A stretch of 64,000 nucleotides of DNA, taken from positions 3,162,001-3,226,000 of the forward strand of contig NZ_CP076024.1 of assembly GCF_022788635.1 (NCBI RefSeq). The letters run 5' to 3'. Source of the DNA: Methylobacter sp. S3L5C (GTDB lineage Bacteria > Pseudomonadota > Gammaproteobacteria > Methylococcales > Methylomonadaceae). Of the stretch, positions 1 through 64,000 are shown piece after piece (position 1 is the first letter of the stretch; each line of letters opens with the position of its first letter). Below the pieces are notes generated by a model. That model was not told the DNA's origin. It searched no databases and saw only the letters and a list, made by a program, of their open reading frames with translations. The position numbers and the translations under genes are program-made.

Positions 1-417
1 AATAAAGCCGTCAGTCTTGTTTAGGTTAATCCCAAAATAGTTGGGCTGAGTGCCAGCGGCGAACTGAACGTCAGGCTAGAGGACGCGGGTTATGAGGCAG
101 AACTCGACGAACAGTGGTCTTATGTCGGTAATAAATCTAATCAACGTTGGCTCTGGCACGCTATTGACCACGCTACCAACATCGTGCTTGCCTATATGTT
201 CGGTAAGCGTAAGGATGTGGTTTTTCAAAAACTCAAAGCGTTACTTGAACCATTTGGTATCAAGCGGTACTACACTGATCATTGGGGAGCCTATGAACGC
301 CATCTCGATGCCGACAAGCATGAAATTGGTAAGCGCAATACCCAAAAAATAGAACGTAAAAACCTAAACTTTAGGACGTGGATTAAACGTCTGGCATGCA
401 AAACAATTCCTGATTAG
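1..417 (+). pseudogene. IS1-family transposase (InsB-like) fragment
   Basis: Reading from about position 86 in the frame of 184-417 gives an InsB-like stretch with ELDEQWSYVGNKSNQRWLW, followed by a YYTDHWGAYERHL segment. Both are typical of the DDE domain of IS1 transposases. The reading frame has no start codon of its own at this side and stops with WIKRLACKTIPD, where intact IS1 proteins continue with RLxRKTxCFSKS. The 3' end is therefore lost at about 400, exactly where a different transposase fragment begins on the other strand. It is a dead remnant, and the upstream part may lie outside the window. Confidence 0.8.
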
Positions 418-940
418 CAAGATGCTTCAGCCGACCGAAGCCATACCTCTGAACGAGGCCCAATGGCAATAGCCGCGACAAGAAGACGCGATGGAAGCTT
501 ATCGAGTTGGAAGCGGCTATTGAAGCGATAGGCAAATGCTGCCAAATAGTGCGAGGTGTGTTTTGCGAAGCCAAAGGCATGATAAGCACCACCCAGGCTG
601 GTTTTTAGATTACCTAATATCGTATTAATCCAAAGAAATTCCGGCATATCTTTAAGTTTTCGACCGTCGACTATAATAGCCCGATGCTGACACCCAGCCT
701 CGGATACCGCAGCAAAACAGCTCAAGCCATCAGAAAGCACGGAGCAATCAGGTACAAGGTTGATTTTAGCCCAGTCAGCAATGGCTTTTTTAGTGAAGCC
801 GGAGACCGGTGTTAATTTGATGCGTAAAGGATGGCCATCGTCTCCTCCCGGCGTGATCGCGTTGCCGATCAAATACCAGTCTTTAATGCCGCTGATACGG
901 AATAAAGGAACATCCGTTTTATCTGTATTGATACGTAATT
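414..940 (-). pseudogene. IS1595 (ISXO2-like) transposase fragment
   Basis: The minus frame from about 940 to 414 reads KTDVPLFRISGIKDWYLIGN and then a segment with SDGLSCFAAV, FLWINTILGNLKTSLGGAYHAF and HYLAAFAYRFNSRF (each seen as separate pieces). This is the C-terminal two thirds of an ISXO2-like DDE transposase (IS1595 family). The N-terminal zinc-binding part and the first catalytic Asp are missing, because a stop precedes the homologous region. No terminal inverted repeats are recognisable. It abuts the IS1 fragment at about 414, which suggests nested insertion or deletion. Confidence 0.75.
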
Positions 941-1004
941 TTCAGCTTAACAAGTTACCTTTTGCAAACTGAGCGTTATCGCTTATTCGTCACTTCCAGT
1001 TCCT

Positions 1005-1178
1005 CACTACCTGAGAAGTGCCGCATTCCGTAACGCGATAATCGGTATTGAGATCTTTCTTATGGCCTCCTCCGCGATTATGTAAATTGATGATTCGGCC
1101 ATTGGGGCATTCCAGTTGCACCAGAAGATCGCCAATGTGAGGATGAGCAATATGAATATCGACAGCCTTAACAAACAC
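1005..1178 (-). pseudogene. Fragment of a P-domain (proprotein convertase B-domain) protein
   Basis: The minus frame reads VKAVDIHIAHPHIGDLLVQL and then CPNGRIINLHNRGGGHKKDL. This matches the pattern of the P/Homo-B domain of secreted subtilisin-like proteases and other extracellular proteins (strand with HxxIGDL, then PxG..xxLHNRxGG). The match starts and ends inside the domain; upstream and downstream sequence is unrelated. The right side of this fragment touches the start of a DUF2490 fragment on the other strand at about 1180. It is a gene remnant, not a functional gene. Confidence 0.5.
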
Positions 1179-1185
1179 AAAATCG

Positions 1186-1373
1186 TCAACCCTACGCGCT
1201 CAGGGGGACAATCCGGCTTTAATCAAAACCGTGCATTTGCTCGACTTGGCTGGACTTTTAATAAAAACCTCCGGGTCGAAGGGGGATATCTCAATCAGTA
1301 TCTGGATGATGCGACACATACCAATAACACCATGCACCACTTGATGATGGGGTCTTTGTTTGCCAATTTTTAA
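1186..1373 (+). pseudogene. DUF2490 outer-membrane protein, C-terminal fragment
   Basis: The last 60 codons read FNQNRAFARLGWTFNKNL and LRVEGGYLNQYLDD and end in an aromatic Phe (LFANF). This is the C-terminal beta-strand pattern of DUF2490 proteins, small predicted outer-membrane barrels. The rest of the gene is missing: codons before about 1186 are antisense to the P-domain fragment. It is followed by the end of the conjugation gene block on the minus strand, with 107 bp between. It is a remnant brought together by rearrangement. Confidence 0.55.
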
Positions 1374-1480
1374 CTTTATTTGGCATAGCCACTTTACTCG
1401 ATAAACTTTCTATCTGTTAGGAATTGCCGGTTATTCTTAACGATGTGGCCCTATTTCCCCACTCAGTCTCTATAATCAGT

Positions 1481-2119
1481 TTAAATTCGCTTTTGGGTAT
1501 TGGCTAACAACACATTCATGGCAAAAGCCACGACGAAAATACCTACCGGTATCGATTGCGGTGGTATCGGAAACGGTAGCGTTAAGCCCATAAACAATAG
1601 ATACACCGCGCCCAGAATGACATAAAGGCTGTAGCGATGCGCCAGGGGACTGGGATAGTCGAAATTGGTCTGGCTGACTTTTCGCCGGATCAGTCCATCA
1701 ACTGCAAAAGGGGGTAAAGTTACCATGAAAAAGGGAAGCCATATCCATGCCATGATAAAGCGTTTGATCATTTGATATACAGTACCCATAAGCACATCTA
1801 GTCGGCTCTGGATAAAAGGAAATAAATCATGGCGACCAACATCTTCGAAACCTTTGGATAGCTGCCGTTCGCGCTCGGTCGGAATGAAGTAGCGGTAAAT
1901 ACTCTCCTTGATTCCGGTTCGGACAAAGAGCCGATCAAACCATTTTTGGCTGGTCTCCCGGATTTCGGATTCTTTCTCTACACCAATATATGCGACCAGC
2001 ATCCGGTCTTCGGCGGCTTGAATTTCCCGTGTCCAGCGATCCGATACAAAGCTGGCCACCAGAATAATTTCTAATAGCCAGATCAACAGGCTGAGCAGTA
2101 AATTGCGCTGCATGGTCAT
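1481..2119 (-). CDS. ICE membrane protein, DUF4400 (PFL_4697/TIGR03747-like)
   Basis: The product is 212 aa. A hydrophobic N-terminal helix (LLLSLLIWLLEIILVASFV) and three further membrane segments (about residues 113-133, 166-184 and 187-205) enclose a charged segment with WFDRLFVRTGIKES. This layout matches the DUF4400 membrane proteins encoded directly downstream of traD in integrating conjugative elements. The start overlaps the traD stop in an ATGA junction, so it is translationally coupled to TraD. Its exact role in DNA transfer is unknown; it may sit at the coupling-protein/channel interface (inference). The gene is the last of the traI-traD operon. Confidence 0.8.
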   Translation of the reverse strand: MTMQRNLLLSLLIWLLEIILVASFVSDRWTREIQAAEDRMLVAYIGVEKESEIRETSQKWFDRLFVRTGIKESIYRYFIPTERERQLSKGFEDVGRHDLFPFIQSRLDVLMGTVYQMIKRFIMAWIWLPFFMVTLPPFAVDGLIRRKVSQTNFDYPSPLAHRYSLYVILGAVYLLFMGLTLPFPIPPQSIPVGIFVVAFAMNVLLANTQKRI

Positions 2120-3942
2120 TCATTAGTGGTATCGTGTGATGAACGTAGGATTGGTAGTCGCCCTTTGACGATTCGTCCTCCTGATAATTTGGCGATGTAA
2201 TGCAGATCCGGCAGTTGCCCCAGTAACTGCGGCGCAAACAAATCACCTTCTTCTTCCATCAGGCGCTCACCAACATTGCCGGAAAAAATGCCAGGATGGG
2301 TAGCGCTGGTGGCGACGCCTTGGGTGCGCATGATATATTTCAGCCGGGTTTTGGGCAGATTGTCGGTAATGTACTGCTGGGTTTCGCTATCCATGATGCG
2401 CAGGGCAATCAGGTTGTTGACGTTACCGAGCACTTGCCGAGCCTTATCTTGGGAACCCGTGCGTGCCGAAAAGTCGGCAAAGGTTTGGGTGGCAATAAAC
2501 AGCCGTATTTTAGCGCCGCGACCTTTGTTCAATACCTGGATAAAGGGATCGTTAATCACTTCAGCGGCTTCATCGACAAATACATTCACCGGTCTGTCCG
2601 AGACTCCGTAGTTATACCTATCACCGGCAACGGCAGCGAGATCGGCCAGTAGTATTGAACCGATGGCACTGCCGACCAGTCCATCCGATAGCGAATCCAG
2701 ACCGATATATGCGACTTGGGCTTTTTCGATGATATGCCCCGTATTGGTGATGGGGCGACGATCATCGACATCATTGGGGTTGGGCGATAGCAAAGGCCCT
2801 AATGGGCCTGACGTCAGCATATTCATGATCGGAATCAAGGACGCGACCATCTTGCTGAAATGGGTACGATCATGTTCGAACAGGGATAATAAGCCCTCCA
2901 GATCAAGATTGGCAGCTTGCTGTTGCACCACATCGCGATAAAAGCGCACCAAGCCGGCGGCCTTGGAGTCGATGTCTTTGGCTGTTTTCAAATAGGGTCT
3001 GGCATCGCATCGCCAATCACCCAAGATGTTGTCGTAATAACGTTCTAAGGCCTGAATCACCAAGGTTGATGGACCACCTTCCAGGTAGCGACGCAATTTG
3101 GCTAAAGTTGGACGCTCTTCAATTACCATCAATCCTTGAATTACATTATCCAGTGATTTCTGTCCAAAGGCCTTAAAAGGATCAGTGGTGGTTTCGCCTG
3201 GTGAAATGGCGGTAATACGGCTGGCGATTTCCGAAGGCCGATTGAAATTATGTAAAGGATCCAAACGTACACTATCTTCCGGAAATGCTGGATGAAAATA
3301 GACAAACCGTTCAGGACGCTCCGCCAAGAGACAGGCCCGTTTGGCCGATGCCATTAAATCCTTGTCGCCTTTGGGGTCTATAATGATCACCGCTTCACCG
3401 CGCAGCACGGCTTGTGTTACCAGCAAATCAAACGCCCGAGTCTTACCTGCACCGGTGGTGCCGACGATCAGAGTATGACCGGCGGTATGTTGTATCGGTT
3501 GACGGACAGCGCTTTCCGAGATTTCCAGCCCATGTATCCAGGCTGAGCCCATGCGTTGATGATTTGTTAAAATCAGCGTAGAGATATCGCGTTTGAGAAT
3601 TTCGTAAGCCAGTTGGGCATGTTTTTGCACCCAATCAAAGCCCCAACCAAACCATAACTCCTCCGGATGGCGTTTCACAAACTGTTTGAGTTGGTCGGCC
3701 TCCAGATATTGAAACTTGAATTGTCGAAGATGTCTTTTCCGGTACCAGAGATTCAGCGCAGGCGGCAGTCGCCACAATGCCATTACTCCGCAGGTACTCA
3801 TTAGCCAGTCGAAAGGTTCACGCGGCAAGCCTGACCAATGATAGGTCAGATAGACGAAGACGGCATCGCCCAGCCAGCCGGCAATAGCGGTGATTTCGAA
3901 GATGGGTCGCCAGGGGAATTGATAATCGTAATCAGATTTCAT
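2116..3942 (-). CDS. traD: Conjugative coupling protein TraD (ICE type)
   Basis: The product is 608 aa, an inner-membrane ATPase of the VirD4/TraD family that delivers the relaxase-DNA complex to the type IV secretion channel. Two N-terminal hydrophobic segments (about residues 15-33 and 45-60) are followed by a Walker A motif GTTGAGKT near residue 165 and a Walker B strand VNVFVDEAAEV near residue 450. A later IATQTFADF segment is typical of coupling proteins. Length and order match the SXT-type TraD (TIGR03743). It overlaps the traI stop by four bases (ATGA) and the DUF4400 gene likewise. It appears intact. Confidence 0.93.
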   Translation of the reverse strand: MKSDYDYQFPWRPIFEITAIAGWLGDAVFVYLTYHWSGLPREPFDWLMSTCGVMALWRLPPALNLWYRKRHLRQFKFQYLEADQLKQFVKRHPEELWFGWGFDWVQKHAQLAYEILKRDISTLILTNHQRMGSAWIHGLEISESAVRQPIQHTAGHTLIVGTTGAGKTRAFDLLVTQAVLRGEAVIIIDPKGDKDLMASAKRACLLAERPERFVYFHPAFPEDSVRLDPLHNFNRPSEIASRITAISPGETTTDPFKAFGQKSLDNVIQGLMVIEERPTLAKLRRYLEGGPSTLVIQALERYYDNILGDWRCDARPYLKTAKDIDSKAAGLVRFYRDVVQQQAANLDLEGLLSLFEHDRTHFSKMVASLIPIMNMLTSGPLGPLLSPNPNDVDDRRPITNTGHIIEKAQVAYIGLDSLSDGLVGSAIGSILLADLAAVAGDRYNYGVSDRPVNVFVDEAAEVINDPFIQVLNKGRGAKIRLFIATQTFADFSARTGSQDKARQVLGNVNNLIALRIMDSETQQYITDNLPKTRLKYIMRTQGVATSATHPGIFSGNVGERLMEEEGDLFAPQLLGQLPDLHYIAKLSGGRIVKGRLPILRSSHDTTNE

Positions 3943-6401
3943 GGACTTATCCTGACTTTGATGCCGCCTTCATCAATTTGACAATCCGGGTGATTGGCCA
4001 TTTCACGCAACAAGGCGCTACGCTTGAGTCCGGGATGCTGTTGCAGACATTGGGCTATCTCGGACTCTTCTACATTATACCAAGCTCTATCTGGCGTGGC
4101 TGGCTCTGAAACCGGTCTGGTTTTTTGCAGATGACTGATCAAGGCCATGACTGCCGGACTACCCACTAGAGTGTTGTGGTTTGAGTGCAGGGCAGCGGCT
4201 GTTTTCATTACAGCTTCCACAAGTTTTTTTTGTTTTTCAGGTTTTTGCGTAATGGCTGGCTCTGTTACAGATTGAGGTTTGGGTTGGGAGAACACTTCGG
4301 GTTTGATTGGCGTTGATTTTAACGATGTGGATTTGGATAGCTGTGTTTCTGCGGGTTTTGGTTGGTCTGTAATTAAAGATTGTTGTTGGTCATGGCTTTT
4401 TTCAGACTTTGCACTCTTGACCGATGACAGTTTTGTTTTCTTGTTCTTTGTGGGGGCTTGATTAATGATTTCTGAAGGCTGATTGGATGTTGCCGTGATT
4501 ACCGGCAAGGTTAAAACATCAAGTAATTCCTTCAAAAAACCACTGGGCACTGTGGCCAATAGCAGTCCCCGCACCTGATTGATTACCTGTACTTTGCGCA
4601 TCGGCGAGAGAATATCTGTCACCAGCCAGCCTTTCTCATCCAGAGTTTTGATGAAGAGATTGGGTTCAACATTAAGTTTTTGAGCGCAGCTCGGATACGG
4701 CAATAACCACTTGTCCTGGGTTTCCAACAGATCGACACCCAATTGTAAACGCTGTGCGTTGATTTCAGCGGCTAGTTGAATGAGCCATATTCCAGCCAGA
4801 TCATGGGTATACAGCCAATTTCGGGCGCTGTCGATGCGGTCGGCCTCGGACTGATGAACGATGACTTGTTCGCTTATGTCATCAGGCTTGGATGGATTGT
4901 TTGTCCATTCGGTTTTTTTAGCGGTGTCGGCGACTGCGGTGGGTTTTACTATTTGTTGGGAATTGTCAGTATCGTCGCTTGTTGATTGGGTCATGATCAA
5001 CAGGGGTAACGGCGTATCTCCACTTAGGTCATTATTTGATTGCTCCTGGTAGGTTTGAGTGGGTTGTTGATCAGACGAAGTCGCACATTCCGGGGTGCTG
5101 CCAGGCTTCTCAATCTGTACATCCGGTTGCAACACCTGTTGTGTACTGTTTTGTCCTGACTCAGCGTTAACGGTTTCTTCGGATGCTTCATCAACTTCGA
5201 TTCCTTCTACTACGACTGGTGGTTCATTAGTGAAAATCAATTCGGCAGAGGCCAAACGCAGCATGTACAAGGTCACTTCCAGACTCTGAGGTTGCATGCG
5301 CCAATAACGATAATGCCGGCCATCCGGCAATATTTTGGGAATTGCCAGGCCGCGCTCGATCAGAATATCGGCCAAGGTGTCTTCGTCACGCGGAATGCCA
5401 GGGACTTTGTCTTTGATCAAGGTGTCCACGATGTCCCGGGCACCGCTGCGCCAGACGATATGCAGGCCTTCCTTGAACCGCCAGAGGCGTGCGCCTTTTT
5501 CGTTGGCCAGCCAGTGACCGGACTTGATCAAGCGTCGCATGGCATCGAACAGGTATTTTTCAACCGGCATGCCCATGGCCGAATCGACAGTGTGGGAGTG
5601 TGCTTTCAGATCGCGCTCCACGCTTTTGCAATCCGCCGTCATCACCAGTTCATACAATTTGGCACCACGATCCAGACCATGGATGGTTTCCAGCATCGCC
5701 TGCATGATGTCGGGGCCGGGAGCCAAGAGGTACGTTCTTGAGGCCCGTGTGAGTACGCGTTCGATCACCAAGGCGGAGAACTGTTCATGACGCTTGTGAC
5801 GGTTTTCCCGCCAGCGTAAAAAGTAACGGTCGATACCGTTTTGGGCTGCCCAATCGGTCAGGTTTTCATCGCAGGGATTCCAGGTATATTCACCGTGTCG
5901 ATCAACGACCGCCATATCGGAAACCGGTTTGCCGATGTCATGCAGCAAACCGGCAAAACAGACCGCGAGACGCCACCGGAGTTCTTGCTCCTTGCGTTCG
6001 CGGGGCGTAGCTTGAGTGGCAAACAAACAGCCTTGCGCGGCTTGTGTGGCCCAGTGCGCCACCTCCAGACCATGCCGAAAAAGCCCGCCGGCACCGCGAT
6101 GATGATGCGACTCCGAGGCGGGTAACAGATGGCTGAAAGCCGCGTAACGCGCAATGACTGGTACCGCGATGGTTTGGTAGAGGTCATCAGGCAAGGACAG
6201 TGCGTGTTCAATGGCGTTGATCAGGTCGATTTGAGTGTCCAGGATGCGATCCACTGGCGCAGCCGGAAGCCCCTTCATGAATGGCGGGTAACGCGGAATC
6301 TCCTCGTCGGGTGCTGGCGACTGCTCGGGTAGTAACGAGGGTCGGTCACCGAACAGGCTTTTTCCGTAGCGGTTGATAAAAGCAGTAATGATTTTTCCCA
6401 T
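3939..6401 (-). CDS. traI: MobH-family relaxase TraI
   Basis: The product is 820 aa and nicks oriT to start conjugative transfer. The N-terminal TraI_2 domain (about residues 30-330) contains HHRGAGGLFRHGLEVAHWA and LLHDIGKPVSD, the His and HD metal-binding signature of MobH relaxases. A low-complexity, Gln/Ser/Thr-rich linker (about 400-560) follows, and the C-terminal TraI_2_C-like domain ends in KVRISP. ATG at 6399-6401 was chosen over an upstream TTG (6417-6419); neither has a clear Shine-Dalgarno sequence. It is the first gene of a traI-traD-DUF4400 operon, read away from the divergent lipoprotein/trfA operon. The family is that of SXT/R391 and other large ICEs. Confidence 0.92.
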   Translation of the reverse strand: MGKIITAFINRYGKSLFGDRPSLLPEQSPAPDEEIPRYPPFMKGLPAAPVDRILDTQIDLINAIEHALSLPDDLYQTIAVPVIARYAAFSHLLPASESHHHRGAGGLFRHGLEVAHWATQAAQGCLFATQATPRERKEQELRWRLAVCFAGLLHDIGKPVSDMAVVDRHGEYTWNPCDENLTDWAAQNGIDRYFLRWRENRHKRHEQFSALVIERVLTRASRTYLLAPGPDIMQAMLETIHGLDRGAKLYELVMTADCKSVERDLKAHSHTVDSAMGMPVEKYLFDAMRRLIKSGHWLANEKGARLWRFKEGLHIVWRSGARDIVDTLIKDKVPGIPRDEDTLADILIERGLAIPKILPDGRHYRYWRMQPQSLEVTLYMLRLASAELIFTNEPPVVVEGIEVDEASEETVNAESGQNSTQQVLQPDVQIEKPGSTPECATSSDQQPTQTYQEQSNNDLSGDTPLPLLIMTQSTSDDTDNSQQIVKPTAVADTAKKTEWTNNPSKPDDISEQVIVHQSEADRIDSARNWLYTHDLAGIWLIQLAAEINAQRLQLGVDLLETQDKWLLPYPSCAQKLNVEPNLFIKTLDEKGWLVTDILSPMRKVQVINQVRGLLLATVPSGFLKELLDVLTLPVITATSNQPSEIINQAPTKNKKTKLSSVKSAKSEKSHDQQQSLITDQPKPAETQLSKSTSLKSTPIKPEVFSQPKPQSVTEPAITQKPEKQKKLVEAVMKTAAALHSNHNTLVGSPAVMALISHLQKTRPVSEPATPDRAWYNVEESEIAQCLQQHPGLKRSALLREMANHPDCQIDEGGIKVRISP

Positions 6402-6532
6402 AGCGGTATAGGGTGGCAAAAATAGTTGATATGGGTCTTAAAAAAAATTGTCAAACATGCAATTTTTTGTACTATCACAGTGCTTTGTTACTTTTAGTGT
6501 GGTGATTTTCTATTTCACTCTGGAGAGTCACC
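6402..6532. promoter_or_regulatory. Divergent promoter region between traI and the lipoprotein-trfA operon
   Basis: A 131-bp AT-rich spacer separates two genes that point away from each other. It must therefore hold promoters for both the transfer operon and the replication operon. A near-consensus Shine-Dalgarno (CTGGAGAG) lies just before the ATG at 6533. No FlhDC-type operator could be picked out by eye. Confidence 0.5.
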
Positions 6533-6871
6533 ATGAAATCCACATTACCGTACTACACCCTCCTCATCAGTGCCGTGTTGAACACGGGCTGCACCCATAT
6601 TGCACCATCGGCTACGGTGAGTGAAGCCGTGATTGAATCAATTTTGCCCTCAACACAACCTGAAAAGCCTTGGCGGCTGGATAGCGCCTGGCAAGGCGGT
6701 AGACTGGGCGGCTCCGCATTACGTGGATCGTCGATTGAGCATGTGATTCGACAAGTTGACAACAAACCGTCGAGTCTCCCTTCAGCGTCACGTTCGACTG
6801 ACATTAGGCTCAAGCCGGTTCCACGAGCGGTGTCTAAACCTGACTGCAAGCCCGACAGCGTGTTGAAGTGA
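6533..6871 (+). CDS. Small lipoprotein of unknown function
   Basis: The product is 112 aa. The N-terminus has a signal peptide ending in a lipobox (SAVLNTGC, Cys at about residue 20), so the mature protein should be lipid-anchored. The mature part contains WRLDSAWQGGRLGGSALRGSS and a Pro/Ser-rich tail. No family is recognised; short lipoproteins of this type sit in mating-pair or entry-exclusion regions of ICEs. It is read just ahead of trfA, with 7 bp between its stop and the chosen trfA ATG, so the two are probably co-transcribed. Confidence 0.65.
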   Translation: MKSTLPYYTLLISAVLNTGCTHIAPSATVSEAVIESILPSTQPEKPWRLDSAWQGGRLGGSALRGSSIEHVIRQVDNKPSSLPSASRSTDIRLKPVPRAVSKPDCKPDSVLK

Positions 6872-6878
6872 GGTGGTT

Positions 6879-7781
6879 ATGAAAAACTCGGAGTCTTCAG
6901 AAAAACCAGTAACCGCCAACGGTAAAAATTCTGCTCAGGACAGCCTGGACGGACTTACCGAGCGCTTCCAAAGCATGGTCCAGCGTAAAAAAGCACAGCT
7001 ACACCTTGTCAAACCGGTGACCGCCACACCTAACTGGCCGGCGCCGATGCGAGGCACACCCAATGCCTGTTTACGCAGCGCGTTATTTGCCGGTATCCAG
7101 GGCAACGAGCGCATCGCCTACAAAAAGCGCACCTTACTGGCGTCGGTGGACGGTATTGAAGTCCGCTTTCTGGGTGTACAGCTTAACCAGTCGGATCTTG
7201 ATGTCTGGATGCAAATTGTACATCTGTCCAGGCAACAGTTGCCGGGCTACAATGTCTGCTTCAGTGCTCACGCCATGCTGACTGCATTGAGCAAAGGCAC
7301 CGGCAAAAGCCAGCATGAGTGGCTGAAGGAATCGATGGCAAGACTCGGCGGCGCTTTTGTGGAAATGACTTTCCAGGGTCGCGACAGTTTTGGTGAAAAA
7401 GGCTTTCTGCGTTATTACCGAGACGAGACCACTCAGCGTTACGTGGTTGAACTCACTGAATCGATGCTACGACTTTTTGAGGATGGCTACACGTACATTG
7501 AATTTGAGCAGCGGCAAAAACTGCGTAAACAACCGTTGGCATTGTGGCTGCATGGATTTCTGTCATCCCATGCCGCGCCTTATCCGTTGAAGATCATCAC
7601 GCTACACAAGCTAAGTGGGAGCGTTACCCGAAACCTTCGGGACTTCAAACTCAGGCTACGCAAAACCTTGGAAACGCTGATCGCAATTGGCATTGTTGAA
7701 AGTTTTGTGATTGACGAGGACACGGTAAAGATCAAAAAAATTCCTACCCCAAGTCAACGACGCCATCTGAACAGCAAATAA
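6879..7781 (+). CDS. trfA: TrfA-type plasmid replication initiator
   Basis: The product is 300 aa and resembles TrfA, the iteron-binding initiator of IncP plasmids such as RK2. Recognisable pieces are MRGTPNACLRSALFAGIQG, a VDGIEVRFLGVQLNQSDLDVW-like segment, YNVCFSAHAMLTALSKGTGK and QRQKLRKQPLALWLHGFLSSH, covering both winged-helix domains. ATG at 6879 is preceded by GAGGTGG; an in-frame GTG lies six bases upstream. The gene is followed after 14 bp by an array of 17-bp iterons, the expected binding site. It is unusual to find such a replicon next to a MobH/SXT-type transfer system; it suggests that the element can replicate after excision, or is a fused plasmid. Confidence 0.85.
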   Translation: MKNSESSEKPVTANGKNSAQDSLDGLTERFQSMVQRKKAQLHLVKPVTATPNWPAPMRGTPNACLRSALFAGIQGNERIAYKKRTLLASVDGIEVRFLGVQLNQSDLDVWMQIVHLSRQQLPGYNVCFSAHAMLTALSKGTGKSQHEWLKESMARLGGAFVEMTFQGRDSFGEKGFLRYYRDETTQRYVVELTESMLRLFEDGYTYIEFEQRQKLRKQPLALWLHGFLSSHAAPYPLKIITLHKLSGSVTRNLRDFKLRLRKTLETLIAIGIVESFVIDEDTVKIKKIPTPSQRRHLNSK

Positions 7782-7795
7782 AATGCCACCAAAAG

Positions 7796-7992
7796 CACGG
7801 CATTCGACTGACGCACTTTTAGGCATGTCATTGACCCTGAGGCACGGCATTCGACCGACGCTGGCACGGCATTCGGCTGATAGAGACACGGCATTCGACT
7901 GACAAGGTAACGGCATTCGGCTGACACTCCACGGCATTTGACTGACACAAAGCACGGCATTCGACTGACAAATGGCACGGCATTCGACCGAC
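7796..7992 (+). repeat. Iteron array, candidate oriV
   Basis: There are eight copies of a 17-bp repeat with consensus CACGGCATTCGACTGAC, starting at 7796, 7843, 7865, 7887, 7909, 7930, 7953 and 7976. Variation is mainly A/G at one position and one C-to-T change. A degenerate ninth copy lies at about 7820-7836, between the first two. Seven of the copies are spaced 21-23 bp start to start, so all face the same side of the helix. Repeat length and spacing are those of the RK2 oriV iterons bound by TrfA, although the repeat sequence is different. Confidence 0.88.
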
Positions 7993-8311
7993 ATCAAGTC
8001 GATTTGTTGAAATCGCTGCAGGTTTTTTCAGTCATGGCTTGTAGCAATTTCCAAAGCACCAAAAAACAGCCTGCTAATCTATATATAATCTTTTTTTAAT
8101 CTTAAGAAAGGGAAAGTATTTTTGTGGATATGGATAACTGTGGCAGTTTTGATCGGGGGCGCTGTATAACCGAGTAATCACCTGAGTAGGCCGGTGAGTT
8201 TAAAAATCGGCAATTAATGAATTTTCATTCTCTAACGTACACTGTCCAAGCTAAAAATCCAGGAAACGAGATTTTTAGCTTGCCCAATAATTATACGAGC
8301 TGACTGACTTG
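7993..8311. other. AT-rich region and DnaA-box-like site beside the iterons
   Basis: This 319-bp stretch has no gene. It contains an AT-rich run (about 8075-8105, with ATCTATATATAATC and a T-run) and a near-consensus DnaA box TGTGGATAT at 8123-8131, one mismatch from TGTGGATAA. An AT-rich unwinding element and DnaA boxes next to iterons are standard parts of a TrfA-type oriV. An inverted pair with AGCTAAAAATC and GATTTTTAGCT (about 8249-8281) could be the terminator of the convergent membrane-protein gene. Confidence 0.55.
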
Positions 8312-8782
8312 TTAGTTAAACCAGGCAGAAAATCGTATTTTCGCTTCGGCTTTGAATTGCTTCGACCAGCGATAGATAGACGTATCAGTGATTTTTTGAT
8401 GTGCCCATTGCAACCAACCGTTGATGGTGGTGTAAACAACCCGCAGGAACGTAAAGGTCATAAGTTGAGGCTTGGTTAAAGCAAATACCCTAGCCACCAA
8501 CAAGGTACCGAGTAGCTTTGCCAATAATTCCAGCAGAATGCCTTGCATAATCAAACCATTCGCCAATAATATGAATGCTACAAGATTAATCGGCATGACT
8601 ATCAGTAGTGGAATGGTGAACGTCACCAGTGCCATGGTTCGTGACGTCTGACTGAGCCATTGTTCGAATGCTTCCAAATTCAGCCATCTGATTAGCGAAT
8701 GCCCAATGACTGTCAATAAATCCCAGAGCCATTCTTCAAATATCAGGATAATAGCCAAGAGCGAAAGCAGAAATTTTTTCAT
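8312..8782 (-). CDS. Hypothetical membrane protein of the ICE
   Basis: The product is 156 aa with a hydrophobic N-terminus (FLLSLLAIILIF), an EEWLWDLL segment and two long hydrophobic stretches (about residues 50-105). A basic C-terminal tail with AHQKITDTSIYRWSKQFK follows. No family is recognised with certainty; similar EEWLWD-starting membrane proteins occur as unannotated genes in mobile elements and genomes. It lies downstream of the MobI-like gene on the same strand with 47 bp between, and probably belongs to the same transcript. Its position between oriV and candidate oriT suggests a role in maintenance or transfer, but this is only context. Confidence 0.55.
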   Translation of the reverse strand: MKKFLLSLLAIILIFEEWLWDLLTVIGHSLIRWLNLEAFEQWLSQTSRTMALVTFTIPLLIVMPINLVAFILLANGLIMQGILLELLAKLLGTLLVARVFALTKPQLMTFTFLRVVYTTINGWLQWAHQKITDTSIYRWSKQFKAEAKIRFSAWFN

Positions 8783-8829
8783 GGTTGGATTAAATCGAGT
8801 TTAAAATCTGTATTGTAAGCTTGAAACGT

Positions 8830-9330
8830 CTAGTTTGAATCAAGGATTTTAGTGATGGGTAAATCAAAGCCGGATTGTGTGGCTTTGCGATAGCTCTGCA
8901 CAGCATCACGAATTTTCCCTAACAAAGCATTCTGCTTTCGGATGTCGGCAAATTCGGTTTCTAATTCTTCTACCAAATCAGCTTCCCATTCAGGTTCGCC
9001 TTGCAGGAGACGAGCCAAGGGGTAGTGATAACCTGACCCTTTTTTGACATAGCGGGCTATCGGTTTGATGCGTCCGTTCTCTCGAATTATAGCCATCCGA
9101 AACCACTCAATGCTGAATGAGAGACAGGCTTCGCGCTTTCGAACACGAACGCCTATCCGGGCTTTTTCAGAAGCAGCATGGTTTTTTTGTTCCGCTTTCA
9201 AGCGTCGCCAATAATCGTCGACCAATATTCGGGTTTCTACATGAAGCTGATCTACTCTAGCTTCAATCCAGGTCAATACATCGTCTTCCGTTAATGTGGA
9301 TGGCAGTTTATTCGCAGGTTCATTGTTCAT
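8830..9330 (-). CDS. mobI: MobI-like conjugative transfer accessory protein
   Basis: The product is about 166 aa. The protein has LTEDDVLTWIEARVDQLHVE, WRRLKAEQKNHAASEKARIG, and EWFRMAIIRENGRIKPIARY followed by GSGYHYPLARL. This resembles MobI, the auxiliary protein needed with the MobH relaxase at oriT of SXT-type ICEs and IncA/C plasmids. ATG at 9328-9330 (MNNEPANKL) is chosen because the longer frame to 9396 runs through the AATCCCTAA repeats and encodes low-complexity sequence. The gene points away from a palindrome-rich region, as mobI does from oriT in SXT. The family call rests on pattern memory and should be checked by profile search. Confidence 0.6.
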   Translation of the reverse strand: MNNEPANKLPSTLTEDDVLTWIEARVDQLHVETRILVDDYWRRLKAEQKNHAASEKARIGVRVRKREACLSFSIEWFRMAIIRENGRIKPIARYVKKGSGYHYPLARLLQGEPEWEADLVEELETEFADIRKQNALLGKIRDAVQSYRKATQSGFDLPITKILDSN

Positions 9331-9836
9331 ACTAAAATCCCTAATACTTAACTTCAGGGATTTAGGTCTTGAATCCCTAAGTGATTTCGTGGTCAAAACA
9401 CGGTGTTTTTGCTGCTAGGACAGCGCCAAAACGGCCTTCATGTCTATCAGATTTGTACACCAAAAATCCCTATTGTATTAGGAGTTTAAGGTGCAAAATG
9501 CTGTGTTTTCGAAAGATTAATCCCTAAGTAACGTCAATCTTCCAAAATCCCTAATTAGGGATTGAACTGTCGCTTTTGTGGGCTTTTTTGATAGTTAAAT
9601 CCCTAATCAATAGGGATTTAAGCTAACCATTCCACTGTGAACTTAAGCTATGTAGCCCTTCACAGCAATCACAAATGCCATGCAATTTTATTTGGCTTCT
9701 GCAATTATGCTTTCGCAAAAAATCGGTGATAGGCGATTTTTTACGCCAATACCACTCGAACCGCTGGCCGTGAAACAGACGCAGGTTACAAAAAAATGCC
9801 ATTTAGCGCATCTTTTGTAACCACTCGCAGTTAGTT
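9331..9836. other. Candidate oriT / regulatory region with AATCCCTAA repeats and palindromes
   Basis: This non-coding stretch lies between the MobI-like gene and traF. It has AATCCCTA-type boxes at 9336-9344, 9372-9380, 9465-9473 (last base changed), 9519-9527, 9546-9554 and 9598-9606. Two are part of inverted repeats: AATCCCTAATTAGGGATT (9546-9563, perfect 18-bp palindrome) and a spaced one at 9597-9619. A further hairpin has arms GGTTACAAAA (9784-9793) and TTTTGTAACC (9813-9822). A MobH oriT beside mobI is known from SXT; whether the boxes serve relaxosome binding or transcription control is open. Confidence 0.55.
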
Positions 9837-9854
9837 ATGAGGGAGAATCTCGCT

Positions 9855-10832
9855 ATGAACCGAAACTTAGCCTTATTTCTGATCATGATGACTTTATTGC
9901 TTCAGGTAGTTACTACCTGGGGTATGGATGTCGATGAGCCTGGTGTTTCGTATTTCACAGACAAGCAACGTGGTTGGTTCTGGTACGAAGTCCAACCGGA
10001 ACCGGTGGTTAAACACAAATTTTCTCTGCCTAAACCTGCGTCGAGTGTACCTCTAATCACCAAGACACCGCCAAAGCCGATAACTCCTACGGAACCGCTT
10101 ACTTCTGCATGGTTGCGTAAAAATATGGAAACCTACCTGAACAAAGCGATTGATGATCCCAGTCATGAAAACGTCGCGGCGTTTTATTACCTGCAACGGG
10201 TGATGATGGACAAAGCCGAACGCTTTACCAATACTGCCCGCTATGTAGTGATGTCAGATCCGCAGTTGGATGAAACGGTAAGGCGTCCGGTTGCGACCTA
10301 TGCTGCCAATACAGCCAATCATCAAGCGAGCGTAATGGCTGACCGAGTCTTGAAAGATATTGCCGGCGTTGCCGGGATTTTATTTTTTTTTCGTTCTGAT
10401 TGCCCTTATTGCCATGTGCAGGCACCGATTTTAAGCATGCTTGAAAAAGCTTACGACTTCAACATCTATGCGGTATCACTGGATGGCTTGGCTATGCCAA
10501 ATGGCCTGTTCGGCAACTTCAAGCTGGATCAGGGGCAGGCCGCCTTATTGGGCGTTGAACAAACCCCGGCGTTATTCCTGATGAAACCGCCACGTCAGAT
10601 TGTGCCGCTCTCGCAAGGGGCGTTGTCACTGGAAGAACTCACCAGTCGCATCCTGCTGGCGGCCAAGGAAGCGGGTTGGCTCGATGCGGCACAGTATCAA
10701 ACCACCCAAGGTCTTCGTGCCACCCCGCTGTTATTGCCAACGACAGGCAGCATAAGCGCTGCAACAGCGCAAGAGCCGCTGGCTTTGATTCAGGCGCTTC
10801 AACACAGTGCGCAAGTCGGCAGTACCCCATGA
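9855..10832 (+). CDS. traF: Conjugative pilus assembly protein TraF (thioredoxin fold)
   Basis: The product is 325 aa and periplasmic. The signal peptide is LALFLIMMTLLLQVVTTWGM. The C-terminal half has FFFRSDCPYCHVQAP, a thioredoxin-fold active-site pair (Cys183 and Cys186), and a cis-Pro-like segment VEQTPALFLMKPP. F-type TraF assists disulfide folding and pilus assembly in the mating apparatus. ATG at 9855 is preferred to 9837 because AGGGAG lies at good spacing before it. The stop overlaps the traH start (ATGA), so traF-traH are coupled. A 10-bp-arm palindrome ends 32 bp upstream of the start. Confidence 0.88.
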   Translation: MNRNLALFLIMMTLLLQVVTTWGMDVDEPGVSYFTDKQRGWFWYEVQPEPVVKHKFSLPKPASSVPLITKTPPKPITPTEPLTSAWLRKNMETYLNKAIDDPSHENVAAFYYLQRVMMDKAERFTNTARYVVMSDPQLDETVRRPVATYAANTANHQASVMADRVLKDIAGVAGILFFFRSDCPYCHVQAPILSMLEKAYDFNIYAVSLDGLAMPNGLFGNFKLDQGQAALLGVEQTPALFLMKPPRQIVPLSQGALSLEELTSRILLAAKEAGWLDAAQYQTTQGLRATPLLLPTTGSISAATAQEPLALIQALQHSAQVGSTP

Positions 10833-12274
10833 TTAAAGCTGTACTCAGGCACTTCGTTATTTTTTTTCTGCTACTTTTACTTCAGAGTTTGGTGCCTGTT
10901 TATGCCGATTTACAACAGGAGATGGATGGCATGTTTGGCACCCTAACCAACGTTACCGCACCGACGGCGCATATGGGGCAGCGCCGAGGCGTTATAACCG
11001 GTGGCAGTCTGGTGGCTCGCAACAGCATTAGCAATACCAACTTGGTATCGTTTGTGCCACCCTCTTTCAGTGCCGGGTGTGGCGGCATTGATTTGTTCGC
11101 CGGTAGTTTCAGCTTCATCAATTTCAATCAATTTGTGCAATTGTTACGTAATGTCGCAGCCAATGCATCAGGCTATGCCTTTCAGCTGGCAGTGGGGGCG
11201 ATGTGTCCCTGGTGTGCGTCAGTAATGACTGATTTGCAAAAGAAAGTCCAAGAGCTTAACCAGATGTTCAGCAACTCCTGCCGACTGGCCCAAGGTATGG
11301 TTAACGATACCGTTAAAGCATCTGACTTACAAAGTAAGACGAATCTCTCCAATGCCTCGTTTACCCAAGGTATCAGTGATGTGTTTTCCAGTTGGACCAA
11401 TACCAGCACCTTGGGTGATCCTGTACAGCAGGTCAAACAAAATGCCCCCAATGACATGATCCAAAAAATCCAGGGTAATCTGGTTTGGCGAGCATTAATC
11501 AATCAAAATGCCGGAGCCTGGTTTCGTTTTGGCGGTAACAGTCTGTTGGAAGCGGCTATGAGCATTTCCGGTACGGTCATCGTTGATGCGCCACAAGCCG
11601 CTGCCGACGGCAAGGGCGAAAACAATCCGGTGAGTGCGCCCCCGCCCATACTTCGTATCAAGGACTTGCTGTACGGCAATGATGCCGGTAACAGTTATCA
11701 GACTGTTAACCTCTACAGTTGCTCGGACGGTCATGGTGCTGACCAATGCCTTAAACCTGTAGTTCAGAGCGTTACGTTGGTCGGTTTGAAACAACGGGTA
11801 ATGGAGATTTTACTGGGTTCAGCCACCAATGGTAACGGTCTGATTATGAAGTTCTCGACTAATCAAGGACAAATCACTGCCACCGAGCAGGCATTTATGC
11901 AAACCGTACCGGATGCCATTGGCGGCATGATTCATAATCTGGCCCGTGAGGATGTTGGCATTGCCAAACTTTGGGCGGAGGAAGCGGCACCGGTGATTGC
12001 CCTGGAACTGGCGCAATTGATCGTCAACGATTTACTGAGCGCTGTGCAGACGGCAGCGCAGATTAACGATCATGCCTATGCCAAGTTGCTGATGGCGTCT
12101 CTGCAAGACGCTCGTGAACAAATTCATGACGAGTACGTCACTATTGCCGGTCGTTACGGCAATCCACAAACCCTGATGGCGTTTTATCAGCAGCTGATGA
12201 ATACCGTCAAACCGCGTCAATATGGCACTGTCGCGCAGATGCCGGCTACTGGCACGGCTTGGCCAACGCCTTAA
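10829..12274 (+). CDS. traH: Conjugative pilus assembly protein TraH (F-type)
   Basis: The product is 481 aa and periplasmic. The signal peptide is FVIFFLLLLLQSLVPVYA; the mature N-terminus has LQQEMDGMFGTLTNVTAP. Typical TraH pieces follow: VPPSFSAGCGGIDLFAGSFS near residue 75 and ANASGYAFQLAVGAMCPWCA near 115, then a coiled-coil-prone segment. ATG at 10829 overlaps the traF stop by four bases; an open frame reaching further upstream is only an overlap within traF. In F-type systems TraH works with TraF, TraW and TraU in pilus retraction and mating-pair formation. Confidence 0.9.
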   Translation: MIKAVLRHFVIFFLLLLLQSLVPVYADLQQEMDGMFGTLTNVTAPTAHMGQRRGVITGGSLVARNSISNTNLVSFVPPSFSAGCGGIDLFAGSFSFINFNQFVQLLRNVAANASGYAFQLAVGAMCPWCASVMTDLQKKVQELNQMFSNSCRLAQGMVNDTVKASDLQSKTNLSNASFTQGISDVFSSWTNTSTLGDPVQQVKQNAPNDMIQKIQGNLVWRALINQNAGAWFRFGGNSLLEAAMSISGTVIVDAPQAAADGKGENNPVSAPPPILRIKDLLYGNDAGNSYQTVNLYSCSDGHGADQCLKPVVQSVTLVGLKQRVMEILLGSATNGNGLIMKFSTNQGQITATEQAFMQTVPDAIGGMIHNLAREDVGIAKLWAEEAAPVIALELAQLIVNDLLSAVQTAAQINDHAYAKLLMASLQDAREQIHDEYVTIAGRYGNPQTLMAFYQQLMNTVKPRQYGTVAQMPATGTAWPTP

Positions 12275-12337
12275 CCGTTGATAACGTCCCTAATGCTAAC
12301 GGCTATTCGACAGTATCTATCCTGAGGCAACAAACCT

Positions 12338-15300
12338 ATGTTCGAAATCTTCTCCGTGGGCGATTCGGCCTATTTGCAAGTGGTACTCAATGCGGTAGCC
12401 ATGCTTTCCGGCACCGGTGATTATCGCACAGCAGCCAGTGTGGGCGGCTTGATCGGCGTAATTATCATCATGCTGAGGGCGTTAATGCAATGGGATGGTC
12501 GTGGTATACGCTATCAGGATCTGTTGTTGGCGTATGTATTGTGGCTTATGTTGTATGCGCCGTCAGTTAAGGTTTTGATTGAAGACGCCTATACCGGCAG
12601 TGTGGTGGCGGTCGATCATGTTCCCCTGGGGCCGGCGGCGGTGGGCAGCGTGATGTCCAATATGGGCTATCGCACCACCCGCTTGTTTGAGCAGGCTTTT
12701 GCCATGCCGTCGATGACCGGCCATGGTTTTGCCGATAGTCTGCAAACCTTAACGGCGGTACGCAAGAACCTGTTATCCCGCGTTGACTTGGGGGCTGCCA
12801 ATGCACCTAATGCCGGCAGCGACATAGAAACTTCCTTTGCCAATTATGTTCGGGAATGTACTCTGACCGGCGTGGATTTGAATCTAAAATCGGTCGATGC
12901 GATTCTTCGTGATGCCGATCCGCTCAATGCCATTCGCTTTGACTCCGACATTTACATGACCGCAATCTATGTTGGTGGCCAGCCAAAAACCCTTACCTGT
13001 ACGGATGCCTGGACGGATTTGGGAGTGGTGACAAATGGCGCTTTCAGCACTGCACTGGAAAGTCTGTTGCAGGAGATTTTGGGAGTACCTTCCGCTGCCG
13101 ACACCGTGCCGAAAATCCAGGACGCCTTTGATGCCTTGGCAGGGCAGGGCGTCATTAATGCTGCCGATTACCTGTTGATGTCGGCCATCATGCCGATGTT
13201 TGAAAAGGGCGTCATTGGTCGTCACGAAGATGCGATGCACTGGACCAAAGCGTCCATGATAGAACAAGCCATCCAGCAACGTAATACCCAGTGGGCCGCG
13301 GAACAGACCTTGTTTTCCAAAATTGTTCGACCCATGATGGCGTTTATCGAGGGTTTGAGTTATGCGATTGCGCCGATTATGGCATTCGTGGTGCTGTTCG
13401 GTAGTGTGGGCTTACGCATGAATATCAGTTACTTCTCCATGCTGTTATGGATACAACTGTGGATGCCGATACTGGCAGTGATCAATTTGTTCATCAATAT
13501 GTCGGCGGCCGGAAAAATGACGGCGTTGACTTCAGCCAACTACAATCTACCGTCGATGATGGGTATTTATCAAATGGACATGGAATTGCAGCAATGGCTG
13601 TCCATTGGCGGCATGTTGGCCGCGTCAACTCCAGCCATTACCTTGATGCTGATTTATCGTGGCGCAGTTACCGCCACGCATTTTCTGGGACGGATGGACG
13701 GCGGTGATTATGTCAATGAGAAAATTGCCACCCCGGATGTCATCAGTCCTGCGCCGGTATTGAATGCCCAACCCCTGCATCAGTATAGTCCGTTGTCGGC
13801 AGTGACGATGACCGGCAGCGACAAAGTGCTGCCAAGCTTTACAGCAGGCAGGGATATGAGCGCAGCGGTGTCTTCCGCTCACCATGCGTCTGAGCAGGCT
13901 ACCAGCAGCTTCATGAACAGCGTGTCGTCAACGGCGTCCAAATCCAGCAGTATTACCAATGACGCTTTTGACAGTCGTTCATTGGGTCAGCAAATCGCCA
14001 GCAATACCAGTCATACCGACGCCTATAACCGTCAGTTCGGTGAAGCCTTTGCCAAGAAACATGCGGACACGGGACTATCGGCTGATCACTTTTCGGCGCT
14101 GGTGGCTGGTAGTGCCAATGCCGGTGCCAAGCTGTCAAATGAACGCTTAGGTGCCGCCATTTCAGGCCGGTTACAAAATGACTTTAAAGTCGGTCAGGAC
14201 AAAGCCGATACGATTTCCGCCGATATTACGCAAACCGTGAACGATAGCGAGGGCTATCAGGCGGGCTTGGCGAAAAGTCTGGCTTTGGATGCGCAATCCG
14301 GTACACGCAACGTGGCATCATTGGGTTTACAAAAGCAATCGATGTCCTCGTTACAACACAGCGCCACCGATGTCGTTTCCGCATCTGAGATCTACCAACA
14401 AACGCTATCGGCACAACAGCGCTTTGGCGCCCAAGCCAGCTTTGGTGCCGCAGAGACCGGTTTGAAACTGGCCAGTGACGGTGCCTTGATGGAAAGGTTG
14501 GATCACACACTGGATCAGTATGGGCTACGCGGTGATGCACAGCGTCTAGCCTCGCAGTGGAAAGCGTCCGGTTGGATAGCTGACAGCGATCAGGCCTATG
14601 CGGCAGCGGGCATATCTTTGTTAACCGGCTTTTCCTCACCCAGTTACCGAACCCTGGATAACCAGCAGTCGCGTAGCGCCGAAATATCTGGTTACCAGTT
14701 ATTAGGCGATGCATTTCACGCGCCAACAACGGATTCAAAGTGGAATCCTGTTAAAAACGAGAGTCTTAAAACCCAGGCTCCAGAAGTCGGAAGTGTGCAA
14801 TCGATAGTTGAAGACGCAAACCTTATTGATCCCCGTCAAGAAGCTGAAAGTGCTACGCCTCGAGCGCAAAGCCAGATCAGCAGGACGCGCGGTCGAATGG
14901 CGACGGGTGAGAAGGCTATTGAGGCAGATCATGCTCAGAACCTCAAGGCAACAGATCAGCATTCGAGCGAGGGCTTTGCCGAGATGGGGGAAATCAAGGT
15001 CGAACATTTTAGAGCGGCGATTGCATCGGCTGCCAACAATACACCGTCTGCTGCGGAGTTTTCCTACAACATGCTGGGCGGCAGTGTTTATAATACGGCT
15101 AAAAATATTGAAGCTGTTGGTTCGGCCGGGAACGAATACGTTAAAAAATTTACGGGTGGCTATCAGGAAGCGATTTCGAAAGGTGCTGATAAATGGGATG
15201 CCGCTAAATATGCTGCATCTCAATCTTATCCGGGATTCATACAAGCGATGCAAACCTGGTCTGATCAGCGGGTGAACGAGGTAGCCGACAAACTTACTCC

Positions 15301-15535
15301 GAATCAACAAGCCTATTACCGTGCAGCCATGTTTGAAGCCTTTGCCGGAATTGCCGTCGTAGGCGATTATGGTGGCAGCATGGGTGAGGCAAGACAACGA
15401 CTGCTAGTTGATGAAGGTGACGCAGAGGGCGACAATATCGCTAAGCTGTTAAGAAGTGCGGCAGGACAAAATAGACCGGATTTGATTAATCAGATTGGTA
15501 ACTTTAACCGGGCACGCGGACGGGTTAACTATTAA
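12338..15535 (+). CDS. traG: Mating-pair stabilisation / assembly protein TraG (F-type)
   Basis: The product is 1065 aa. The N-terminal half is an inner-membrane domain with hydrophobic segments around residues 35-55, 65-80, 335-385 and 420-445 (for example YAIAPIMAFVVLFGSVGLRM). The remainder is a long Ser/Ala/Gln-rich periplasmic or translocated domain with heptad-like alpha-helix, as in TraG of F and SXT. TraG takes part in pilus assembly, mating-pair stabilisation and recognition of entry exclusion. It starts 63 bp after traH and closes the traF-traH-traG operon. The length is close to that of other ICE TraG proteins and the frame is intact. Confidence 0.88.
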   Translation: MFEIFSVGDSAYLQVVLNAVAMLSGTGDYRTAASVGGLIGVIIIMLRALMQWDGRGIRYQDLLLAYVLWLMLYAPSVKVLIEDAYTGSVVAVDHVPLGPAAVGSVMSNMGYRTTRLFEQAFAMPSMTGHGFADSLQTLTAVRKNLLSRVDLGAANAPNAGSDIETSFANYVRECTLTGVDLNLKSVDAILRDADPLNAIRFDSDIYMTAIYVGGQPKTLTCTDAWTDLGVVTNGAFSTALESLLQEILGVPSAADTVPKIQDAFDALAGQGVINAADYLLMSAIMPMFEKGVIGRHEDAMHWTKASMIEQAIQQRNTQWAAEQTLFSKIVRPMMAFIEGLSYAIAPIMAFVVLFGSVGLRMNISYFSMLLWIQLWMPILAVINLFINMSAAGKMTALTSANYNLPSMMGIYQMDMELQQWLSIGGMLAASTPAITLMLIYRGAVTATHFLGRMDGGDYVNEKIATPDVISPAPVLNAQPLHQYSPLSAVTMTGSDKVLPSFTAGRDMSAAVSSAHHASEQATSSFMNSVSSTASKSSSITNDAFDSRSLGQQIASNTSHTDAYNRQFGEAFAKKHADTGLSADHFSALVAGSANAGAKLSNERLGAAISGRLQNDFKVGQDKADTISADITQTVNDSEGYQAGLAKSLALDAQSGTRNVASLGLQKQSMSSLQHSATDVVSASEIYQQTLSAQQRFGAQASFGAAETGLKLASDGALMERLDHTLDQYGLRGDAQRLASQWKASGWIADSDQAYAAAGISLLTGFSSPSYRTLDNQQSRSAEISGYQLLGDAFHAPTTDSKWNPVKNESLKTQAPEVGSVQSIVEDANLIDPRQEAESATPRAQSQISRTRGRMATGEKAIEADHAQNLKATDQHSSEGFAEMGEIKVEHFRAAIASAANNTPSAAEFSYNMLGGSVYNTAKNIEAVGSAGNEYVKKFTGGYQEAISKGADKWDAAKYAASQSYPGFIQAMQTWSDQRVNEVADKLTPNQQAYYRAAMFEAFAGIAVVGDYGGSMGEARQRLLVDEGDAEGDNIAKLLRSAAGQNRPDLINQIGNFNRARGRVNY

Positions 15536-15544
15536 GCCGTTTGA

Positions 15545-16147
15545 TTAGCGGCTACCATTTAATGCTTGAGCCAAGCCGGCAATAAACCAGCGTACCAGCA
15601 TAACAAAGGAAAAGAGAATAATGTAGCGGGTAAGGTTATCGCGTAGGTTAGCAATTAACGCTGCAATCACTATTAATGAAATCCAATAATAATTGCTTTC
15701 GTGGGACAGCCTTACAGCTATGTGTTCCACACATTGTACAACCAGTTCGGCCAATGCCATTAGGCTAAAACCGAGGGTCCCGAGTATCGCTAAAAAACTC
15801 AACTCATCAGGCAACTTTACCCAAACATTAGCAAACCATACTAAACCAAAGCATAAAGCAACAATCGCAAGTCGCTTGAACACTACAAACGACAGTGTGC
15901 GCGTGTGAAACCGCTGCATGAACTGTTGAAGCCCACTGGAAAACTTCATGAAAGTGGTTCCACAGAATGGACAAATGGATCGCAACGGCTGACCATAATA
16001 GCTGATTACCCGAGGCACCATGGTCCTGTTGCAGGCGCGGCAATTGACAGTGGCATGCTGGCTGGCATAGAGGGGTTTTACCGGAGTACCTTGCAGAGGC
16101 CGGGGTGATAATTTGAAGCGCTTTGAATGGGATGTAAATGAGGACAT
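15545..16147 (-). CDS. Zinc-ribbon membrane protein, unknown function
   Basis: The product is 200 aa. The N-terminal soluble part has two Cys pairs, CRACNRTMVPR and ICPFCGTTF (residues about 35-65), forming a probable zinc ribbon. Four hydrophobic stretches follow (about residues 90-105, 112-130, 150-165 and 172-192). It lies convergent to traG, ten bases after it, in the place where SXT elements carry entry exclusion and other non-conserved genes. No family is recognised. A role in surface or mating control would be a guess. Confidence 0.6.
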   Translation of the reverse strand: MSSFTSHSKRFKLSPRPLQGTPVKPLYASQHATVNCRACNRTMVPRVISYYGQPLRSICPFCGTTFMKFSSGLQQFMQRFHTRTLSFVVFKRLAIVALCFGLVWFANVWVKLPDELSFLAILGTLGFSLMALAELVVQCVEHIAVRLSHESNYYWISLIVIAALIANLRDNLTRYIILFSFVMLVRWFIAGLAQALNGSR

Positions 16148-16243
16148 TATTGATCTCTGGCAGAACTCAATCGAGTAATGATACTTCGATTCTGATGAGT
16201 TGCCAAGCCCCTGTTTGTCCTGCTGGAAAATTGATATCTGCTG

Positions 16244-16807
16244 TTAAATTATCCGTTGAGCGCTGTCTTTTTTGCGCAGATTATCCATCATGCAAATCTG
16301 GCAGGTTGGCGGAAATTTGCTGTTATAGATAACGAGGGTGTCGCCATGACAGCTTTCACAATACTGCAGGGCGGCTAAACCGATTTTAAGTGCTTGAGCG
16401 ATAACCCAGGCTTCGCTGAAATTCGCAGGGCGCACTTTGCCATAAGGCCTGCGTTCACGAATCTGGTTAGGGAAGGTTTGACAAAAAAAATCCCAGGCAA
16501 AAATGATGGCAGGCACATCCATTTTAGTCCTGATATCGACTTGGCTGGCACTGCGATAAAGCGATGTAAACAACGATAGGTACAGGAATGATTCCCTAAC
16601 TTGAGGAATGGCATCGATGGCTGGCAGCAATCCCGACTTTGGACTTTCACCGTGGTGGATGGCACGATAAATATTGCGAATTTCCGGTAAGCTGATGCTG
16701 TTAATAAGTTGACTGACATAGGATGTTCTTAGTTTTCGTTTGAGCAGTTCATAAGCCAAGCACTTGTTTTGAAGTTGCTCTTCATAGGATAAATCTTGAT
16801 CTATCAT
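16244..16807 (-). CDS. flhC: FlhC-like transcriptional activator (SetC type)
   Basis: The product is 187 aa. It has the FlhC pattern: an N-terminal helical part with AYELLKRKLRTSYVSQLI, GLLPAIDAIPQVRESFLYLS-like sequence, and the four zinc-ligand cysteines as CESC and CQIC, sixteen residues apart from second to third Cys. FlhC forms the FlhD4C2 activator; in SXT elements its homologue SetC with SetD switches on excision and transfer genes. The start overlaps the flhD stop by four bases. Given the position beside conjugation genes and no flagellar genes, it is most likely the ICE master activator. Confidence 0.88.
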   Translation of the reverse strand: MIDQDLSYEEQLQNKCLAYELLKRKLRTSYVSQLINSISLPEIRNIYRAIHHGESPKSGLLPAIDAIPQVRESFLYLSLFTSLYRSASQVDIRTKMDVPAIIFAWDFFCQTFPNQIRERRPYGKVRPANFSEAWVIAQALKIGLAALQYCESCHGDTLVIYNSKFPPTCQICMMDNLRKKDSAQRII

Positions 16808-17112
16808 GACTTGCTGCCGGGTTTACCCAAAAACATCCGCAAGCGACGTGCTCCTTGTTCAAAGTGTTCGTTGCCCACAGGTTCGTTACCTAAGAAGGTC
16901 GGCCAGGAACTGACGGGAAATCGGGGGGCAAAATTGAGCACATCGCTGCGTGCCAGTGCTTTCAACTGGTCAACCGGCATTTTAGACAAAATGTTAACCG
17001 CTTCCGGCGTTAAGCCCAGGCTAACCATGGCTTGTTGGGTACGACCGGATTGAATTAACTCATGGGCCAAGATTAGATAGTCCAGATTCAGGTTATAGAT
17101 ATTGTTATTCAT
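16804..17112 (-). CDS. flhD: FlhD-like transcriptional activator partner (SetD type)
   Basis: The product is 102 aa. It has the FlhD signature: LNLDYLILAHELIQSGRTQQ, then LGLTPEAVNILSKMPVDQL and LKALARSDVLNFAPRF. The start at 17110-17112 (MNNNIYN) is chosen because homology begins there; the longer frame to 17196 is read inside the upstream gene. It overlaps flhC (ATGA). FlhD/FlhC homologues SetD/SetC activate transfer genes in SXT/R391 ICEs. The C-terminal tail (about residues 75-102) is rich in basic residues. Confidence 0.85.
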   Translation of the reverse strand: MNNNIYNLNLDYLILAHELIQSGRTQQAMVSLGLTPEAVNILSKMPVDQLKALARSDVLNFAPRFPVSSWPTFLGNEPVGNEHFEQGARRLRMFLGKPGSKS

Positions 17113-17125
17113 CGCGCTAACCCAA

Positions 17126-17746
17126 TTAGAGCACTGCCCGGATTTGATCGGCAACGGCCAATACCTTTCGACCATAAGCGATTGCCGCACTGACATTCTG
17201 CCAACTGTGATAGCGGCCTATCCCTAAAACCAGATTGTTGGGAGCGGACTGGATTGCTTCCGCTAATACTAAAGCACCAATTTGTAGATTGGTGACAGGA
17301 TTAAGCAATTGCTCGGGCTTTTCGACTCGATATCCCTGCCAATGTAGATTGATTTGCATGAGTCCTACATCAATATTGCGACTGCCTTCGGCAAGGGTTT
17401 TATTTAAGAGAGTCTGTGCTTCCTGTTGGGAGGCAGGGATAATCGATTTACCGGATTTGTTGATGGCCCAAGGCCATGGAGTTACCTGGTGATTGGTAAT
17501 GCTTTTGGCAGATTCAACCAGGGCAACGGCGTATAAAATGTAAGGATCCAGTTGATGACGGTGGGCTATTTGCCACCAGAGTGTGTTATGAAGATGGTTG
17601 GTGAAAGGCGCTGTTCTTTTTTGGGTAGTTGCAACAATAGAATTTTTTAGTAGATGGTTTTTCTCAAGCGCCCAGCATGATTCGCCAAAAATAATAACGC
17701 ACAAACAGAGTAAAGCTGAAGTAGCAATTTTGGTTGTTTGTCGCAT
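17126..17746 (-). CDS. Conjugation lytic transglycosylase (VirB1/SLT type)
   Basis: The product is about 206 aa, starting at ATG 17744-17746 with a signal peptide (IATSALLCLCVIIFGESCWA). A longer frame to 17830 exists but adds charged residues before the signal. The SLT domain shows LYAVALVESAKS with the catalytic Glu, DVGLMQINLHWQG and IGRYHSWQNVSAAIAYG. Such enzymes open the peptidoglycan locally for assembly of the transfer channel. It lies 13 bp upstream of flhD on the same strand, the same arrangement as the transglycosylase gene upstream of setDC in SXT. Confidence 0.85.
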   Translation of the reverse strand: MRQTTKIATSALLCLCVIIFGESCWALEKNHLLKNSIVATTQKRTAPFTNHLHNTLWWQIAHRHQLDPYILYAVALVESAKSITNHQVTPWPWAINKSGKSIIPASQQEAQTLLNKTLAEGSRNIDVGLMQINLHWQGYRVEKPEQLLNPVTNLQIGALVLAEAIQSAPNNLVLGIGRYHSWQNVSAAIAYGRKVLAVADQIRAVL

Positions 17747-18059
17747 ACGCCGAATCTGCCAAGTTTCAACAAAGTGTGGGTTCGACGATTGATAGTAGTT
17801 TTGTAAATTAGTGTTCAACATGGCAGACAAGCATTATAGATAATGATGTCAGTCTACTGGATTGATACCATTTCTATACGTTCGAAAAACGACCGTTTAC
17901 ATCCTTTTTAGGAAACTTGATTGAATTGATACTATTCAATACCAACGTTATTAATTTGTTGAAAATGCGCGAATACATCGGAGTCTAATTGCTACTTGAT
18001 AAACGAGAGGGTAAATCTTATTTTAAAGCGGGTATGAGACTGGATGTTTAATCCGAGTG

Positions 18060-18208
18060 ACTTCAAGGTATTTTAGGTCCAGATTTTTCTCGATGTAATC
18101 ATTGGCAGGGGAGGGGAAGCCAGTCGCGACTTTACCACTGAATAAGAGGAAACGCATCACACAAAGCTGTAGTGTTGCTAATAGCACAGTAAAAGCAGTC
18201 ATGGGCAT
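18060..18208 (-). pseudogene. umuD-like fragment (SOS mutagenesis)
   Basis: The minus frame of about 60 codons has GKVATGFPSPANDYIEKNLD, the N-terminal signature of UmuD (AGFPSPAxDYIExxLDLN), including the expected cleavage-region sequence. It then goes out of family (KYLEVTRIKHPVSYPL) and stops at 18023. The catalytic Ser/Lys domain and umuC are missing. SXT-type ICEs carry umuDC-like rumAB genes, so this is a plausible decayed cargo or regulatory gene. It lies in a 460-bp stretch upstream of a lexA-like gene. Confidence 0.6.
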
Positions 18209-18330
18209 AGGTACTCGGTAAGGGCAAAGAATATATTTAATGTTTTCTTTTTGTTCTCTTTTTTATTGCATCTTAGTTTATTTTTGCTAAAATGACAAAA
18301 AACTTAAAGAAGATCGAGATACCACCACCT

Positions 18331-18960
18331 ATGAGTGTATTAACCCGGCGACAACGAGAGATTTTCAATTTTCTTCGTGACAACACCGACAGTTTTTCTC
18401 GTCCGCCCAGCCTCGATGAGCTCTGCGCTGCGCTTGGTATGGCCTCGCGCGGCTCTTTGTACAAGCACATTATGGCGTTGATTAAAGCGGGTCTGGTAGA
18501 ACCTTTTGCCGGGAATAAACAAGGCGGTGTTCGCCTGACGACCTCTCAAGTACAGAGCGATGATTCTATTACTGAGCAAGGTCTACCTTTTGTCGGTTCA
18601 ATTGCCGCCGGTAAGCCGATTGAAGCATTAGCAACCGTCAGCTACATGACCGTCCCGGATGTACTGAAAACCGATAAATCCTGCTATGTGTTGCAGATTA
18701 AAGGCGACTCCATGATTGAGGCCGGTATTTTTGATGGCGACTGGGTGGTTATAGAGCAACGTGACTATGCAAGTAACGGGGAGATAGTGGTCGCCTTGAT
18801 CGACAACGCCGAAGCCACCCTGAAATACATTGAGCAGGCTGCCGAGCAAGTGTTGCTGCTACCTGCCAATGCCAATATATCAGTGTTGTCTTATCGTCCC
18901 GAACAAGTTGTAATTCAGGGTGTGTTAGTCGGGCAAATGCGTAGTTACCGGTCACATTAA
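18331..18960 (+). CDS. lexA: LexA-like autoproteolytic repressor
   Basis: The product is about 209 aa from ATG 18331 (MSVLTRRQREIFNFL). An in-frame ATG at 18292 would add 13 residues, and neither start has a good Shine-Dalgarno. The N-terminus is a LexA winged helix-turn-helix (PPSLDELCAALGMASRGSLY). The cleavage site is VGSIAAGKP (Ala-Gly). The catalytic part has GDSMIEAGIFDGDWVVI (Ser) and GEIVVALIDNAEATLKYI (Lys in the TLK segment). It lies where SXT carries its CI-like repressor SetR, so it may be the element's SOS-inducible switch and not the chromosomal LexA. No CTGT-N8-ACAG box was found upstream. Confidence 0.85.
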   Translation: MSVLTRRQREIFNFLRDNTDSFSRPPSLDELCAALGMASRGSLYKHIMALIKAGLVEPFAGNKQGGVRLTTSQVQSDDSITEQGLPFVGSIAAGKPIEALATVSYMTVPDVLKTDKSCYVLQIKGDSMIEAGIFDGDWVVIEQRDYASNGEIVVALIDNAEATLKYIEQAAEQVLLLPANANISVLSYRPEQVVIQGVLVGQMRSYRSH

Positions 18961-18988
18961 GTACATTCATATAACGAGGAGAAGAACC

Positions 18989-19123
18989 ATGGCACAAAGA
19001 ATTCACATGCACGATCAGGTCTTTAATAAAGTTGACGATATTATGAGGCATTACAAAAAAAAGCCGGTAGAGCACTTGGTGCAACGAGTAAAGCACTTTA
19101 TTAAACATACTTTAGTTATTTGA
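18989..19123 (+). CDS. Small 44-aa basic protein downstream of lexA-like gene
   Basis: This is an open frame of 44 codons starting MAQRIHMHDQVFNKVDDI, ending TLVI. It is preceded by a very good Shine-Dalgarno (ACGAGGAGAAGAACC then ATG), 28 bp after the lexA-like stop, so it is most likely translated from the same mRNA. It is rich in His, Lys and Val, with a predicted helix MRHYKKKPVEHLVQRVKHF. No family is recognised. It could be a small regulator or anti-repressor of the LexA-like protein (speculative). Confidence 0.6.
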   Translation: MAQRIHMHDQVFNKVDDIMRHYKKKPVEHLVQRVKHFIKHTLVI

Positions 19124-19393
19124 AAGAGGTGTTGGCGCATGCCAATAGTTGATAGAGACTACAGAATGCTACTTTTTTATTCTCGGATAACCTCCTTGTC
19201 TCTTTCCCGTATTGTAAACAAGGTGTCTTTGAAACAATATGTGACTATCCATAAATGAACGAACAACATTAAAAAATTTACTATGGAGTTTTTGAGAATT
19301 TTATGTAGCGTCACACAATTTGTCTCATGAGTCACATACACCTTTTTAATATGGCATGAATAGCGTTAGTGTCAAAATGATAGAAATCAAAAA
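19124..19393. other. Intergenic region, no gene seen
   Basis: About 270 bp, AT-rich, between the small gene behind lexA and the AbiE module. No open frame, repeat or clear terminator was recognised. It ends at the palindrome that precedes abiEi. Confidence 0.5.
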
Positions 19394-19456
19394 CATTGAA
19401 AATAACTCATCACTAAATTACACTAAGTGAAATTTAGTGATGAGTTATTTTCAATG
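19394..19456. promoter_or_regulatory. 26-bp perfect inverted repeat, probable AbiEi operator
   Basis: The left arm (19394-19419) starts with CATTGAAAATAACTC and ends with CACTAAATT; the right arm (19431-19456) is its exact reverse complement. An 11-bp spacer separates them. The right arm ends in the ATG of the abiEi gene (19454-19456), so the palindrome covers the translation start. AbiEi antitoxins are known to repress their own operon by binding inverted repeats in the promoter. In RNA the hairpin could also hide the start codon. Confidence 0.8.
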
Positions 19457-20002
19457 CAACCTATACGGCGTTTAATGCAAAGCTTGGCTCAGTTAGCTGG
19501 TCCCGAGCATTATCTTTTTACTCCTGATGACTTGAGGGCTATTTTGCCTGATCTGACGGAATCGGCTTTTAATACGCTTTTAAGCCGTGCTACCAAGCAA
19601 TGTCACTTGATCAGATTATGCCGAGGGCTCTATCTTTTTGATAAAGTTGCACCCATTACCGGACTTTTATTGTTTCATGCCGCAGCAAGATTACGTGCAG
19701 ATTATTTAAATTATATTAGTCTGGAAACTGTACTTAGTGATTCGGGCGTTATTTCTCAAATACCGATCAATCGAATTACCGTTATGTCATCAGGACGGAG
19801 TAGTGTAATTTCTTGTGGTCGGTGGGGTTCGATTGAGTTTGTTCATACCTGTCAAAAGCCTCAGGAACTCGTTGGTCAAATATATTATGACACTCGCTGC
19901 AAGCTTTGGCGTGCCAAGGTGCCCCAAGCGTTGCGTGATATGCGGGCAACCCATCGTAGTACAGACTTGATAGATTGGAGTGTTGCCAATGGGCTTGTTT
20001 GA
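19454..20002 (+). CDS. abiEi: Type IV antitoxin AbiEi family protein
   Basis: The product is 182 aa from ATG 19454 (MQPIRRLMQSLAQLAGPEHY). A GTG at 19427 would extend it into the palindrome and is less likely. The N-terminal winged helix has FTPDDLRAILPDLTESAFNTL and ATKQCHLIRLCRGLYLF. The C-terminal part contains YISLETVLSDSGVISQIP and a STDLIDWSVANGLV end, as in the AbiEi family with a C-terminal antitoxin domain. It overlaps the toxin gene by 14 bases. It represses the operon and counteracts the AbiEii nucleotidyltransferase. Confidence 0.85.
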   Translation: MQPIRRLMQSLAQLAGPEHYLFTPDDLRAILPDLTESAFNTLLSRATKQCHLIRLCRGLYLFDKVAPITGLLLFHAAARLRADYLNYISLETVLSDSGVISQIPINRITVMSSGRSSVISCGRWGSIEFVHTCQKPQELVGQIYYDTRCKLWRAKVPQALRDMRATHRSTDLIDWSVANGLV

Positions 20003-20885
20003 TCAATTGGTCGATGAGGCATTGAAGAATCAGCAAGAGTTAGCGCCACTGCGCATGGTGGTCGAGAAAGAACTGCTACACCACGATATTTTGCGGGTGT
20101 TAAGTCAATCAGGCATGTTGGCTCAACTCACCTTTATTGGTGGTACTTGTTTACGCGCATGTTATGGCTCTAATCGACTCAGTGAAGATCTTGATTTCAC
20201 GGGAGGTGCCAACTTTAATCGGGATAGTTTGACAGCTATGGCAGACGTATTGGTAACGAAAATGATGGCCAAATACGGTCTTGAAATTACAGTGAGTGAA
20301 CCAACTCGAGATGTAGGTAACGTTGATACGTGGAAGTTGAAGGTGCAAACGCGACCGGGGTGTAAAGATCTACCGGCTCAGAGAATCAATATTGATGTGT
20401 GTGCTATTCCAAGTTATCAACCACGCCCTATGCTTTTATTAAACCCCTATGGCGTTGAGATGGGTACCAGTGGTTTAATTCTGCAAGTTGAAAGCCGGGA
20501 AGAAATTTTTACTGACAAGCTTTGTGCCTTTGCACTTCGACCCAACCGAATTAAGAATCGTGATTTATGGGATATAGCCTGGTTATATCAACAAGGTGTA
20601 AAACCACAAATGGACTTAATTCCAGTAAAGCTAGCAGACCATAAAAGTGATCCTCAGCAGTTTTTGGATCTGTTTGACAAGCGTTGTGCATTACTCAAAA
20701 CAGATTCCAAGGTAGCGTTAGAGTTTAGAAAAGAAATGCGACGTTTTTTACCTTCTGAATTGGTCACTCAAACTGCAGATCAGCAAGTCTTTTGGGATTT
20801 TCTGACTAACCTTATCAATGACTTATCCTCGCAAATTCGGCATTTTTTATTAGAAGAGAGGCTTGTCTCCGGATTTCAGATGTAA
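19989..20885 (+). CDS. abiEii: Type IV toxin AbiEii (nucleotidyltransferase)
   Basis: The product is 298 aa from ATG 19989. The nucleotidyltransferase signature is visible as GGTCLRACYGSNRLSEDLDF, followed by RINIDVCAIPSYQP (third acidic residue) and REEIFTDKLCAFALRPNRIK with RDLWDIAWL. The AbiEii/AbiGii family transfers nucleotides to tRNA or other targets and causes bacteriostatic arrest, which protects against phages or stabilises mobile elements. Paired with abiEi in an overlapping operon at the cargo end of the ICE, it probably stabilises the element or gives phage defence. Confidence 0.9.
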   Translation: MGLFDQLVDEALKNQQELAPLRMVVEKELLHHDILRVLSQSGMLAQLTFIGGTCLRACYGSNRLSEDLDFTGGANFNRDSLTAMADVLVTKMMAKYGLEITVSEPTRDVGNVDTWKLKVQTRPGCKDLPAQRINIDVCAIPSYQPRPMLLLNPYGVEMGTSGLILQVESREEIFTDKLCAFALRPNRIKNRDLWDIAWLYQQGVKPQMDLIPVKLADHKSDPQQFLDLFDKRCALLKTDSKVALEFRKEMRRFLPSELVTQTADQQVFWDFLTNLINDLSSQIRHFLLEERLVSGFQM

Positions 20886-21086
20886 AGCTTAATTCGAGTC
20901 ATGAAGCGAGTTGTTCAATTAAGATATCGACAAGGCATTTGAAGCTATTTAGCTTGGAAAAGACATAACAATTGACGCGATTTTTATAAATACTGTCATA
21001 TAACTGATTTAAGTGGCGCGAAAAAAATATTGTGTGCCAAATAAAATGGCGCGATACTGCATCTCACGACACAAAAAGGTAAGTGA
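20886..21086. other. Intergenic region before the broken fic gene
   Basis: About 200 bp without a convincing gene. Two short motifs with ATGGCGCGAxA (about 21013-21055) repeat as GTGGCGCGAAAA and ATGGCGCGATAC, otherwise nothing of note. Confidence 0.4.
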
Positions 21087-21478
21087 ATGCCAAAAATTTT
21101 TTCACTTCAAGAAGATACTTTTGGACGTGACATTCTTAATCGCCTGCTCATTGATTTTTCGTGGGCATCTTCTGTACTGGAAGGAAATAATTATAGTCGA
21201 TTAGACACAGAGAGGCTGATCAAGTTTGGTCAAGCAGCTGAAGGTAAGGATGCAATGGAAACCCAGATGATCTTAATCACAAATCTGCCATTGAATATCT
21301 GGTGCTTGATACCGAGTACGCTGGCGTTAACCCGGAAACTATTATTGTTTTGCATGCCTTTCTTTCCGATGGGCTGATGCCCGACCCGATGACCTGTGGT
21401 CAGGTTCGCAATCGCGCAGTGGATATCGGTGGTAGTGTCTATCTGAAATGGTTTATAAAATCGACTATTAGATATTAG
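21087..21478 (+). pseudogene. Fic-family protein, frameshifted and truncated
   Basis: The first 65 codons read FGRDILNRLLIDFSWASSVL and EGNNYSRLDTERLIKFGQAA, the N-terminal region of Fic/DOC proteins. A single missing A near 21279 (TTAATCAC where TTAAATCAC is expected) shifts the frame. The second frame goes on as NHKSAIEYLVLDTEYAGV, TIIVLHAFLSDGLMPDP and RAVDIGGSVYL before unrelated residues and a stop at 21476. The catalytic HPFxDGNGR motif of the AMP-transferase is absent. It is therefore a dead gene. A 7-bp tandem repeat begins right where the homology ends. Confidence 0.8.
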
Positions 21479-21494
21479 ATATTAGATATTAGAT
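21466..21494 (+). repeat. Short tandem repeat (TATTAGA)x4
   Basis: Four exact copies of TATTAGA follow one another directly after the breakpoint of the fic gene. Such micro-repeats can arise from slippage at a repair junction. Confidence 0.9.
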
Positions 21495-21637
21495 GGCGAT
21501 TATTTTACTTATGGGAATGGCAGTTAATGGGATGTATTATTTCCAAATTATTAATAACTTGATGTTCAAGTTTTTAATTCTTGATTTTAGAGAAATCCAT
21601 TGAATAAAGCCTTATTTAGTCTCTGGGTTTAGGCCCC

Positions 21638-22150
21638 TCATTCTGAGAGACTGGAAAACTTGATGAGGTCGATGGCGTAAGTAGGCGTTTCAATTGGAAG
21701 GCGGATAAAGCCGTGATGCAAATAGAAGGCTTCTGCCTCGTAGGAAATGGCGTGAACGATCAGAAGGCGAGCAGATACTTCCTGAGCAGCACGGGCAGAC
21801 CTTTGTACAGCATCATTCAACAAGGCTTTGCCTAAGCCTTCGCCTTGCCATTTTTTATCGATGGCTAAGCGTCCAAGAATGACCGCCGGAATTTGTCGGG
21901 GCATATTCCGGCGCATAGAGCCAGTAACGTCCTGATTAAGAATCTGGCCCATGCAAATAGCGAAGTATCCTATTACCTTAAGCGAACCCTGTGGACAAAC
22001 GACATAGGTTCTGCTTGCTCCCGTCGCCATATTATCAAGTGCTCGATCTCGTAACCAGCTATCTAACGCTTCCTCACCTGATTGGAAGTCTTCTAAATCG
22101 TGACTTGTGGTTAGATAAGCAGGTGAGCAAAGCCTTTTGTTTTCACTCAT
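21638..22150 (-). CDS. GNAT acetyltransferase toxin (TacT/AtaT type)
   Basis: The product is 170 aa from ATG 22148-22150 (MSENKRLCSPAYLTTSHDLE). It has the GNAT acetyl-CoA loop LAIDKKWQGEGLGKALL, the toxin-type N-terminal motif FQSGEEALDSWLRDRAL, and the C-terminal YEAEAFYLHHGF. This matches TacT-like toxins that acetylate charged aminoacyl-tRNA. It overlaps the upstream DUF1778 antitoxin by eight bases, the normal order antitoxin-toxin. It appears intact. Confidence 0.9.
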   Translation of the reverse strand: MSENKRLCSPAYLTTSHDLEDFQSGEEALDSWLRDRALDNMATGASRTYVVCPQGSLKVIGYFAICMGQILNQDVTGSMRRNMPRQIPAVILGRLAIDKKWQGEGLGKALLNDAVQRSARAAQEVSARLLIVHAISYEAEAFYLHHGFIRLPIETPTYAIDLIKFSSLSE

Positions 22151-22433
22151 GCGACCACGGATATTTAGTTGCAATCAAACGCTTCATGCCGTCAATTTGT
22201 TCTTGTGATGCAGGCGTGTCTAGTAAGCCCAAGATTTTTTGAAATGCTTGGTTATCAACATAAATGGAGGTTTGATCAAGAATTACGTTCTTAGCCTCTT
22301 TCAGTGCAGATGCCATCATGAATTGTGAGCGGTTCAAACCAAGCAATTCGACTGCTTGGTCAATAAGCAATTTATCATGGGCACGGGCACGCAAGTGGAT
22401 ATTTACTTCGGCAGTGGCGTGTTGCGTTTTCAT
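22143..22433 (-). CDS. DUF1778 (TacA-like) antitoxin
   Basis: The product is 96 aa, a ribbon-helix-helix protein: EVNIHLRARAHDKLLIDQAV and LLGLNRSQFMMASALKEAKN form the DNA-binding and dimerisation part. The C-terminal tail (QKILGLLDTPASQEQI) would wrap the toxin. It is the first gene of the module; the GNAT toxin follows with overlap. TacA-type antitoxins repress their own promoter together with the toxin. Confidence 0.9.
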   Translation of the reverse strand: MKTQHATAEVNIHLRARAHDKLLIDQAVELLGLNRSQFMMASALKEAKNVILDQTSIYVDNQAFQKILGLLDTPASQEQIDGMKRLIATKYPWSHE

Positions 22434-22727
22434 TGGCTTGTATCTGTTGAATAATTGGTTAATGTAAAATTAGTCTAATGTGTTGCTTTTGTCAACACAA
22501 TAAATCAGGTGGTTATCGTCAACTGACTGAACAGAGCAATTGTCGCAGAACAGCCAGCACAAAATCCCGAAATTGATGATTGGTATAACTTGATGTTAAA
22601 ATTTTTTTGGCTTGACTGAGGCGATCTAGATAAATCGAGGAATTTTCGTCAATGCGTTCAGGTGCAATATCATAGATGCTTAGCTGTAAGGTCTTATTTA
22701 AAATCAAGAATTAAAAACTTGAACATC

Positions 22728-22972
22728 GAGAATAAAGCAAATTTATCCCGCGATTGTAATATTGTTATCGATTATATCTACTCGTAGTCATTCTTATCTA
22801 AGCTAAAAGTGAATTTTTCTATTTCTGTATTCAACTCTCCATGAATTGCTATGTGTAGTAAATTTGTCACTACGTTGTAATTAGTATGGAGTAGAATGTA
22901 GTAAATATGTAGTAGATCAGAGCTTGGCGAGATCTGTAACTAATTGAATATTAAGTAATTTTTAATGTTTTT
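22728..22972. other. AT-rich stretch before the tRNA remnant
   Basis: About 245 bp, AT-rich, with no gene, ending at the tRNA-Pro fragment. A short repeated word TAGTAAAT/TAGTAAAT (about 22855 and 22897) and GTAGTA motifs are present. This is the expected place for the right-end integrase or Xis sites of the element, but none could be identified. Confidence 0.4.
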
Positions 22973-22973
22973 G

Positions 22974-23023
22974 CTTGTCTGGGGGACAAGGGGTCACAGG
23001 TTCAAATCCTGTCGTCCCGACCA
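22974..23023 (+). tRNA. 3' part of tRNA-Pro(GGG), probable attR
   Basis: From 22974 the sequence folds as an anticodon arm (CTTGT, loop CTGGGGG, ACAAG; anticodon GGG), a five-base variable region GGGTC, a T arm (ACAGG, TTCAAAT, CCTGT), the 3' acceptor strand CGTCCCG, and ACCA. The 5' half (expected to begin CGGGACG) is absent, so this is not a working tRNA. A 50-bp 3' tRNA copy at the end of a conjugative element is the classic product of tyrosine-integrase integration, with the full tRNA at the other end. It marks the element's right border. Confidence 0.85.
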
Positions 23024-23174
23024 ATTGAAACAATGACTTACAAAATATGTGATTTGTTAAAAAGAGAAATTTCCCTTTTCGGGTACTCATACGGGTACAC
23101 TTTAGAGAGTTATTGCCGATTATCACTAGATTTAAATTATCCCTTTCTTATCGGCAACCTTTGCCGGTCATAAC

Positions 23175-23207
23175 TAAAAAGCCCCACTGACTTACATCAA
23201 GCCAGTG
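23175..23207 (-). terminator. Intrinsic terminator of the Crp-like gene
   Basis: On the minus strand CACTGGCTT-GATGT-AAGTCAGTG forms a nine-pair stem with one G-T pair, followed by GGGGCTTTTTA. It lies 38 bp past the stop of the Crp/Fnr-like gene. Confidence 0.75.
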
Positions 23208-23244
23208 AGTAATCATCCGAATTTTTAAAGAGCAGTGCTAACCT

Positions 23245-23775
23245 TTAAACAGACTCAAGCCGTAATTGCTTTAATACCCTGCTTGTAGACTCCAAACGAG
23301 AACTGGTTAACCGTGCTAATAATGTGACGATACCTATATCAAATTGCCCTCTTATTATCTCAGGGGTGCCATTAGTGGCACGTATTAACCCCAAGCTAAC
23401 CATCATATCAATTGCAAATTTTACCTTGTCAACCAATGTTTGAGAGATGACACGTATAAGAGCTTGTGTAAGCGCCTGATTCTCTTTTACCATTACTTGC
23501 ACCAAAGCACTGTCTACACCTTGTAAACATCTACGCGGAACAAACGTTATACGGCAGTCATTAACGGCTTGGTATATGTTGGTTGTGGGGGATGTGCGGA
23601 TAAACCCGCCACTGGTTACCATATTGATAATGTAATCGGCACCCGATTCAGACACAGCGACAACACCGGATAAGATTAAACCAGCACCATCTTGTAAGTG
23701 TATCCCGTCGCCACTTCTGATAGTCCTAGTCTTGGCATAGGCATGGTTCTTTATTAAAGCGGTCAAGCTACACAT
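23245..23775 (-). CDS. Crp/Fnr-family-like regulator, divergent
   Basis: The product is 176 aa. An N-terminal cupin-like part has IRSGDGIHLQDGAGLILSGV and the C-terminus has LLARLTSSRLESTSRVLKQL, similar to the recognition helix region of Crp/Fnr proteins. The protein is shorter than the usual 220 aa; the phosphate-binding cassette is not clear and the wing after the recognition helix is cut to LRLESV. It may be a degenerate or a divergent member. It is the first gene outside the ICE border, next to an IS21 end. Confidence 0.55.
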   Translation of the reverse strand: MCSLTALIKNHAYAKTRTIRSGDGIHLQDGAGLILSGVVAVSESGADYIINMVTSGGFIRTSPTTNIYQAVNDCRITFVPRRCLQGVDSALVQVMVKENQALTQALIRVISQTLVDKVKFAIDMMVSLGLIRATNGTPEIIRGQFDIGIVTLLARLTSSRLESTSRVLKQLRLESV

Positions 23776-23875
23776 AATTTTTTAATTTTCATTTTGAATT
23801 AACATTAGTGTCCGGCGTCAACTATCCTGTCCGGCTGACGTCAATTACCTTGGCCGGTTTTGATTAAAAAACGGG

Positions 23876-24613
23876 TTACTTTTTTAAGCTCTGTTTTTTA
23901 CGATAACTTTCTCCTTCGATTTCAATAATGGTGGCGTGATGGATAATGCGATCAATAGCCGCGACAGTCATCATGGTGTCAGGGAAGATTTGATCCCATT
24001 GGCTGAAGGGTTGGTTAGAGGTGATGATTAAGCTCCCACTTTCATAACGATGTGCGATGAATTCAAATAATACCTGGGTTTCAGCATCGTTTTTTTTAAC
24101 ATAGCCGATATCATCAACAACCAGAACCTGATATTTATCCAGTCGTGTCATCGCTGTCATTAAATTCAGATCCCGCTTGGCTTGCTGTAGGCTTTGAACG
24201 AGTGCCACCGCTGAGAACCATTTGACGCGAACTTTCTGCTCTATTAACTGACCAGCAATGGCCGCAGCAATATGCGATTTACCGATACCCGAAGGTCCGA
24301 GCAATAAAACGTTTCCAGCATCATGAGCCCAGTCAGTCTGGTCTTTCAGCCCAATAACTTGTTGTTGAACGGATGCGCTGAGTTCAGGTAGAATGAGATT
24401 GGCAAAGCTTTTCCCTGGCGGTAAGCCTGCTTCTCGCGTCCATTTTTGCACCCGCTTTTGATAACGATCTGCCGCTTCCTGTTCACAAAGTCCCGATAAA
24501 TAACGGATATGACCATAACCCTTGTCAATAGCCTGCTCCTGATGGCTTTGATAATGCCAGCTAAAGGCCGGCAGTTTAAGTTCTTTCAATAATAAGTCGA
24601 TAGTTTCAGGCAT
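23876..24613 (-). CDS. istB: IS21-family helper ATPase IstB
   Basis: The product is 245 aa from ATG 24611-24613 (MPETIDLLLKELKLPAFSWH). AAA+ motifs are visible: Walker A LLLGPSGIGKSHIAAAI and Walker B YQVLVVDDIGYV, then a sensor-like SLIITSNQPFSQW. IstB assists the IstA transposase in target choice and strand transfer. It overlaps the istA remnant by eight bases. Intact by itself, but without a complete IstA the element should not move. Confidence 0.92.
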   Translation of the reverse strand: MPETIDLLLKELKLPAFSWHYQSHQEQAIDKGYGHIRYLSGLCEQEAADRYQKRVQKWTREAGLPPGKSFANLILPELSASVQQQVIGLKDQTDWAHDAGNVLLLGPSGIGKSHIAAAIAGQLIEQKVRVKWFSAVALVQSLQQAKRDLNLMTAMTRLDKYQVLVVDDIGYVKKNDAETQVLFEFIAHRYESGSLIITSNQPFSQWDQIFPDTMMTVAAIDRIIHHATIIEIEGESYRKKQSLKK

Positions 24614-25004
24614 GACCAACAGCCTCCATACGATGCCAGTTGCCCTGCAACAAATGATCATAGCTGTTTAAATTATGTTGTCGTGCGGGAATGGTTGGTA
24701 CGGTTTGTTTACCTAAGTAACGCTCTTGTAAGACCTTGAGGGTAGGCAGCGGTTTATTGTTATCAACCAAGGCTATTAACTCATTGCCTAAGCGTTCTTC
24801 ACAATCATGATCCATAGCGATACGCAGTACACTAACTATCCATTTGCAGGCCTCTCTGGACTGAAACTGTTGATCACAGTTAAGCCACAATTTTCGATAC
24901 GTCTCCGTGGGCAATAACTCATCCCTGAACTGTAAAAACCGGAACGCCTGCGGTTTAGCGGATAGACTATGAATAACATGTCGATAATCAATGCAACGAC
25001 CCCG
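24606..25004 (-). pseudogene. istA: istA, C-terminal fragment
   Basis: The open frame extends beyond 24914 as IDYRHVIHSLSAKPQAFRF and LQFRDELLPTETYRKLW to the border at 25004. It ends with RQHNLNSYDHLL, typical of IstA C-termini. The N-terminal HTH and the whole DDE domain are missing. It was cut by insertion or deletion at the left end of the IS3-like copy 1. Confidence 0.85.
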
Positions 25005-26693
25005 CCCCCTGCGTCAGAATAGTTGTCGCCTCAACTTTTAAGAAAAAATAAAATTTGAGAGTAGAAATGAAAAAATATAAAAGGTATTCAGTAGGCTTCA
25101 GAGAGCAGGCCCTGGTAAAAGTATACAATCGTAGTAATGACCAATCAGTTCAGTCCGTCGCAAACGAATTGAATATCCATTTAACAACCTTGAAGGCTTG
25201 GATGAAACAGAAGGAACAGGACGTCAAACTTGCACCGCTAAAATCAAAGCGTCCCGAAGATTGGAGCTCTGAAGAACGCTTTACTGCTTTACAAAAAACC
25301 TATAATTTGATCGGTGAAGACTTAAATGCCTGGTGTCGTGAACGCGGCGTTTTTATTCATCAGTTGGAACAATGGAAAGCTGATTTCTGCCGCCAGGATG
25401 ACTTAGTAGACAAGCGTGAAGAAGCGCGGGTCCTGCGTATATTGAAAGAAGAAGTCCAAAGCCTTGAGCGCAATTTATTGCGTAAAGACAAAGCCTTAGC
25501 AGAAGCCGCAGCGCTGTTGGTACTGCAAAAAAAGTTCCGGGCGCTCTTGGGGGGGAGGTCGAATCGAATGACTGGCCACGAAGAGCGCGAACAAGTGATT
25601 GCTTTACTTAATGAATCAGTAACTGCGGGAGCACGTCAAGCTAAAGCCTGTGAAGTATTAGGACTTAGTGAGCGTACCTTACAACGCTGGCAGACAGGTG
25701 AGACGATTCACTGCGATCAACGCCCCTTGCGTGACTATCAACCGCCACACAAACTAACAGCAATCGAGCGTGCCGAGGTGCTGATCGTCGCTAATTCAGA
25801 TGAATTTGGTCATCTGCCACCGAGTCAGATCGTGCCACGACTGGCCGACCAAGGTAGCTATCTGGCGTCTGAGTCGACCTTCTATCGCATCCTGCGCGAG
25901 GAAAAACAGCTTACCCATCGGCGTAGCGAACGTCCGGCTCAAACACGAACAAAGCCACGCGCGGCATGTGCTACAGCACCTAATCAACTGTACAGTTGGG
26001 ACATTACTTATCTGCCATCACTGATCCGTGGACAGTTTTTTTCTATCTATCTGTATCTATTTGTTGATATTTTCAGCCGAAAGATCGTCGGTTGGCAGGT
26101 GTATGAAGAAGAAAACAGCGCCTTGGCTGGCGAATTGTTACGTGATCTCTGTCATCGTGAAGGGATACAGGCAGAACAGCTTATCCTGCATTCTGACAAC
26201 GGCAGTCCGATGAAGGGATCGACTATGCTGGCGACCTTGCAACAACTGGGTGTCATGCCTTCGTTTAGTCGGCCATCGGTTAGCAACGATAATCCGTACT
26301 CAGAATCGTTGTTTAAGACCTTGAAATATCGTCCTAACTATCCGCTAAAGCCGTTCGCCGATGTTACGGAAGCGCGTCAGTGGGTCACAAGCTTAGTGGA
26401 ATGGTACAACCATGAGCATCGTCACAGCGCTATTCGGTTTATTACTCCAGCGCAACGCCATGAAGGCTTGGACGACAAGCTTCTGGATAACCGTAAAGTC
26501 GTCTACGAAGCAGCACGTGCTAAACATCCGCAACGCTGGACTGGAAGTTCCCGTAATTGGGAAAAAATCCAGACAGCCCACCTTAACCCAGACAAGGTCT
26601 AAACAAAAAAATGCTACCAAGGAAGTGATTATTTAGAAAACAAACCAGAGTAAGATTTAACCGTCGAGGCGACAACTACATTGACAATTACCG
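25005..26693 (+). mobile_element. IS3-like insertion sequence, copy 1
   Basis: The boundaries follow from comparison with copy 2, whose ends are fixed by a restored CRISPR spacer. The left end is CCCCCTGCGTCAGAATAG and the right end (inward) is CGGTAATTGTCAATGTAG; both continue with TTGTCGCCTC as imperfect terminal inverted repeats. Total 1689 bp. The right end is inside a CRISPR repeat, while the left flank is istA. The flanks share only CCCG, not a clear 5-bp duplication, so this copy probably sits at a deletion junction. Confidence 0.85.
25067..26602 (+). CDS. IS3-like transposase, OrfA-OrfB fused
   Basis: The product is about 511 aa. OrfA part (1-165): HTH with SVGFREQALVKVYNRSNDQS and a long coiled coil rich in Glu/Lys. 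OrfB part: a second HTH (ACEVLGLSERTLQRWQTGE) and the rve DDE domain with YSWDITYLPS (D), ILHSDNGSPM (D) and NPYSESLFKTLKY (E). In copy 2 the same two parts are separate genes joined by an ATGA overlap. Here a changed G run and four additional bases near 25550-25565 fuse them in frame (GGRSNRMTG). Whether the fused protein works is unknown. Confidence 0.88.
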   Translation: MKKYKRYSVGFREQALVKVYNRSNDQSVQSVANELNIHLTTLKAWMKQKEQDVKLAPLKSKRPEDWSSEERFTALQKTYNLIGEDLNAWCRERGVFIHQLEQWKADFCRQDDLVDKREEARVLRILKEEVQSLERNLLRKDKALAEAAALLVLQKKFRALLGGRSNRMTGHEEREQVIALLNESVTAGARQAKACEVLGLSERTLQRWQTGETIHCDQRPLRDYQPPHKLTAIERAEVLIVANSDEFGHLPPSQIVPRLADQGSYLASESTFYRILREEKQLTHRRSERPAQTRTKPRAACATAPNQLYSWDITYLPSLIRGQFFSIYLYLFVDIFSRKIVGWQVYEEENSALAGELLRDLCHREGIQAEQLILHSDNGSPMKGSTMLATLQQLGVMPSFSRPSVSNDNPYSESLFKTLKYRPNYPLKPFADVTEARQWVTSLVEWYNHEHRHSAIRFITPAQRHEGLDDKLLDNRKVVYEAARAKHPQRWTGSSRNWEKIQTAHLNPDKV

Positions 26694-27265
26694 CCCGTGG
26701 GGATGAACCGTTCCTGGAATGGTTGTTGAGAAGGTGTCATTGGCGTTCCCCACACCCGTGGGGATGAACCGCAGCACGGCAGCTTGCAATTTATTCAGTG
26801 CCAGCGTTCCCCACACCCGTGGGGATGAACCGTATTATTTCAAAACACAAGGCGATGCTGAAAAGCGTTCCCCACACCCGTGGGGATGAACCGAAATTAA
26901 ACGACCTTGGGTTGTCAAAATTAAGAGCGTTCCCCACACCCGTGGGGATGAACCGATCACAAACTTTTAAGCAAACGCGAATCTCGGGCGTTCCCCACAC
27001 CCGTGGGGATGAACCGGCCACAACAGATCAGGTCAATTTATCATCCGGGCGTTCCCCACACCCGTGGGGATGAACCGGAACCACCATGCCACAACCCACA
27101 CTTGAAGAAGCGTTCCCCACACCCGTGGGGATGAACCGGGTGCGAATGGTACACGCAAGCAATTTGTTCAGCGTTCCCCACACCCGTGGGGATGAACCGA
27201 CACTTATCGAGAAGTCCAGACGCATCAAGGGGCGTTCCCCACACCCGTGGGGATGAACCGATGAT
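26694..27265 (+). CRISPR. CRISPR array (type I-E-like), leader-proximal part
   Basis: A half repeat (26694-26710, last 17 nt) is followed by nine full 29-nt repeats starting at 26743, 26804, 26865, 26927, 26988, 27049, 27110, 27171 and 27232. Spacers are 32 nt, one is 33. The repeat starts GCGTTCCCCACACCC and ends GTGGGGATGAACCG, a type I-E repeat with a GGGG/CCCC stem. Orientation (ATGAACCG at the right) puts the leader on the left, where IS copy 1 now sits; no leader or cas gene remains. The last five bases (ATGAT) are the first part of the spacer interrupted by IS copy 2. Confidence 0.97.
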
Positions 27266-27356
27266 CGGTAATTGTCAATGTAGTTGTCGCCTCGACGGTT
27301 AAATCTTACTCTGGTTTGTTTTCTAAATAATCACTTCCTTGGTAGCATTTTTTTGT

Positions 27357-28387
27357 TTAGACCTTGTCTGGGTTAAGGTGGGCTGTCTGGATTTTTTCCC
27401 AATTACGGGAACTTCCAGTCCAGCGTTGCGGATGTTTAGCACGTGCTGCTTCGTAGACGACTTTACGGTTATCCAGAAGCTTGTCGTCCAAGCCTTCATG
27501 GCGTTGCGCTGGAGTAATAAACCGAATAGCGCTGTGACGATGCTCATGGTTGTACCATTCCACTAAGCTTGTGACCCACTGACGCGCTTCCGTAACATCG
27601 GCGAACGGCTTTAGCGGATAGTTAGGACGATATTTCAAGGTCTTTAAACAACGATTCTGAGTACGGATTATCGTTGCTAACCGATGGCCGACTAAACGAA
27701 GGCATGACACCCAGTTGTTGCAAGGTCGCCAGCATAGTCGATCCCTTCATCGGACTGCCGTTGTCAGAATGCAGGATAAGCTGTTCTGCCTGTATCCCTT
27801 CACGATGACAGAGATCACGTAACAATTCGCCAGCCAAGGCGCTGTTTTCTTCTTCATACACCTGCCCAACCGACGATCTTTCGGCTGAAAATATCAACAA
27901 ATAGATACAGATAGAAAAACTGTCCACGGATCAGTGATGGCAGATAAGTAATGTCCCAACTGTACAGTTGATTAGGTGCTGTAGCACATGCCGCGCGTGG
28001 CTTTGTTCGTGTTTGAGCCGGACGTTCGCTACGCCGATGGGTAAGCTGTTTTTCCTCGCGCAGGATGCGATAGAAGGTCGACTCAGACGCCAGATAGCTA
28101 CCTTGGTCGGCCAGTCGTGGCACGATCTGACTCGGTGGCAGATGACCAAATTCATCTGAATTAGCGACGATCAGCACCTCGGCACGCTCGATTGCTGTTA
28201 GTTTGTGTGGCGGTTGATAGTCACGCAAGGGGCGTTGATCGCAGTGAATCGTCTCACCTGTCTGCCAGCGTTGTAAGGTACGCTCACTAAGTCCTAATAC
28301 TTCACAGGCTTTAGCTTGACGTGCTCCCGCAGTTACTGATTCATTAAGTAAAGCAATCACTTGTTCGCGCTCTTCGTGGCCAGTCAT
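27357..28387 (-). pseudogene. IS3-like OrfB, two frameshifts (copy 2)
   Basis: Starts at ATG 28385-28387 in an ATGA overlap with orfA and matches copy 1. One additional G (GGTTGGGCAGG, where copy 1 has GGTTGGCAGG, about 27870) and one additional A (TTTAAAGACC in place of TTTAAGACC, about 27645) shift the frame twice. There is also an in-frame deletion of two codons near 27920. All three differences are at homopolymers or short repeats, so sequencing error is possible for the two frameshifts. Confidence 0.85.
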
Positions 28388-28884
28388 TCGACCTCTCCCC
28401 CCAAGAGCGCCCGGAACTTTTTTTGCAGTACCAACAGCGCTGCGGCTTCTGCTAAGGCTTTGTCTTTACGCAATAAATTGCGCTCAAGGCTTTGGACTTC
28501 TTCTTTCAATATACGCAGGACCCGCGCTTCTTCACGCTTGTCTACTAAGTCATCCCTGCGGCAGAAATCAGCTTTCCATTGTTCCAACTGATGAATAAAA
28601 ACGCCGCGTTCACGACACCAGGCATTTAAGTCTTCACCGATCAAATTATAGGTTTTTTGTAAAGCAGTAAAGCGTTCTTCAGAGCTCCAATCTTCGGGAC
28701 GCTTTGATTTTAGCGGTGCAAGTTTGACGTCCTGTTCCTTCTGTTTCATCCAAGCCTTCAAGGTTGTTAAATGGATATTCAATTCGTTTGCGACGGACTG
28801 AACTGATTGGTCATTACTACGATTGTATACTTTTACCAGGGCCTGCTCTCTGAAGCCTACTGAATACCTTTTATATTTTTTCAT
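28384..28884 (-). CDS. IS3-like OrfA (copy 2)
   Basis: The product is 166 aa from ATG 28882-28884 (MKKYKRYSVGFREQAL), ending RALLGGEVE with the TGA overlapping the orfB start. It is an HTH protein with a long helical part that regulates transposition. It is larger than typical IS3 OrfA proteins (about 100 aa). The G6 run just before the stop could serve as a frameshift site for an OrfAB fusion protein. Confidence 0.85.
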   Translation of the reverse strand: MKKYKRYSVGFREQALVKVYNRSNDQSVQSVANELNIHLTTLKAWMKQKEQDVKLAPLKSKRPEDWSSEERFTALQKTYNLIGEDLNAWCRERGVFIHQLEQWKADFCRRDDLVDKREEARVLRILKEEVQSLERNLLRKDKALAEAAALLVLQKKFRALLGGEVE

Positions 28885-28945
28885 TTCTACTCTCAAATTT
28901 TATTTTTTCTTAAAAGTTGAGGCGACAACTATTCTGACGCAGGGG

Positions 28946-29067
28946 GATGATGCTGACAGGGTTCGGTGTGCGATTCTTGCGTTCCCCACACCCGTGGGGA
29001 TGAACCGACATTGCGTGGTCGGGACTATATGTTCAGGGCGCGTTCCCCACATCCGTGGGGATGAACC
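28946..29067 (+). CRISPR. CRISPR array, continuation after IS copy 2
   Basis: The second part of the interrupted spacer (28946-28977) is followed by repeat 28978-29006, a 32-nt spacer (29007-29038) and repeat 29039-29067. The latter carries a C-to-T change (CACATCCG), as expected towards the leader-distal, oldest end of the array. Confidence 0.95.
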
Positions 29068-29128
29068 GATATAGATAGAAATTTAGCACATAAAGCGATT
29101 GTGCAAGGTATTTTAAAGGAGAAAAAAA

Positions 29129-29391
29129 GTGTCTAGTCAAATTGATTACCAAGTATTGCTTGAAACTATTGTTATGACAGCTAAGAATGCCGCCCAATCA
29201 GCGAAAGAGCGGAAGGATGAGGCAATGTTGTTTGCCTACTACGATATTCTGCAGTTAAGACCCAAGCCGATATTATGGAGGTACCGCTTGATAAAATTGG
29301 AATGCAAGACGTTAATTTAGACGATTTAGTAAAGGCAACTGTTGATATTGCCAAACAAAAGCACGCGCGTTCCCCACATCCGTGGGGATGA
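29129..29391 (+). pseudogene. Small frameshifted gene lying between two CRISPR repeats
   Basis: AAAGGAG stands 8 nt before a GTG at 29129. The frame reads SSQIDYQVLLETIVMTAKNA, QSAKERKDEAMLFAYYDIL, then needs a shift near 29252 to go on as VKTQADIMEVPLDKIGMQDV and NLDDLVKATVDIAKQKH. It then runs into the last CRISPR repeat, using its bases as the final codons (RSPHPWG). The two halves together look like one soluble helical protein of about 80 aa. No family is recognised. The gap between the two repeats is 299 nt, about nine times a normal spacer. Confidence 0.6.
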
Positions 29392-29395
29392 ACCA
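29367..29395 (+). CRISPR. Terminal degenerate CRISPR repeat
   Basis: A 29-nt repeat with the CACATCCG variant and a changed last base (ATGAACCA). It is the leader-distal end of the array; nothing repeat-like follows. Confidence 0.9.
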
Positions 29396-29621
29396 CAGAG
29401 TAGCGAATCTGCGTTATTCATAGACTTACATCCCACGCCCTCAATTAACCGTTTACTTTCAAACCAGATAAAAAATAAGAGCCTGATTAGACACAGTGAG
29501 TAACGCACAGGTATTATGGAGTAATTTTTTTGGTCAAAAAAAACGATTACAGTTGATTTATGAGTTATTTATAGCTCGATTGATTATTTGCTTCTATTAA
29601 CCTTATCAAACTATCGCTTTT

Positions 29622-32600
29622 ATGAACGTAATACATGGGGCCTGGATTCCCAAAGACACTCAAGATTTTATGCAAGTGGGAGATTTTTACCTGTGGGTAG
29701 AAAGTGACGAGGTTGGGGGTACAGCAAACCTAACGTTGCACCCCCAACATTTGCCTCAAAAGCTTTGTTTGGAATTTTTAAAAAATGAGTTGGCACTCGG
29801 TTTGGTGGATGCAGGGCAGGGGGCATTAATATCGCTGCAGTTGCCTACCTTTGCCGGTAAGCCCTTGCCGTCACCGGAGTTACAGTATAGTGAAGTTGAT
29901 GACACGGTGACACTGCAGAGCTGGCAGGTTTACGCTTATCCGTTGTCAGCCCCGCTGAAAGCGATTAATAATATTCATTTTTTGTGTTGTTTTCAGGTCA
30001 GTAATAGCCGTATCGGTAGTGATTTTTTGTTTTGGTATTACTTTAGCCAATCGTTAAAACAAATTTTGGCTAAAGATCAGTATATTCCTTTGTTGTTGAG
30101 TAAAAAATCAGGAGCAAAAATTGAGTTGTATCGGCGCTGGCAATTGGTATCAAGCAACTATGAAAGCTTGATACAAACAGCCATTACGCAAATGCCGCTG
30201 GCGTGTAGTCAACAACACCAGCCCGAATCGTTGTTACGGCATTTTGCCGAAGTGGTTATTGATGAACTTCTTACTATCGCAGCGCTGGAGATGCCGCAGA
30301 TTTTTACTAAAAAAATTCAGGGTGATTTTTTAGAAACTATTCTGTTGCATAAACATTCCGCAGAGTTGATTGCAATCCGTCCAGAGATACCTGATGACTT
30401 TATTTACTGGCAGCAATGGCAGCAAAAACTGTTGGGAACCCAAGCACTGAGTACTTTGCATATGGGGTTTCAGTTGCTTGAAGCGGATGCCACCGCGATT
30501 GACCAGTGGCGTTTGGTGTTTTTTCTATCATCCCTCAACGATCCTTCGCTTAAACTGGATTTGGCTGATTTTTGGGCAGATAAAGATCACTTTCATGAGT
30601 TGTTACAGCAACAGTTTGGATTGGCGATAGAGCAGCAGATTTTAATTAACTTGGCACAAGCGGCACGTATTTATCCCAAATGCTGGCAGGGCATGGAAGG
30701 CGCTGAGCCGGATAGTGTGCAGTTGACCATGAATGAAGCTTTTGAGTTTTTAAAAGAAAGCGCCTGGATTTTGGAAGATGCCGGTTTCAAAATTATTATT
30801 CCGGCGTGGTTAACGCCCAAAGGTCGGCGCCGGGCGAAAGTTCGGTTGCGTTCTGGTGGTAAAGTCAAGTCTGCACCTGCCAGTGGGCAAGCTTATTTCT
30901 CGATGGAGACGCTGACAGATTATCACTACGAGTTGGCTATTGGTGATGAAACGCTGACCCCTGAAGAATGGCAACAATTGATAGATGCCAAAGCACCGTT
31001 GATTTACTTTCGCGGTCAATGGATGGAATTGGACCGGGATAACATGCAAGACATGCTGGCCTTTATACAGCAGCAAAATATGTCTGTCCCTGAGTTGTCG
31101 GTACAGGAATTATTAAAAAAATTAGCCGAAGACGCTGACAGCTTTGAACTGGATGTACATGACAGCCTCGCACAAATGTTGGCCAAGTTATCTGATAACA
31201 GTCAGTTAGAACTCATCGATAATCCGGCGGGGCTTAATGCAGAGCTACGCGATTATCAAAAGCGTGGTGTGGCATGGTTACGTTATCTGGAAAACTTGGG
31301 TTTAAACGGTTGTCTGGCCGATGATATGGGGCTTGGTAAAACCATGCAAGTGATTAGTTTGTTGGTCATGGAGCGCGAGCAAACAAAACCAGGTCCTACG
31401 CTACTGATTGCGCCCACGTCGGTTATTGGCAACTGGCAAAAAGAAATTGAAAAGTTTGCCCCGCAGTTGACCACGTTAATTCATCATGGTAGTGACCGTG
31501 AACAAGCGGTCGATGCTTTCAAACAACGCTGTCTACAGCATGATTTGATGATTACGTCTTACACGCTTGCCCGTAAAGACAGTAAATTACTGGGTGCCTT
31601 GCACTGGCATCGGGTGGTATTGGATGAAGCGCAAAATATTAAAAACCCCAAGTCGGCACAAACCAAGGCTATTTTAAAGCTCAACGGTGATACACGTCTG
31701 GCCTTAACGGGTACGCCGGTAGAAAACCGCTTAATGGATTTATGGTCTATTTTTAATTTTCTTAATCCGGGTTATTTAGGTAAACAAACTCACTTTCGTA
31801 AAAGCTATGAATTACCGGTACAGCGTGATAATGACCAGCGCCAGTCGGCTATCTTGAAAAGGCTGATCCAGCCTTTTATTTTGCGGCGTTTGAAAACAGA
31901 CAAAGCGATTATCAAGGATTTACCCGATAAAATCGATAACAAGATTTATTGCAATCTTAGCAAAGAACAGGCGTCCCTTTATGAAGTGGTTGTTCAAGAT
32001 GTGGTTACCCAGTTAGAAGCGGCTGAGGGTATTCAACGTCAGGGTTTAATGCTGTCGACTTTGATGAAATTGAAACAAATCTGTAATCATCCGATGCAGT
32101 TTTTACAAGATGGCAGTGCATTTACTCCGGAACGCTCACACAAGCTTGAGCGTATCAGCGAAATGCTTGAAGAAGCGATGGCACAGGGCGATAGTGTTTT
32201 GGTGTTTACCCAATTTACTGAAATAGGTGAAAACCTGTCGCGTTATCTGGCAAAAGAAAAACATTACAAAACCCATTACTTGCATGGTGGCACGCCACGT
32301 AACAAACGCGAATTGATGATCAGTGATTTTCAAGATCCGGATACCAGCCCTGCCGTGTTTATTTTATCGCTCAAAGCCGGTGGTGTGGGTATCACCTTAA
32401 CCCAAGCCAATCATGTGTTTCATTTTGATCGTTGGTGGAATCCTGCGGTTGAAAATCAGGCGACTGATCGGGCCTTTCGTATCGGCCAGAAAAAGAATGT
32501 TTTTGTGCATAAATTTGTAACGTTGGGGACTCTGGAAGAGCGTATCGACCAAATGATCAGCGACAAGCAAAAAATGGCCGACAGCATTGTTGGTAATGAT

Positions 32601-32681
32601 GAAAGTTGGCTAACCAAGCTGGATAATCAAGCATTTAAAGAACTTATTGCACTCAATAAACACAGCATTATGGAAGACTGA
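29622..32681 (+). CDS. SNF2-family DNA/RNA helicase
   Basis: The product is 1019 aa. The N-terminal half is the SNF2-associated region seen in bacterial Swi2/Snf2 proteins (for example FLKESAWILEDAGFKIIIPAW). The ATPase core has ADDMGLGKTMQVISLL (motif I), LIAPTSVIGNW (Ia), VVLDEAQNIKNP (II) and LALTGTPVENRLMDLWSIF (III). The C-terminal lobe has FILSLKAGGVGITLTQANHV, HFDRWWNPAVENQATDRAFR and RIGQ (V-VI). All motifs are intact. A SWIM zinc-finger protein follows after one base, a conserved bacterial pair of unknown function, possibly in chromatin-like DNA remodelling or defence. No strong Shine-Dalgarno is seen before ATG 29622. Confidence 0.92.
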   Translation: MNVIHGAWIPKDTQDFMQVGDFYLWVESDEVGGTANLTLHPQHLPQKLCLEFLKNELALGLVDAGQGALISLQLPTFAGKPLPSPELQYSEVDDTVTLQSWQVYAYPLSAPLKAINNIHFLCCFQVSNSRIGSDFLFWYYFSQSLKQILAKDQYIPLLLSKKSGAKIELYRRWQLVSSNYESLIQTAITQMPLACSQQHQPESLLRHFAEVVIDELLTIAALEMPQIFTKKIQGDFLETILLHKHSAELIAIRPEIPDDFIYWQQWQQKLLGTQALSTLHMGFQLLEADATAIDQWRLVFFLSSLNDPSLKLDLADFWADKDHFHELLQQQFGLAIEQQILINLAQAARIYPKCWQGMEGAEPDSVQLTMNEAFEFLKESAWILEDAGFKIIIPAWLTPKGRRRAKVRLRSGGKVKSAPASGQAYFSMETLTDYHYELAIGDETLTPEEWQQLIDAKAPLIYFRGQWMELDRDNMQDMLAFIQQQNMSVPELSVQELLKKLAEDADSFELDVHDSLAQMLAKLSDNSQLELIDNPAGLNAELRDYQKRGVAWLRYLENLGLNGCLADDMGLGKTMQVISLLVMEREQTKPGPTLLIAPTSVIGNWQKEIEKFAPQLTTLIHHGSDREQAVDAFKQRCLQHDLMITSYTLARKDSKLLGALHWHRVVLDEAQNIKNPKSAQTKAILKLNGDTRLALTGTPVENRLMDLWSIFNFLNPGYLGKQTHFRKSYELPVQRDNDQRQSAILKRLIQPFILRRLKTDKAIIKDLPDKIDNKIYCNLSKEQASLYEVVVQDVVTQLEAAEGIQRQGLMLSTLMKLKQICNHPMQFLQDGSAFTPERSHKLERISEMLEEAMAQGDSVLVFTQFTEIGENLSRYLAKEKHYKTHYLHGGTPRNKRELMISDFQDPDTSPAVFILSLKAGGVGITLTQANHVFHFDRWWNPAVENQATDRAFRIGQKKNVFVHKFVTLGTLEERIDQMISDKQKMADSIVGNDESWLTKLDNQAFKELIALNKHSIMED

Positions 32682-32682
32682 T

Positions 32683-33522
32683 ATGAGTACTCATGCAAAA
32701 ACCTGGTGGGGACAGCAATTTATAGCTGCCCTGGAAGATTTTACCGACAGTGGACGCCTGGCGCGTGGGCGTTCTTATTCTACCGACAATCGTATCAAGC
32801 AATGGCTATTGCAAAAAGGTACAGTCGAGGCAAAATTGCGCGGGAATATAAATCCTTATTATGGCGTTTATAAGGAGCCGACTTATAAAGTTAGTGTGCA
32901 AATGACGCATTTATCCGAGGCACAATGGCAAAAAATAATTCAAAAACTTAGCCAACGCGCCAGTTTTATTGCCAGATTATTGCTCAATGAAATACCGGAA
33001 AATATTGAAACGGTGTTTGCCGATGTGGGTGTGCACTTACTGCCCAATGATTATAAAGATTTTAACGTGTCCTGTGACTGCCCCGATTATGAGGTCCCCT
33101 GTAAACATATTGCCGGTGCTTGTTACCGCTTGGCGGGTCAACTGGATCAGGACCCGTTTCTGTTATTTGAAATGCGTGGACTTGCACCCGAAAAATTATT
33201 ACAGGAATTGGCGTTATCACCTTTAGGTAAAGTGTTAAGCGAAGCCAAAAGTAGCGAGGCTACTGAATTAGTGCCGGTAACCAGTTTTTACACCCGACCG
33301 GTATTGACAGCGTTGCCTCAGGAAATCCGCTTAGAAGACTTTTGGCAGGGACAGCAGCCGTTACCAAAAAGTCTGGAACCGGGCCAAGCGGCGATTATTC
33401 CCGCTATGTTAATTAAAAAAGGCGGTGATTTTCCTGGGTTTTGGCAAAAACAAAACTCTTTTATCGATGTGATGGAAGATTTTTATCTCAGGATGCGCAA
33501 AGTTACTTTGAAACGGCTGTGA
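32683..33522 (+). CDS. SWIM zinc-finger protein
   Basis: The product is 279 aa from ATG 32683, one base after the helicase stop (an upstream in-frame start lies within the helicase gene). The SWIM motif CDCPDYEVPCKHIAGACYRL (CxC-xn-CxH) is near residue 130. The N-terminus WWGQQFIAALEDFTDSGRLA with RGRSYSTDNRIKQW is typical of proteins partnered with SNF2 helicases. SWIM domains bind DNA or proteins. The tight spacing suggests a helicase-SWIM complex. Confidence 0.9.
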   Translation: MSTHAKTWWGQQFIAALEDFTDSGRLARGRSYSTDNRIKQWLLQKGTVEAKLRGNINPYYGVYKEPTYKVSVQMTHLSEAQWQKIIQKLSQRASFIARLLLNEIPENIETVFADVGVHLLPNDYKDFNVSCDCPDYEVPCKHIAGACYRLAGQLDQDPFLLFEMRGLAPEKLLQELALSPLGKVLSEAKSSEATELVPVTSFYTRPVLTALPQEIRLEDFWQGQQPLPKSLEPGQAAIIPAMLIKKGGDFPGFWQKQNSFIDVMEDFYLRMRKVTLKRL

Positions 33523-33565
33523 GTGCAAAAGTCTGCTATAGATCTGGTCAATTAAACAGTGAACC

Positions 33566-34567
33566 TTAAGATTCAGCTTTTTGTTCTCGGGCTAACAGAT
33601 TTTGTACGGCAGTCAGTGGTGCGAGGTTTTCGTAGAGCACTTTATACGTTTGCTCAGTGATGGGCATATCTATGCCGTGTTTCCTGGCTAATAATAACGT
33701 TTCTTTGGCGGCGGAAATGCCCTCGATTTCCTGGCCAATTTCCTGCATCGCCGTTATTCTGTCCTTACCGAGACCTAATGCCAAACCAAAGCGCCGGTTT
33801 CTGGATTGATTGTCGGTACAGGTTAAAATAAGATCTCCCAAGCCTGCCAAACCCATAAAGGTTTCCTGTTTTCCTCCCAGTTCAACACCCAAACGAATGA
33901 TTTCATTAAGGCCGCGTGTAATTAACGCGGCTCGGGTGTTGGCACCAAAGCCCAAGCCATCAGCGATGCCCGCAGCAATAGCCAGAACATTTTTTACCGC
34001 ACCACCCACTTCTACTCCCACAACATCGGCACTGGTGTAAGTTCTAAACTGCCCGCCATGTAAAATGTAGGAAAGTTGTTTGGCAAAACCCGGCTGCGAT
34101 GAGGCTATGGTAATGGCAGTGGGCAGGTTTTCTGCAACTTCGTGAGCAAAGGTAGGCCCTGAAAGAATAGCCGCCGGGGTTTGTGGGCTAAAAATATCAG
34201 CAACTATTTCGTGGAGTAATGAACCATCATCAGGATTAAAACCTTTGCTTGCCCACGCTATTTTAATCTCGTTTGATAAGTAGGGTTTAAGTTCAATCAG
34301 GGTTTTTTTAAAGGCATGACTAGGCACACAAACCAGTAGCAGTTTGCTAAATGCAGCAACTTCGTTTAAGTCTGAAGTAACGGCAAGAGTGGCAGGAAAA
34401 TAATGCTCAGGTAAATAGCGTTTATTTTGACGGTCTTTTGCAAGTGCCATCATATGCTCAAGGTTATGTCCCCATAATAGAGTCTGGCAACCATTTCTGG
34501 CTGCCAGAAGCGCAAGAGCCGTTCCCCAGGAACCTGCGCCCAGGATAGCTATTTTTTTGTTAATCAC
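33566..34567 (-). CDS. gpsA: Glycerol-3-phosphate dehydrogenase [NAD(P)+] GpsA
   Basis: The product is 333 aa, cytosolic; it reduces dihydroxyacetone phosphate to sn-glycerol-3-phosphate for phospholipid synthesis. The N-terminal NAD(P) loop is ILGAGSWGTALALLAA; further landmarks are ILSGPTFAHEVAENLPTAIT, VEVGGAVKNVLAIAAGIADG with the catalytic Lys, and NTRAALITRGLNEI. Length is normal. It lies five bases downstream of secB, a linkage common in gammaproteobacteria. Confidence 0.97.
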   Translation of the reverse strand: MINKKIAILGAGSWGTALALLAARNGCQTLLWGHNLEHMMALAKDRQNKRYLPEHYFPATLAVTSDLNEVAAFSKLLLVCVPSHAFKKTLIELKPYLSNEIKIAWASKGFNPDDGSLLHEIVADIFSPQTPAAILSGPTFAHEVAENLPTAITIASSQPGFAKQLSYILHGGQFRTYTSADVVGVEVGGAVKNVLAIAAGIADGLGFGANTRAALITRGLNEIIRLGVELGGKQETFMGLAGLGDLILTCTDNQSRNRRFGLALGLGKDRITAMQEIGQEIEGISAAKETLLLARKHGIDMPITEQTYKVLYENLAPLTAVQNLLAREQKAES

Positions 34568-34572
34568 ACCAA

Positions 34573-35043
34573 TTAATTGATAGTGTCAGAGCCAGGGAGT
34601 TGTTGCGGTATTTGTTGTAAATGCTGGGCATACAAGGCATCAAAATTTACTGGTGCCAAAAGCAGTTGTGGAAAACCGCCTTTTGCAACTAGGTCAGAAA
34701 CGGCTTCGCGGGCGTAAGGGAAAAGAATGTTTGGACAAAAACTGCCTACCATAGGGCCCATTTCTTCATCGGTAAAACCATTCAAAGCAAAAATACCCGC
34801 TTGATTGACTTCAACCAGATAAGCTGTTTTATCATTGCTTTTAACAGTAATAGTGACAGTCAGTGCTACTTCGTATAGCGCATTTTCCAAGGGTTCAACG
34901 TGAGATCCCAGATTGAAATCAACGGAAGGTTCCCATTTTTCAGTGAATATGGTCGGTGAATTGGGTGTTTCAAAAGACATGTCTTTAGTGTAAATTTTTT
35001 GAATAGAGAATTGTTTTTCTATTGCTGTTTGCTCTTCGGCCAT
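34573..35043 (-). CDS. secB: Protein-export chaperone SecB
   Basis: The product is 156 aa, a cytosolic homotetrameric chaperone that keeps preproteins unfolded and hands them to SecA. Clear family pieces: FSIQKIYTKDMSFETPNSPT, EVALTVTITVKSNDKTAYLV and GSFCPNILFPYAREAVSDLV. It precedes gpsA by five bases. Normal length and intact. Confidence 0.97.
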   Translation of the reverse strand: MAEEQTAIEKQFSIQKIYTKDMSFETPNSPTIFTEKWEPSVDFNLGSHVEPLENALYEVALTVTITVKSNDKTAYLVEVNQAGIFALNGFTDEEMGPMVGSFCPNILFPYAREAVSDLVAKGGFPQLLLAPVNFDALYAQHLQQIPQQLPGSDTIN

Positions 35044-35106
35044 AATTAATGTGTTGTTTGAGGTTTTAGTATGCGTGAGTTTTATTAGTATTAATTGCTA
35101 ATAAAA

Positions 35107-35568
35107 TCATGCGCTTGGGTTGATTTTGGTTTTTTGTTTACTAGTTATTTTTATGGGCAATTTATAGTCGTTTTCCCAAGCATCCATACCGCCGGTAATA
35201 ACGAAAACTTGCTCAAATCCTGCTTTGGTCAATAGTTTGGCAGCTGATGCCGAGCGAGTACCGGTTTTGCAGGAAATAAGCACAGGTTTGGTTTTATGCT
35301 CGGCTATTTTTGCAAGATCTTCCGATAATTTACCTAAAGGCATATTGATAGACTGCTCAATATGATTGTGAATAAATTCAGAGGGTTCGCGAACATCTAT
35401 AACCAGTGTTTCGCTATCATTCATTTTAGCGACAGCCAGCAACGGTGAAACAGCATCAAATTTCTTAAAGGCGGTGTCAAACAATTCCTGGATCAATAAA
35501 TAAGTAACAACAGCCAGTGCAAGCGATAATATATAGTGATTTAAAATAAAGTCTAGGTAACGGTCCAT
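35107..35568 (-). CDS. Membrane-anchored rhodanese (YibN-like sulfurtransferase)
   Basis: The product is 153 aa. An N-terminal membrane helix (residues 8-26, ILSLALAVVTYLLIQELF) anchors a rhodanese domain: LVIDVREPSEFIHNHI and the active-site loop ISCKTGTRSASAAKLL with Cys. The order rhodanese-secB-gpsA is the same as in Escherichia coli yibN-grxC-secB-gpsA without grxC. The gene follows an ArsR-type regulator by 45 bp on the same strand, which may control it. Confidence 0.9.
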   Translation of the reverse strand: MDRYLDFILNHYILSLALAVVTYLLIQELFDTAFKKFDAVSPLLAVAKMNDSETLVIDVREPSEFIHNHIEQSINMPLGKLSEDLAKIAEHKTKPVLISCKTGTRSASAAKLLTKAGFEQVFVITGGMDAWENDYKLPIKITSKQKTKINPSA

Positions 35569-35613
35569 TGGATATGTTTTAGGTTAAGTGAAGGTCAAAA
35601 GGTTGAAAATAAA

Positions 35614-35928
35614 TTAGCTCTTGGAACAAAAAACATCTCGCATCATTTTAATAAGTAGCAGCATGCGCTCATCATCAATAAAGTAATAAACACGATTGGC
35701 TTCTTTTTTTGAGCCGAGAATGTTTTTTTCCCTAAGAATTGATAAGTGCTGGGAAATATTACTCTGGCTGGTTCCTACTTGCTCAACAATATCTTGCACA
35801 CTGATTGCATTAGTGCCAAGAACGCACAATATTTTTAATCGCAATGGATGTGACATGGCTTTCAGGCAGCGAGCCGCCCTGGCTATGTCGGTGTCATTGT
35901 ATAAAATGTGTTGGTTTTTAGTTTCCAT
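35614..35928 (-). CDS. ArsR-family regulator, possible persulfide sensor
   Basis: The product is 104 aa. The winged helix is MSHPLRLKILCVLGTNAISV and QVGTSQSNISQHLSILREKN, then a wing with EANRVYYFIDD. Cys35 and Cys101 are 66 residues apart, the spacing I recall for the two redox cysteines of the sulfide/persulfide sensors BigR and SqrR; the ELCV metal site of ArsR is not present. A rhodanese gene follows downstream. It probably senses reactive sulfur and controls itself and the rhodanese (inference). Confidence 0.8.
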   Translation of the reverse strand: METKNQHILYNDTDIARAARCLKAMSHPLRLKILCVLGTNAISVQDIVEQVGTSQSNISQHLSILREKNILGSKKEANRVYYFIDDERMLLLIKMMRDVFCSKS

Positions 35929-36184
35929 AGTACTACGTAATGCTACTGGTTTACGGTGTCTTTATCGTCAATAAAGAACTTCCGAAGAATTATTTATACA
36001 CAACTACTACCAACGTGTATTAATATAATGATTACTTTGCCTGTTTACCCAAACAACAAATTTGACAAAATGATACCTTATTTTGAACCATTTTGGGTAA
36101 TGGATAATATAATACTGCTTCTAATTTGGATTTATCCAACAGGCGACCCCGATTTTGTTTTTATTATACGGAGATAAATGAAAG
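35929..36184. promoter_or_regulatory. Divergent region between arsR-type gene and gpmI
   Basis: A 256-bp AT-rich spacer between genes that point apart. It contains a GGAG Shine-Dalgarno (about 36171-36174) for gpmI. A few dyad words such as TAGTACTA (35928-35935) beside the ArsR start may be its operator, but this is weak. Confidence 0.4.
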
Positions 36185-37729
36185 ATGTTGAACCGACCTA
36201 AGCCTTTAGTTTTGCTGATTATTGATGGATTTGGTTACTCATTGGAGCAAGAGAGTAATGCCATTACGATGGCCAATACACCTTGTTGGGATCAGTTACA
36301 AAAAGATTATCCCATGACCTTATTGGATTGTTCCGGTCACTCGGTTGGCTTGCCTGATGACCAAATGGGTAATTCTGAAGTGGGGCATATTCATATAGGC
36401 ACAGGACGATATGTTCCCCAAGATTTTTCCAAGGTGAATGATGCGATAACCGATGGCAGTTTTTATACCAATCCAGTGCTTTGTCGTGCCGTTGATCATG
36501 CCAAAGATAAAGGTAAAGCTCTACATATTATGGGCTTGTTGTCACCCGGTGGCGTCCATAGTCACGAAGAGCAAATTTCGGCGATGGTCGAACTGGCAGC
36601 AAAACGAGGCTTAAGCAAAATTTATCTGCATGCATTTTTGGATGGCCGGGATGTTCCTCCTAAAAGTGCAACAGCTTCCATTCAATTATTGGAAGCAAAA
36701 TTTGCTGCACTTGGTGTTGGTCGTATCGTTTCCATAATAGGGCGTTTTTATGCAATGGATAGAGACAATCGTTGGGATAGGGTAAAATCTGCCTACAATT
36801 TGATTGTTAAAGGCGAAGCCGGCTTTTTTGTTGATTCTGCCTTGCAAGGATTAGCAACAGCTTACGAAAGAGGCGAGACGGATGAGTTTGTTTTACCGAC
36901 GGCTGTTGTCGATAGTGAAGGTCAGGCAGTTGTCCTTGATCCTGAAGACTCGGTAGTATTTATGAATTTTCGGGCTGATCGGGCGCGCGAAATTTCTCAG
37001 GCAATAACCCTGACAACGTTTGATTCTTTTGATAGAGGCTGCGAACCTTTTCAGGGTTACTTCTGTACTTTAACGGAATACCATCAAGATTTTGGTTATG
37101 ATATAGCGTTTCCTTCGGTAGACATTAAAAATTGCCTTGGCGAATACTTGTCTGTGCTGGGTATGAAGCAACTGCGGCTGGCAGAAACTGAAAAATATGC
37201 GCATGTCACTTTTTTTCTTAATGGCGGTGTTGATACGCCTTTTCCTGGAGAAGACCGGATATTAGTGCCATCGCCAAAAGTTAGAACTTATGACTTACAA
37301 CCGGAAATGAATGCGGGAGAGGTTACTGATCATTTGGTCGAGGCAATAACCGGCGGTAAATACGATGTCATTATTTGTAATTATGCCAACTGCGACATGG
37401 TTGGTCACACCGGCATCATTCCTGCGGCGATTCTTGCTGTAGAGGCTGTTGATAAAGCCTTGCAACGCGTGGTTGATGCGTTAAAGTCTGTTGATGGACA
37501 GCTCTTGTTAACGGCTGATCATGGTAATATTGAACAAATGCTTGATAAAGTGACAGGGCAACCGCACACTGCGCATACGACAAACCAGGTGCCGTTGGTT
37601 TATGTCGGCGGGCATAAGCCATTAGCTTCTGGTGGTGGTTTATCGGATTTAGCGCCAACTATGCTGGCTATTTTAGGTGTCGAGCAACCCGTTGAAATGA
37701 CGGGACGATCTCTTATTAATGTTGCTTGA
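36185..37729 (+). CDS. gpmI: 2,3-bisphosphoglycerate-independent phosphoglycerate mutase
   Basis: The product is 514 aa, the Mn-dependent cytosolic enzyme that interconverts 3- and 2-phosphoglycerate. Landmarks: LVLLIIDGFGYSLEQESNAI, MGNSEVGHIHIGTGRYVPQD with the catalytic Ser, LHAFLDGRDVPPKSA, VVFMNFRADRAREIS, and NYANCDMVGHTG with TADHGNIEQM. Full length. It starts the gpmI-envC-ctpA cluster common in proteobacteria. Confidence 0.97.
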   Translation: MLNRPKPLVLLIIDGFGYSLEQESNAITMANTPCWDQLQKDYPMTLLDCSGHSVGLPDDQMGNSEVGHIHIGTGRYVPQDFSKVNDAITDGSFYTNPVLCRAVDHAKDKGKALHIMGLLSPGGVHSHEEQISAMVELAAKRGLSKIYLHAFLDGRDVPPKSATASIQLLEAKFAALGVGRIVSIIGRFYAMDRDNRWDRVKSAYNLIVKGEAGFFVDSALQGLATAYERGETDEFVLPTAVVDSEGQAVVLDPEDSVVFMNFRADRAREISQAITLTTFDSFDRGCEPFQGYFCTLTEYHQDFGYDIAFPSVDIKNCLGEYLSVLGMKQLRLAETEKYAHVTFFLNGGVDTPFPGEDRILVPSPKVRTYDLQPEMNAGEVTDHLVEAITGGKYDVIICNYANCDMVGHTGIIPAAILAVEAVDKALQRVVDALKSVDGQLLLTADHGNIEQMLDKVTGQPHTAHTTNQVPLVYVGGHKPLASGGGLSDLAPTMLAILGVEQPVEMTGRSLINVA

Positions 37730-37736
37730 TTTGTGA

Positions 37737-38918
37737 ATGAGAAAAAAGCTGTTTTTTGTTTTATTGCTGGGTACTTGGCTTAATCAGGGTTATGCAGAGG
37801 ATTTGCAGACTAACCCTGAGCTCAACGAGCTTAATAAGGTTGAGTCAGACATTAATGGTGTTACACAGACCTTGCAGCAACTCGCAGAGCAAAAAGATGC
37901 TTTGCAGAGCTTGTTGGCCGAAATTGAAAGGCACTATGGTGAAATAGCGGCTTCATTGAAAACATTACAGGGTCAAATTGAGAAAAAACGTGATGGTCTG
38001 GACAAAATTCGCGATGATATGCAAGGTTATCAGGCTGAAGTAGATAAGTTAAGCAAGCAATTGGCCGATCAAATAAGAGTTGCTTATGCTATTGGCGAAA
38101 AAGAAAAATTAAAGTTACTTCTTAACCAGCAAGATCCGGTTTTATCTAGCCGGATGATGGTTTATTTTAATTATTTCAACAAAGACCGAATAAAGAAACT
38201 GACTGATATAGAAAAGGCTGTTCAGCATCTGGACCAGTTGGATCAGCAAAAACAAGCTGAAACCAAGCTGTTGGAACAAGATCTGGAGCGAAAGAAAACA
38301 GAGCAAGCGGTTTTTGATGAGGCCAGAAAGCAAAGAAATGATTTGTTAGTGAAAATTGATACCGACTTTTCTTCAAATGAACAACAATTAAGTCAGTTGC
38401 AGGAAAGTGAAAACAGACTGAAAAATTTGATGGCTTCTTTACCTGTTACCGAAGCCGAGCTTGCTGTTGATCCCGATCAGTTAATAGCATCGCCTTTATC
38501 CGTGGATCAGTCTGCTCAGCCAAAAGTTGATTTCTCTTCACTCAAAGGTAAGTTGTCTTGGCCTGTTAATGGTAAGTTGGCACAAAAATTTGGGAGTGCC
38601 CGAACAACCGGTACTTGGGATGGCGTGTTGATTGATGCGAATGAAGGTCAGGAAATTAAGGCTGTTACCGCTGGTAAAGTCGTTTATGCGGAGTGGATGC
38701 GTAGTTATGGTTTGTTGCTTATTATTGATCACGGTCAGGGGTATATGACGCTGTATGCCTTTAATCAGAGTCTTTATAAGCAAGCAGGTGATTTTGTAGG
38801 GACTGGAGATATTATCGCTTCTGTTGGACAAAGTGGTGGGCGTAGCCAGTCCGGGTTATATTTTGGAATACGCAATAAAGGTGTGCCCATTGATCCGCTT
38901 GAATGGTGCCAAAGGTAA
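37737..38918 (+). CDS. envC: Murein hydrolase activator EnvC
   Basis: The product is 393 aa, periplasmic. A signal peptide (LFFVLLLGTWLNQGYA) is followed by long coiled coils (about residues 25-245) and a C-terminal LytM/M23 domain. The zinc ligands are degenerate: SARTTGTWDGVLIDA lacks the first His and the usual HxH is LYFGIRN. This fits EnvC, which activates amidases at the division site by its coiled coil and inactive LytM domain. It starts seven bases after gpmI. Confidence 0.93.
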   Translation: MRKKLFFVLLLGTWLNQGYAEDLQTNPELNELNKVESDINGVTQTLQQLAEQKDALQSLLAEIERHYGEIAASLKTLQGQIEKKRDGLDKIRDDMQGYQAEVDKLSKQLADQIRVAYAIGEKEKLKLLLNQQDPVLSSRMMVYFNYFNKDRIKKLTDIEKAVQHLDQLDQQKQAETKLLEQDLERKKTEQAVFDEARKQRNDLLVKIDTDFSSNEQQLSQLQESENRLKNLMASLPVTEAELAVDPDQLIASPLSVDQSAQPKVDFSSLKGKLSWPVNGKLAQKFGSARTTGTWDGVLIDANEGQEIKAVTAGKVVYAEWMRSYGLLLIIDHGQGYMTLYAFNQSLYKQAGDFVGTGDIIASVGQSGGRSQSGLYFGIRNKGVPIDPLEWCQR

Positions 38919-38930
38919 GGCGATTTCCTG

Positions 38931-39065
38931 CGAATAATATACCCAATTTGCTGGTCTTTTTGTTCATTTACTGCGTTGTCAAAATAGTTACGTAGCTAGT
39001 TATGCGCCTATTTCTCGGCCTTGTAAATGAACAAAAATCCTGCGCCACTTGGGTATATTTATTCG
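38931..39065. repeat. Palindromic intergenic repeat element (~135 bp)
   Basis: The stretch begins CGAATAATATACCCAA and ends TTGGGTATATTTATTCG, inverted copies with one bulged base. Inside, TTTTTGTTCATTTA and TAAATGAACAAAAA form a second inverted pair. The whole can fold into one long hairpin and has no open frame, so it looks like a dispersed miniature repeat lying between envC and ctpA. Confidence 0.75.
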
Positions 39066-39150
39066 TGGATATCACCTAAATGGTCTTCAAGCAGTTAGTC
39101 GTTTGATGATAATAAATGTAGAAAATTGAGGATTTGGAGTTTTAACGCAC

Positions 39151-40467
39151 ATGCTAAAAAAGAAAACTATTTTTATTTTATCCTTAGGGATTATGTTGGG
39201 TGTTTTTATGGGTATCTGCGGCAGTGTATTTGCCGAGCGAAGTAATACCGATGTTGCAACCGAAACCGAAGTACTGCCTTATGAGGATTTGCGGACATTT
39301 ACGGAAATTTTTGGGCGGATAAAAAGAGATTATGTCGAGCCCGTTTCTGATAAAAAATTATTGGAAGATGCTATTAGAGGCATGTTGAGCGGTCTTGATC
39401 CGCATTCTGCTTATTTGGTTGCTGAGGAATATCAGGAATTAAAAGAAGGTACTACCGGACAATTTGGTGGTTTGGGTATCGAGGTGACTATGGAAAACGG
39501 CTTTATAAAAGTAGTTTCACCTATCGATGATACACCAGCCCAAAAAGCGGGAATAAAAGCCGGAGACCTTATTATCAAATTGGATGATAAGCCGGTAAAG
39601 GGCATGTCTTTGGCGGATGCAGTCAAGCTGATGCGTGGTGAGCCTGGTAGTAAAATTGTCCTGACCATTGTTCGTGAAGGCGAAGAAACACCGTTAAAAT
39701 TAACGTTGGCCCGCGACATTATAAAAGTTAAGAGCGTTAAGAGCAGGATACTGGAAAAAGGCTACGGTTATCTGCGTATTAGCAGTTTTCAATCAGGCAC
39801 AGGCGATTCTCTAAAAGAAGCACTGGCTGCACTGAAAAAAGAAAACGGCGGTGCATTAAAAGGCCTGGTTCTTGATTTAAGAAATAACCCCGGCGGTGTT
39901 TTAAATGCAGCAGTGGAAGTGAGTGATGCTTTTCTAAAAAGTGGTCTCATTGTTTACACGGAAGGACGTATTGAAAATTCAGAGATGCGTTTTAATGCAT
40001 CACCTGATGATTTGATTGATGGTGCGCCTATCGTGGTTTTGATCAACGGTGGTTCTGCATCGGCATCAGAGATTGTCGCAGGTGCGTTACAGGATCAAAA
40101 ACGCGCTGTTATCATGGGCGAAAAATCATTCGGTAAAGGCTCAGTACAAACGATATTGCCGACAAGTAATGGTGCAGCAGTAAAAATGACGACAGCTCGC
40201 TATTACACGCCTTCAGGTCGCTCAATACAAGCTGAAGGTATTGAGCCTGATGTAACCTTGGCGCGTGTTAAGTTGGAGGCTTTGGGTAAAGGCGATTTTA
40301 CGCCTGTTAAAGAATCGGATTTGTCGGGTCATTTACAGAGTGGAAAAGGTGCTGTTAATGACAAAAAAGATGGCTTGGATAAAGACAAGGACAAACTGGA
40401 TGTAGCAGACTATTCCTTGCATGAAGCCTTAAATTTATTAAAAGGCATTAGTATTATCAAGAAATAA
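39151..40467 (+). CDS. ctpA: Carboxy-terminal processing protease (S41)
   Basis: The product is 438 aa, periplasmic. A signal/anchor (FILSLGIMLGVFMGICGSVF) precedes a PDZ domain (about residues 95-185; GQFGGLGIEV, DTPAQKAGIKAGDLIIKLDD). The S41 domain has LVLDLRNNPGGVLNAAV, INGGSASASEIVAGAL (catalytic Ser) and IMGEKSFGKGSVQ (Lys). A Lys/Asp-rich tail (KDGLDKDKDKLD) is present. It processes or degrades periplasmic proteins, often together with EnvC-controlled wall enzymes. Confidence 0.95.
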   Translation: MLKKKTIFILSLGIMLGVFMGICGSVFAERSNTDVATETEVLPYEDLRTFTEIFGRIKRDYVEPVSDKKLLEDAIRGMLSGLDPHSAYLVAEEYQELKEGTTGQFGGLGIEVTMENGFIKVVSPIDDTPAQKAGIKAGDLIIKLDDKPVKGMSLADAVKLMRGEPGSKIVLTIVREGEETPLKLTLARDIIKVKSVKSRILEKGYGYLRISSFQSGTGDSLKEALAALKKENGGALKGLVLDLRNNPGGVLNAAVEVSDAFLKSGLIVYTEGRIENSEMRFNASPDDLIDGAPIVVLINGGSASASEIVAGALQDQKRAVIMGEKSFGKGSVQTILPTSNGAAVKMTTARYYTPSGRSIQAEGIEPDVTLARVKLEALGKGDFTPVKESDLSGHLQSGKGAVNDKKDGLDKDKDKLDVADYSLHEALNLLKGISIIKK

Positions 40468-40491
40468 TTTGTTTGGTATGTTTTAGTCAAA

Positions 40492-40528
40492 AAAACCGGA
40501 TTTCAGTTGCCTGAAATCCGGTTTTTTT
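40492..40528. terminator. Bidirectional intrinsic terminator after ctpA
   Basis: AAAACCGGATTTCAG and its complement around TTGC form a perfect 15-bp stem with A-tract before and T-tract after. It serves ctpA and, on the other strand, the NYN-domain gene. Confidence 0.95.
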
Positions 40529-40554
40529 ATGGCTGGTGAAAAGATCTTAACAGC

Positions 40555-41028
40555 TTACAGCAGCAATTTATCGTCAATTGCGATAAAGCGGTTGGCCGCG
40601 TTGATTAGCGATGGGGCGGTCAGTGCCGGTACGCCGTAGACTTCAGTGGTAACAGGGTAAGTGCTGCCTACTTTATTTAACAGCAGATCAAAGTCACCAT
40701 CGCCGGATAACAAAATAACGATATCCGCTTTTGCGGCATACTCCATTACATCAAGCGTAATACCGACATCCCAGTCGCCTTTGGCAGAACCGTCACAACG
40801 CTGTATATAAGGCTTAAGTTTGACTTCAAAACCGATGTTTTTCAGTATTTTTTGAAAGCCCAGTTGCTTGCTGTCACCTTTATCGATGGCATAAGCAAAC
40901 GCGCCGATAACTGTCCTGTTGGCAGTTGCCTGAGTCCAGAATGCACTGTAGTTAAAATGTCGTTGATAGCTTTGCTTGGTAGTGTAATAAATATTTTGCA
41001 CATCTACAAAGATGGCGACTTTGTCCAT
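40555..41028 (-). CDS. NYN-domain (LabA/DUF88-like) putative RNase
   Basis: The product is 157 aa. VAIFVDVQNIYYTTKQSY (first Asp), GDWDVGITLDVMEYA and IVILLSGDGDFDLLLNKVG are the acidic motifs of NYN domains, a PIN-like nuclease fold. Likely a cytosolic ribonuclease of unknown target. It lies four bases after ppnP on the same strand, so the two may be one transcript. Confidence 0.85.
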   Translation of the reverse strand: MDKVAIFVDVQNIYYTTKQSYQRHFNYSAFWTQATANRTVIGAFAYAIDKGDSKQLGFQKILKNIGFEVKLKPYIQRCDGSAKGDWDVGITLDVMEYAAKADIVILLSGDGDFDLLLNKVGSTYPVTTEVYGVPALTAPSLINAANRFIAIDDKLLL

Positions 41029-41032
41029 CCTG

Positions 41033-41347
41033 TTATTTGATAAAAGAGCAGCAGTAATCTGTAGGCGCGTTGATTTTTACCGTAAATGCAGAATTGGCCG
41101 GCACCGCAAATGATTCACCGCCGGTTATTTTTTGCCATTGGTTGGTTTTAGGTAGTAAAACATCAAGGTCACCATCGATGATTTCCATCAATTCTTTATC
41201 AGCGGTGTTGAACGTATATTCGCCCGGCAACATAAAACCCAATGTTTTTGATGAACCGTCGGCAAAATTAATCGTGCGACTGCTGACGTTACCGCCGAAA
41301 TAGACGTTGGCTTTTTTTATCACGGATACGTTATTAAATTCTGACAT
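41033..41347 (-). CDS. ppnP: Pyrimidine/purine nucleoside phosphorylase PpnP
   Basis: The product is 104 aa, a small cupin (DUF1255). It has KKANVYFGGNVSSRTINFAD, LGFMLPGEYTFNT and GESFAVPANSAFTVKI. ATG at 41345-41347 (MSEFNNV) is preceded by AAGGACC; a longer frame upstream is not homologous. PpnP splits nucleosides with phosphate in salvage. Confidence 0.93.
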   Translation of the reverse strand: MSEFNNVSVIKKANVYFGGNVSSRTINFADGSSKTLGFMLPGEYTFNTADKELMEIIDGDLDVLLPKTNQWQKITGGESFAVPANSAFTVKINAPTDYCCSFIK

Positions 41348-41426
41348 GTTGGTCCTTAAAGGGAATGGTTGTAAATGAGTAAAACAGCGGCCAAATGATA
41401 GCAGATTGTTTTGTGGTCGGTTGGTT

Positions 41427-42002
41427 TTAGTGCCTCTTTTGAATGACAAAAAGTCTGGGTGCAGAGTCTTTATTGTCTGCGCTGTAAATGATGTCAACTT
41501 TAAAACGATCCTTATCCAGTTGCTCACACCAGCTTTTAACTTGAGCCGTTTCCAGATCGCCACCTGGATGGCCAGGATAAGCCATTACCGTAATAATACC
41601 TTGGCTGGATATTAACTCGCAAGAACAGTGTAAAGCCGTTATTGTTGAATCCGTGCAAGTGATGATGTTTTTATCACCACCCGGTAAATAGCCCAGGTTA
41701 AACATGATCACGCTGATATTGCCGTGATAGTTTACGGGGATTTTTTCACTCATGTCTGCATGGCTCGCATGTATTAACGTCAAGCATTGCATACCCGGTG
41801 TTTGCAGGAATTTTGCCCGGGTTGATGCTATGGCAGTTTGTTGTATATCAAAGCCGAAAACCTGGCCTGATGGACCGACTTGCTTGACCAAAAATAAAGT
41901 ATCATGGCCGTTACCCACGGTTGCATCAATGGCAATAGCGCCAGAATGAAGAATTTCTTTGATAAAATTATGGGCGGTGTCAACCAGTGAAATGCGTTGC
42001 AT
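41427..42002 (-). CDS. SAM methyltransferase, YtqB/MnmM-like
   Basis: The product is 191 aa. Class I methyltransferase motifs: AIAIDATVGNGHDTLFLVKQ (motif I), VFGFDIQQTAI (II), and VIMFNLGYLPGGDK, the NLGYLPGGD signature of the rRNA_methylase/YtqB family. Bacillus YtqB (MnmM) makes mnm5s2U from nm5s2U in tRNA. Its start overlaps the stop of the FAD oxidoreductase gene by 23 bp, so the pair is translationally coupled. Confidence 0.85.
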   Translation of the reverse strand: MQRISLVDTAHNFIKEILHSGAIAIDATVGNGHDTLFLVKQVGPSGQVFGFDIQQTAIASTRAKFLQTPGMQCLTLIHASHADMSEKIPVNYHGNISVIMFNLGYLPGGDKNIITCTDSTITALHCSCELISSQGIITVMAYPGHPGGDLETAQVKSWCEQLDKDRFKVDIIYSADNKDSAPRLFVIQKRH

Positions 42003-43038
42003 AATGGCGTTGAATGTTGGAGGGCAGGGGCGTGTTAGTTAATAAGTAGTCAGCGAAATGCCGACAAAATTCGGGTATTTGCAAGCTGCCTTTAGCGCCA
42101 AAACCGTTAAAAATAGCGAGTTGCGAATATTGTGGGTGATGGCCTATGAAAGGCTGTTTGTCCAGAGTACAGGGCCGAATATTGGCTTGATGATTAAGTA
42201 ATTTTACTGGCGTCAAATCAGTCGAAATAGTGTTAAGCGCTGTTAATAAAGCATTTTTTCCGCATTCGGTAGGCAGATTGTTCAAGTTTTCTCTATCAAA
42301 TGTTGCACCAACACGAATGTTATTAGGGTTTAAAGGAATTAACCAACCGCCGAAATTAAGTATTTTATCAGGTAACTGGCTTTGATGTTCCAGCGTTAAA
42401 ATTTCACCTTTTACTAATTGAAAAGGCAGCCAGGAAAACCAGGGATTACCGGTGGCATGATGACCTTCGCAGAAAATAATCTGTTTGGGCGAAATATCCT
42501 GCCAGCGTAAAGTCGGTTGCAGTTGAATGTCCTGGTAATTAATATTTGCGAGTCGGTAACATTGTCTGGCAATAAAAAAATCTTTTAAACACGCTAATAA
42601 TGGCCGGGTTAATAGATAACCGGTTTGTTTTTGCTCCAACAAGCCGAAAGGTGTTATCAGGTTTTTTATGGTTTGGTCAGGTGGCGTTATTGCAGCCAAA
42701 TAGTCGTGATAATCAGGATTATGAAGTCGCTTAAGGCAATGGTTTAATTCTTTGGCACTGCGAAAAAGTCGCAGCATGGGTTTTTCTCTATAAAAAGACT
42801 GCTGAAAAAAATCGGCCAATTCTGAATAACACTGTTTTGCCGTGGGTAACAAGCTGTCTACATCCACAGATTTTACAAAACGCATACCGGTCACCGGGTT
42901 GATTAAGCCTGCGGCGATTTGTGAGGCGTTTTCCTTGCCATTATCAACGATAATAATCTTGCAACCCCGTTGTATGAGTTCCCATGCCAGTAAGCTGCCC
43001 GCCAAGCCCTGGCCGATAATTAAGTAATCGATAGTCAT
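41980..43038 (-). CDS. FAD-dependent oxidoreductase (DAO family), MnmC-domain-like
   Basis: The product is 352 aa. The FAD-binding N-terminus is YLIIGQGLAGSLLAWELIQR, followed by ASQIAAGLINPVTGMRF, similar to the C-terminal (oxidase) domain of MnmC and to DAO-type tRNA enzymes. Near the C-terminus IRPCTLDKQPFIGHHPQY and FNGFGAKGSLQIP complete the fold. Coupled with a MnmM-like methyltransferase it may remove the carboxymethyl group of cmnm5U, giving a two-gene version of MnmC (inference). If a fused mnmC exists elsewhere, another substrate is likely. Confidence 0.75.
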   Translation of the reverse strand: MTIDYLIIGQGLAGSLLAWELIQRGCKIIIVDNGKENASQIAAGLINPVTGMRFVKSVDVDSLLPTAKQCYSELADFFQQSFYREKPMLRLFRSAKELNHCLKRLHNPDYHDYLAAITPPDQTIKNLITPFGLLEQKQTGYLLTRPLLACLKDFFIARQCYRLANINYQDIQLQPTLRWQDISPKQIIFCEGHHATGNPWFSWLPFQLVKGEILTLEHQSQLPDKILNFGGWLIPLNPNNIRVGATFDRENLNNLPTECGKNALLTALNTISTDLTPVKLLNHQANIRPCTLDKQPFIGHHPQYSQLAIFNGFGAKGSLQIPEFCRHFADYLLTNTPLPSNIQRHYATHFTG

Positions 43039-43249
43039 TAAGTTATTTTCATAAGATGGCTACAATCTTTTGATAGGCATAAATATTTACACAATTCACT
43101 GTCTCATAGGGCTAGACTGGGCTGATGTATTATACCCTTTCAGAGCTTTGTGGTTCGTGGCATGTTGAACCGGTTTCCAAGTTTCAGCTTGGTAACCAGT
43201 TATAAGGGATGGTATAGAGTCCGAAGTTGATTAAGCGACATTATTTTCT
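43039..43249. other. Intergenic, no gene seen
   Basis: About 210 bp between the oxidoreductase and the hairpin/microsatellite region. A short dyad with GAACCGGTTTC (about 43168-43178) is present, otherwise nothing was recognised. Confidence 0.4.
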
Positions 43250-43341
<92 letters not shown>

Positions 43342-43419
43342 ATGACTCTGTATCAGTTCCGGCTTAACTTAATGGCAGTGTCTTGGAGTTTTAGCCATTA
43401 ATACTCAGGCTAATATTTA

Positions 43420-44196
43420 TTACACCGTTTTTGTTGATTTTTTTAAACCGGGTATTGCCAACAAAGCCGAGGCAAATAACCAAACAGCAGAAGGCAGCGG
43501 TACCGGTGAAGCTTGCAGTGTTCCAGCTACACCAGCGCTTGCATATAGCGCTTCAAACTCACCGGGGGCAAGGGTAAAGTTGAATGCTTGTGAGTTTAGC
43601 AAAAAGGCCGTACTTAACGACTGGTTTGTTCCGGCGTAATCAGCACCAAAAAAAGTCGGATCAGCGGTCATGTCGAAAGCAGCGTTGTAATGTTCCGCCG
43701 AATAATTGACAGTCACATCGGTTAATGACTCGTCGCCAGTAGCGCTGGCAGAAAGCGCATAAGACAGGGTAAGGCCAACATTATAACTATCGGTGGCTGA
43801 CAAGTTAGAAAAAGCAGTATCAAAATAAGCCAAATAATGGGTAAAAACATAACCGTTATTGCTGGCTGACCCGTCCAATTGGAATGTCCGGGTGTAACTA
43901 CTGCCGACGGCAGCGGTTATGGCGGTATATTCTGCATCAAAAGCTGATGCAGTCACTGAACCAGTCCCGGTAATGTATTGAAAATCGCCGCTGGGTGCCA
44001 ATACAAAAGAACCGCCAATATCAAGTCCCGAAAAATCGCCGGCATTGGTTAAGTTACTTAAGCTGTCAATGGTATAAGTCACTGTTGCATAACTGCTAAA
44101 GTTTGCTGCCGCTTGTGCATTTTGGATGGTTAATGTGGCTAAAGAAGCCAGTGCCAAAGTAGGTAGTAAGTATTTTTTTGTCATTATAAAATTCAT
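43420..44196 (-). CDS. Secreted VPLPA-CTERM-type protein
   Basis: The product is 258 aa. A signal peptide (LALASLATLTIQNAQA) is followed by a Ser/Thr/Ala-rich, beta-rich domain without cysteines. The C-terminal sorting signal is VPLPSAVWLFASALLAIPGL then KKSTK: motif, membrane helix, basic tail. This tripartite signal is processed by exosortase-type enzymes and anchors the protein at the cell surface. ATG 44196 or the second Met (44184) may be the start. It lies behind the large peroxidase gene on the same strand. Confidence 0.8.
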   Translation of the reverse strand: MNFIMTKKYLLPTLALASLATLTIQNAQAAANFSSYATVTYTIDSLSNLTNAGDFSGLDIGGSFVLAPSGDFQYITGTGSVTASAFDAEYTAITAAVGSSYTRTFQLDGSASNNGYVFTHYLAYFDTAFSNLSATDSYNVGLTLSYALSASATGDESLTDVTVNYSAEHYNAAFDMTADPTFFGADYAGTNQSLSTAFLLNSQAFNFTLAPGEFEALYASAGVAGTLQASPVPLPSAVWLFASALLAIPGLKKSTKTV

Positions 44197-44254
44197 TTTA
44201 AATCCATGATTAACGGTTGGTAACGTGGCTTGGTGCTTTGTTACTTACCAGGCA

Positions 44255-44283
44255 CAGGAAACCCGAATGGATCAGGTTTCCTG
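44255..44283 (-). terminator. Hairpin after the peroxidase gene
   Basis: CAGGAAACC and GGTTTCCTG form a 9-bp stem with an 11-nt loop, 18 bp past the end of the peroxidase gene. No T-run follows, so its role as terminator is uncertain. Confidence 0.45.
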
Positions 44284-44300
44284 TTAAAAGGTTGGATAAC

Positions 44301-46586
44301 TTAATGTGCTATCAGTTGATCAAAAGGCAGCAACGGGTCGGCTTTACCATTGGCACCTACGGCAGGAATCACCAGTACTTCATCCTTGGCCAGAACAGGG
44401 CTTAAAGGATTGCCGGCATTGACAGCGACAGCATTACCTTCATGGCCGTAAGGCACAATAATCTCTGGGTGATCAAACGGTGCTTTTTCATAACGCACAC
44501 GGTCATCGGTAAAGGTTTTTAAAAAAGCGATAACGTCTGCACGATTTTTTGCGCGTTGGGCTTCAGGAACATCTAAATCACCCGGAGTGCCTAGAGTGAG
44601 GCCATTGACGATGGCGTGTTTGTCGATGTTGTCAACATTCCCATGTCGTGAGTAAAACTCTATAACTTCTTCCAGAGTAGCCATACTGCCATTGTGCATA
44701 TAAGGCCCGGTCAATTCGACATTACGCAAGCTGGGTATTTTAAAGGCGGCCTTGCTTGCTATCGCCATTTTCTGCGTGTTTACGTTAGCTATAGCAGCTG
44801 CTACGGTTGGCATATACGTTGAATCAGGATCAAAGCAAAATTGGCTGCTACTGTTGGCGATCAAGCCATCTACATTAGTAAAACGCCAGTCATCGGCATC
44901 CGGTACATTGGTTGCAAAAGGCACTTCAGGGATAAAGTTACAGGTTCGTACCGAGGTGACACCCGGATCAAGGATCTTTTTGGCAGGATTGCCTTGTAGG
45001 TAATCCAGATATTGCGCGCTAAAAGATAGAGGCTGGCCAAAATCATCAACCCCACCAACACCAGGGTCAGAATCAGGATCGGCAACGCCGGTATTGGCAA
45101 AGCCAAAGTCCATTAACTTGGGGCCACCTTCCGTTTCATCACGAACAATGACATTGGTAAACCGGCTTATTCCTACTGCCTGAGCGCCAAATTGTGGACC
45201 TAATGCTTGAGGGCCATATGCTCTGGGAGAGGACGCCGGACCAAAGGTTTTTCCGGTGGTAGGGGTTACCAACAGGGCATTGGTAGCAACTGATGCAATG
45301 GTGATGGTTGGGCCGCCATGGCATAGATTACAATGGTTGCTGATAAACAAGTCATGCCCGTTTTTTAGCGAAACAATCTTTTCAGGACTATAACCCAAAC
45401 CCAGCCAAGTTGGCACATAGGTGGCAGGAACACGTTGTGTTAAATCAATAGGCGCTTGATCAGATATCAGGGTTGCTTGATACATTTGCAAAGCAATACC
45501 AAAAAATAGCGAGAAGTTGGCTTCCGTTTGGTTATACGGCATTTGCCCGGGGGCTGGTGCACCAAAAGGGCCAAGCGCATTATATGACCAATATTTTTTA
45601 TTAAACGCCTTGGTAATCATGGCTTTATAAGTAGTATTTAAGCCTGCTTTTAAGTCGTTTGCGGTACTTAAGGTTAAGTTTAAGGGGGCAAAAACGCTGT
45701 CTTCATCATGCACTTTCTGGTTTTGTAAGGGTTTGCGCAGGAGTAACTTTCTGCCTATTGCCGCCAGATTACGACCACGGCAACTCATTTCGCTGGCATT
45801 GAGTGGTGGTCCCATGGCCAGTGAAGCAAGCGATGAGTTTTCCAGATGTAAACGCTGTTTAACAACTGAGCGAGCGCCGCTGGTTACCCAAATACCAGCG
45901 CTGGGGTCGCGATCACCCCAAGTACTACTGCCGTTAAAAATGTTATTGGCGCGGCCATCCCAAAAGTTACGGTAATTAAATATGTCATTTATAACCGTCG
46001 GTGTGTTTCTGGGTTCTACGCGTCGAGTACCTGTGTTGCCAATATGAAAAACAGGATCGGCGCTCCGGTCGCAACTATCATTTGCGCCGTTAAACGGATT
46101 GGCTCCCTTAAAGGCGCCACTGAAAGTACCCGCCGAGGACACCACGTCATCGGTAATATAAGTTGGAACGCTGTTACTTTTATCCAGCGGATTGGGATAT
46201 CGGTAGAGCGGAAAATCGGAAAGTTTTACCGTATAGTTAGGGCCGCCGCCAGTACCTGAAGGCAGCATGTCAAATGTTTGTCCGCTGGCATTGCTGCTTT
46301 TCTCACCGGGATTAATCTGATTTTTATCTCTCGCATCAGCGCCTGCATGATAATGGCATGAGCCACAGGCCTGACCGTCACTGCCCACATTCATGTCCCA
46401 AAACAAAGCCTTGCCTAAAGCAATAGCCATGTTTTTATCAACCACGATAGGACTGGTACCATCCAAAAGGCCGGGAACAGGAGGCAACGGTACATTTTGC
46501 AAGGGGTAAGGTATCGGACCATGCGCATAAACAGCTTGCGTTATTAGCAACCCGAAGACCAGCATAATTTGAGGGAGAAATTTCAT
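44301..46586 (-). CDS. Large MauG/CcpA-type dihaem cytochrome c peroxidase
   Basis: The product is 761 aa, exported by the signal peptide IMLVFGLLITQAVYA. Two haem c sites: CGSCH (74-78) and CNLCH (419-423). The C-terminal part has LRNVELTGPYMHNGSMATLE and EVIEFYSRHGN, the distal-ligand region of the MauG/CcpA family. It is about twice the length of classic CcpA (320-350 aa). Methanotrophs have surface-associated cytochrome c peroxidases of this size (such as SACCP of Methylococcus). It lies 111 bp downstream of a VPxP-CTERM gene and may be in one transcript with it. Confidence 0.88.
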   Translation of the reverse strand: MKFLPQIMLVFGLLITQAVYAHGPIPYPLQNVPLPPVPGLLDGTSPIVVDKNMAIALGKALFWDMNVGSDGQACGSCHYHAGADARDKNQINPGEKSSNASGQTFDMLPSGTGGGPNYTVKLSDFPLYRYPNPLDKSNSVPTYITDDVVSSAGTFSGAFKGANPFNGANDSCDRSADPVFHIGNTGTRRVEPRNTPTVINDIFNYRNFWDGRANNIFNGSSTWGDRDPSAGIWVTSGARSVVKQRLHLENSSLASLAMGPPLNASEMSCRGRNLAAIGRKLLLRKPLQNQKVHDEDSVFAPLNLTLSTANDLKAGLNTTYKAMITKAFNKKYWSYNALGPFGAPAPGQMPYNQTEANFSLFFGIALQMYQATLISDQAPIDLTQRVPATYVPTWLGLGYSPEKIVSLKNGHDLFISNHCNLCHGGPTITIASVATNALLVTPTTGKTFGPASSPRAYGPQALGPQFGAQAVGISRFTNVIVRDETEGGPKLMDFGFANTGVADPDSDPGVGGVDDFGQPLSFSAQYLDYLQGNPAKKILDPGVTSVRTCNFIPEVPFATNVPDADDWRFTNVDGLIANSSSQFCFDPDSTYMPTVAAAIANVNTQKMAIASKAAFKIPSLRNVELTGPYMHNGSMATLEEVIEFYSRHGNVDNIDKHAIVNGLTLGTPGDLDVPEAQRAKNRADVIAFLKTFTDDRVRYEKAPFDHPEIIVPYGHEGNAVAVNAGNPLSPVLAKDEVLVIPAVGANGKADPLLPFDQLIAH

Positions 46587-46653
46587 TATTTATCTCGTTA
46601 AATCGGTAAGATCAGTAACTACAGCCGATAACGCCGGGTATAGTTATTTTTTG

Positions 46654-46680
46654 CCAAGCCGGATAAGTCATCCGGCTTGG
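46654..46680. terminator. Hairpin between VPxP-CTERM gene and peroxidase gene
   Basis: CCAAGCCGGAT and ATCCGGCTTGG form a perfect 11-bp stem with a 5-nt loop. No T-run follows on the minus strand (an A-run does), so it may act as a partial terminator or an mRNA stabiliser. Confidence 0.6.
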
Positions 46681-46697
46681 TGTTGTTAAGTCAGGTT

Positions 46698-47621
46698 TTA
46701 GGTCGTGCTTTTTTTACGACCACGTAAACCAATCAAGCCGGCCATGGCACTACCAAACAACCAAACCGCGCCGGGTACCGGTACGGCACTGATGCTTAAT
46801 TTATAACCGTCTTGAGTTGCACCCCATGAGCCATTTCTATAGCCGCCAAGGGCGATGGTATAAATTTGACCTGCTTCGGCATTAAAACTGATGGTATTCA
46901 GGTTGCTTGGCGTAGTGCCGCCAATGCTGTAGGCAACCATATCGGCAACAGAGAAAGACGTATTACCCTTTGGTAGGGAAGATGATGTAGGTGCGCTTAG
47001 TTGAGTGTTGTTGCCCAGGTTCCATGAACCATGATGGTTATAATCGACAGTGCTGGTGTCCATACCTTTAAAGATGGTGAATCCAAAATTGGTGCCACTT
47101 TGGTTAATGCCTTGGGCATTGACGGTAACCGTGCCACCGACATCCGATTTAAACAGGCCAAAGTCCACATCATGTCGCCAGCCTTGTGCACCGCTCAATC
47201 CCTGGTCGCTCCATGCGCCTTTGGCGGTATCGATGTCAGCGCCAACACCATAACGGGTCAGGGAATCCTGGCTGGAAATTTCTGCCGTACCGTTTGCAGT
47301 CATGTGTACTCCCCAATGCAGAACACCGCCACCGTTGTAGCCAAACGGTGTGGTGTTGGTGCCACCGGTGCCTGCCCAAGCCGCAACCGAGTTCGTTGAA
47401 CCTAATGGTGCGCCGTTAAATCCCCAGACCCAGCCATCGGTTCCTGCGCCACCATTGCAGGGCGCACAAGCTGTGGTATTGCTACTGAAATCATTGCCTT
47501 CATAAGTCGACAAATTGTACATGGTTGTCGACGATGCCGAGGCATTGCTGATAGCGCCTACAGACATTACGGTACCGGTGATTGCCATGGCAACGGCTTT
47601 AGCGATTTTGGTTGGTTTCAT
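46698..47621 (-). CDS. Secreted VPxP-CTERM protein, paralogue A (riboswitch-linked)
   Basis: The product is 307 aa. The signal peptide is VAMAITGTVMSVGAISNASA. The domain has a CAPC pair near residue 53, ISSQDSLTRYGVGADIDTA, and FTIFKGMDTSTVDYNHHGSW. The sorting signal is VPVPGAVWLFGSAMAGLIGL followed by RGRKK. The same word order (ISAADSLAKYG, VFDGMDTSTANYSHHGSW) is in the protein at 56411-57304, so the two are paralogues with about the same fold. No known family; the GMDTST and HHGSW words suggest a conserved functional site. A GEMM-like RNA precedes the gene. Confidence 0.8.
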   Translation of the reverse strand: MKPTKIAKAVAMAITGTVMSVGAISNASASSTTMYNLSTYEGNDFSSNTTACAPCNGGAGTDGWVWGFNGAPLGSTNSVAAWAGTGGTNTTPFGYNGGGVLHWGVHMTANGTAEISSQDSLTRYGVGADIDTAKGAWSDQGLSGAQGWRHDVDFGLFKSDVGGTVTVNAQGINQSGTNFGFTIFKGMDTSTVDYNHHGSWNLGNNTQLSAPTSSSLPKGNTSFSVADMVAYSIGGTTPSNLNTISFNAEAGQIYTIALGGYRNGSWGATQDGYKLSISAVPVPGAVWLFGSAMAGLIGLRGRKKSTT

Positions 47622-47706
47622 TATGTTAATCCTGAATGGTTAAGTTAAATAAATAACACTGTTCAAAGTAATAAGGCTGGAGATTAGTCCATCAGTCTTA
47701 TTACAA

Positions 47707-47780
47707 GAAGCAACCAGGCAGTCTTTAATCACAAGATCCTTGGCTTTCCGAACCTGCCTCACGACAGGAGTGGCTATTAA
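47707..47780 (-). ncRNA. GEMM (c-di-GMP-I-like) riboswitch candidate A
   Basis: On the minus strand, 86 nt before the gene start, the RNA has a stem CCUGUC-GUGA-GGCAGG closed by a GNRA tetraloop, then UUCGGAAAGCCAAGGAUCU and, further on, AAGACUGCCUGGUUGC. This follows the c-di-GMP-I layout: GNRA hairpin, G-x-AAAGCC-x-x-GG-x-CU core, and AGAxxGCCxGGxUGCC 3' strand. The 5' core is GCCACUCC where usual GEMM RNAs have GCAAACC. An 8-bp hairpin (GUAAUAAG/CUUAUUAC) follows as possible expression platform. A second copy with compensatory changes lies at 57411-57484. Confidence 0.65.
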
Positions 47781-48135
47781 ATTGCTAATTTTTTTCTGTT
47801 GAAACATTAATTTCAACAAGGGCATAACAAAGTAAACAAGTTTGCTTACTCTTACCTAAACTAAAAGCAATAATTGAGCCATCTTAAAATATCCCTTGTT
47901 TTATTCAGGGTAAATGTACTTGTCGGCGTTTTTAAAGTTGTGGATTCAGGTAGTTAACAAGCCTGAATGTAAGTCACTTACTCTATGTTTTATATGGCTT
48001 TATCAGTAAAAAATTGACTATTTTCATCTGAGGACAATTAAAGAGCAAAGCCATTGCCTGTTTGGTATGACAGAACGGTATCGCTAAGGATTTGTAGGAT
48101 AATCTGATAATTTAAAGCTGAATATTAAAAAACTA

Positions 48136-48170
48136 TGTTATTTGACACAATTAATCAGGTTAAATAACAC
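48136..48170. promoter_or_regulatory. Two copies of a palindromic TGTTATTTRACA motif
   Basis: TGTTATTTGACA at 48136-48147 and, inverted, GTTAAATAACAC at 48159-48170, centre distance 23 bp (about two helical turns). Copies also occur at 57702-57713 and 59865-59876, all in upstream regions of the redox/VPxP-CTERM genes. Probably the operator of a dimeric regulator. Confidence 0.6.
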
Positions 48171-48190
48171 GATTTAGTTTTAAAGAGCTT

Positions 48191-48349
48191 GGTCTACGAA
48201 AAGCACGAAAAAAATTGCTGGGTTAATTTGAAAAGCCGTATTCGACGTGTGACCGGGTTTGGAAATCCTGACTGATATTGTCACGATGGACTACTACCTG
48301 ATTTCAGGTGTTAAACAGTTTTTTCGTGTCTTTCGTGTTTTTCGTGGAC
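48191..48349. repeat. CACGAAAAA repeat element, copy 1
   Basis: The left end is GGTCTACGAAAAGCACGAAA and the right end is TTTCGTGTTTTTCGTGGAC, inverted and imperfect. A related pair bounds 51541-51800. There is no open frame inside. It looks like a miniature inverted-repeat element family. Confidence 0.7.
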
Positions 48350-48431
48350 AACAGCTTTTGCCTTGCGTGGCTAATATTTACCAGCAATTCGCTGTGAATA
48401 TTGTGTACACTGATATTTTTGCATTTTTTAA

Positions 48432-49340
48432 ATGACTCCCATGCTTTTAAAGCTCTACCGTTTTCCCTTTCGTGCGATGGGTTCGCCTTGTGAAATTCAA
48501 CTTTATGCTGGCGATAAGCAGTCCGCGCAGTGTGTCGCAGATAAAGCGATGGCGGATGTATGGCTTATAGAAGCGCGGTATTCAAGATATCGCGAGGATA
48601 GTGTGTTGTCTGCCATAAACCATGTCGCGTCCAAAGGCGGGGTAGTGCCGATAGATGAAGAAACGGCGGCATTACTTCATTATGCGGATACTTGTTATCA
48701 GCAAAGTAACGGTTTGTTTGATATTACTTCCGGTGTATTGCGAGGCGCTTGGGATTTTAAAGCACAAACTTTACCCAAAAAAGCTGTCATTAAACAACTG
48801 CTACGCGGCGTAGGCTGGAACAAAGTACAGTTAAGTTCGACGCATATTGCTTTTAAAAATGCCGGGATGCAACTGGATTTTGGTGGTATTGGCAAAGAAT
48901 ACGCTGTTGACAGGGCGGCAGTTATTTGCCGTGAGCAGGGCATTGAACATGGCTTGGTCGATTTGGGCGGCGATATTAAAATCATTGGCCCACATCCCGA
49001 CGGCAGGCCTTGGTCTGTCGGTCTAAGGCATCCGCGCAAGCTCGGTGCTTTGTTGGCAAACGTCAATGTTTATGAGGGCGCGGTAGCCAGTAGTGGCGAT
49101 TATGAGCGCTGTATGGTTGTTAATGGCCAGCGCTATGGGCATGTAATAAATCCTAAAACCGGCTGGCCGGTTAATGGCTTGATTGGCGTAACCGTATTAG
49201 CCAGGCAGTGTGTGATTGCCGGGAGTGCTTGTACGATTGCCATGCTCATGGAAAAATGCGGTAAACAATGGCTTAATGATTTGGGCGTACCGCATATCTG
49301 GATGGATAGCCAAGGAAAAGTTGGCGGGCAACTGAATTAG
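48432..49340 (+). CDS. apbE: FAD:protein FMN transferase (ApbE family)
   Basis: The product is 302 aa. Family landmarks: FRAMGSPCEIQLYAGD, MQLDFGGIGKEYAVDRAA, LVDLGGDIKIIGPHPDGRPW, and GDYERCMVVNGQRYGHVINP. ApbE attaches FMN from FAD through a phosphoester to Ser/Thr in D-x-x-(S/T)-G-A-(T/S) motifs. Odd points: there is no signal peptide or lipobox at the N-terminus (an in-frame TAA directly precedes the ATG), and the usual Asp of the ADAxxT metal site reads AGSACT. A DUF3570 protein nearby (51813-55391) carries the exact target motif. It probably belongs to that system. Confidence 0.88.
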   Translation: MTPMLLKLYRFPFRAMGSPCEIQLYAGDKQSAQCVADKAMADVWLIEARYSRYREDSVLSAINHVASKGGVVPIDEETAALLHYADTCYQQSNGLFDITSGVLRGAWDFKAQTLPKKAVIKQLLRGVGWNKVQLSSTHIAFKNAGMQLDFGGIGKEYAVDRAAVICREQGIEHGLVDLGGDIKIIGPHPDGRPWSVGLRHPRKLGALLANVNVYEGAVASSGDYERCMVVNGQRYGHVINPKTGWPVNGLIGVTVLARQCVIAGSACTIAMLMEKCGKQWLNDLGVPHIWMDSQGKVGGQLN

Positions 49341-49361
49341 CCTGACCATAAATTTAAAAAT

Positions 49362-49404
49362 AAGGTATATAACCTGCTTTTTTATTAAATCAGGTTATAT
49401 AACC
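49362..49404. terminator. Hairpin after apbE
   Basis: GGTATATAACCTG and CAGGTTATATAACC form a long stem around a T-rich loop directly after apbE. The IS5-type element has its left end at the base of this hairpin. Confidence 0.6.
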
Positions 49405-49406
49405 TA

Positions 49407-50227
49407 GGTTCTGTTGACGTTTCACCTCAGCCATAAAAGCACCGAGGAAAATGATAGCATCCCCATGTAATTAATAGCTTTTTTCTCATATCGTGTAGCA
49501 ATTCTGCGATAGTGCTTGAGCTTACCGAACATACATTCAATGGCATGCCGCTCCTTATAATGCCAATAATCGCACTCAATATCTTCTTTTCGGTTCGATT
49601 TAGGTGGGATAACCGCTTTTATTTCACGACTGGCTAACCACTCCCGCAACTCGTTCGTGTCGTAGGCTTTGTCTGCTAAAACGGCTGAAGCATTAACATT
49701 TTCCAATAAAGATATGGCTTGCTTGCATTCAGCCTCCTGCCCGCCTGTCAGGATAAATTTGATGGGCATGCCCAAGCCATCACAAAGCGCGTGAATCTTA
49801 CAACCAAATCCACCTTTGGAGCGCCCAAGTGCTTCATTCTCAGCAGAACTATATGCCGCTCCAGCTGCGCAGGCATGTGCTCTAATAACTGAACCATCCA
49901 TGGAAACATCTTGTAAATCAGCGTCTTCAGCAAGATGACAGAGAATTTCACCCCATATGCCATTGATACACCAACGTGAAAAACGCTTGAAGATGCTATT
50001 CCATTTACCATACGTTGACGGTAATACACGCCACTGTGCTCCCGTACGTAATATCCACAAAATGGCATTAACAAACTGCCTGCAAATATCGGGTAAACCG
50101 ATATGAACTCCAGGCAATTTTTTTAAGCTTGCCAAAATACGAGTCCACTCTTCATCACTTAATGTTATCCGCTTCATTTCATTCAAAACGACTTATTCTA
50201 CCGGATTGGTGAAACGTCAACAGAACC
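49407..50227 (-). mobile_element. IS5-family insertion sequence (IS427-like group)
   Basis: 821 bp with perfect 19-bp terminal inverted repeats (GGTTCTGTTGACGTTTCAC at 49407-49425; complement at 50209-50227) and a TA duplication (49405-49406 and 50228-50229). It carries one complete transposase gene, so it may be active. It inserted between apbE and a VPxP-CTERM gene, into the CTAG at the base of the apbE hairpin. Confidence 0.93.
49422..50186 (-). CDS. IS5-family transposase
   Basis: The product is 254 aa. N-terminal DUF4096-type domain (LPDICRQFVNAILWILRTGA, QWRVLPSTYGKW) and DDE domain: VSMDGSVIRAHACAAG, SKGGFGCKIHALCDGLGMPI, ASAVLADKAYDTNELREWLA, and ERHAIECMFGKLKHYRRIAT. All catalytic regions are present in one frame. 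The stop lies near the IS end. Confidence 0.93.
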   Translation of the reverse strand: MNEMKRITLSDEEWTRILASLKKLPGVHIGLPDICRQFVNAILWILRTGAQWRVLPSTYGKWNSIFKRFSRWCINGIWGEILCHLAEDADLQDVSMDGSVIRAHACAAGAAYSSAENEALGRSKGGFGCKIHALCDGLGMPIKFILTGGQEAECKQAISLLENVNASAVLADKAYDTNELREWLASREIKAVIPPKSNRKEDIECDYWHYKERHAIECMFGKLKHYRRIATRYEKKAINYMGMLSFSSVLLWLR

Positions 50228-50539
50228 TAGTTTAATTAAGTTATTGCCTGGTTTTATCAAGTCAATGCCGATTTTTTATTGCCTGTTGATGCAAAATCTA
50301 ATTATTATGGAATAAAAATAAAGGCTTGTAGCTATTGTAAATGTTTTTTTTATTTATATACACAAGGTGGCTTATATTTTGCTTAATTTGATTGAAGGGG
50401 GCTGTAAGACAGTTTCCCACTCATGTTCCAGAAGTTAAGCCATTAGTGGCTTTATTTTGGAATTTTTGATCGATGTGCCGGGCTTATTCTTTCTGTAATG
50501 TAAGAGTATCCGGCGATAAGAAAAATGTAAGGAATTTAT
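50228..50539. other. Intergenic region upstream of the third VPxP-CTERM gene
   Basis: 312 bp. Apart from AT-rich promoter-like sequence and a weak AAGGAAT ribosome site at 50529-50535, nothing is recognised. The TGTTATTTGACA motif is not found here. Confidence 0.5.
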
Positions 50540-51391
50540 ATGAATAAAAAAATAATTGGCGGCATGTTGTTTGCCGCTGTTGCTGTCAGCGGTACGGCCA
50601 ATGCGGCTATTACTACCGAGACTATCCTTAACTTTAATAAAGGTGAAGCGGCTACTCCACAAGTTGCAAGTACAGCGGGCAACCTGGGCATGACCCAGTC
50701 CGCCTATGCAGGTTTTGCTAATGTTGCTCCTCAATCCGGTGGTCTTACTGCTGGCACAAATGCCGCTGGCGCTTATTACGAAGATGGCTTGGTGGTGGGT
50801 ATTGTCCAGGATACTTCCAACAACATCGCCCATGTTCACCGTGGTGGAACGGTTAATGACAGAAACGTGATGTATCATTCCGACTCTAGTGGACTTTATA
50901 TCAGGGCTTTGGACAGTAGCGCCTTTAGCCTGACATCACTTAATTTTGATGCGGTGGCTAGTGATGAAAATCCGTATGCTACTGGCACTTACATAAGCCA
51001 AAGTTCAGGTGAGTCAGTAACCAGCGTGGCCGGTGCCAATGATTATTGGGAAATTTTGGGTTATGCCTCGGCATTAAATCCAACCCTGGATACTGATGCC
51101 AATAGTGGTGCCTGGATTGCCCGTCAAACATTGACTAACGGTTTTAACGGTCTGGTGACACTCAGTAGCGCTTTTGAAAATATTGGCGCTTTCTGGATTC
51201 ATTATGCCGGCTATCAGCAAACACCTGTAGACGGTATGCAGTTTGCCATGTCGTTGGATAATGTCATTGTTAACGCTGCTGTTGTTCCTCCTGTTGCTGC
51301 GGTACCTGTACCTGCTGCGCTGTGGATGTTTCTTAGCGGCATAATGGGTTTGTTGGCTTTCGGTAAAAAGAAAGACCGTTTGGTTGCTTAA
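50540..51391 (+). CDS. Secreted VPxP-CTERM protein with the domain also inserted in the DUF3570 protein
   Basis: The product is 283 aa. A signal peptide (MLFAAVAVSGTANA) precedes a beta-rich domain (about residues 25-250) and a sorting signal VPVPAALWMFLSGIMGLLAF with GKKKD. Words such as SAYAGFANVAPQ, GLVVGIVQDTSNNIAHVHR, YHSDSSGLYIRALDS and NDYWEILGYASALNP recur, nearly unchanged, inside the giant DUF3570 protein next door (residues about 230-415 there). The domain family is unknown to me. It may form an extracellular partner of the barrel. Confidence 0.8.
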   Translation: MNKKIIGGMLFAAVAVSGTANAAITTETILNFNKGEAATPQVASTAGNLGMTQSAYAGFANVAPQSGGLTAGTNAAGAYYEDGLVVGIVQDTSNNIAHVHRGGTVNDRNVMYHSDSSGLYIRALDSSAFSLTSLNFDAVASDENPYATGTYISQSSGESVTSVAGANDYWEILGYASALNPTLDTDANSGAWIARQTLTNGFNGLVTLSSAFENIGAFWIHYAGYQQTPVDGMQFAMSLDNVIVNAAVVPPVAAVPVPAALWMFLSGIMGLLAFGKKKDRLVA

Positions 51392-51421
51392 TAATGCTGG
51401 TTAGTTAAGTAAAGTTGAATT

Positions 51422-51456
51422 AAGGTGGAAGCGGGCAACCGCTGCCACCTTTTTTG
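51422..51456 (+). terminator. Intrinsic terminator after the VPxP-CTERM gene
   Basis: AAGGTGGAAGCGG, loop GCAA and CCGCTGCCACCTT form a stem with one mismatch, followed by six T. A clear rho-independent terminator. Confidence 0.9.
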
Positions 51457-51540
51457 TCCCTGATGTAGCGGTATTCCAGTTGGTAAAGGCACCGAAATGC
51501 TGATCGAAGATTGTCATATCCACGAAAAGAAAAAATCTTT

Positions 51541-51800
51541 GGTCCACGAAAAGCACGAAAAAATTTAATAAAAATGTTGGGTTGATAGTTAATTGACCGG
51601 ACACAATGACAGGTTACCGGTGAACAATCACTGATGTGTACTGCACAACGTCATGATAATCTCAGCAATGATTAATGAGTACTCATCATGGATTTAATAA
51701 CGCTCGAAAAAACATGCTTGAAACCTACCAAGCATTATTAAATCCCGGGCATGAACAACATGGCGGTTTTTTTTCGTGCTTTTCTTGTTTTTCGAGGACT
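51541..51800. repeat. CACGAAAAA repeat element, copy 2
   Basis: The left end is GGTCCACGAAAAGCACGAAA and the right end is TTTTCGTGCTTTTCTTG then TTTTTCGAGGAC, inverted and imperfect. It is related to the element at 48191-48349 but longer. The short open frame inside is not convincing. Confidence 0.65.
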
Positions 51801-51812
51801 TGGCGCTACACT

Positions 51813-54800
51813 CTAAAACGCATAATTCCAGCTTACTGCCAAGGCACCATTGCGATTAAGCTGATAACCGTTGTAATCGGTACTGACCGGTTGTAGCCAT
51901 TCAAAACTGACATTATGGCCCACGAATTTGCCACCGGTAACCGAGGCATTAAGACCCACACCGACATCCAGAAATCGGCCACCGTAATTACTGGCAGAGT
52001 CCACGGTTGAGGTAACTTGATGCGCCTGATTGGTTGCTCCCTTTATATCACCCTGTGCAGTATAGACACCGCGCACCGAAGCCGATAACCAATTAAACGC
52101 CTGATAGCTGCCCCAAGGGGTTGCCTGAAAAATATCCCCATAAGCATAGTCATATTTATTTTTTTCCAGACGCTTAACACCGCTCACTTGTACGCCCCAA
52201 CTAAAGTCATTGACTTGTCCTGTATAGGTCAGGCTGGGCTTAAAATCCCAGGTGCCGCTACCGGTTTGCATGCCGTAATCCTGTAAGTTGCTGCTATCCA
52301 GTCGTGCGCCGATACTACCGGTTGGTGTACTCATACCTAATCCTAAGTGAACATGATGACCGTTTTTGTCCAAGACTTTAACCAACGCGGTAACTACAGT
52401 GTCACCGATATCGTTACTAAAATGCTTGGCTCCACCATGGCCGCCAAAGTCATTTTCCTCGGTCTGATTGATATAGGGACGGATAGGATTGCTCATGGTC
52501 ATATCCATACTCATCAATTGCGGCATCAGCATGATATTTAACCAGTCCGTCGGTGCGTACATTAAATCCAGCATATGCATTTGCATGTTCATGGAAGTGG
52601 GTTTATACAAGCAACCCTGGTTATAGTCTGTACAAGCATTACTAACCAACGCCTGATCGTTGACCGAATCGCTGCCATGCAGCATGGCGCCACCCTGATT
52701 ACTGTATTGATAACGATAACCGACCATAATCTCGTCAGCTTGGCTCATCATGTGTCCATACATAACCCCGGCTGGTACCGGCACGCCGTGATGATGCATG
52801 GTGTGGCTACTGTGATCGCCACCGGTCAGTGCCTTGGCCGATAAATCCACGCTTAAATTGGCGTGGGCCAGGTAATAATCAAAATTGGCATAATTACCAA
52901 CTCCGCCGCCACCGAGTTTTAAAGAGCCTGAATGGGTAACATATTCAGCGCCAATCTCCAGACTGATGCCGCGAGCAAACTGTTTTTTTAGGGTGGCACC
53001 GCCACTTAAGTCACCAAAGGCAGATAAACGAAAGTCGCTGGAGTAGTTGCCGTCAGCACGGGGTGCCAAAAAGTACGGCGCAAAAAAGTCGGCTTGCGAC
53101 TGCGAATAATAGCGAATACTGGGGATAATGGTAAAGCCGCCGGGCAGGGTTTGAAACCATTTTGCTTCAAAGGTATGAGAATTAATACCCCAGTCGTCGG
53201 TATAAAAGCGATAGTCAAAATGTGCGGAGGCATCAAGCTCGGGTATATAGTGATTAATACGGTTGGATAAAGAGCCGATATTGCGTTGTCTGGGGCGATT
53301 TTCGCGGAATAATTCCAAACCAACGACCTCCAGATTGGTTACTGCATTCCAGTCGACGCCAGCATCGGTAGGATTCCAGAGATTATAGTATTCTGTCGGG
53401 GTGATTTCACCACGCACATAAACGGATTTATAGGGATTGCTCAAATAACCGCTTTGATTGGTATAGCTGGCGGTGGACTGAAACAAGGTGTTTTTGGAAA
53501 GTACCTGGGCGATACTGGTAGTAAAGCTGTTAAAAGTACTTGCCTCATTTAATGCTTGGTAACTAGTCGGATAATGTGCCGGGTCACTGCCATGATGGGA
53601 GCTATGGCCACTGCCGTTGCGGGCAATGGTATTGCTGGTCATGCCGTAACCGGCGGATACTGTAGTGAGTTTGTCATTAAATTCATGACTGATGTTGGTG
53701 GAGCCAAAATTGGATAAATAATCCGGTTCGTCAGAAAGACCGCCGGATATTGCCAGTGTAGTTGCATCAAGATAATATTTGACGTTGACTTGAGGCATTG
53801 AGCGGGTTTCTTGGGGTTGCACCTGAAAAACCTGTACGGCTTGGGTGCCGGTGGGCACCTGACTATTGAGAATATCACTGTATAAAGAAATGGCGGCTTG
53901 CTTGGCCAGTTCATTGAGCGATGCAGCATTCTGAGCCGATTGATCGGTATAGCTTTGGTTTATTGCTGCTGTTTGAGTAGTATAGTTGCCCGTTAGTACT
54001 GACATTTGCATCGTGTAGTTATTGGTTAACAATGCTAATTGTACAGGATCGGTTAATGCCGCCAATTGTGTATTGTAAGTGGCGGTTAAGGTTGTTATTT
54101 CAGCATTATAAGCATTTACTTGATTGGATAATGCCAAGACAGGGGAAACATTGATATTATCCAATGCCATGCTGAATTCTTTGCCATCCGTTGGTGTTTG
54201 CGGATAACCCTTAAAATGTATCCAGGCTGCATTAATATTGTTGAAGCTACTATTAAGCTGCAAGGTACCGTCAAAGCCATTGGCAACCGTCTGATAAGCA
54301 ACACGAGTGGCATAGTTGGTACCGTCACCGGTATCCAGATTTGGATTGAGTGCGGTATTAAAGCCTAAAATTTCCCAATAGTCATTGGGGCCGTTATCAG
54401 GGTTTGCCCCAGAGATAGGTGCTTTAAAATTCATAGAATCAAGACTAAAGGCCTTGCTGTCTTGGGAGCGAATATAAATACCGCTGGAATCGGAATGATA
54501 TTGCAGGGATCTATCAGCCACAGTACCAGCACGATGTAAATGGGCTATCGGGTTTGACGTATCCTCAACAATGCCAACCACCATGCCATTTTGGTTATAG
54601 CAGCCACTGCTACCTGAACCGGGACAACCGCCACCGGCGATAGGTGAGGTATTGGCAAAGCCGGCATAGGACGATAATGACATTCCGGTATTAAAGTCAA
54701 TCGTTACATTGTTGGCGATATTGCCGGGAACTGCCGCCAGATTGGTCTCGATAACGGCTTTATCGGTTTCGTATTGGTCGGTCAACGCAGGGATTGCAAC

Positions 54801-55391
54801 ATTGAGGTTATTTAAATCTGATTTGTAAGTGTCTGTAATAAGAGCTTTATCCGCATTATAAGAGGTGTCTAGCGCTGCTTGATCGTTGGTTTTTGTGGTT
54901 TCAAGCGCGGTTAGCTGAGTGTTACTATTGGTGGTAATTTCTGCCTGGGCTGCGGTATTGCCATCAGAAAATGACTGAAAACCGTTAAGACCCCCAAGTA
55001 TGGTTAATCCTGCTGCCGTGACACCACCTGATGCGGCTGATATGACATCAACATAACTAAGTTCATTTGAGACTGTGCCATCCGCTTTTTGTTTGTATTT
55101 GGCCACATTGGTCATGCTTGCCGGCATGCTAAACGATGGCGTGGCACCACTGTAAGTATCGCGATCAAGACTAAAAGCCAATTCAAGCCGGTCGGTCAAC
55201 GGAATAATCGCATCGGCATGGTAAATATCAACCTGCATACGGTTATCACTTTCCTGGTAATGGCCGTAACTGACATTGGATAGTATTTGTGCCGAAGGGA
55301 TGGCGGCCGAGACAGTCAATCCGGGCAGACTGAGTGCCGCTGTCGTGAATGCCGCCAGTGCAGTTTTTTTGTCTGATTTAATTGCAGCCAC
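51813..55391 (-). CDS. Giant DUF3570 outer-membrane protein with inserted VPxP-type domain
   Basis: About 1192 aa from GTG 55389-55391, chosen because AGGAGG stands five bases before it. Layout: signal-like segment (1-30), DUF3570 N-terminus with DTYSGAT (78-84, the ApbE target motif), coiled-coil linker (about 145-225), inserted domain (about 230-415) like the protein at 50540-51391, second helical linker (420-500), DUF3570 barrel (about 530-850), then a Met/His-rich segment (MHHHGVPVPAGVMYGHMM) and a second barrel-like part, ending in an aromatic Phe. DUF3570 proteins are usually about 400 aa. It overlaps the DUF4266 gene by 14 bases. Function unknown; probably an outer-membrane flavin or metal protein. 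Confidence 0.8.
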   Translation of the reverse strand: MAAIKSDKKTALAAFTTAALSLPGLTVSAAIPSAQILSNVSYGHYQESDNRMQVDIYHADAIIPLTDRLELAFSLDRDTYSGATPSFSMPASMTNVAKYKQKADGTVSNELSYVDVISAASGGVTAAGLTILGGLNGFQSFSDGNTAAQAEITTNSNTQLTALETTKTNDQAALDTSYNADKALITDTYKSDLNNLNVAIPALTDQYETDKAVIETNLAAVPGNIANNVTIDFNTGMSLSSYAGFANTSPIAGGGCPGSGSSGCYNQNGMVVGIVEDTSNPIAHLHRAGTVADRSLQYHSDSSGIYIRSQDSKAFSLDSMNFKAPISGANPDNGPNDYWEILGFNTALNPNLDTGDGTNYATRVAYQTVANGFDGTLQLNSSFNNINAAWIHFKGYPQTPTDGKEFSMALDNINVSPVLALSNQVNAYNAEITTLTATYNTQLAALTDPVQLALLTNNYTMQMSVLTGNYTTQTAAINQSYTDQSAQNAASLNELAKQAAISLYSDILNSQVPTGTQAVQVFQVQPQETRSMPQVNVKYYLDATTLAISGGLSDEPDYLSNFGSTNISHEFNDKLTTVSAGYGMTSNTIARNGSGHSSHHGSDPAHYPTSYQALNEASTFNSFTTSIAQVLSKNTLFQSTASYTNQSGYLSNPYKSVYVRGEITPTEYYNLWNPTDAGVDWNAVTNLEVVGLELFRENRPRQRNIGSLSNRINHYIPELDASAHFDYRFYTDDWGINSHTFEAKWFQTLPGGFTIIPSIRYYSQSQADFFAPYFLAPRADGNYSSDFRLSAFGDLSGGATLKKQFARGISLEIGAEYVTHSGSLKLGGGGVGNYANFDYYLAHANLSVDLSAKALTGGDHSSHTMHHHGVPVPAGVMYGHMMSQADEIMVGYRYQYSNQGGAMLHGSDSVNDQALVSNACTDYNQGCLYKPTSMNMQMHMLDLMYAPTDWLNIMLMPQLMSMDMTMSNPIRPYINQTEENDFGGHGGAKHFSNDIGDTVVTALVKVLDKNGHHVHLGLGMSTPTGSIGARLDSSNLQDYGMQTGSGTWDFKPSLTYTGQVNDFSWGVQVSGVKRLEKNKYDYAYGDIFQATPWGSYQAFNWLSASVRGVYTAQGDIKGATNQAHQVTSTVDSASNYGGRFLDVGVGLNASVTGGKFVGHNVSFEWLQPVSTDYNGYQLNRNGALAVSWNYAF

Positions 55392-55713
55392 AACCGCCTC
55401 CTGCACCGCTATGTCCACCTTGTGAGGCTTCTTTGCTGGTAAAAATATGATCACGAAAGCTGTTTAAATTGGGGTGGGGATTGATACCCATTTCCGGTTT
55501 GGCCAGATTACCCCGTTGCCAGGGCGCAACCGTGCTACAACCTTGGCAAACAAGCACGCTGCTACAGAGTAGGGCGATGACCAGTCGGTGAGTCCATTGA
55601 TTTCTCGTGTAGTTCGATAAGTTACCGAATGTAACGAACACATTGAGTGTCGGTCGCATAGTCTTATCCAAGGTAAGACGTTGCTCACCAAGCCATTGTG
55701 TTAAAGCGTGCAT
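55378..55713 (-). CDS. DUF4266 lipoprotein
   Basis: The product is 111 aa from ATG 55711-55713 (AAGGAT before it). A hydrophobic helix ends in the lipobox VLVCQGCS, then STVAPWQRGNLAKPEMGINP as in DUF4266, and a Gly/Cys C-terminus GGHSGAGGGCGCN. About 35 residues precede the helix, longer than usual for a lipoprotein signal. DUF4266 and DUF3570 genes are regular neighbours, with thioredoxin and ApbE. The conserved C-terminal GGCGCN could bind metal or be modified (speculative). Confidence 0.82.
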   Translation of the reverse strand: MHALTQWLGEQRLTLDKTMRPTLNVFVTFGNLSNYTRNQWTHRLVIALLCSSVLVCQGCSTVAPWQRGNLAKPEMGINPHPNLNSFRDHIFTSKEASQGGHSGAGGGCGCN

Positions 55714-55730
55714 GATGTAAATCCTTAAAG

Positions 55731-56222
55731 TTATTCAGCCAGTAGCGCCGAAACTTGTGCACTAATCATGTCTTTGTCCTCATCCCGAAAGCCGAGATGT
55801 ATTTTTCTGATTTTGCCGGTTTTATCGACCAGATAAGTCGACGGCATGGCTTGAACATCAAACTTGGCAGGGCAGTCGCCTTTTGGATCAAAAGCCGTGA
55901 CGTAATCAACGGCATTGCTAACAAGAAACTGTTTGGCTTCTTCGCTATTTTCATCGACATTGATGGCAATAATCTCAAAGCCGTTTTTGACGTGTTCGTT
56001 ACGCAAACTGTTAAAAAACGGCATTGATTTTTTACAGGGTGGACACCAGGTCGCCCAAAAATCAATCAAAATCACTTTGCCTTTATAGGCATTAAGGTCA
56101 AGTTTTTCAGCATTGCCAGTAAGTGCGGCGGGACATTGAGGGGTAGGTTGACCTTCTTGTGCTGCGTTTGCCAGAGGGGCAGTAGCCAAAAATATCAGGG
56201 TTGATAAAAGCAATTTTTTCAT
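55731..56222 (-). CDS. TlpA/ResA-like thioredoxin
   Basis: The product is 163 aa from ATG 56220-56222 (MKKLLLSTLIFLATAPLANA, signal peptide). Thioredoxin fold with VILIDFWATWCPPCKKSMPF (WCPPC) and the cis-Pro region VQAMPSTYLVDKTGKIRKIH. A periplasmic dithiol protein, often used for cytochrome or cysteine-protein maturation. It is the first gene of thioredoxin-DUF4266-DUF3570, 17 bp before the lipoprotein, whose cysteines may be its substrate. Confidence 0.9.
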   Translation of the reverse strand: MKKLLLSTLIFLATAPLANAAQEGQPTPQCPAALTGNAEKLDLNAYKGKVILIDFWATWCPPCKKSMPFFNSLRNEHVKNGFEIIAINVDENSEEAKQFLVSNAVDYVTAFDPKGDCPAKFDVQAMPSTYLVDKTGKIRKIHLGFRDEDKDMISAQVSALLAE

Positions 56223-56351
56223 GACGGTGGACGTTATTAGTTTTAAAAGACAAGCGCTTACATCACCTGTTTCTGTCGGTAAATAGCGGTATGTCGAAAC
56301 GACAGAAAGGGTTGTACTAGGCGGCCGGGAAGGCATCATCTACAAACACAA

Positions 56352-56387
56352 AAACCCGATACATCAATTTGATGTGCCGGGTTTTTG
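56352..56387 (-). terminator. Intrinsic terminator after VPxP-CTERM paralogue B
   Basis: On the minus strand AACCCGGCACATCA, loop, and TGATGTATCGGGTTTTTG form a stem with one mismatch and a T-run. It is read after the gene 56411-57304. Confidence 0.85.
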
Positions 56388-56410
56388 TTTATATCAGCAG
56401 TTTTAAGATT

Positions 56411-57304
56411 TTATACCGCTAATTTGCGTCGACGCAGACCGACAAACCCGGCCAACGCGCTGCCAAATAACCAAACGGCACCCGGCAAAGGAACGGGCGA
56501 GGTGGTTTTAATATTTAACGCATAACCATCAACGCCGGTATTCCATTTTGAGAAATCAACGCCGCCCAAGTAAATGGAATAAATATGACCGGCTTCAGCG
56601 GCAAAGGTAAAGCCGTTAACCCCATCAACATTATCGCTATAGCCGATATTAGTCAGCCCTGTGGTTGCAAATGGATTATTGGCTGTATAAGGTTTTGCAA
56701 TAACAGGATTATTCCAAGATCCGTGATGGCTATAGTTAGCAGTGCTAGTGTCCATGCCATCAAAAACGGTGACACCAAATTTGCTGAATGTACTGGGGAG
56801 TAAGTTACCCAGTGTTGTTAAATTTAAGGTAATGTTTTGAGCCACATTAGATGTTACTAAACCAATATCAGTTTGATGCTTCCAGCCTGTTGTTGGTGCT
56901 GAGTTATCGCGCCACGCACCGCCACCGGTGTCGATTTCCGCTGCTGTGCCATATTTTGCCAAGGAATCAGCCGCAGAAATGGTTGCAGCATCTCCAGAAC
57001 CCGTTAATTGAACGGCCCAGTTTAAATGAGAAGAACCGGTGTAGCCAAGAGGCAAAGCACCAGCAGACGTTCCCAACCAAGGTACGATAGTCCCTTTGTT
57101 GCCCTGACTTTCAGGGCCGGTTGCAGTGCCGGGTGAGGTGGTACCGTTGTCAAATGTGCGTGTCCAGCCATCAGTAGCTGTAGAAACTGTTGTTGTAAAG
57201 GTGTTGTACATTGTGGTTGACGCGAATGTGGTAGACGCGCTCATGGAAAGTGCTGTGCCGGCAATGGCCACTGTGATGGCTTTAGCTAATTTGGTTTTTA
57301 TCAT
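56411..57304 (-). CDS. Secreted VPxP-CTERM protein, paralogue B (riboswitch-linked)
   Basis: The product is 297 aa. Signal peptide ITVAIAGTALSMSASTTFA; domain with ISAADSLAKYGTAAEIDTGG and GVTVFDGMDTSTANYSHHGS; sorting signal VPLPGAVWLFGSALAGFVGL followed by RRRK. It shares architecture and key words with the protein at 46698-47621 but lacks its CAPC pair. Both genes have the same type of structured leader RNA. It lies upstream of the thioredoxin operon on the same strand, separated by a terminator. Confidence 0.8.
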   Translation of the reverse strand: MIKTKLAKAITVAIAGTALSMSASTTFASTTMYNTFTTTVSTATDGWTRTFDNGTTSPGTATGPESQGNKGTIVPWLGTSAGALPLGYTGSSHLNWAVQLTGSGDAATISAADSLAKYGTAAEIDTGGGAWRDNSAPTTGWKHQTDIGLVTSNVAQNITLNLTTLGNLLPSTFSKFGVTVFDGMDTSTANYSHHGSWNNPVIAKPYTANNPFATTGLTNIGYSDNVDGVNGFTFAAEAGHIYSIYLGGVDFSKWNTGVDGYALNIKTTSPVPLPGAVWLFGSALAGFVGLRRRKLAV

Positions 57305-57410
57305 GGTGATCGTTGTCGCTTATTTTAAAAGTTAACCTGTCCAGCATCTTGCCAAGGATTTATTGTCATTAACAAAATACTGGGGCCCTCTTTCGCTAAT
57401 TGACGAAAGA

Positions 57411-57484
57411 GGCAGCCCGGCTATCTTAAGTAAAACCCAAGATCCGTGGCTTTCCGAGCCCGCTTCACAACGGGGGTGGCAAAG
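57411..57484 (-). ncRNA. GEMM (c-di-GMP-I-like) riboswitch candidate B
   Basis: On the minus strand, 107 nt before the gene start. The stem is CCCGUU-GUGA-AGCGGG (GNRA loop), then CUCGGAAAGCCACGGAUCU and AAGAUAGCCGGGCUGCC. Compared with candidate A, stem pairs change together (C-G for U-A, U-A for C-G) while loop and core stay, which is covariation. A strong hairpin follows (CCUCUUUCG/CGAAAGAGG) that can extend by pairing GGGC of the aptamer's 3' strand with GCCC, so aptamer and hairpin may exclude each other. Confidence 0.68.
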
Positions 57485-58170
57485 TAATAAAGCTTTGCAT
57501 AATATTTATGCAGCACTTTCTTTTTGAGAACAAAACCGCTGCGATAGTGTTGCCGGTTTATTCTATTATTTTTAGTTAGCATATTTTATGCCATTTCTTA
57601 AAAAAATAAAAAAATCATTTACTTACAACAGGTTACTTGATAGCGTTATTGCGGTTGTAGTAAAAGCCGGTGCGAAGCAGGAGGCACAATTAATTAAACT
57701 ATGTTATTTGACATAAAAAAAATGAAAAGTAGGTGATATCCCGCTTTTTAATAAAACGAGTTATTTTTAGTGGCGGGTAAAAGTCAGGGTAACAGGGAAG
57801 GGCGGCAAATAGCTTCGATGGAGTAAAGCCGAATCGAGGCATCAAGTTTGAATTAGCCTCGATTTTACTAAGTTATATCGAGTCTATTTAACGGGTATTA
57901 TATTAACGATTGTATTAGGTAATTTTTATGCGACTACAAACCGATGGTGCAGGTAGCTTTTCTCTTTGACAAGTAGCCTTTTATCTTCCGCTGAAGTTTA
58001 CTTTGGCGGTTTTTTATGTCTGGTAGTTCATTGTTTTAGAGTCAAACGTGACGCGGTTTGTTGCCCCGTCACTCAGGTTTTAAAAGTTATTGAAATTTTG
58101 AAACGGTTTAGCTTTAGATTGTAAGCACGGGTCGGTATCTTGCTTTTTTACAAGCAGTAGCAAGTGAACA
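57485..58170. other. Intergenic region upstream of the riboswitch
   Basis: About 690 bp, AT-rich. It holds one TGTTATTTGACA motif (57702-57713). No open frame is supported. A region at 57990-58016 with CCGC and GCGG followed by a T-run could be a weak terminator. Confidence 0.5.
57702..57713. promoter_or_regulatory. TGTTATTTGACA motif
   Basis: Same 12-mer as at 48136-48147, in the same extended context CTATGTTATTTGACA. It lies about 400 bp upstream of the VPxP-CTERM paralogue B start. Confidence 0.55.
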
Positions 58171-59700
58171 TTAATCGTCGTAGCCATAAAAGCTGATAAT
58201 CGGTTGTAACCAAGCCGAGATTTTTGCATATTCGGTTTCATAATGCCGCCAACGACCAACCGACGACGAATAAAGCGGTTGTGCAACCTGATTAAAGCTG
58301 GGGCTGGAAATGTATTTACCGGCTGCTTGTTTATGAAAATCTACAACGGCTGGGTCCCAATTTACATCCAAAAAGTCAAAAACCTTACGAAACGCCGGTT
58401 CAAATTGGAATACGGCATCTTCATAACGAAATTCGATAAAATCCATCGTCAATTGCGGTTTTATAGTCATCCACCAATCCATAACCTGCGCATAAAACTG
58501 TGCAGTATCTTGCCAGCTTAGTAAATGTACGGTTGACGGTGTGGGTATCATGGTCTGCATAAAGCAACTCAGGCAGACATCACGAGGATCACGCAGCAGA
58601 AAAACCAGTTTGGCATCAGGAAAAAGACAGTTAATCAATCCTAAATCAATAGTGTTCATGGTAGTTTTATCAAGTAACAAGCGGCTACCAATCTTGTCGC
58701 CGTATAAGGCATGCGCCCTGTTCCAGTAAAATTTCCGCAAGTGCAACACGCCTGCCAAATCAAGTTTCCTCAGTTGATCTGGTACGTTGCCCTGATTATG
58801 GGAAAGCCGGTTTAATTCTTGAACCACAGTAACTATTAAATCAGTTTCGTCCGCGACAAAAATATCAGGGTTAGCGCCCAATACTTCCTGGGTTAACGTG
58901 GTGCCGGTACGCATAAAACCCAGCAAGAAAACTGGCGCAGGTTGATCGGCTGGAAACAGGGTGTTTGACCAGCGCCCCAGTAATTCACGGTTAAATTCGG
59001 CTTTATTGGTTTTCAGCATTTGTGGTACCAACTTCGCATCCTGGCGTAATACTTCAGGCAGGCGTTTGGAAACGTTAGCTGATAGATGCAAATGAGCAAA
59101 AACCTGGTCATACTCGCCCAGTTTATCGAGGAAGCGAGCCAGTTCTTTATGTGCCCTGAATTGTTCTTCAGAGGTTAGTAAAGGATTTTGGAGTACTTTT
59201 TCCAGTCGGTTTTTAGCGTCTGCCGTCCGTCCATCTGCAGCTTCCAGCGTTGCCAGCAGAATCGCCAGCATAGCGCTATCTGGAACCAGTTGCAGGGCTT
59301 TTCGACCTGCGGCCAGAGCAGACTTTTTTTGATTTAGCCGGGAATGAGTCAAAGCCAGTAATTGAAAGCCCCGGACGAAACCGGGATTAATCAGTACCGC
59401 TTGTTTGCAGACATCCAGTGCACCTGGATAATCATGCCAATATTGCAGTTGATCAGCCATATCAAGAGATAACTGAGTATCCCGGCTTTTGCGGGCTTTT
59501 TTCAATAATAATTGTCCTGCCTGACGCAAATGAATGATGCCTTGGTCGCGCTGCCCTTGCCAGCAAAGCGATTGTCCCAAGCAGGCCAGCACTTGAGGAT
59601 CTTTTGGGTTTTCATTTAAGGCTTTGGTAAACCAACCGATGGCTTCAGCAATATTCTTGTTTTGAATGGCGGCTTGGCCGAGTTGCATAAATTTGCTCAT
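58171..59700 (-). CDS. TPR-sulfotransferase
   Basis: The product is 509 aa. The N-terminal half has TPR units (GWFTKALNENPKDPQVLACL, ALDVCKQAVLINPGFVRGFQ, AAGRKALQLVPDSAMLAILL). The C-terminal sulfotransferase domain has PVFLLGFMRTGTTLTQEVLG, the phosphosulfate-binding loop, and LVFLLRDPRDVCLSCF. Such proteins transfer sulfate from PAPS to unknown acceptors, often cell-surface glycans or lipids. It has no signal peptide. It is divergent from the peroxidase gene at 60064. Confidence 0.88.
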   Translation of the reverse strand: MSKFMQLGQAAIQNKNIAEAIGWFTKALNENPKDPQVLACLGQSLCWQGQRDQGIIHLRQAGQLLLKKARKSRDTQLSLDMADQLQYWHDYPGALDVCKQAVLINPGFVRGFQLLALTHSRLNQKKSALAAGRKALQLVPDSAMLAILLATLEAADGRTADAKNRLEKVLQNPLLTSEEQFRAHKELARFLDKLGEYDQVFAHLHLSANVSKRLPEVLRQDAKLVPQMLKTNKAEFNRELLGRWSNTLFPADQPAPVFLLGFMRTGTTLTQEVLGANPDIFVADETDLIVTVVQELNRLSHNQGNVPDQLRKLDLAGVLHLRKFYWNRAHALYGDKIGSRLLLDKTTMNTIDLGLINCLFPDAKLVFLLRDPRDVCLSCFMQTMIPTPSTVHLLSWQDTAQFYAQVMDWWMTIKPQLTMDFIEFRYEDAVFQFEPAFRKVFDFLDVNWDPAVVDFHKQAAGKYISSPSFNQVAQPLYSSSVGRWRHYETEYAKISAWLQPIISFYGYDD

Positions 59701-60063
59701 TGGTTTTTAAAGCTCCGTTATATGAAAAGTTACTATACTTAATAGCAAGAATTCTAGCACAGAGAGTAAGCGCCCCAGAATTGGTTTAGTCTTGAGTTAT
59801 TGGATTTAAAGTTAAGCCTTTTACGTTGTTAGTGTGGGATATGCCATAAAAACTTGCTGTTCTGTGTTAAATAACACAATTTAATAATTGATTGATTAGT
59901 CAAGACTCATAATGACTACAAAAAGAAAGTGGTATAAATATTGCTAATAAATATAGGCGAAAATGCAATTAATTAAATACCTACTTAACTCGGCCAAAGG
60001 TGATTTTTTGCGACTTTAAGAAAGATAAGCGGCCTTAACTTTTTACCAACATTGACAAATAAA
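59701..60063. promoter_or_regulatory. Divergent promoter region with one TGTTAAATAACA motif
   Basis: 363 bp between genes that point apart. TGTTAAATAACA at 59865-59876 is a perfect 12-bp palindrome apart from its central pair and the inverted form of the motif found upstream of apbE and paralogue B. No gene is seen. Confidence 0.55.
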
Positions 60064-62157
60064 ATGACACGAAATCGACTATTGGGATTAATCACGATCA
60101 TGGTTCTTATTAGTGGCGGGGTTGCTAATTATGCCTTTAAAACTGAAACAGAAAGCAGTGGAGAAATGGTTTTAGGTCATGGCAATCTGGATGCACTGAA
60201 AGGCATTTATGGCCAATGGCAAGAACATTATGAAGCGCGGGGTGGCAATGCGACTACATTACGTTTATCACTGGCTCATTCTAAAGTTTTATCAAATACC
60301 GACTCAAAAGCTCGCGGCACTATGGAGCTTAACTTAATAAACGGTTCCTTAGCCGTTAAAGTGAAAGGTCTTGATAAGCAAACGTATGATGTGTGGTTGG
60401 TTGATAATCATGAAGGCGTAAATCGTACCGTAAAGCCTGAGATTGGCGATAGTTTTTTTCGTTTAGGTACGTTAACTCAACACAATGATATTGCTGAATT
60501 GACGACTCAAATCAATCGGATCGCCCTGGCTGATTTTAAAATTGACATGGTCACGGTAACCTTGGCAGGGAAAAGCCCGGATCAAAGTGTTGTTATCGCA
60601 GGGGCTCCCGATTTTTTACAGAATTTATATTACGCTGACAAAATCTGGGCTCAAGCGGCAGTCGGTAGTGTAAAAGCCGTACCCGAAACCCGGTCACCTT
60701 TTGATTATTTGTTACCTAAATTGGCGCTTGCCGTTGATGCAAATCAACTTAATTTGGCTAGTGTAATGGGTGCACAGATTGCCGAAGGACGTCGAATTTT
60801 TGTTAATGAAACGTTTAACGGTAATGGACGTACCTGTAGCACTTGTCATCGTTTGGATAACAACCATACGATTGATCCAAAATATATTGCTAATCTCCCG
60901 CTCTCTGATCCGTTGTTTGTCGCTGAAACCAATCCGGCCTTGAAGACAGGTTTTGAAAATCCTAAACTGATGCGGCAGCTGGGGTTGATTTTAACCAATA
61001 TTGACGGTTTTAATAAACCGGCAGTAATGCGTGGTGTACCTCATACCTTGGGGTTATCTAAAACAATCACTACTGAACTTATGGTAAATCCAAACGGTGC
61101 AAAGGGCGAGTTTGCCTTGGATGAAGAATTTGCACATGCCTTGGGTTGGTCTGGAGATGGCTCGGTGGGTACCGGATCTTTGCGCGAGTTTACTTTTGGT
61201 GCCATTGTTCAACATTTTACCAAGTCTTTGGCAAGAACCCCTGGCACTGATTTTCGTTTGCCAACTGATGCAGAATTAAATGCTTTACAAGCTTACATGC
61301 TCTCTTTGGGGCGTAGTCAGGAATTGAATTTAAGCAAAATGACTTTTACTTCCGAAATTGTCCAACGCGGCTTGGTATTATTTAACGTAAAAAATAATCC
61401 GGTTGTTGCCGGTAAAGCTGTTTTAGGTACGGGAGCTAATTGTAATGGCTGTCATAGCAACGCTGGTGCAATCAGTTCGACAACGGGTGGAAATCCTACC
61501 AGAAATACCGGCATTGAAGCTATGAAAGATCAACCTGCGGTGTTATTGGATCCGACCATTGCTATTGACGGCGGAATTGGCGATGTCGATGTTAAAGGTT
61601 GGTGTAACGATAATGATGAGGATACACCATGTAGTTATGGTGAAGGTCGCTTTAATTCGCCCAGTTTAATTGAAGCAGCAGATACGGCACCTTTCTTTCA
61701 TAACAACAGTGTGAGCAGTATAGAAGAAGCGGTTGCTTATTATAATACCGATGATTTTAATCAGTCGCCCGGTCACCTTACCTCGTCTAATGCGGATAGA
61801 ACTATCAAGATTGGTTCTTCGCAAGTAGTTGCCGTGTCTTTATTTTTAAGAACTATCAACGCGCTGGAAAATATTCGCAATTCCAATGCACTGGACGAGC
61901 AAGCTATCCGGTTAAATGCCGGCAATGGTAGAGAAATTACTTTGTTGGCGCTAGCCGATACCGAAGATGCTATTCAAGTGCTTACAGAAGGACAGTTATT
62001 GCCTTATCCTGAGGCCGTAAACAAGCTAAAAGCGGCTTATCAACTGGAATACACTGCCTCTTTGTCGCCATTGCCGGCACTGCGTAATGTTATGTTGAAT
62101 AAAGCCAGAGCATTAAAATTGCAAGCTGATGCTTTAATGGTAAGCAGGGTCCCATAA
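60064..62157 (+). CDS. Dihaem cytochrome c peroxidase-like protein with extra N-terminal domain
   Basis: The product is 697 aa from ATG 60064 (MTRNRLLGLITIMVLISGGV, signal or anchor); a TTG 12 bases upstream is also open. An N-terminal beta domain (about residues 35-200; GTMELNLINGSLAVKVKGL, YDVWLVDNHEG) precedes the MauG/CcpA part: CSTCH (258-262), CNGCH (460-464), and TAPFFHNNSVSSIEEAVAYY. The usual motif GPYxHxG is APFFHNN here. It may oxidise surface proteins or respond to peroxide. The length and N-terminal domain set it apart from classic peroxidases. Confidence 0.82.
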   Translation: MTRNRLLGLITIMVLISGGVANYAFKTETESSGEMVLGHGNLDALKGIYGQWQEHYEARGGNATTLRLSLAHSKVLSNTDSKARGTMELNLINGSLAVKVKGLDKQTYDVWLVDNHEGVNRTVKPEIGDSFFRLGTLTQHNDIAELTTQINRIALADFKIDMVTVTLAGKSPDQSVVIAGAPDFLQNLYYADKIWAQAAVGSVKAVPETRSPFDYLLPKLALAVDANQLNLASVMGAQIAEGRRIFVNETFNGNGRTCSTCHRLDNNHTIDPKYIANLPLSDPLFVAETNPALKTGFENPKLMRQLGLILTNIDGFNKPAVMRGVPHTLGLSKTITTELMVNPNGAKGEFALDEEFAHALGWSGDGSVGTGSLREFTFGAIVQHFTKSLARTPGTDFRLPTDAELNALQAYMLSLGRSQELNLSKMTFTSEIVQRGLVLFNVKNNPVVAGKAVLGTGANCNGCHSNAGAISSTTGGNPTRNTGIEAMKDQPAVLLDPTIAIDGGIGDVDVKGWCNDNDEDTPCSYGEGRFNSPSLIEAADTAPFFHNNSVSSIEEAVAYYNTDDFNQSPGHLTSSNADRTIKIGSSQVVAVSLFLRTINALENIRNSNALDEQAIRLNAGNGREITLLALADTEDAIQVLTEGQLLPYPEAVNKLKAAYQLEYTASLSPLPALRNVMLNKARALKLQADALMVSRVP

Positions 62158-62176
62158 CGAATAGTTAAGTTAAATA

Positions 62177-62209
62177 AGACCTGACAGTTACAAAAAATCT
62201 GTCAGGTCT
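62177..62209. terminator. Hairpin after the second peroxidase gene
   Basis: AGACCTGACAG and CTGTCAGGTCT form a perfect 11-bp stem with an 11-nt A-rich loop, 20 bp after the stop and 26 bp from the convergent ABC gene. There is no T-run; probably a shared convergent terminator. Confidence 0.6.
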
Positions 62210-62234
62210 GACTCTAAGCACAAATCAACAAGGA

Positions 62235-63581
62235 TTAGCGCTGTTTACGTTTGCGCCAGATGATAAATCCTGTGCTAATCAGCAATAGCGGAATGATGAT
62301 TAAAAAGCCAAAACCTATAATAGCAACTGCTGTTTGGGTCAATTGCAAGCTTTTATCGGTTGCAATTTTTGCCGGGATATTGATAAACCTATCATCATGA
62401 ATGAGCCACGAAACCATTTTTAAGCCCATATCCAGATTACCGACATTGCCGAGGTAGGTATTGGATAAAAAGTCACCATCACCAACCACCACGATGCGTT
62501 GTTGTGTTGTTTCATTAAGATTTCGGGTTAAAGCATAGGCAAAAGCCAGCGGGCCTTGTTTTGCCTGGCTATTGGCATCAAATTTTATTTTCCCTTTGAT
62601 AGCATCGGCTTCCATCCATGACTTTGCCGAACTGCTTAGCCAAGCTGAGATAGTAAAATCAGTTTTACCATCAATTTCAAGTGCTGCCACAACCGGATAA
62701 AGGGTAATCGTCTGAAAACCTTTGGTGACTGGATGAGGTGCGTATTCGCTGACGAGTATAAAACCAGGGTCATCAATACCATAAAGCGTTGAGTTACTGT
62801 CAACAATAACACCATCAAGCTGCCTGATACCCAATAGTTTTAGCAAGTCAGTGAGTTGTTTGTTGTCAGGGTCGGTTAATACCAGTAGATTGCCACCGCG
62901 TTGAATATACCCCTTGATGATAGCTATTTCACCGGCCAGTAACGCCACTTTGGGAGCGGCAATGACCAGCAAGGCCGAGTTGTCTGGAATAGCCGGTAGC
63001 GTTGCCAAATTAAGTGTTTGAGCATTGATTTTTCGATGAGCCAATTCTTTGCCAAACTGTCCAAAATCGAAATTGGCTATACCTTCAGGCGAGCGTTCAC
63101 CGTGACCGGTTAAAAAAGTGATCCAGCGTTCATTGGCGTTGGTTAGTTGTAACAGGGCATTGGTCAGCGAAGATTCATCAATAAAGGTAAGTTTTTCGGT
63201 GCGCTCCTGATAGTCGACAATAATAATCCCTTCCGGACCTATGTTTAGTTCACGGGTTTTTTCAGGCTCAAAATCAGGATCGATAAAGTTAAGCGTTAAA
63301 TTAGCTTTATAGCGGCTATAGCGATCCACTAATTGTGCAATTTGGGCTCTTATTGGCTGGCCTTGTTTAATATAAGCCGTAATAGTGACTTTATCGGGTA
63401 GGGACAGGAGTAATTTTTGCGAGGCTTGCGACAGGGTATTGCCGGCATTGTTGGTAATGTCTGTTTGTACGCTGTAGCGCGTAGTTAAAAAAGCCAGTGT
63501 ACCAAGCACAAGTAATAACAGTGCGGTAATAAGGGCACTTTTCAGGCGCAGTTGTTGGTGTATCCGTGGTGATAGTTTCAT
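62235..63581 (-). CDS. GldG-like ABC transporter auxiliary protein
   Basis: The product is 448 aa. A membrane helix near the N-terminus (ALITALLLLVLGTLAFLTT) and one at the C-terminus (VAIIGFGFLIIIPLLLISTG) enclose a periplasmic part with LTNANERWITFLTGHGERSP and VTAYIKQ-type sequence (as VTITAYIKQGQPIRAQIAQL). This is the ABC_transp_aux/GldG family, which works with a GldF-type permease and an ATPase. Five bases separate it from the permease gene. In non-gliding bacteria the substrate is unknown. Confidence 0.82.
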   Translation of the reverse strand: MKLSPRIHQQLRLKSALITALLLLVLGTLAFLTTRYSVQTDITNNAGNTLSQASQKLLLSLPDKVTITAYIKQGQPIRAQIAQLVDRYSRYKANLTLNFIDPDFEPEKTRELNIGPEGIIIVDYQERTEKLTFIDESSLTNALLQLTNANERWITFLTGHGERSPEGIANFDFGQFGKELAHRKINAQTLNLATLPAIPDNSALLVIAAPKVALLAGEIAIIKGYIQRGGNLLVLTDPDNKQLTDLLKLLGIRQLDGVIVDSNSTLYGIDDPGFILVSEYAPHPVTKGFQTITLYPVVAALEIDGKTDFTISAWLSSSAKSWMEADAIKGKIKFDANSQAKQGPLAFAYALTRNLNETTQQRIVVVGDGDFLSNTYLGNVGNLDMGLKMVSWLIHDDRFINIPAKIATDKSLQLTQTAVAIIGFGFLIIIPLLLISTGFIIWRKRKQR

Positions 63582-63586
63582 TTTTG

Positions 63587-64000
63587 TCAGCGGTCGTTAT
63601 CCAGACTGCGGATAGCCAGCAAAATAAAGGTAGCGGTAAACAGTAAAAAATAGCTTATATCCACCGAGCTAATCAGGCCACTTTGAAGATTTTGGAAATG
63701 CCTTAAAATGGATAAATATTCAAAGACTTCGCTACGCTGTTCTTTCATCCCCGCTGACCAGTCCAGTATCCATAACAGCAATAAAATACCGAAAGTGCCC
63801 ATTGCTGCAACCGTAGGATGATCTGCTACAGTAGACATAAACAGACCTGCAGCAGTAAAGGCACTGACCAGCAACAATAACGCCAAAAAATTAGCAAATA
63901 ATTTACCCATATCCAGTTCGCCGCCAATCAGTAAAGACAATGGCATCAAGGTGATGAGACATACCAGCAGTAACAATAAACCAAGGCTGCCCAAGTACTT
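63587..64000 (-). CDS. ABC transporter permease (GldF/NosY-like), partial
   Basis: The gene runs off the right end of the window; at least 137 codons are present. Hydrophobic segments with LLLLVCLITLMPLSLLIGGE, NFLALLLLVSAFTAAGLFMS and a C-terminal FLLFTATFILLAIRSL fit an ABC-2 type permease. The SLLIGGELDMGKLFANFLA area and the GldG-like gene following after five bases support GldF. Confidence 0.75.
   Translation of the reverse strand, partial: KYLGSLGLLLLLVCLITLMPLSLLIGGELDMGKLFANFLALLLLVSAFTAAGLFMSTVADHPTVAAMGTFGILLLLWILDWSAGMKEQRSEVFEYLSILRHFQNLQSGLISSVDISYFLLFTATFILLAIRSLDNDR

What the first reader, a model, noticed from the sequence alone, without database searches (positions are those of the whole stretch)
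51813..55391. DUF3570 protein carries an exact ApbE flavinylation motif, with ApbE nearby
Seen: DTYSGAT at codons 55140-55160 fits D-x-x-(S/T)-G-A-(T/S), the motif that ApbE enzymes modify with FMN in NqrC/RnfG-type proteins. An apbE gene lies 2.5 kb away, and a thioredoxin and a DUF4266 lipoprotein are in the same operon. Inference: DUF3570 barrels are covalent flavoproteins of the outer membrane and the cluster is a flavin-based surface redox system. Tension: this ApbE has no signal peptide and its usual metal-site Asp reads Ser (AGSACT), so where the modification happens is unclear.
Basis: partly seen in the sequence, partly recalled or inferred. Interest (0 to 1): 0.85.

Follow-up and report, generated by a model that had tools for sequence, protein, structure and literature searches.

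The report
Predicted flavin barrel with unusual ApbE
A methane-oxidiser's outer-membrane barrel very likely carries a covalently bound flavin on its cell-surface side (that this barrel family is flavin-modified was already published), and the enzyme that attaches it appears, unexpectedly, to work inside the cell before the barrel is exported.

Summary
In detail: a DUF3570 protein with DTYSGAT at 55160-55140, beside DUF4266, a TlpA-like thioredoxin and ApbE. The main inference is already in print: Meheust 2021 (PMC8238504) showed DUF3570 flavinylation by its cognate ApbE and described this gene cluster. Two corrections: the expected attachment residue is the last Thr, not the Ser; the replaced ApbE metal-site Asp aligns with Gly (Ser is next to it).

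Of 117 DUF3570-linked ApbE ORFs, 115 have Gly for that Asp, 115 have GKE for GKG, 110 an AMxxxC cysteine, and 5 a strongly hydrophobic N-terminus (56 of 61 comparison ApbEs do). They group in one clade (support 0.987). AlphaFold2 makes a DUF3570 relative a 16-strand barrel with the motif in an inferred extracellular loop. Best reading: a cytosolic ApbE puts FMN on the barrel precursor before export.

The window copy is a variant seen in 7 loci: a predicted coiled-coil stalk plus head inserted in the flavin loop, a fused second barrel, and a di-haem peroxidase nearby. The four clade members found in genomes without a DUF3570 match all co-occur with EF-hand proteins bearing PQ[AV]x[ST]GAS, a candidate new ApbE substrate.

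The parts
51813..55391 (-). DUF3570 protein, variant with an inserted stalk/head and a fused second barrel; GTG start with GGAGG Shine-Dalgarno at the 3' end of the DUF4266 gene
   Evidence: PF12094 E 9.4e-78; sequence
55140..55160 (-). Flavinylation motif DTYSGAT; predicted FMN on the last Thr (codon 55142-55140)
   Evidence: aligned motif conservation; chemistry of the motif from PMC8238504
55095..55355 (-). N-terminal DUF3570 part (Pfam positions 2-95, barrel strands 1-3 and motif)
   Evidence: G000:C1:3217095-3217355
53865..54938 (-). Insertion in the motif loop: long helix, about 187-aa head, long helix (predicted coiled-coil stalk with head)
   Evidence: AF2 helices at mature residues 123-190 (mostly pLDDT 75-88) and 387-480 (about 65); head homologous to the neighbouring PEP-CTERM-like gene (58% identity)
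52872..53996 (-). Rest of the DUF3570 barrel (Pfam positions 76-426, strands 4-16)
51816..52844 (-). C-terminal Met/His-rich second barrel domain, fused in many DUF3570 proteins of this bacterial family
   Evidence: no Pfam hit itself; standalone homologue L075:2108-3127 hits PF13557, E 1.8e-8
55378..55713 (-). DUF4266 lipoprotein with Gly-rich tail ending CGCN; its last codons carry the ribosome site and start of DUF3570
   Evidence: PF14086 E 2.9e-21; GGCGC[NY] ends and gene overlap across relatives; lipoprotein from sequence by eye and lipobox-like motif in 91 of 143 relatives
55731..56222 (-). TlpA/ResA-like thioredoxin (WCPPC), presumably periplasmic, probable start at 56222
   Evidence: start chosen by eye from the signal sequence
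48432..49340 (+). ApbE of the signal-less clade: Cys20 (AMGSPC), Glu156 (GGIGKE), Gly264 (AGSACT); an in-frame stop directly precedes the ATG
   Evidence: PF02424 E 2.1e-75
50540..51391 (+). PEP-CTERM-like exported protein, paralogue of the inserted head domain
   Evidence: PEP-CTERM signal is below cut-off
44301..46586 (-). Di-haem cytochrome c peroxidase (MauG-like), present near all 7 insert-form loci
   Evidence: PF03150 E 6.8e-15, two CxxCH
46698..47621 (-). PEP-CTERM-like protein just upstream of the peroxidase; weak, sub-threshold CorA copper-protein match
   Evidence: PF18252 E 0.0083, 16.2 bits against cut-off 27

Best explanation
The window holds a variant of the published DUF3570 flavinylation system. 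DUF3570 is a 16-strand outer-membrane barrel. The ApbE next to it attaches FMN through a phosphoester to the Thr of DTYSGAT, in the loop after strand 3, which faces outside. Because this ApbE has no export signal and the site ends up outside the cell, the modification most likely happens in the cytosol on the unfolded precursor, and the flavin-bearing chain then passes Sec and is folded by BAM. In the periplasm, electrons would run from a DsbD-type donor to the TlpA-like thioredoxin, to the CxC tail of the outer-membrane lipoprotein DUF4266 (made in step with the barrel), to the flavin, and on to an outside acceptor, probably a metal ion. In this subtype a coiled-coil stalk with a head domain grows out of the flavin loop and works with surface PEP-CTERM-like proteins and a MauG-like di-haem peroxidase. 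Shown here: anatomy, conservation, clade structure, co-occurrence and a confident barrel model of a relative. Shown by others: ApbE flavinylation of a DUF3570. Inferred: cytosolic timing, the electron path, the acceptor and the role of the stalk.
For: Known chemistry: C. luteolum DUF3570 is flavinylated by its cognate ApbE, lost only when both sites are mutated. It was co-expressed after a cloning strategy described as similar to the signal-truncated DUF2271 pair, and was mostly recovered from the lysed cell pellet and purified denatured, so a barrel chain that had not been assembled in a membrane is a substrate. Location of ApbE: hydrophobic N-terminus (10-residue mean >=2.0 anywhere in the 60 residues upstream, whatever the start) in 5 of 117 linked ApbE ORFs against 56 of 61 comparison ApbEs; at >=1.7, 13 of 117 against 57 of 61. 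The comparison loci hold no DUF3570 or DUF4266 within about 1.5 kb. Operon partners of the same loci do show one at >=1.7 in the first 70 residues: thioredoxin 121/127, DUF4266 135/143, DUF3570 140/152, ApbE 17/117. In the window an in-frame stop directly precedes the apbE ATG. Clade: 116 linked plus 1 comparison ApbE against 60 others, support 0.987; with more genes added, 116 linked plus 17 further rows, support 0.942. Co-occurrence: at least two ApbE matches in 43 of 45 DUF3570-positive genomes of the family and 2 of 16 negative ones, Fisher 6e-10. Topology: model pLDDT 94.5, pTM 0.88, 16 long strands; turns after even strands 2-5 aa, loops after odd strands up to 39 aa; motif at the end of strand 3. 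The outer side is the more conserved: 66 of 261 residues at least 90% identical against 18 of 136. Foldseek matches outer-membrane barrels. Coupling: 143 of 143 DUF4266 ORFs end CxC; the first in-frame start after a ribosome-site-like motif lies inside the DUF4266 gene in 134 of 143 pairs, with a loose motif that Gly codons favour. Insert: its head is 58% identical to the neighbouring PEP-CTERM-like protein, and all 7 insert-form loci carry a standalone gene of this kind.
Against: No protein was tested. Signal-peptide absence rests on a hydrophobicity proxy, not SignalP. The 61 comparison ApbEs are the window genome's second copy and the 60 loci returned for the best matches of two searches, so they lean to canonical enzymes. 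The linked sample is Pseudomonadota plus two Nitrospirota records, with redundancy (at least one species sampled twice, fragments of two genes), and the C. luteolum enzyme was not examined here; if that ApbE has a signal peptide the rule is not universal. Sec passage of an FMN-bearing chain is not shown. ApbE sits near DUF3570 in 45 of 61 and 71 of 80 neighbourhoods, not all, although contig ends explain some. The window genome also has a second ApbE with a lipoprotein-like N-terminus, which could act in the periplasm instead. The window protein has only one [ST]GA[ST] motif while the tested relative has two. The AF2 model of the window protein itself is poor (pLDDT 50; N-terminal strands, head and second barrel unresolved), and topology was inferred from loop lengths in a relative, not measured.
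Confidence: 0.55

Rival explanations
1. Ordinary periplasmic flavinylation: the genome's other, lipoprotein-type ApbE modifies unfolded DUF3570 in the periplasm, and the signal-less ApbE serves another, cytosolic substrate.
For: The window genome encodes a second ApbE (G000:C1:4347076-4347921) with a lipoprotein-like N-terminus and the canonical Asp. Most characterised ApbEs are secreted (review PMC12052999, passages and section 6). Seven clade-type ApbEs stand away from DUF3570 in genomes that have one elsewhere, and four are in genomes with no DUF3570 match, so the clade has at least one other partner.
Against: 14 of 16 DUF3570-negative genomes of the same family have one ApbE match, while 43 of 45 positive ones have at least two. 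The signal-less clade sits near DUF3570 in most neighbourhoods. I saw no other shared candidate substrate in the DUF3570 operons, but did not search for one systematically.
Confidence: 0.2
2. The signal-less ApbE is exported by an unrecognised route, or rides with its substrate, and still works in the periplasm.
For: Its substrate is exported; 17 of 117 linked ApbEs have a moderately hydrophobic stretch near the N-terminus, and the two conserved cysteines of the clade could suit an oxidising compartment (inference).
Against: The same measure finds signals in nearly all operon partners. The four clade members in genomes with no DUF3570 match co-occur with an EF-hand protein that also shows no signal by eye.
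Confidence: 0.12
3. The window copy is a degenerate or repurposed barrel: the motif persists but the insertion, the separated ApbE and the loss of the second motif mean it no longer carries a working flavin.
For: An IS5-type element sits between apbE and the PEP-CTERM-like gene in the window. None of the 7 insert forms has a second motif, and 9 of 32 second-barrel fusions lack the strict motif.
Against: All 7 insert forms keep D[TI]YSGAT, and the same-genus relative L064 keeps apbE in the same place, with a 470-bp gap to the next gene instead of 1.2 kb, which suggests continued selection on the site.
Confidence: 0.1

Closest known systems
DUF3570/ApbE/thioredoxin/DUF4266 clusters (DsbD-type flavinylation system; Meheust et al. 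2021, PMC8238504)
   Same: Same four gene families and same motif class; DUF3570 shown to be flavinylated by its ApbE
   Different: Window copy has a stalk/head insertion in the motif loop, a fused second barrel, one motif instead of two, no DsbD gene seen beside it, and a di-haem peroxidase nearby. In the passages seen the paper says nothing of signal-less ApbE for DUF3570 or of a metal-site change, and 'cytosolic ApbE' and 'barrel' do not occur in its main text (figures and supplements not seen)
Canonical ApbE (periplasmic lipoprotein FAD:protein FMN transferase)
   Same: PF02424 family; conserved glycine-rich GK.YA.D segment and the Thr of the metal-site motif
   Different: No export signal by proxy; metal-site Asp replaced by Gly, GKG replaced by GKE, extra conserved Cys
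Cytosolic ApbE of Klebsiella pneumoniae and kinetoplastids (fumarate reductase)
   Same: ApbE without signal peptide (review PMC12052999)
   Different: There the substrate stays inside the cell; here it is an outer-membrane barrel
CorA/CorB and MopE/SACCP copper pair of methanotrophs (PMC3912023)
   Same: Surface-type protein gene followed by a di-haem cytochrome c peroxidase gene
   Different: CorA match is far below the Pfam cut-off (16.2 against 27 bits); copper role not tested
MtrCAB-type porin-cytochrome conduits
   Same: Barrel plus redox partners to carry electrons across the outer membrane (comparison recalled, not tested)
   Different: Flavin and thiols in place of haems

Membership tests
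DUF3570 flavinylation substrates (PF12094, ApbE-linked) | Match to PF12094 over cut-off | tested here: met
   262.3 bits, cut-off 25; split by an insertion
DUF3570 flavinylation substrates (PF12094, ApbE-linked) | [ST]GA[ST] motif at the conserved place | tested here: met
   DTYSGAT at aa 78-84; conserved in 7 of 7 insert forms
DUF3570 flavinylation substrates (PF12094, ApbE-linked) | Two [ST]GA[ST] motifs (as in the C. luteolum protein) | tested here: not met
   One motif only; a similar site reads SAAS. In this sample only 36 of 152 have two or more, so I do not take it as a required feature
DUF3570 flavinylation substrates (PF12094, ApbE-linked) | Covalent FMN on the protein | not testable with these tools
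   Needs protein; shown for the C. luteolum relative
Outer-membrane beta-barrel | Even number of strands, short periplasmic turns, long outer loops, C-terminal Phe | tested here: met
   Marinomonas relative: 16 strands, pLDDT 94.5; window protein ends ...SWNYAF; Foldseek hits to FadL, OmpG, AlgE, BcsC. The window's own model does not resolve all strands
ApbE family (PF02424) | Match to PF02424 over cut-off | tested here: met
   254.1 bits, cut-off 25.6
Canonical periplasmic lipoprotein ApbE | N-terminal export signal | tested here: not met
   Window ATG follows an in-frame stop and lies 14 codons before AMGSPC; 112 of 117 linked ApbE ORFs below the hydrophobicity threshold
Canonical periplasmic lipoprotein ApbE | Metal-site Asp four residues before the conserved Thr | tested here: not met
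   Gly264 in the window; Gly in 115 of 117 linked, Asp in 59 of 61 comparison ApbEs
CorA-type copper protein (PF18252) for window 46698-47621 | Match over cut-off | tested here: not met
   16.2 bits against 27
Di-haem cytochrome c peroxidase / MauG-like for window 44301-46586 | PF03150 match and two CxxCH motifs | tested here: met
   E 6.8e-15; CxxCH at aa 74 and 419

The most novel reading that the evidence does not exclude
A distinct clade of ApbE enzymes works in the cytosol and attaches FMN to proteins that act outside the cell, so a covalent flavin is carried through Sec on an unfolded outer-membrane barrel chain and ends up on the cell surface. The clade has a moved metal ligand (Asp to Gly with Gly to Glu in the GKG loop) and a second, unreported substrate: signal-less EF-hand proteins tagged PQ[AV]x[ST]GAS. 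In methanotrophs the barrel has become a stalked surface redox device with its own di-haem peroxidase.
Probability: 0.45. Interest if true: 0.78.

Novelty: new variant of a known kind. Interest (0 to 1): 0.6.

Why it matters
Flavinylation outside the cell is generally taken to use a secreted ApbE and hence FAD outside the cytosol. A cytosolic route for an outer-membrane protein would remove that need for one widespread system, and would be the first case known to me of a covalent flavin pre-loaded before Sec export (from general knowledge; the only cytosolic ApbEs named in the review section read, act on fumarate reductases). A flavin on the outer face of a barrel, fed by thiols, would be a haem-free way to move electrons across the outer membrane. 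The clade signature makes these ApbEs easy to recognise and predicts new substrates, one of which (the EF-hand family) came out of this work.

Tried and rejected
Rejected: that the missing signal peptide and changed metal site are decay or a mis-called start in this genome. They are shared by the clade, and the test looked up to 60 residues upstream in the open frame regardless of start codon; in the window a stop directly precedes the ATG. Rejected: Tat export of a pre-folded flavoprotein as the general route; a twin-Arg-like motif occurs in 8 of 152 DUF3570 N-termini. Rejected: filing the cluster as CorA/CorB; the CorA match is below cut-off. Led nowhere: sequence search of the barrel against solved structures (0 hits); Pfam on the window's second barrel (none); AF2 of the whole window protein (pLDDT 50), where the N-terminal strands had no usable alignment because only C-terminal pieces of relatives were aligned past the insertion. 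An earlier whole-length alignment placed the N-termini of relatives inside the insertion (A4) and was dropped. The window row at the end of alignment A3 is misplaced for the same reason; it went into the AF2 job (1 of 67 rows) and was left out. The first residues of the C-terminal pieces in A5 are misplaced too. The role of the second barrel and of copper was not settled. An earlier count said 70 of 80 loci have ApbE; the counts printed give 71 of 80, used here.
Full report
What was claimed and what is there. The window protein at 51813-55391 (minus strand) is DUF3570 with DTYSGAT at nt 55160-55140, aa 78-84. Beside it are DUF4266 (55378-55713), a TlpA/ResA-like thioredoxin and, on the other strand, ApbE (48432-49340). 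The genome has a particulate methane/ammonia monooxygenase subunit A (PF02461, E 9.3e-129), so I treat it as a methane oxidiser; its name was not looked up. The ApbE rule puts FMN on the last residue of the motif, here Thr84, not the Ser (rule from PMC8238504, passages). Alignment with solved ApbEs shows that the Asp of ADxxxT corresponds to Gly264, with Ser265 next to it.

Already known. A search for DUF3570 in the held library finds one paper, and the same paper is the only one for DUF4266. Meheust et al. 2021 (PMC8238504; abstract and passages read) express C. luteolum DUF3570 with its ApbE, see covalent flavin, and lose it only when both [S/T]GA[S/T] sites are mutated. [quoted passage not shown] Huang et al. 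2024 (PMC11334425; section 5 read) model other substrates; DUF3570 is not named in its main text.

Motif conservation and chance. Over 152 DUF3570 ORFs from the window, 60 genome neighbourhoods and 80 named loci, 129 have D..[ST]GA[ST] in the first 320 residues: 99 of 113 short forms, 23 of 32 forms with a second barrel, 7 of 7 insert forms. Shuffled N-termini give 38 of 7600. Two or more [ST]GA[ST] motifs occur in 36 of 152. The 60 neighbourhoods were picked from more matches than that (all insert forms, then a spread of others); the 80 are the best of 578.

Neighbourhoods. The order thioredoxin, DUF4266, DUF3570, ApbE recurs. In the 61 neighbourhoods (window included) DUF4266 is found in 59, thioredoxin in 56, ApbE in 45 (gene maps). 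In the 80 named loci ApbE is found in 71 and DUF4266 in 79, with contig ends cutting some. All 143 DUF4266 ORFs end in CxC (GGCGC[NY]), and in 134 of 143 pairs the first in-frame DUF3570 start after a ribosome-site-like motif lies inside the DUF4266 gene (commonest at -10 in 42, -16 in 32, -14 in 24). The motif used is loose and Gly codons favour it, so this suggests, rather than shows, translational coupling and a complex. Genes of DsbD length stand next to many short-form clusters (one checked and is DsbD) but I saw none beside the window cluster; the genome has three DsbD_TM matches elsewhere.

The ApbE clade. I compared 117 ApbE ORFs near DUF3570 (116 loci) with 61 others: the window genome's second ApbE and the 60 loci returned by two ApbE searches. 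The 60 are high-scoring matches, so they lean to canonical enzymes; none has DUF3570 or DUF4266 within about 1.5 kb. Linked: Gly for the metal-site Asp 115/117, Cys in AMxxxC 110/117, Glu in GKE 115/117, hydrophobic N-terminus 5/117. Comparison: Asp 59/61, Cys 1/61, Gly in GKG 60/61, hydrophobic N-terminus 56/61. FastTree on 177 sequences (one linked fragment dropped for length) puts 116 linked and one comparison ApbE together, support 0.987. The same hydrophobicity measure finds signals in the operon partners, which serves as a positive control. In E. coli ApbE, D283 is a ligand of metal site 1 and E169 binds a second metal ion (PMC4767422 passages). That D283 is the column discussed here, and that the clade's Glu takes over its role, is my inference.

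Presence and absence. In 61 genomes of the family, 43 of 45 with DUF3570 have at least two ApbE matches and 14 of 16 without have one (Fisher 6e-10). The two exceptions among positives are G056 and G059; among negatives G025 (two partial matches in a 76% complete genome) and G030, whose second ApbE is outside the clade (L266). Close relatives are not independent, so the p value overstates the strength.

Structure. AF2 of the Marinomonas relative (L124, alignment A3, 67 rows) gives pLDDT 94.5 and pTM 0.88 with 16 long strands. Turns after even strands are 2-5 residues; loops after odd strands reach 39. With both termini in the periplasm this puts the motif at the end of strand 3, on the outer side. 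Strongly conserved residues are commoner on that side (66/261 against 18/136, Fisher p 0.006; strands alone 29/103 against 17/109, p 0.03). As I recall, outer loops of barrels are usually variable, so this suggests a functional site there. Foldseek finds outer-membrane barrels but no close match (FadL, OmpG, AlgE, BcsC; best query TM about 0.5).

The window subtype. In this bacterial family many DUF3570 open frames are 840-1070 aa, and one genome has 15 DUF3570 matches; in the fetched ones the extra length is a Met/His-rich C-terminal domain. A standalone homologue of that domain hits PF13557, an outer-membrane barrel family as I recall. Seven loci (window and L064-L069) have a further insertion between motif and strand 4. 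AF2 of the window protein is poor overall (pLDDT 50) but predicts long helices at mature residues 123-190 and 387-480 around a head: a coiled-coil stalk. The head is 58% identical to the PEP-CTERM-like protein encoded at 50540-51391. All 7 loci have such a standalone paralogue (only 28% identical in L068), and in L065, L066 and L067 the inserted and standalone copies of one genome are closer to each other than the inserted copy is to those of other genomes (89, 83 and 76%), as if copied back and forth. All 7 also carry a di-haem cytochrome c peroxidase, against 1 of the 54 other neighbourhoods (Fisher 2e-8, relatedness not corrected) and 1 match in the 80 named loci. The peroxidase follows a PEP-CTERM-like gene in the window, as corB goes with corA in methanotrophs (PMC3912023 passages), but the CorA match is below cut-off. 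Copper is a lead, not a result.

A second substrate. Four clade members lie in genomes (G129, G189, G200, G291) that are not among the DUF3570 matches. All four encode EF-hand-type proteins with PQ[AV]x[ST]GAS near the N-terminus and, by eye, no signal. The two genes are adjacent in three; in G189 they are on different contigs. EF-hand Pfam matches were checked for G129 and G200; the others match the G200 protein. Searching 398 genomes of the phylum gave 5 with a match; the fifth, G464, shows no [ST]GA[ST] motif in its locus and its single ApbE is outside the clade. In the family of G129 the protein is in 2 of 61 genomes, G129 and G200. With these four the clade has 120 members, support 0.988. 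Adding the ApbEs of 20 further stretches, 13 of 20 join the clade (support 0.942) and 7 do not. Of the 13, three have DUF3570 in the same stretch, seven stand away from it in genomes that have DUF3570 elsewhere (L268, L269, L271, L272, L275, L276, L277), and three are the G129, G189 and G200 genes again. A paper search for EF-hand with ApbE listed three papers, none on this by title.

Mechanism. Cytosolic flavinylation before export best joins three facts: the enzyme has no signal, the site lies outside the outer membrane where FAD is not expected, and an unassembled barrel chain is a known substrate. It remains an inference. The electron path thioredoxin, DUF4266 CxC tail, flavin, outside acceptor extends the published DsbD model; nothing here measures it.

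Verdict. Headline known; variant and enzyme clade not found in the papers I could search (PMC open-licence papers only, mostly seen as listings).

Noticed in passing
L264:9351-10780, L279:4140-5442, L291 with L305, L290/L293/L295 with L307: EF-hand-type proteins without a visible signal, tagged PQ[AV]x[ST]GAS, occur in the four genomes whose clade-type ApbE has no DUF3570 in the genome (adjacent in three); a candidate new ApbE substrate family.
   Followed up: partly
window 54147-54707 and 50540-51391; L065, L066, L067: Inserted head domain and standalone PEP-CTERM-like paralogue are more alike within a genome than the inserted heads are between genomes in three loci, which suggests repeated copying between the two genes.
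   Followed up: partly
window 44301-46586 and L064-L069: A di-haem cytochrome c peroxidase accompanies all 7 insert-form DUF3570 loci and only 1 of 54 other neighbourhoods.
   Followed up: partly
window 49395-50239: An IS5-type transposase gene within 32-nt inverted ends lies between apbE and the PEP-CTERM-like gene; the same-genus relative L064 has a much shorter gap there.
   Followed up: partly
G018 (L084, L085, L086) and G044 (L087): Many DUF3570 copies per genome (15 matches in G018), several as DUF4266-DUF3570 pairs in a row, some without the strict motif.
   Followed up: no
L221, L228, L231, L232: Other ApbEs below the hydrophobicity threshold but with the normal Asp, possibly a separate cytosolic group.
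   Followed up: no
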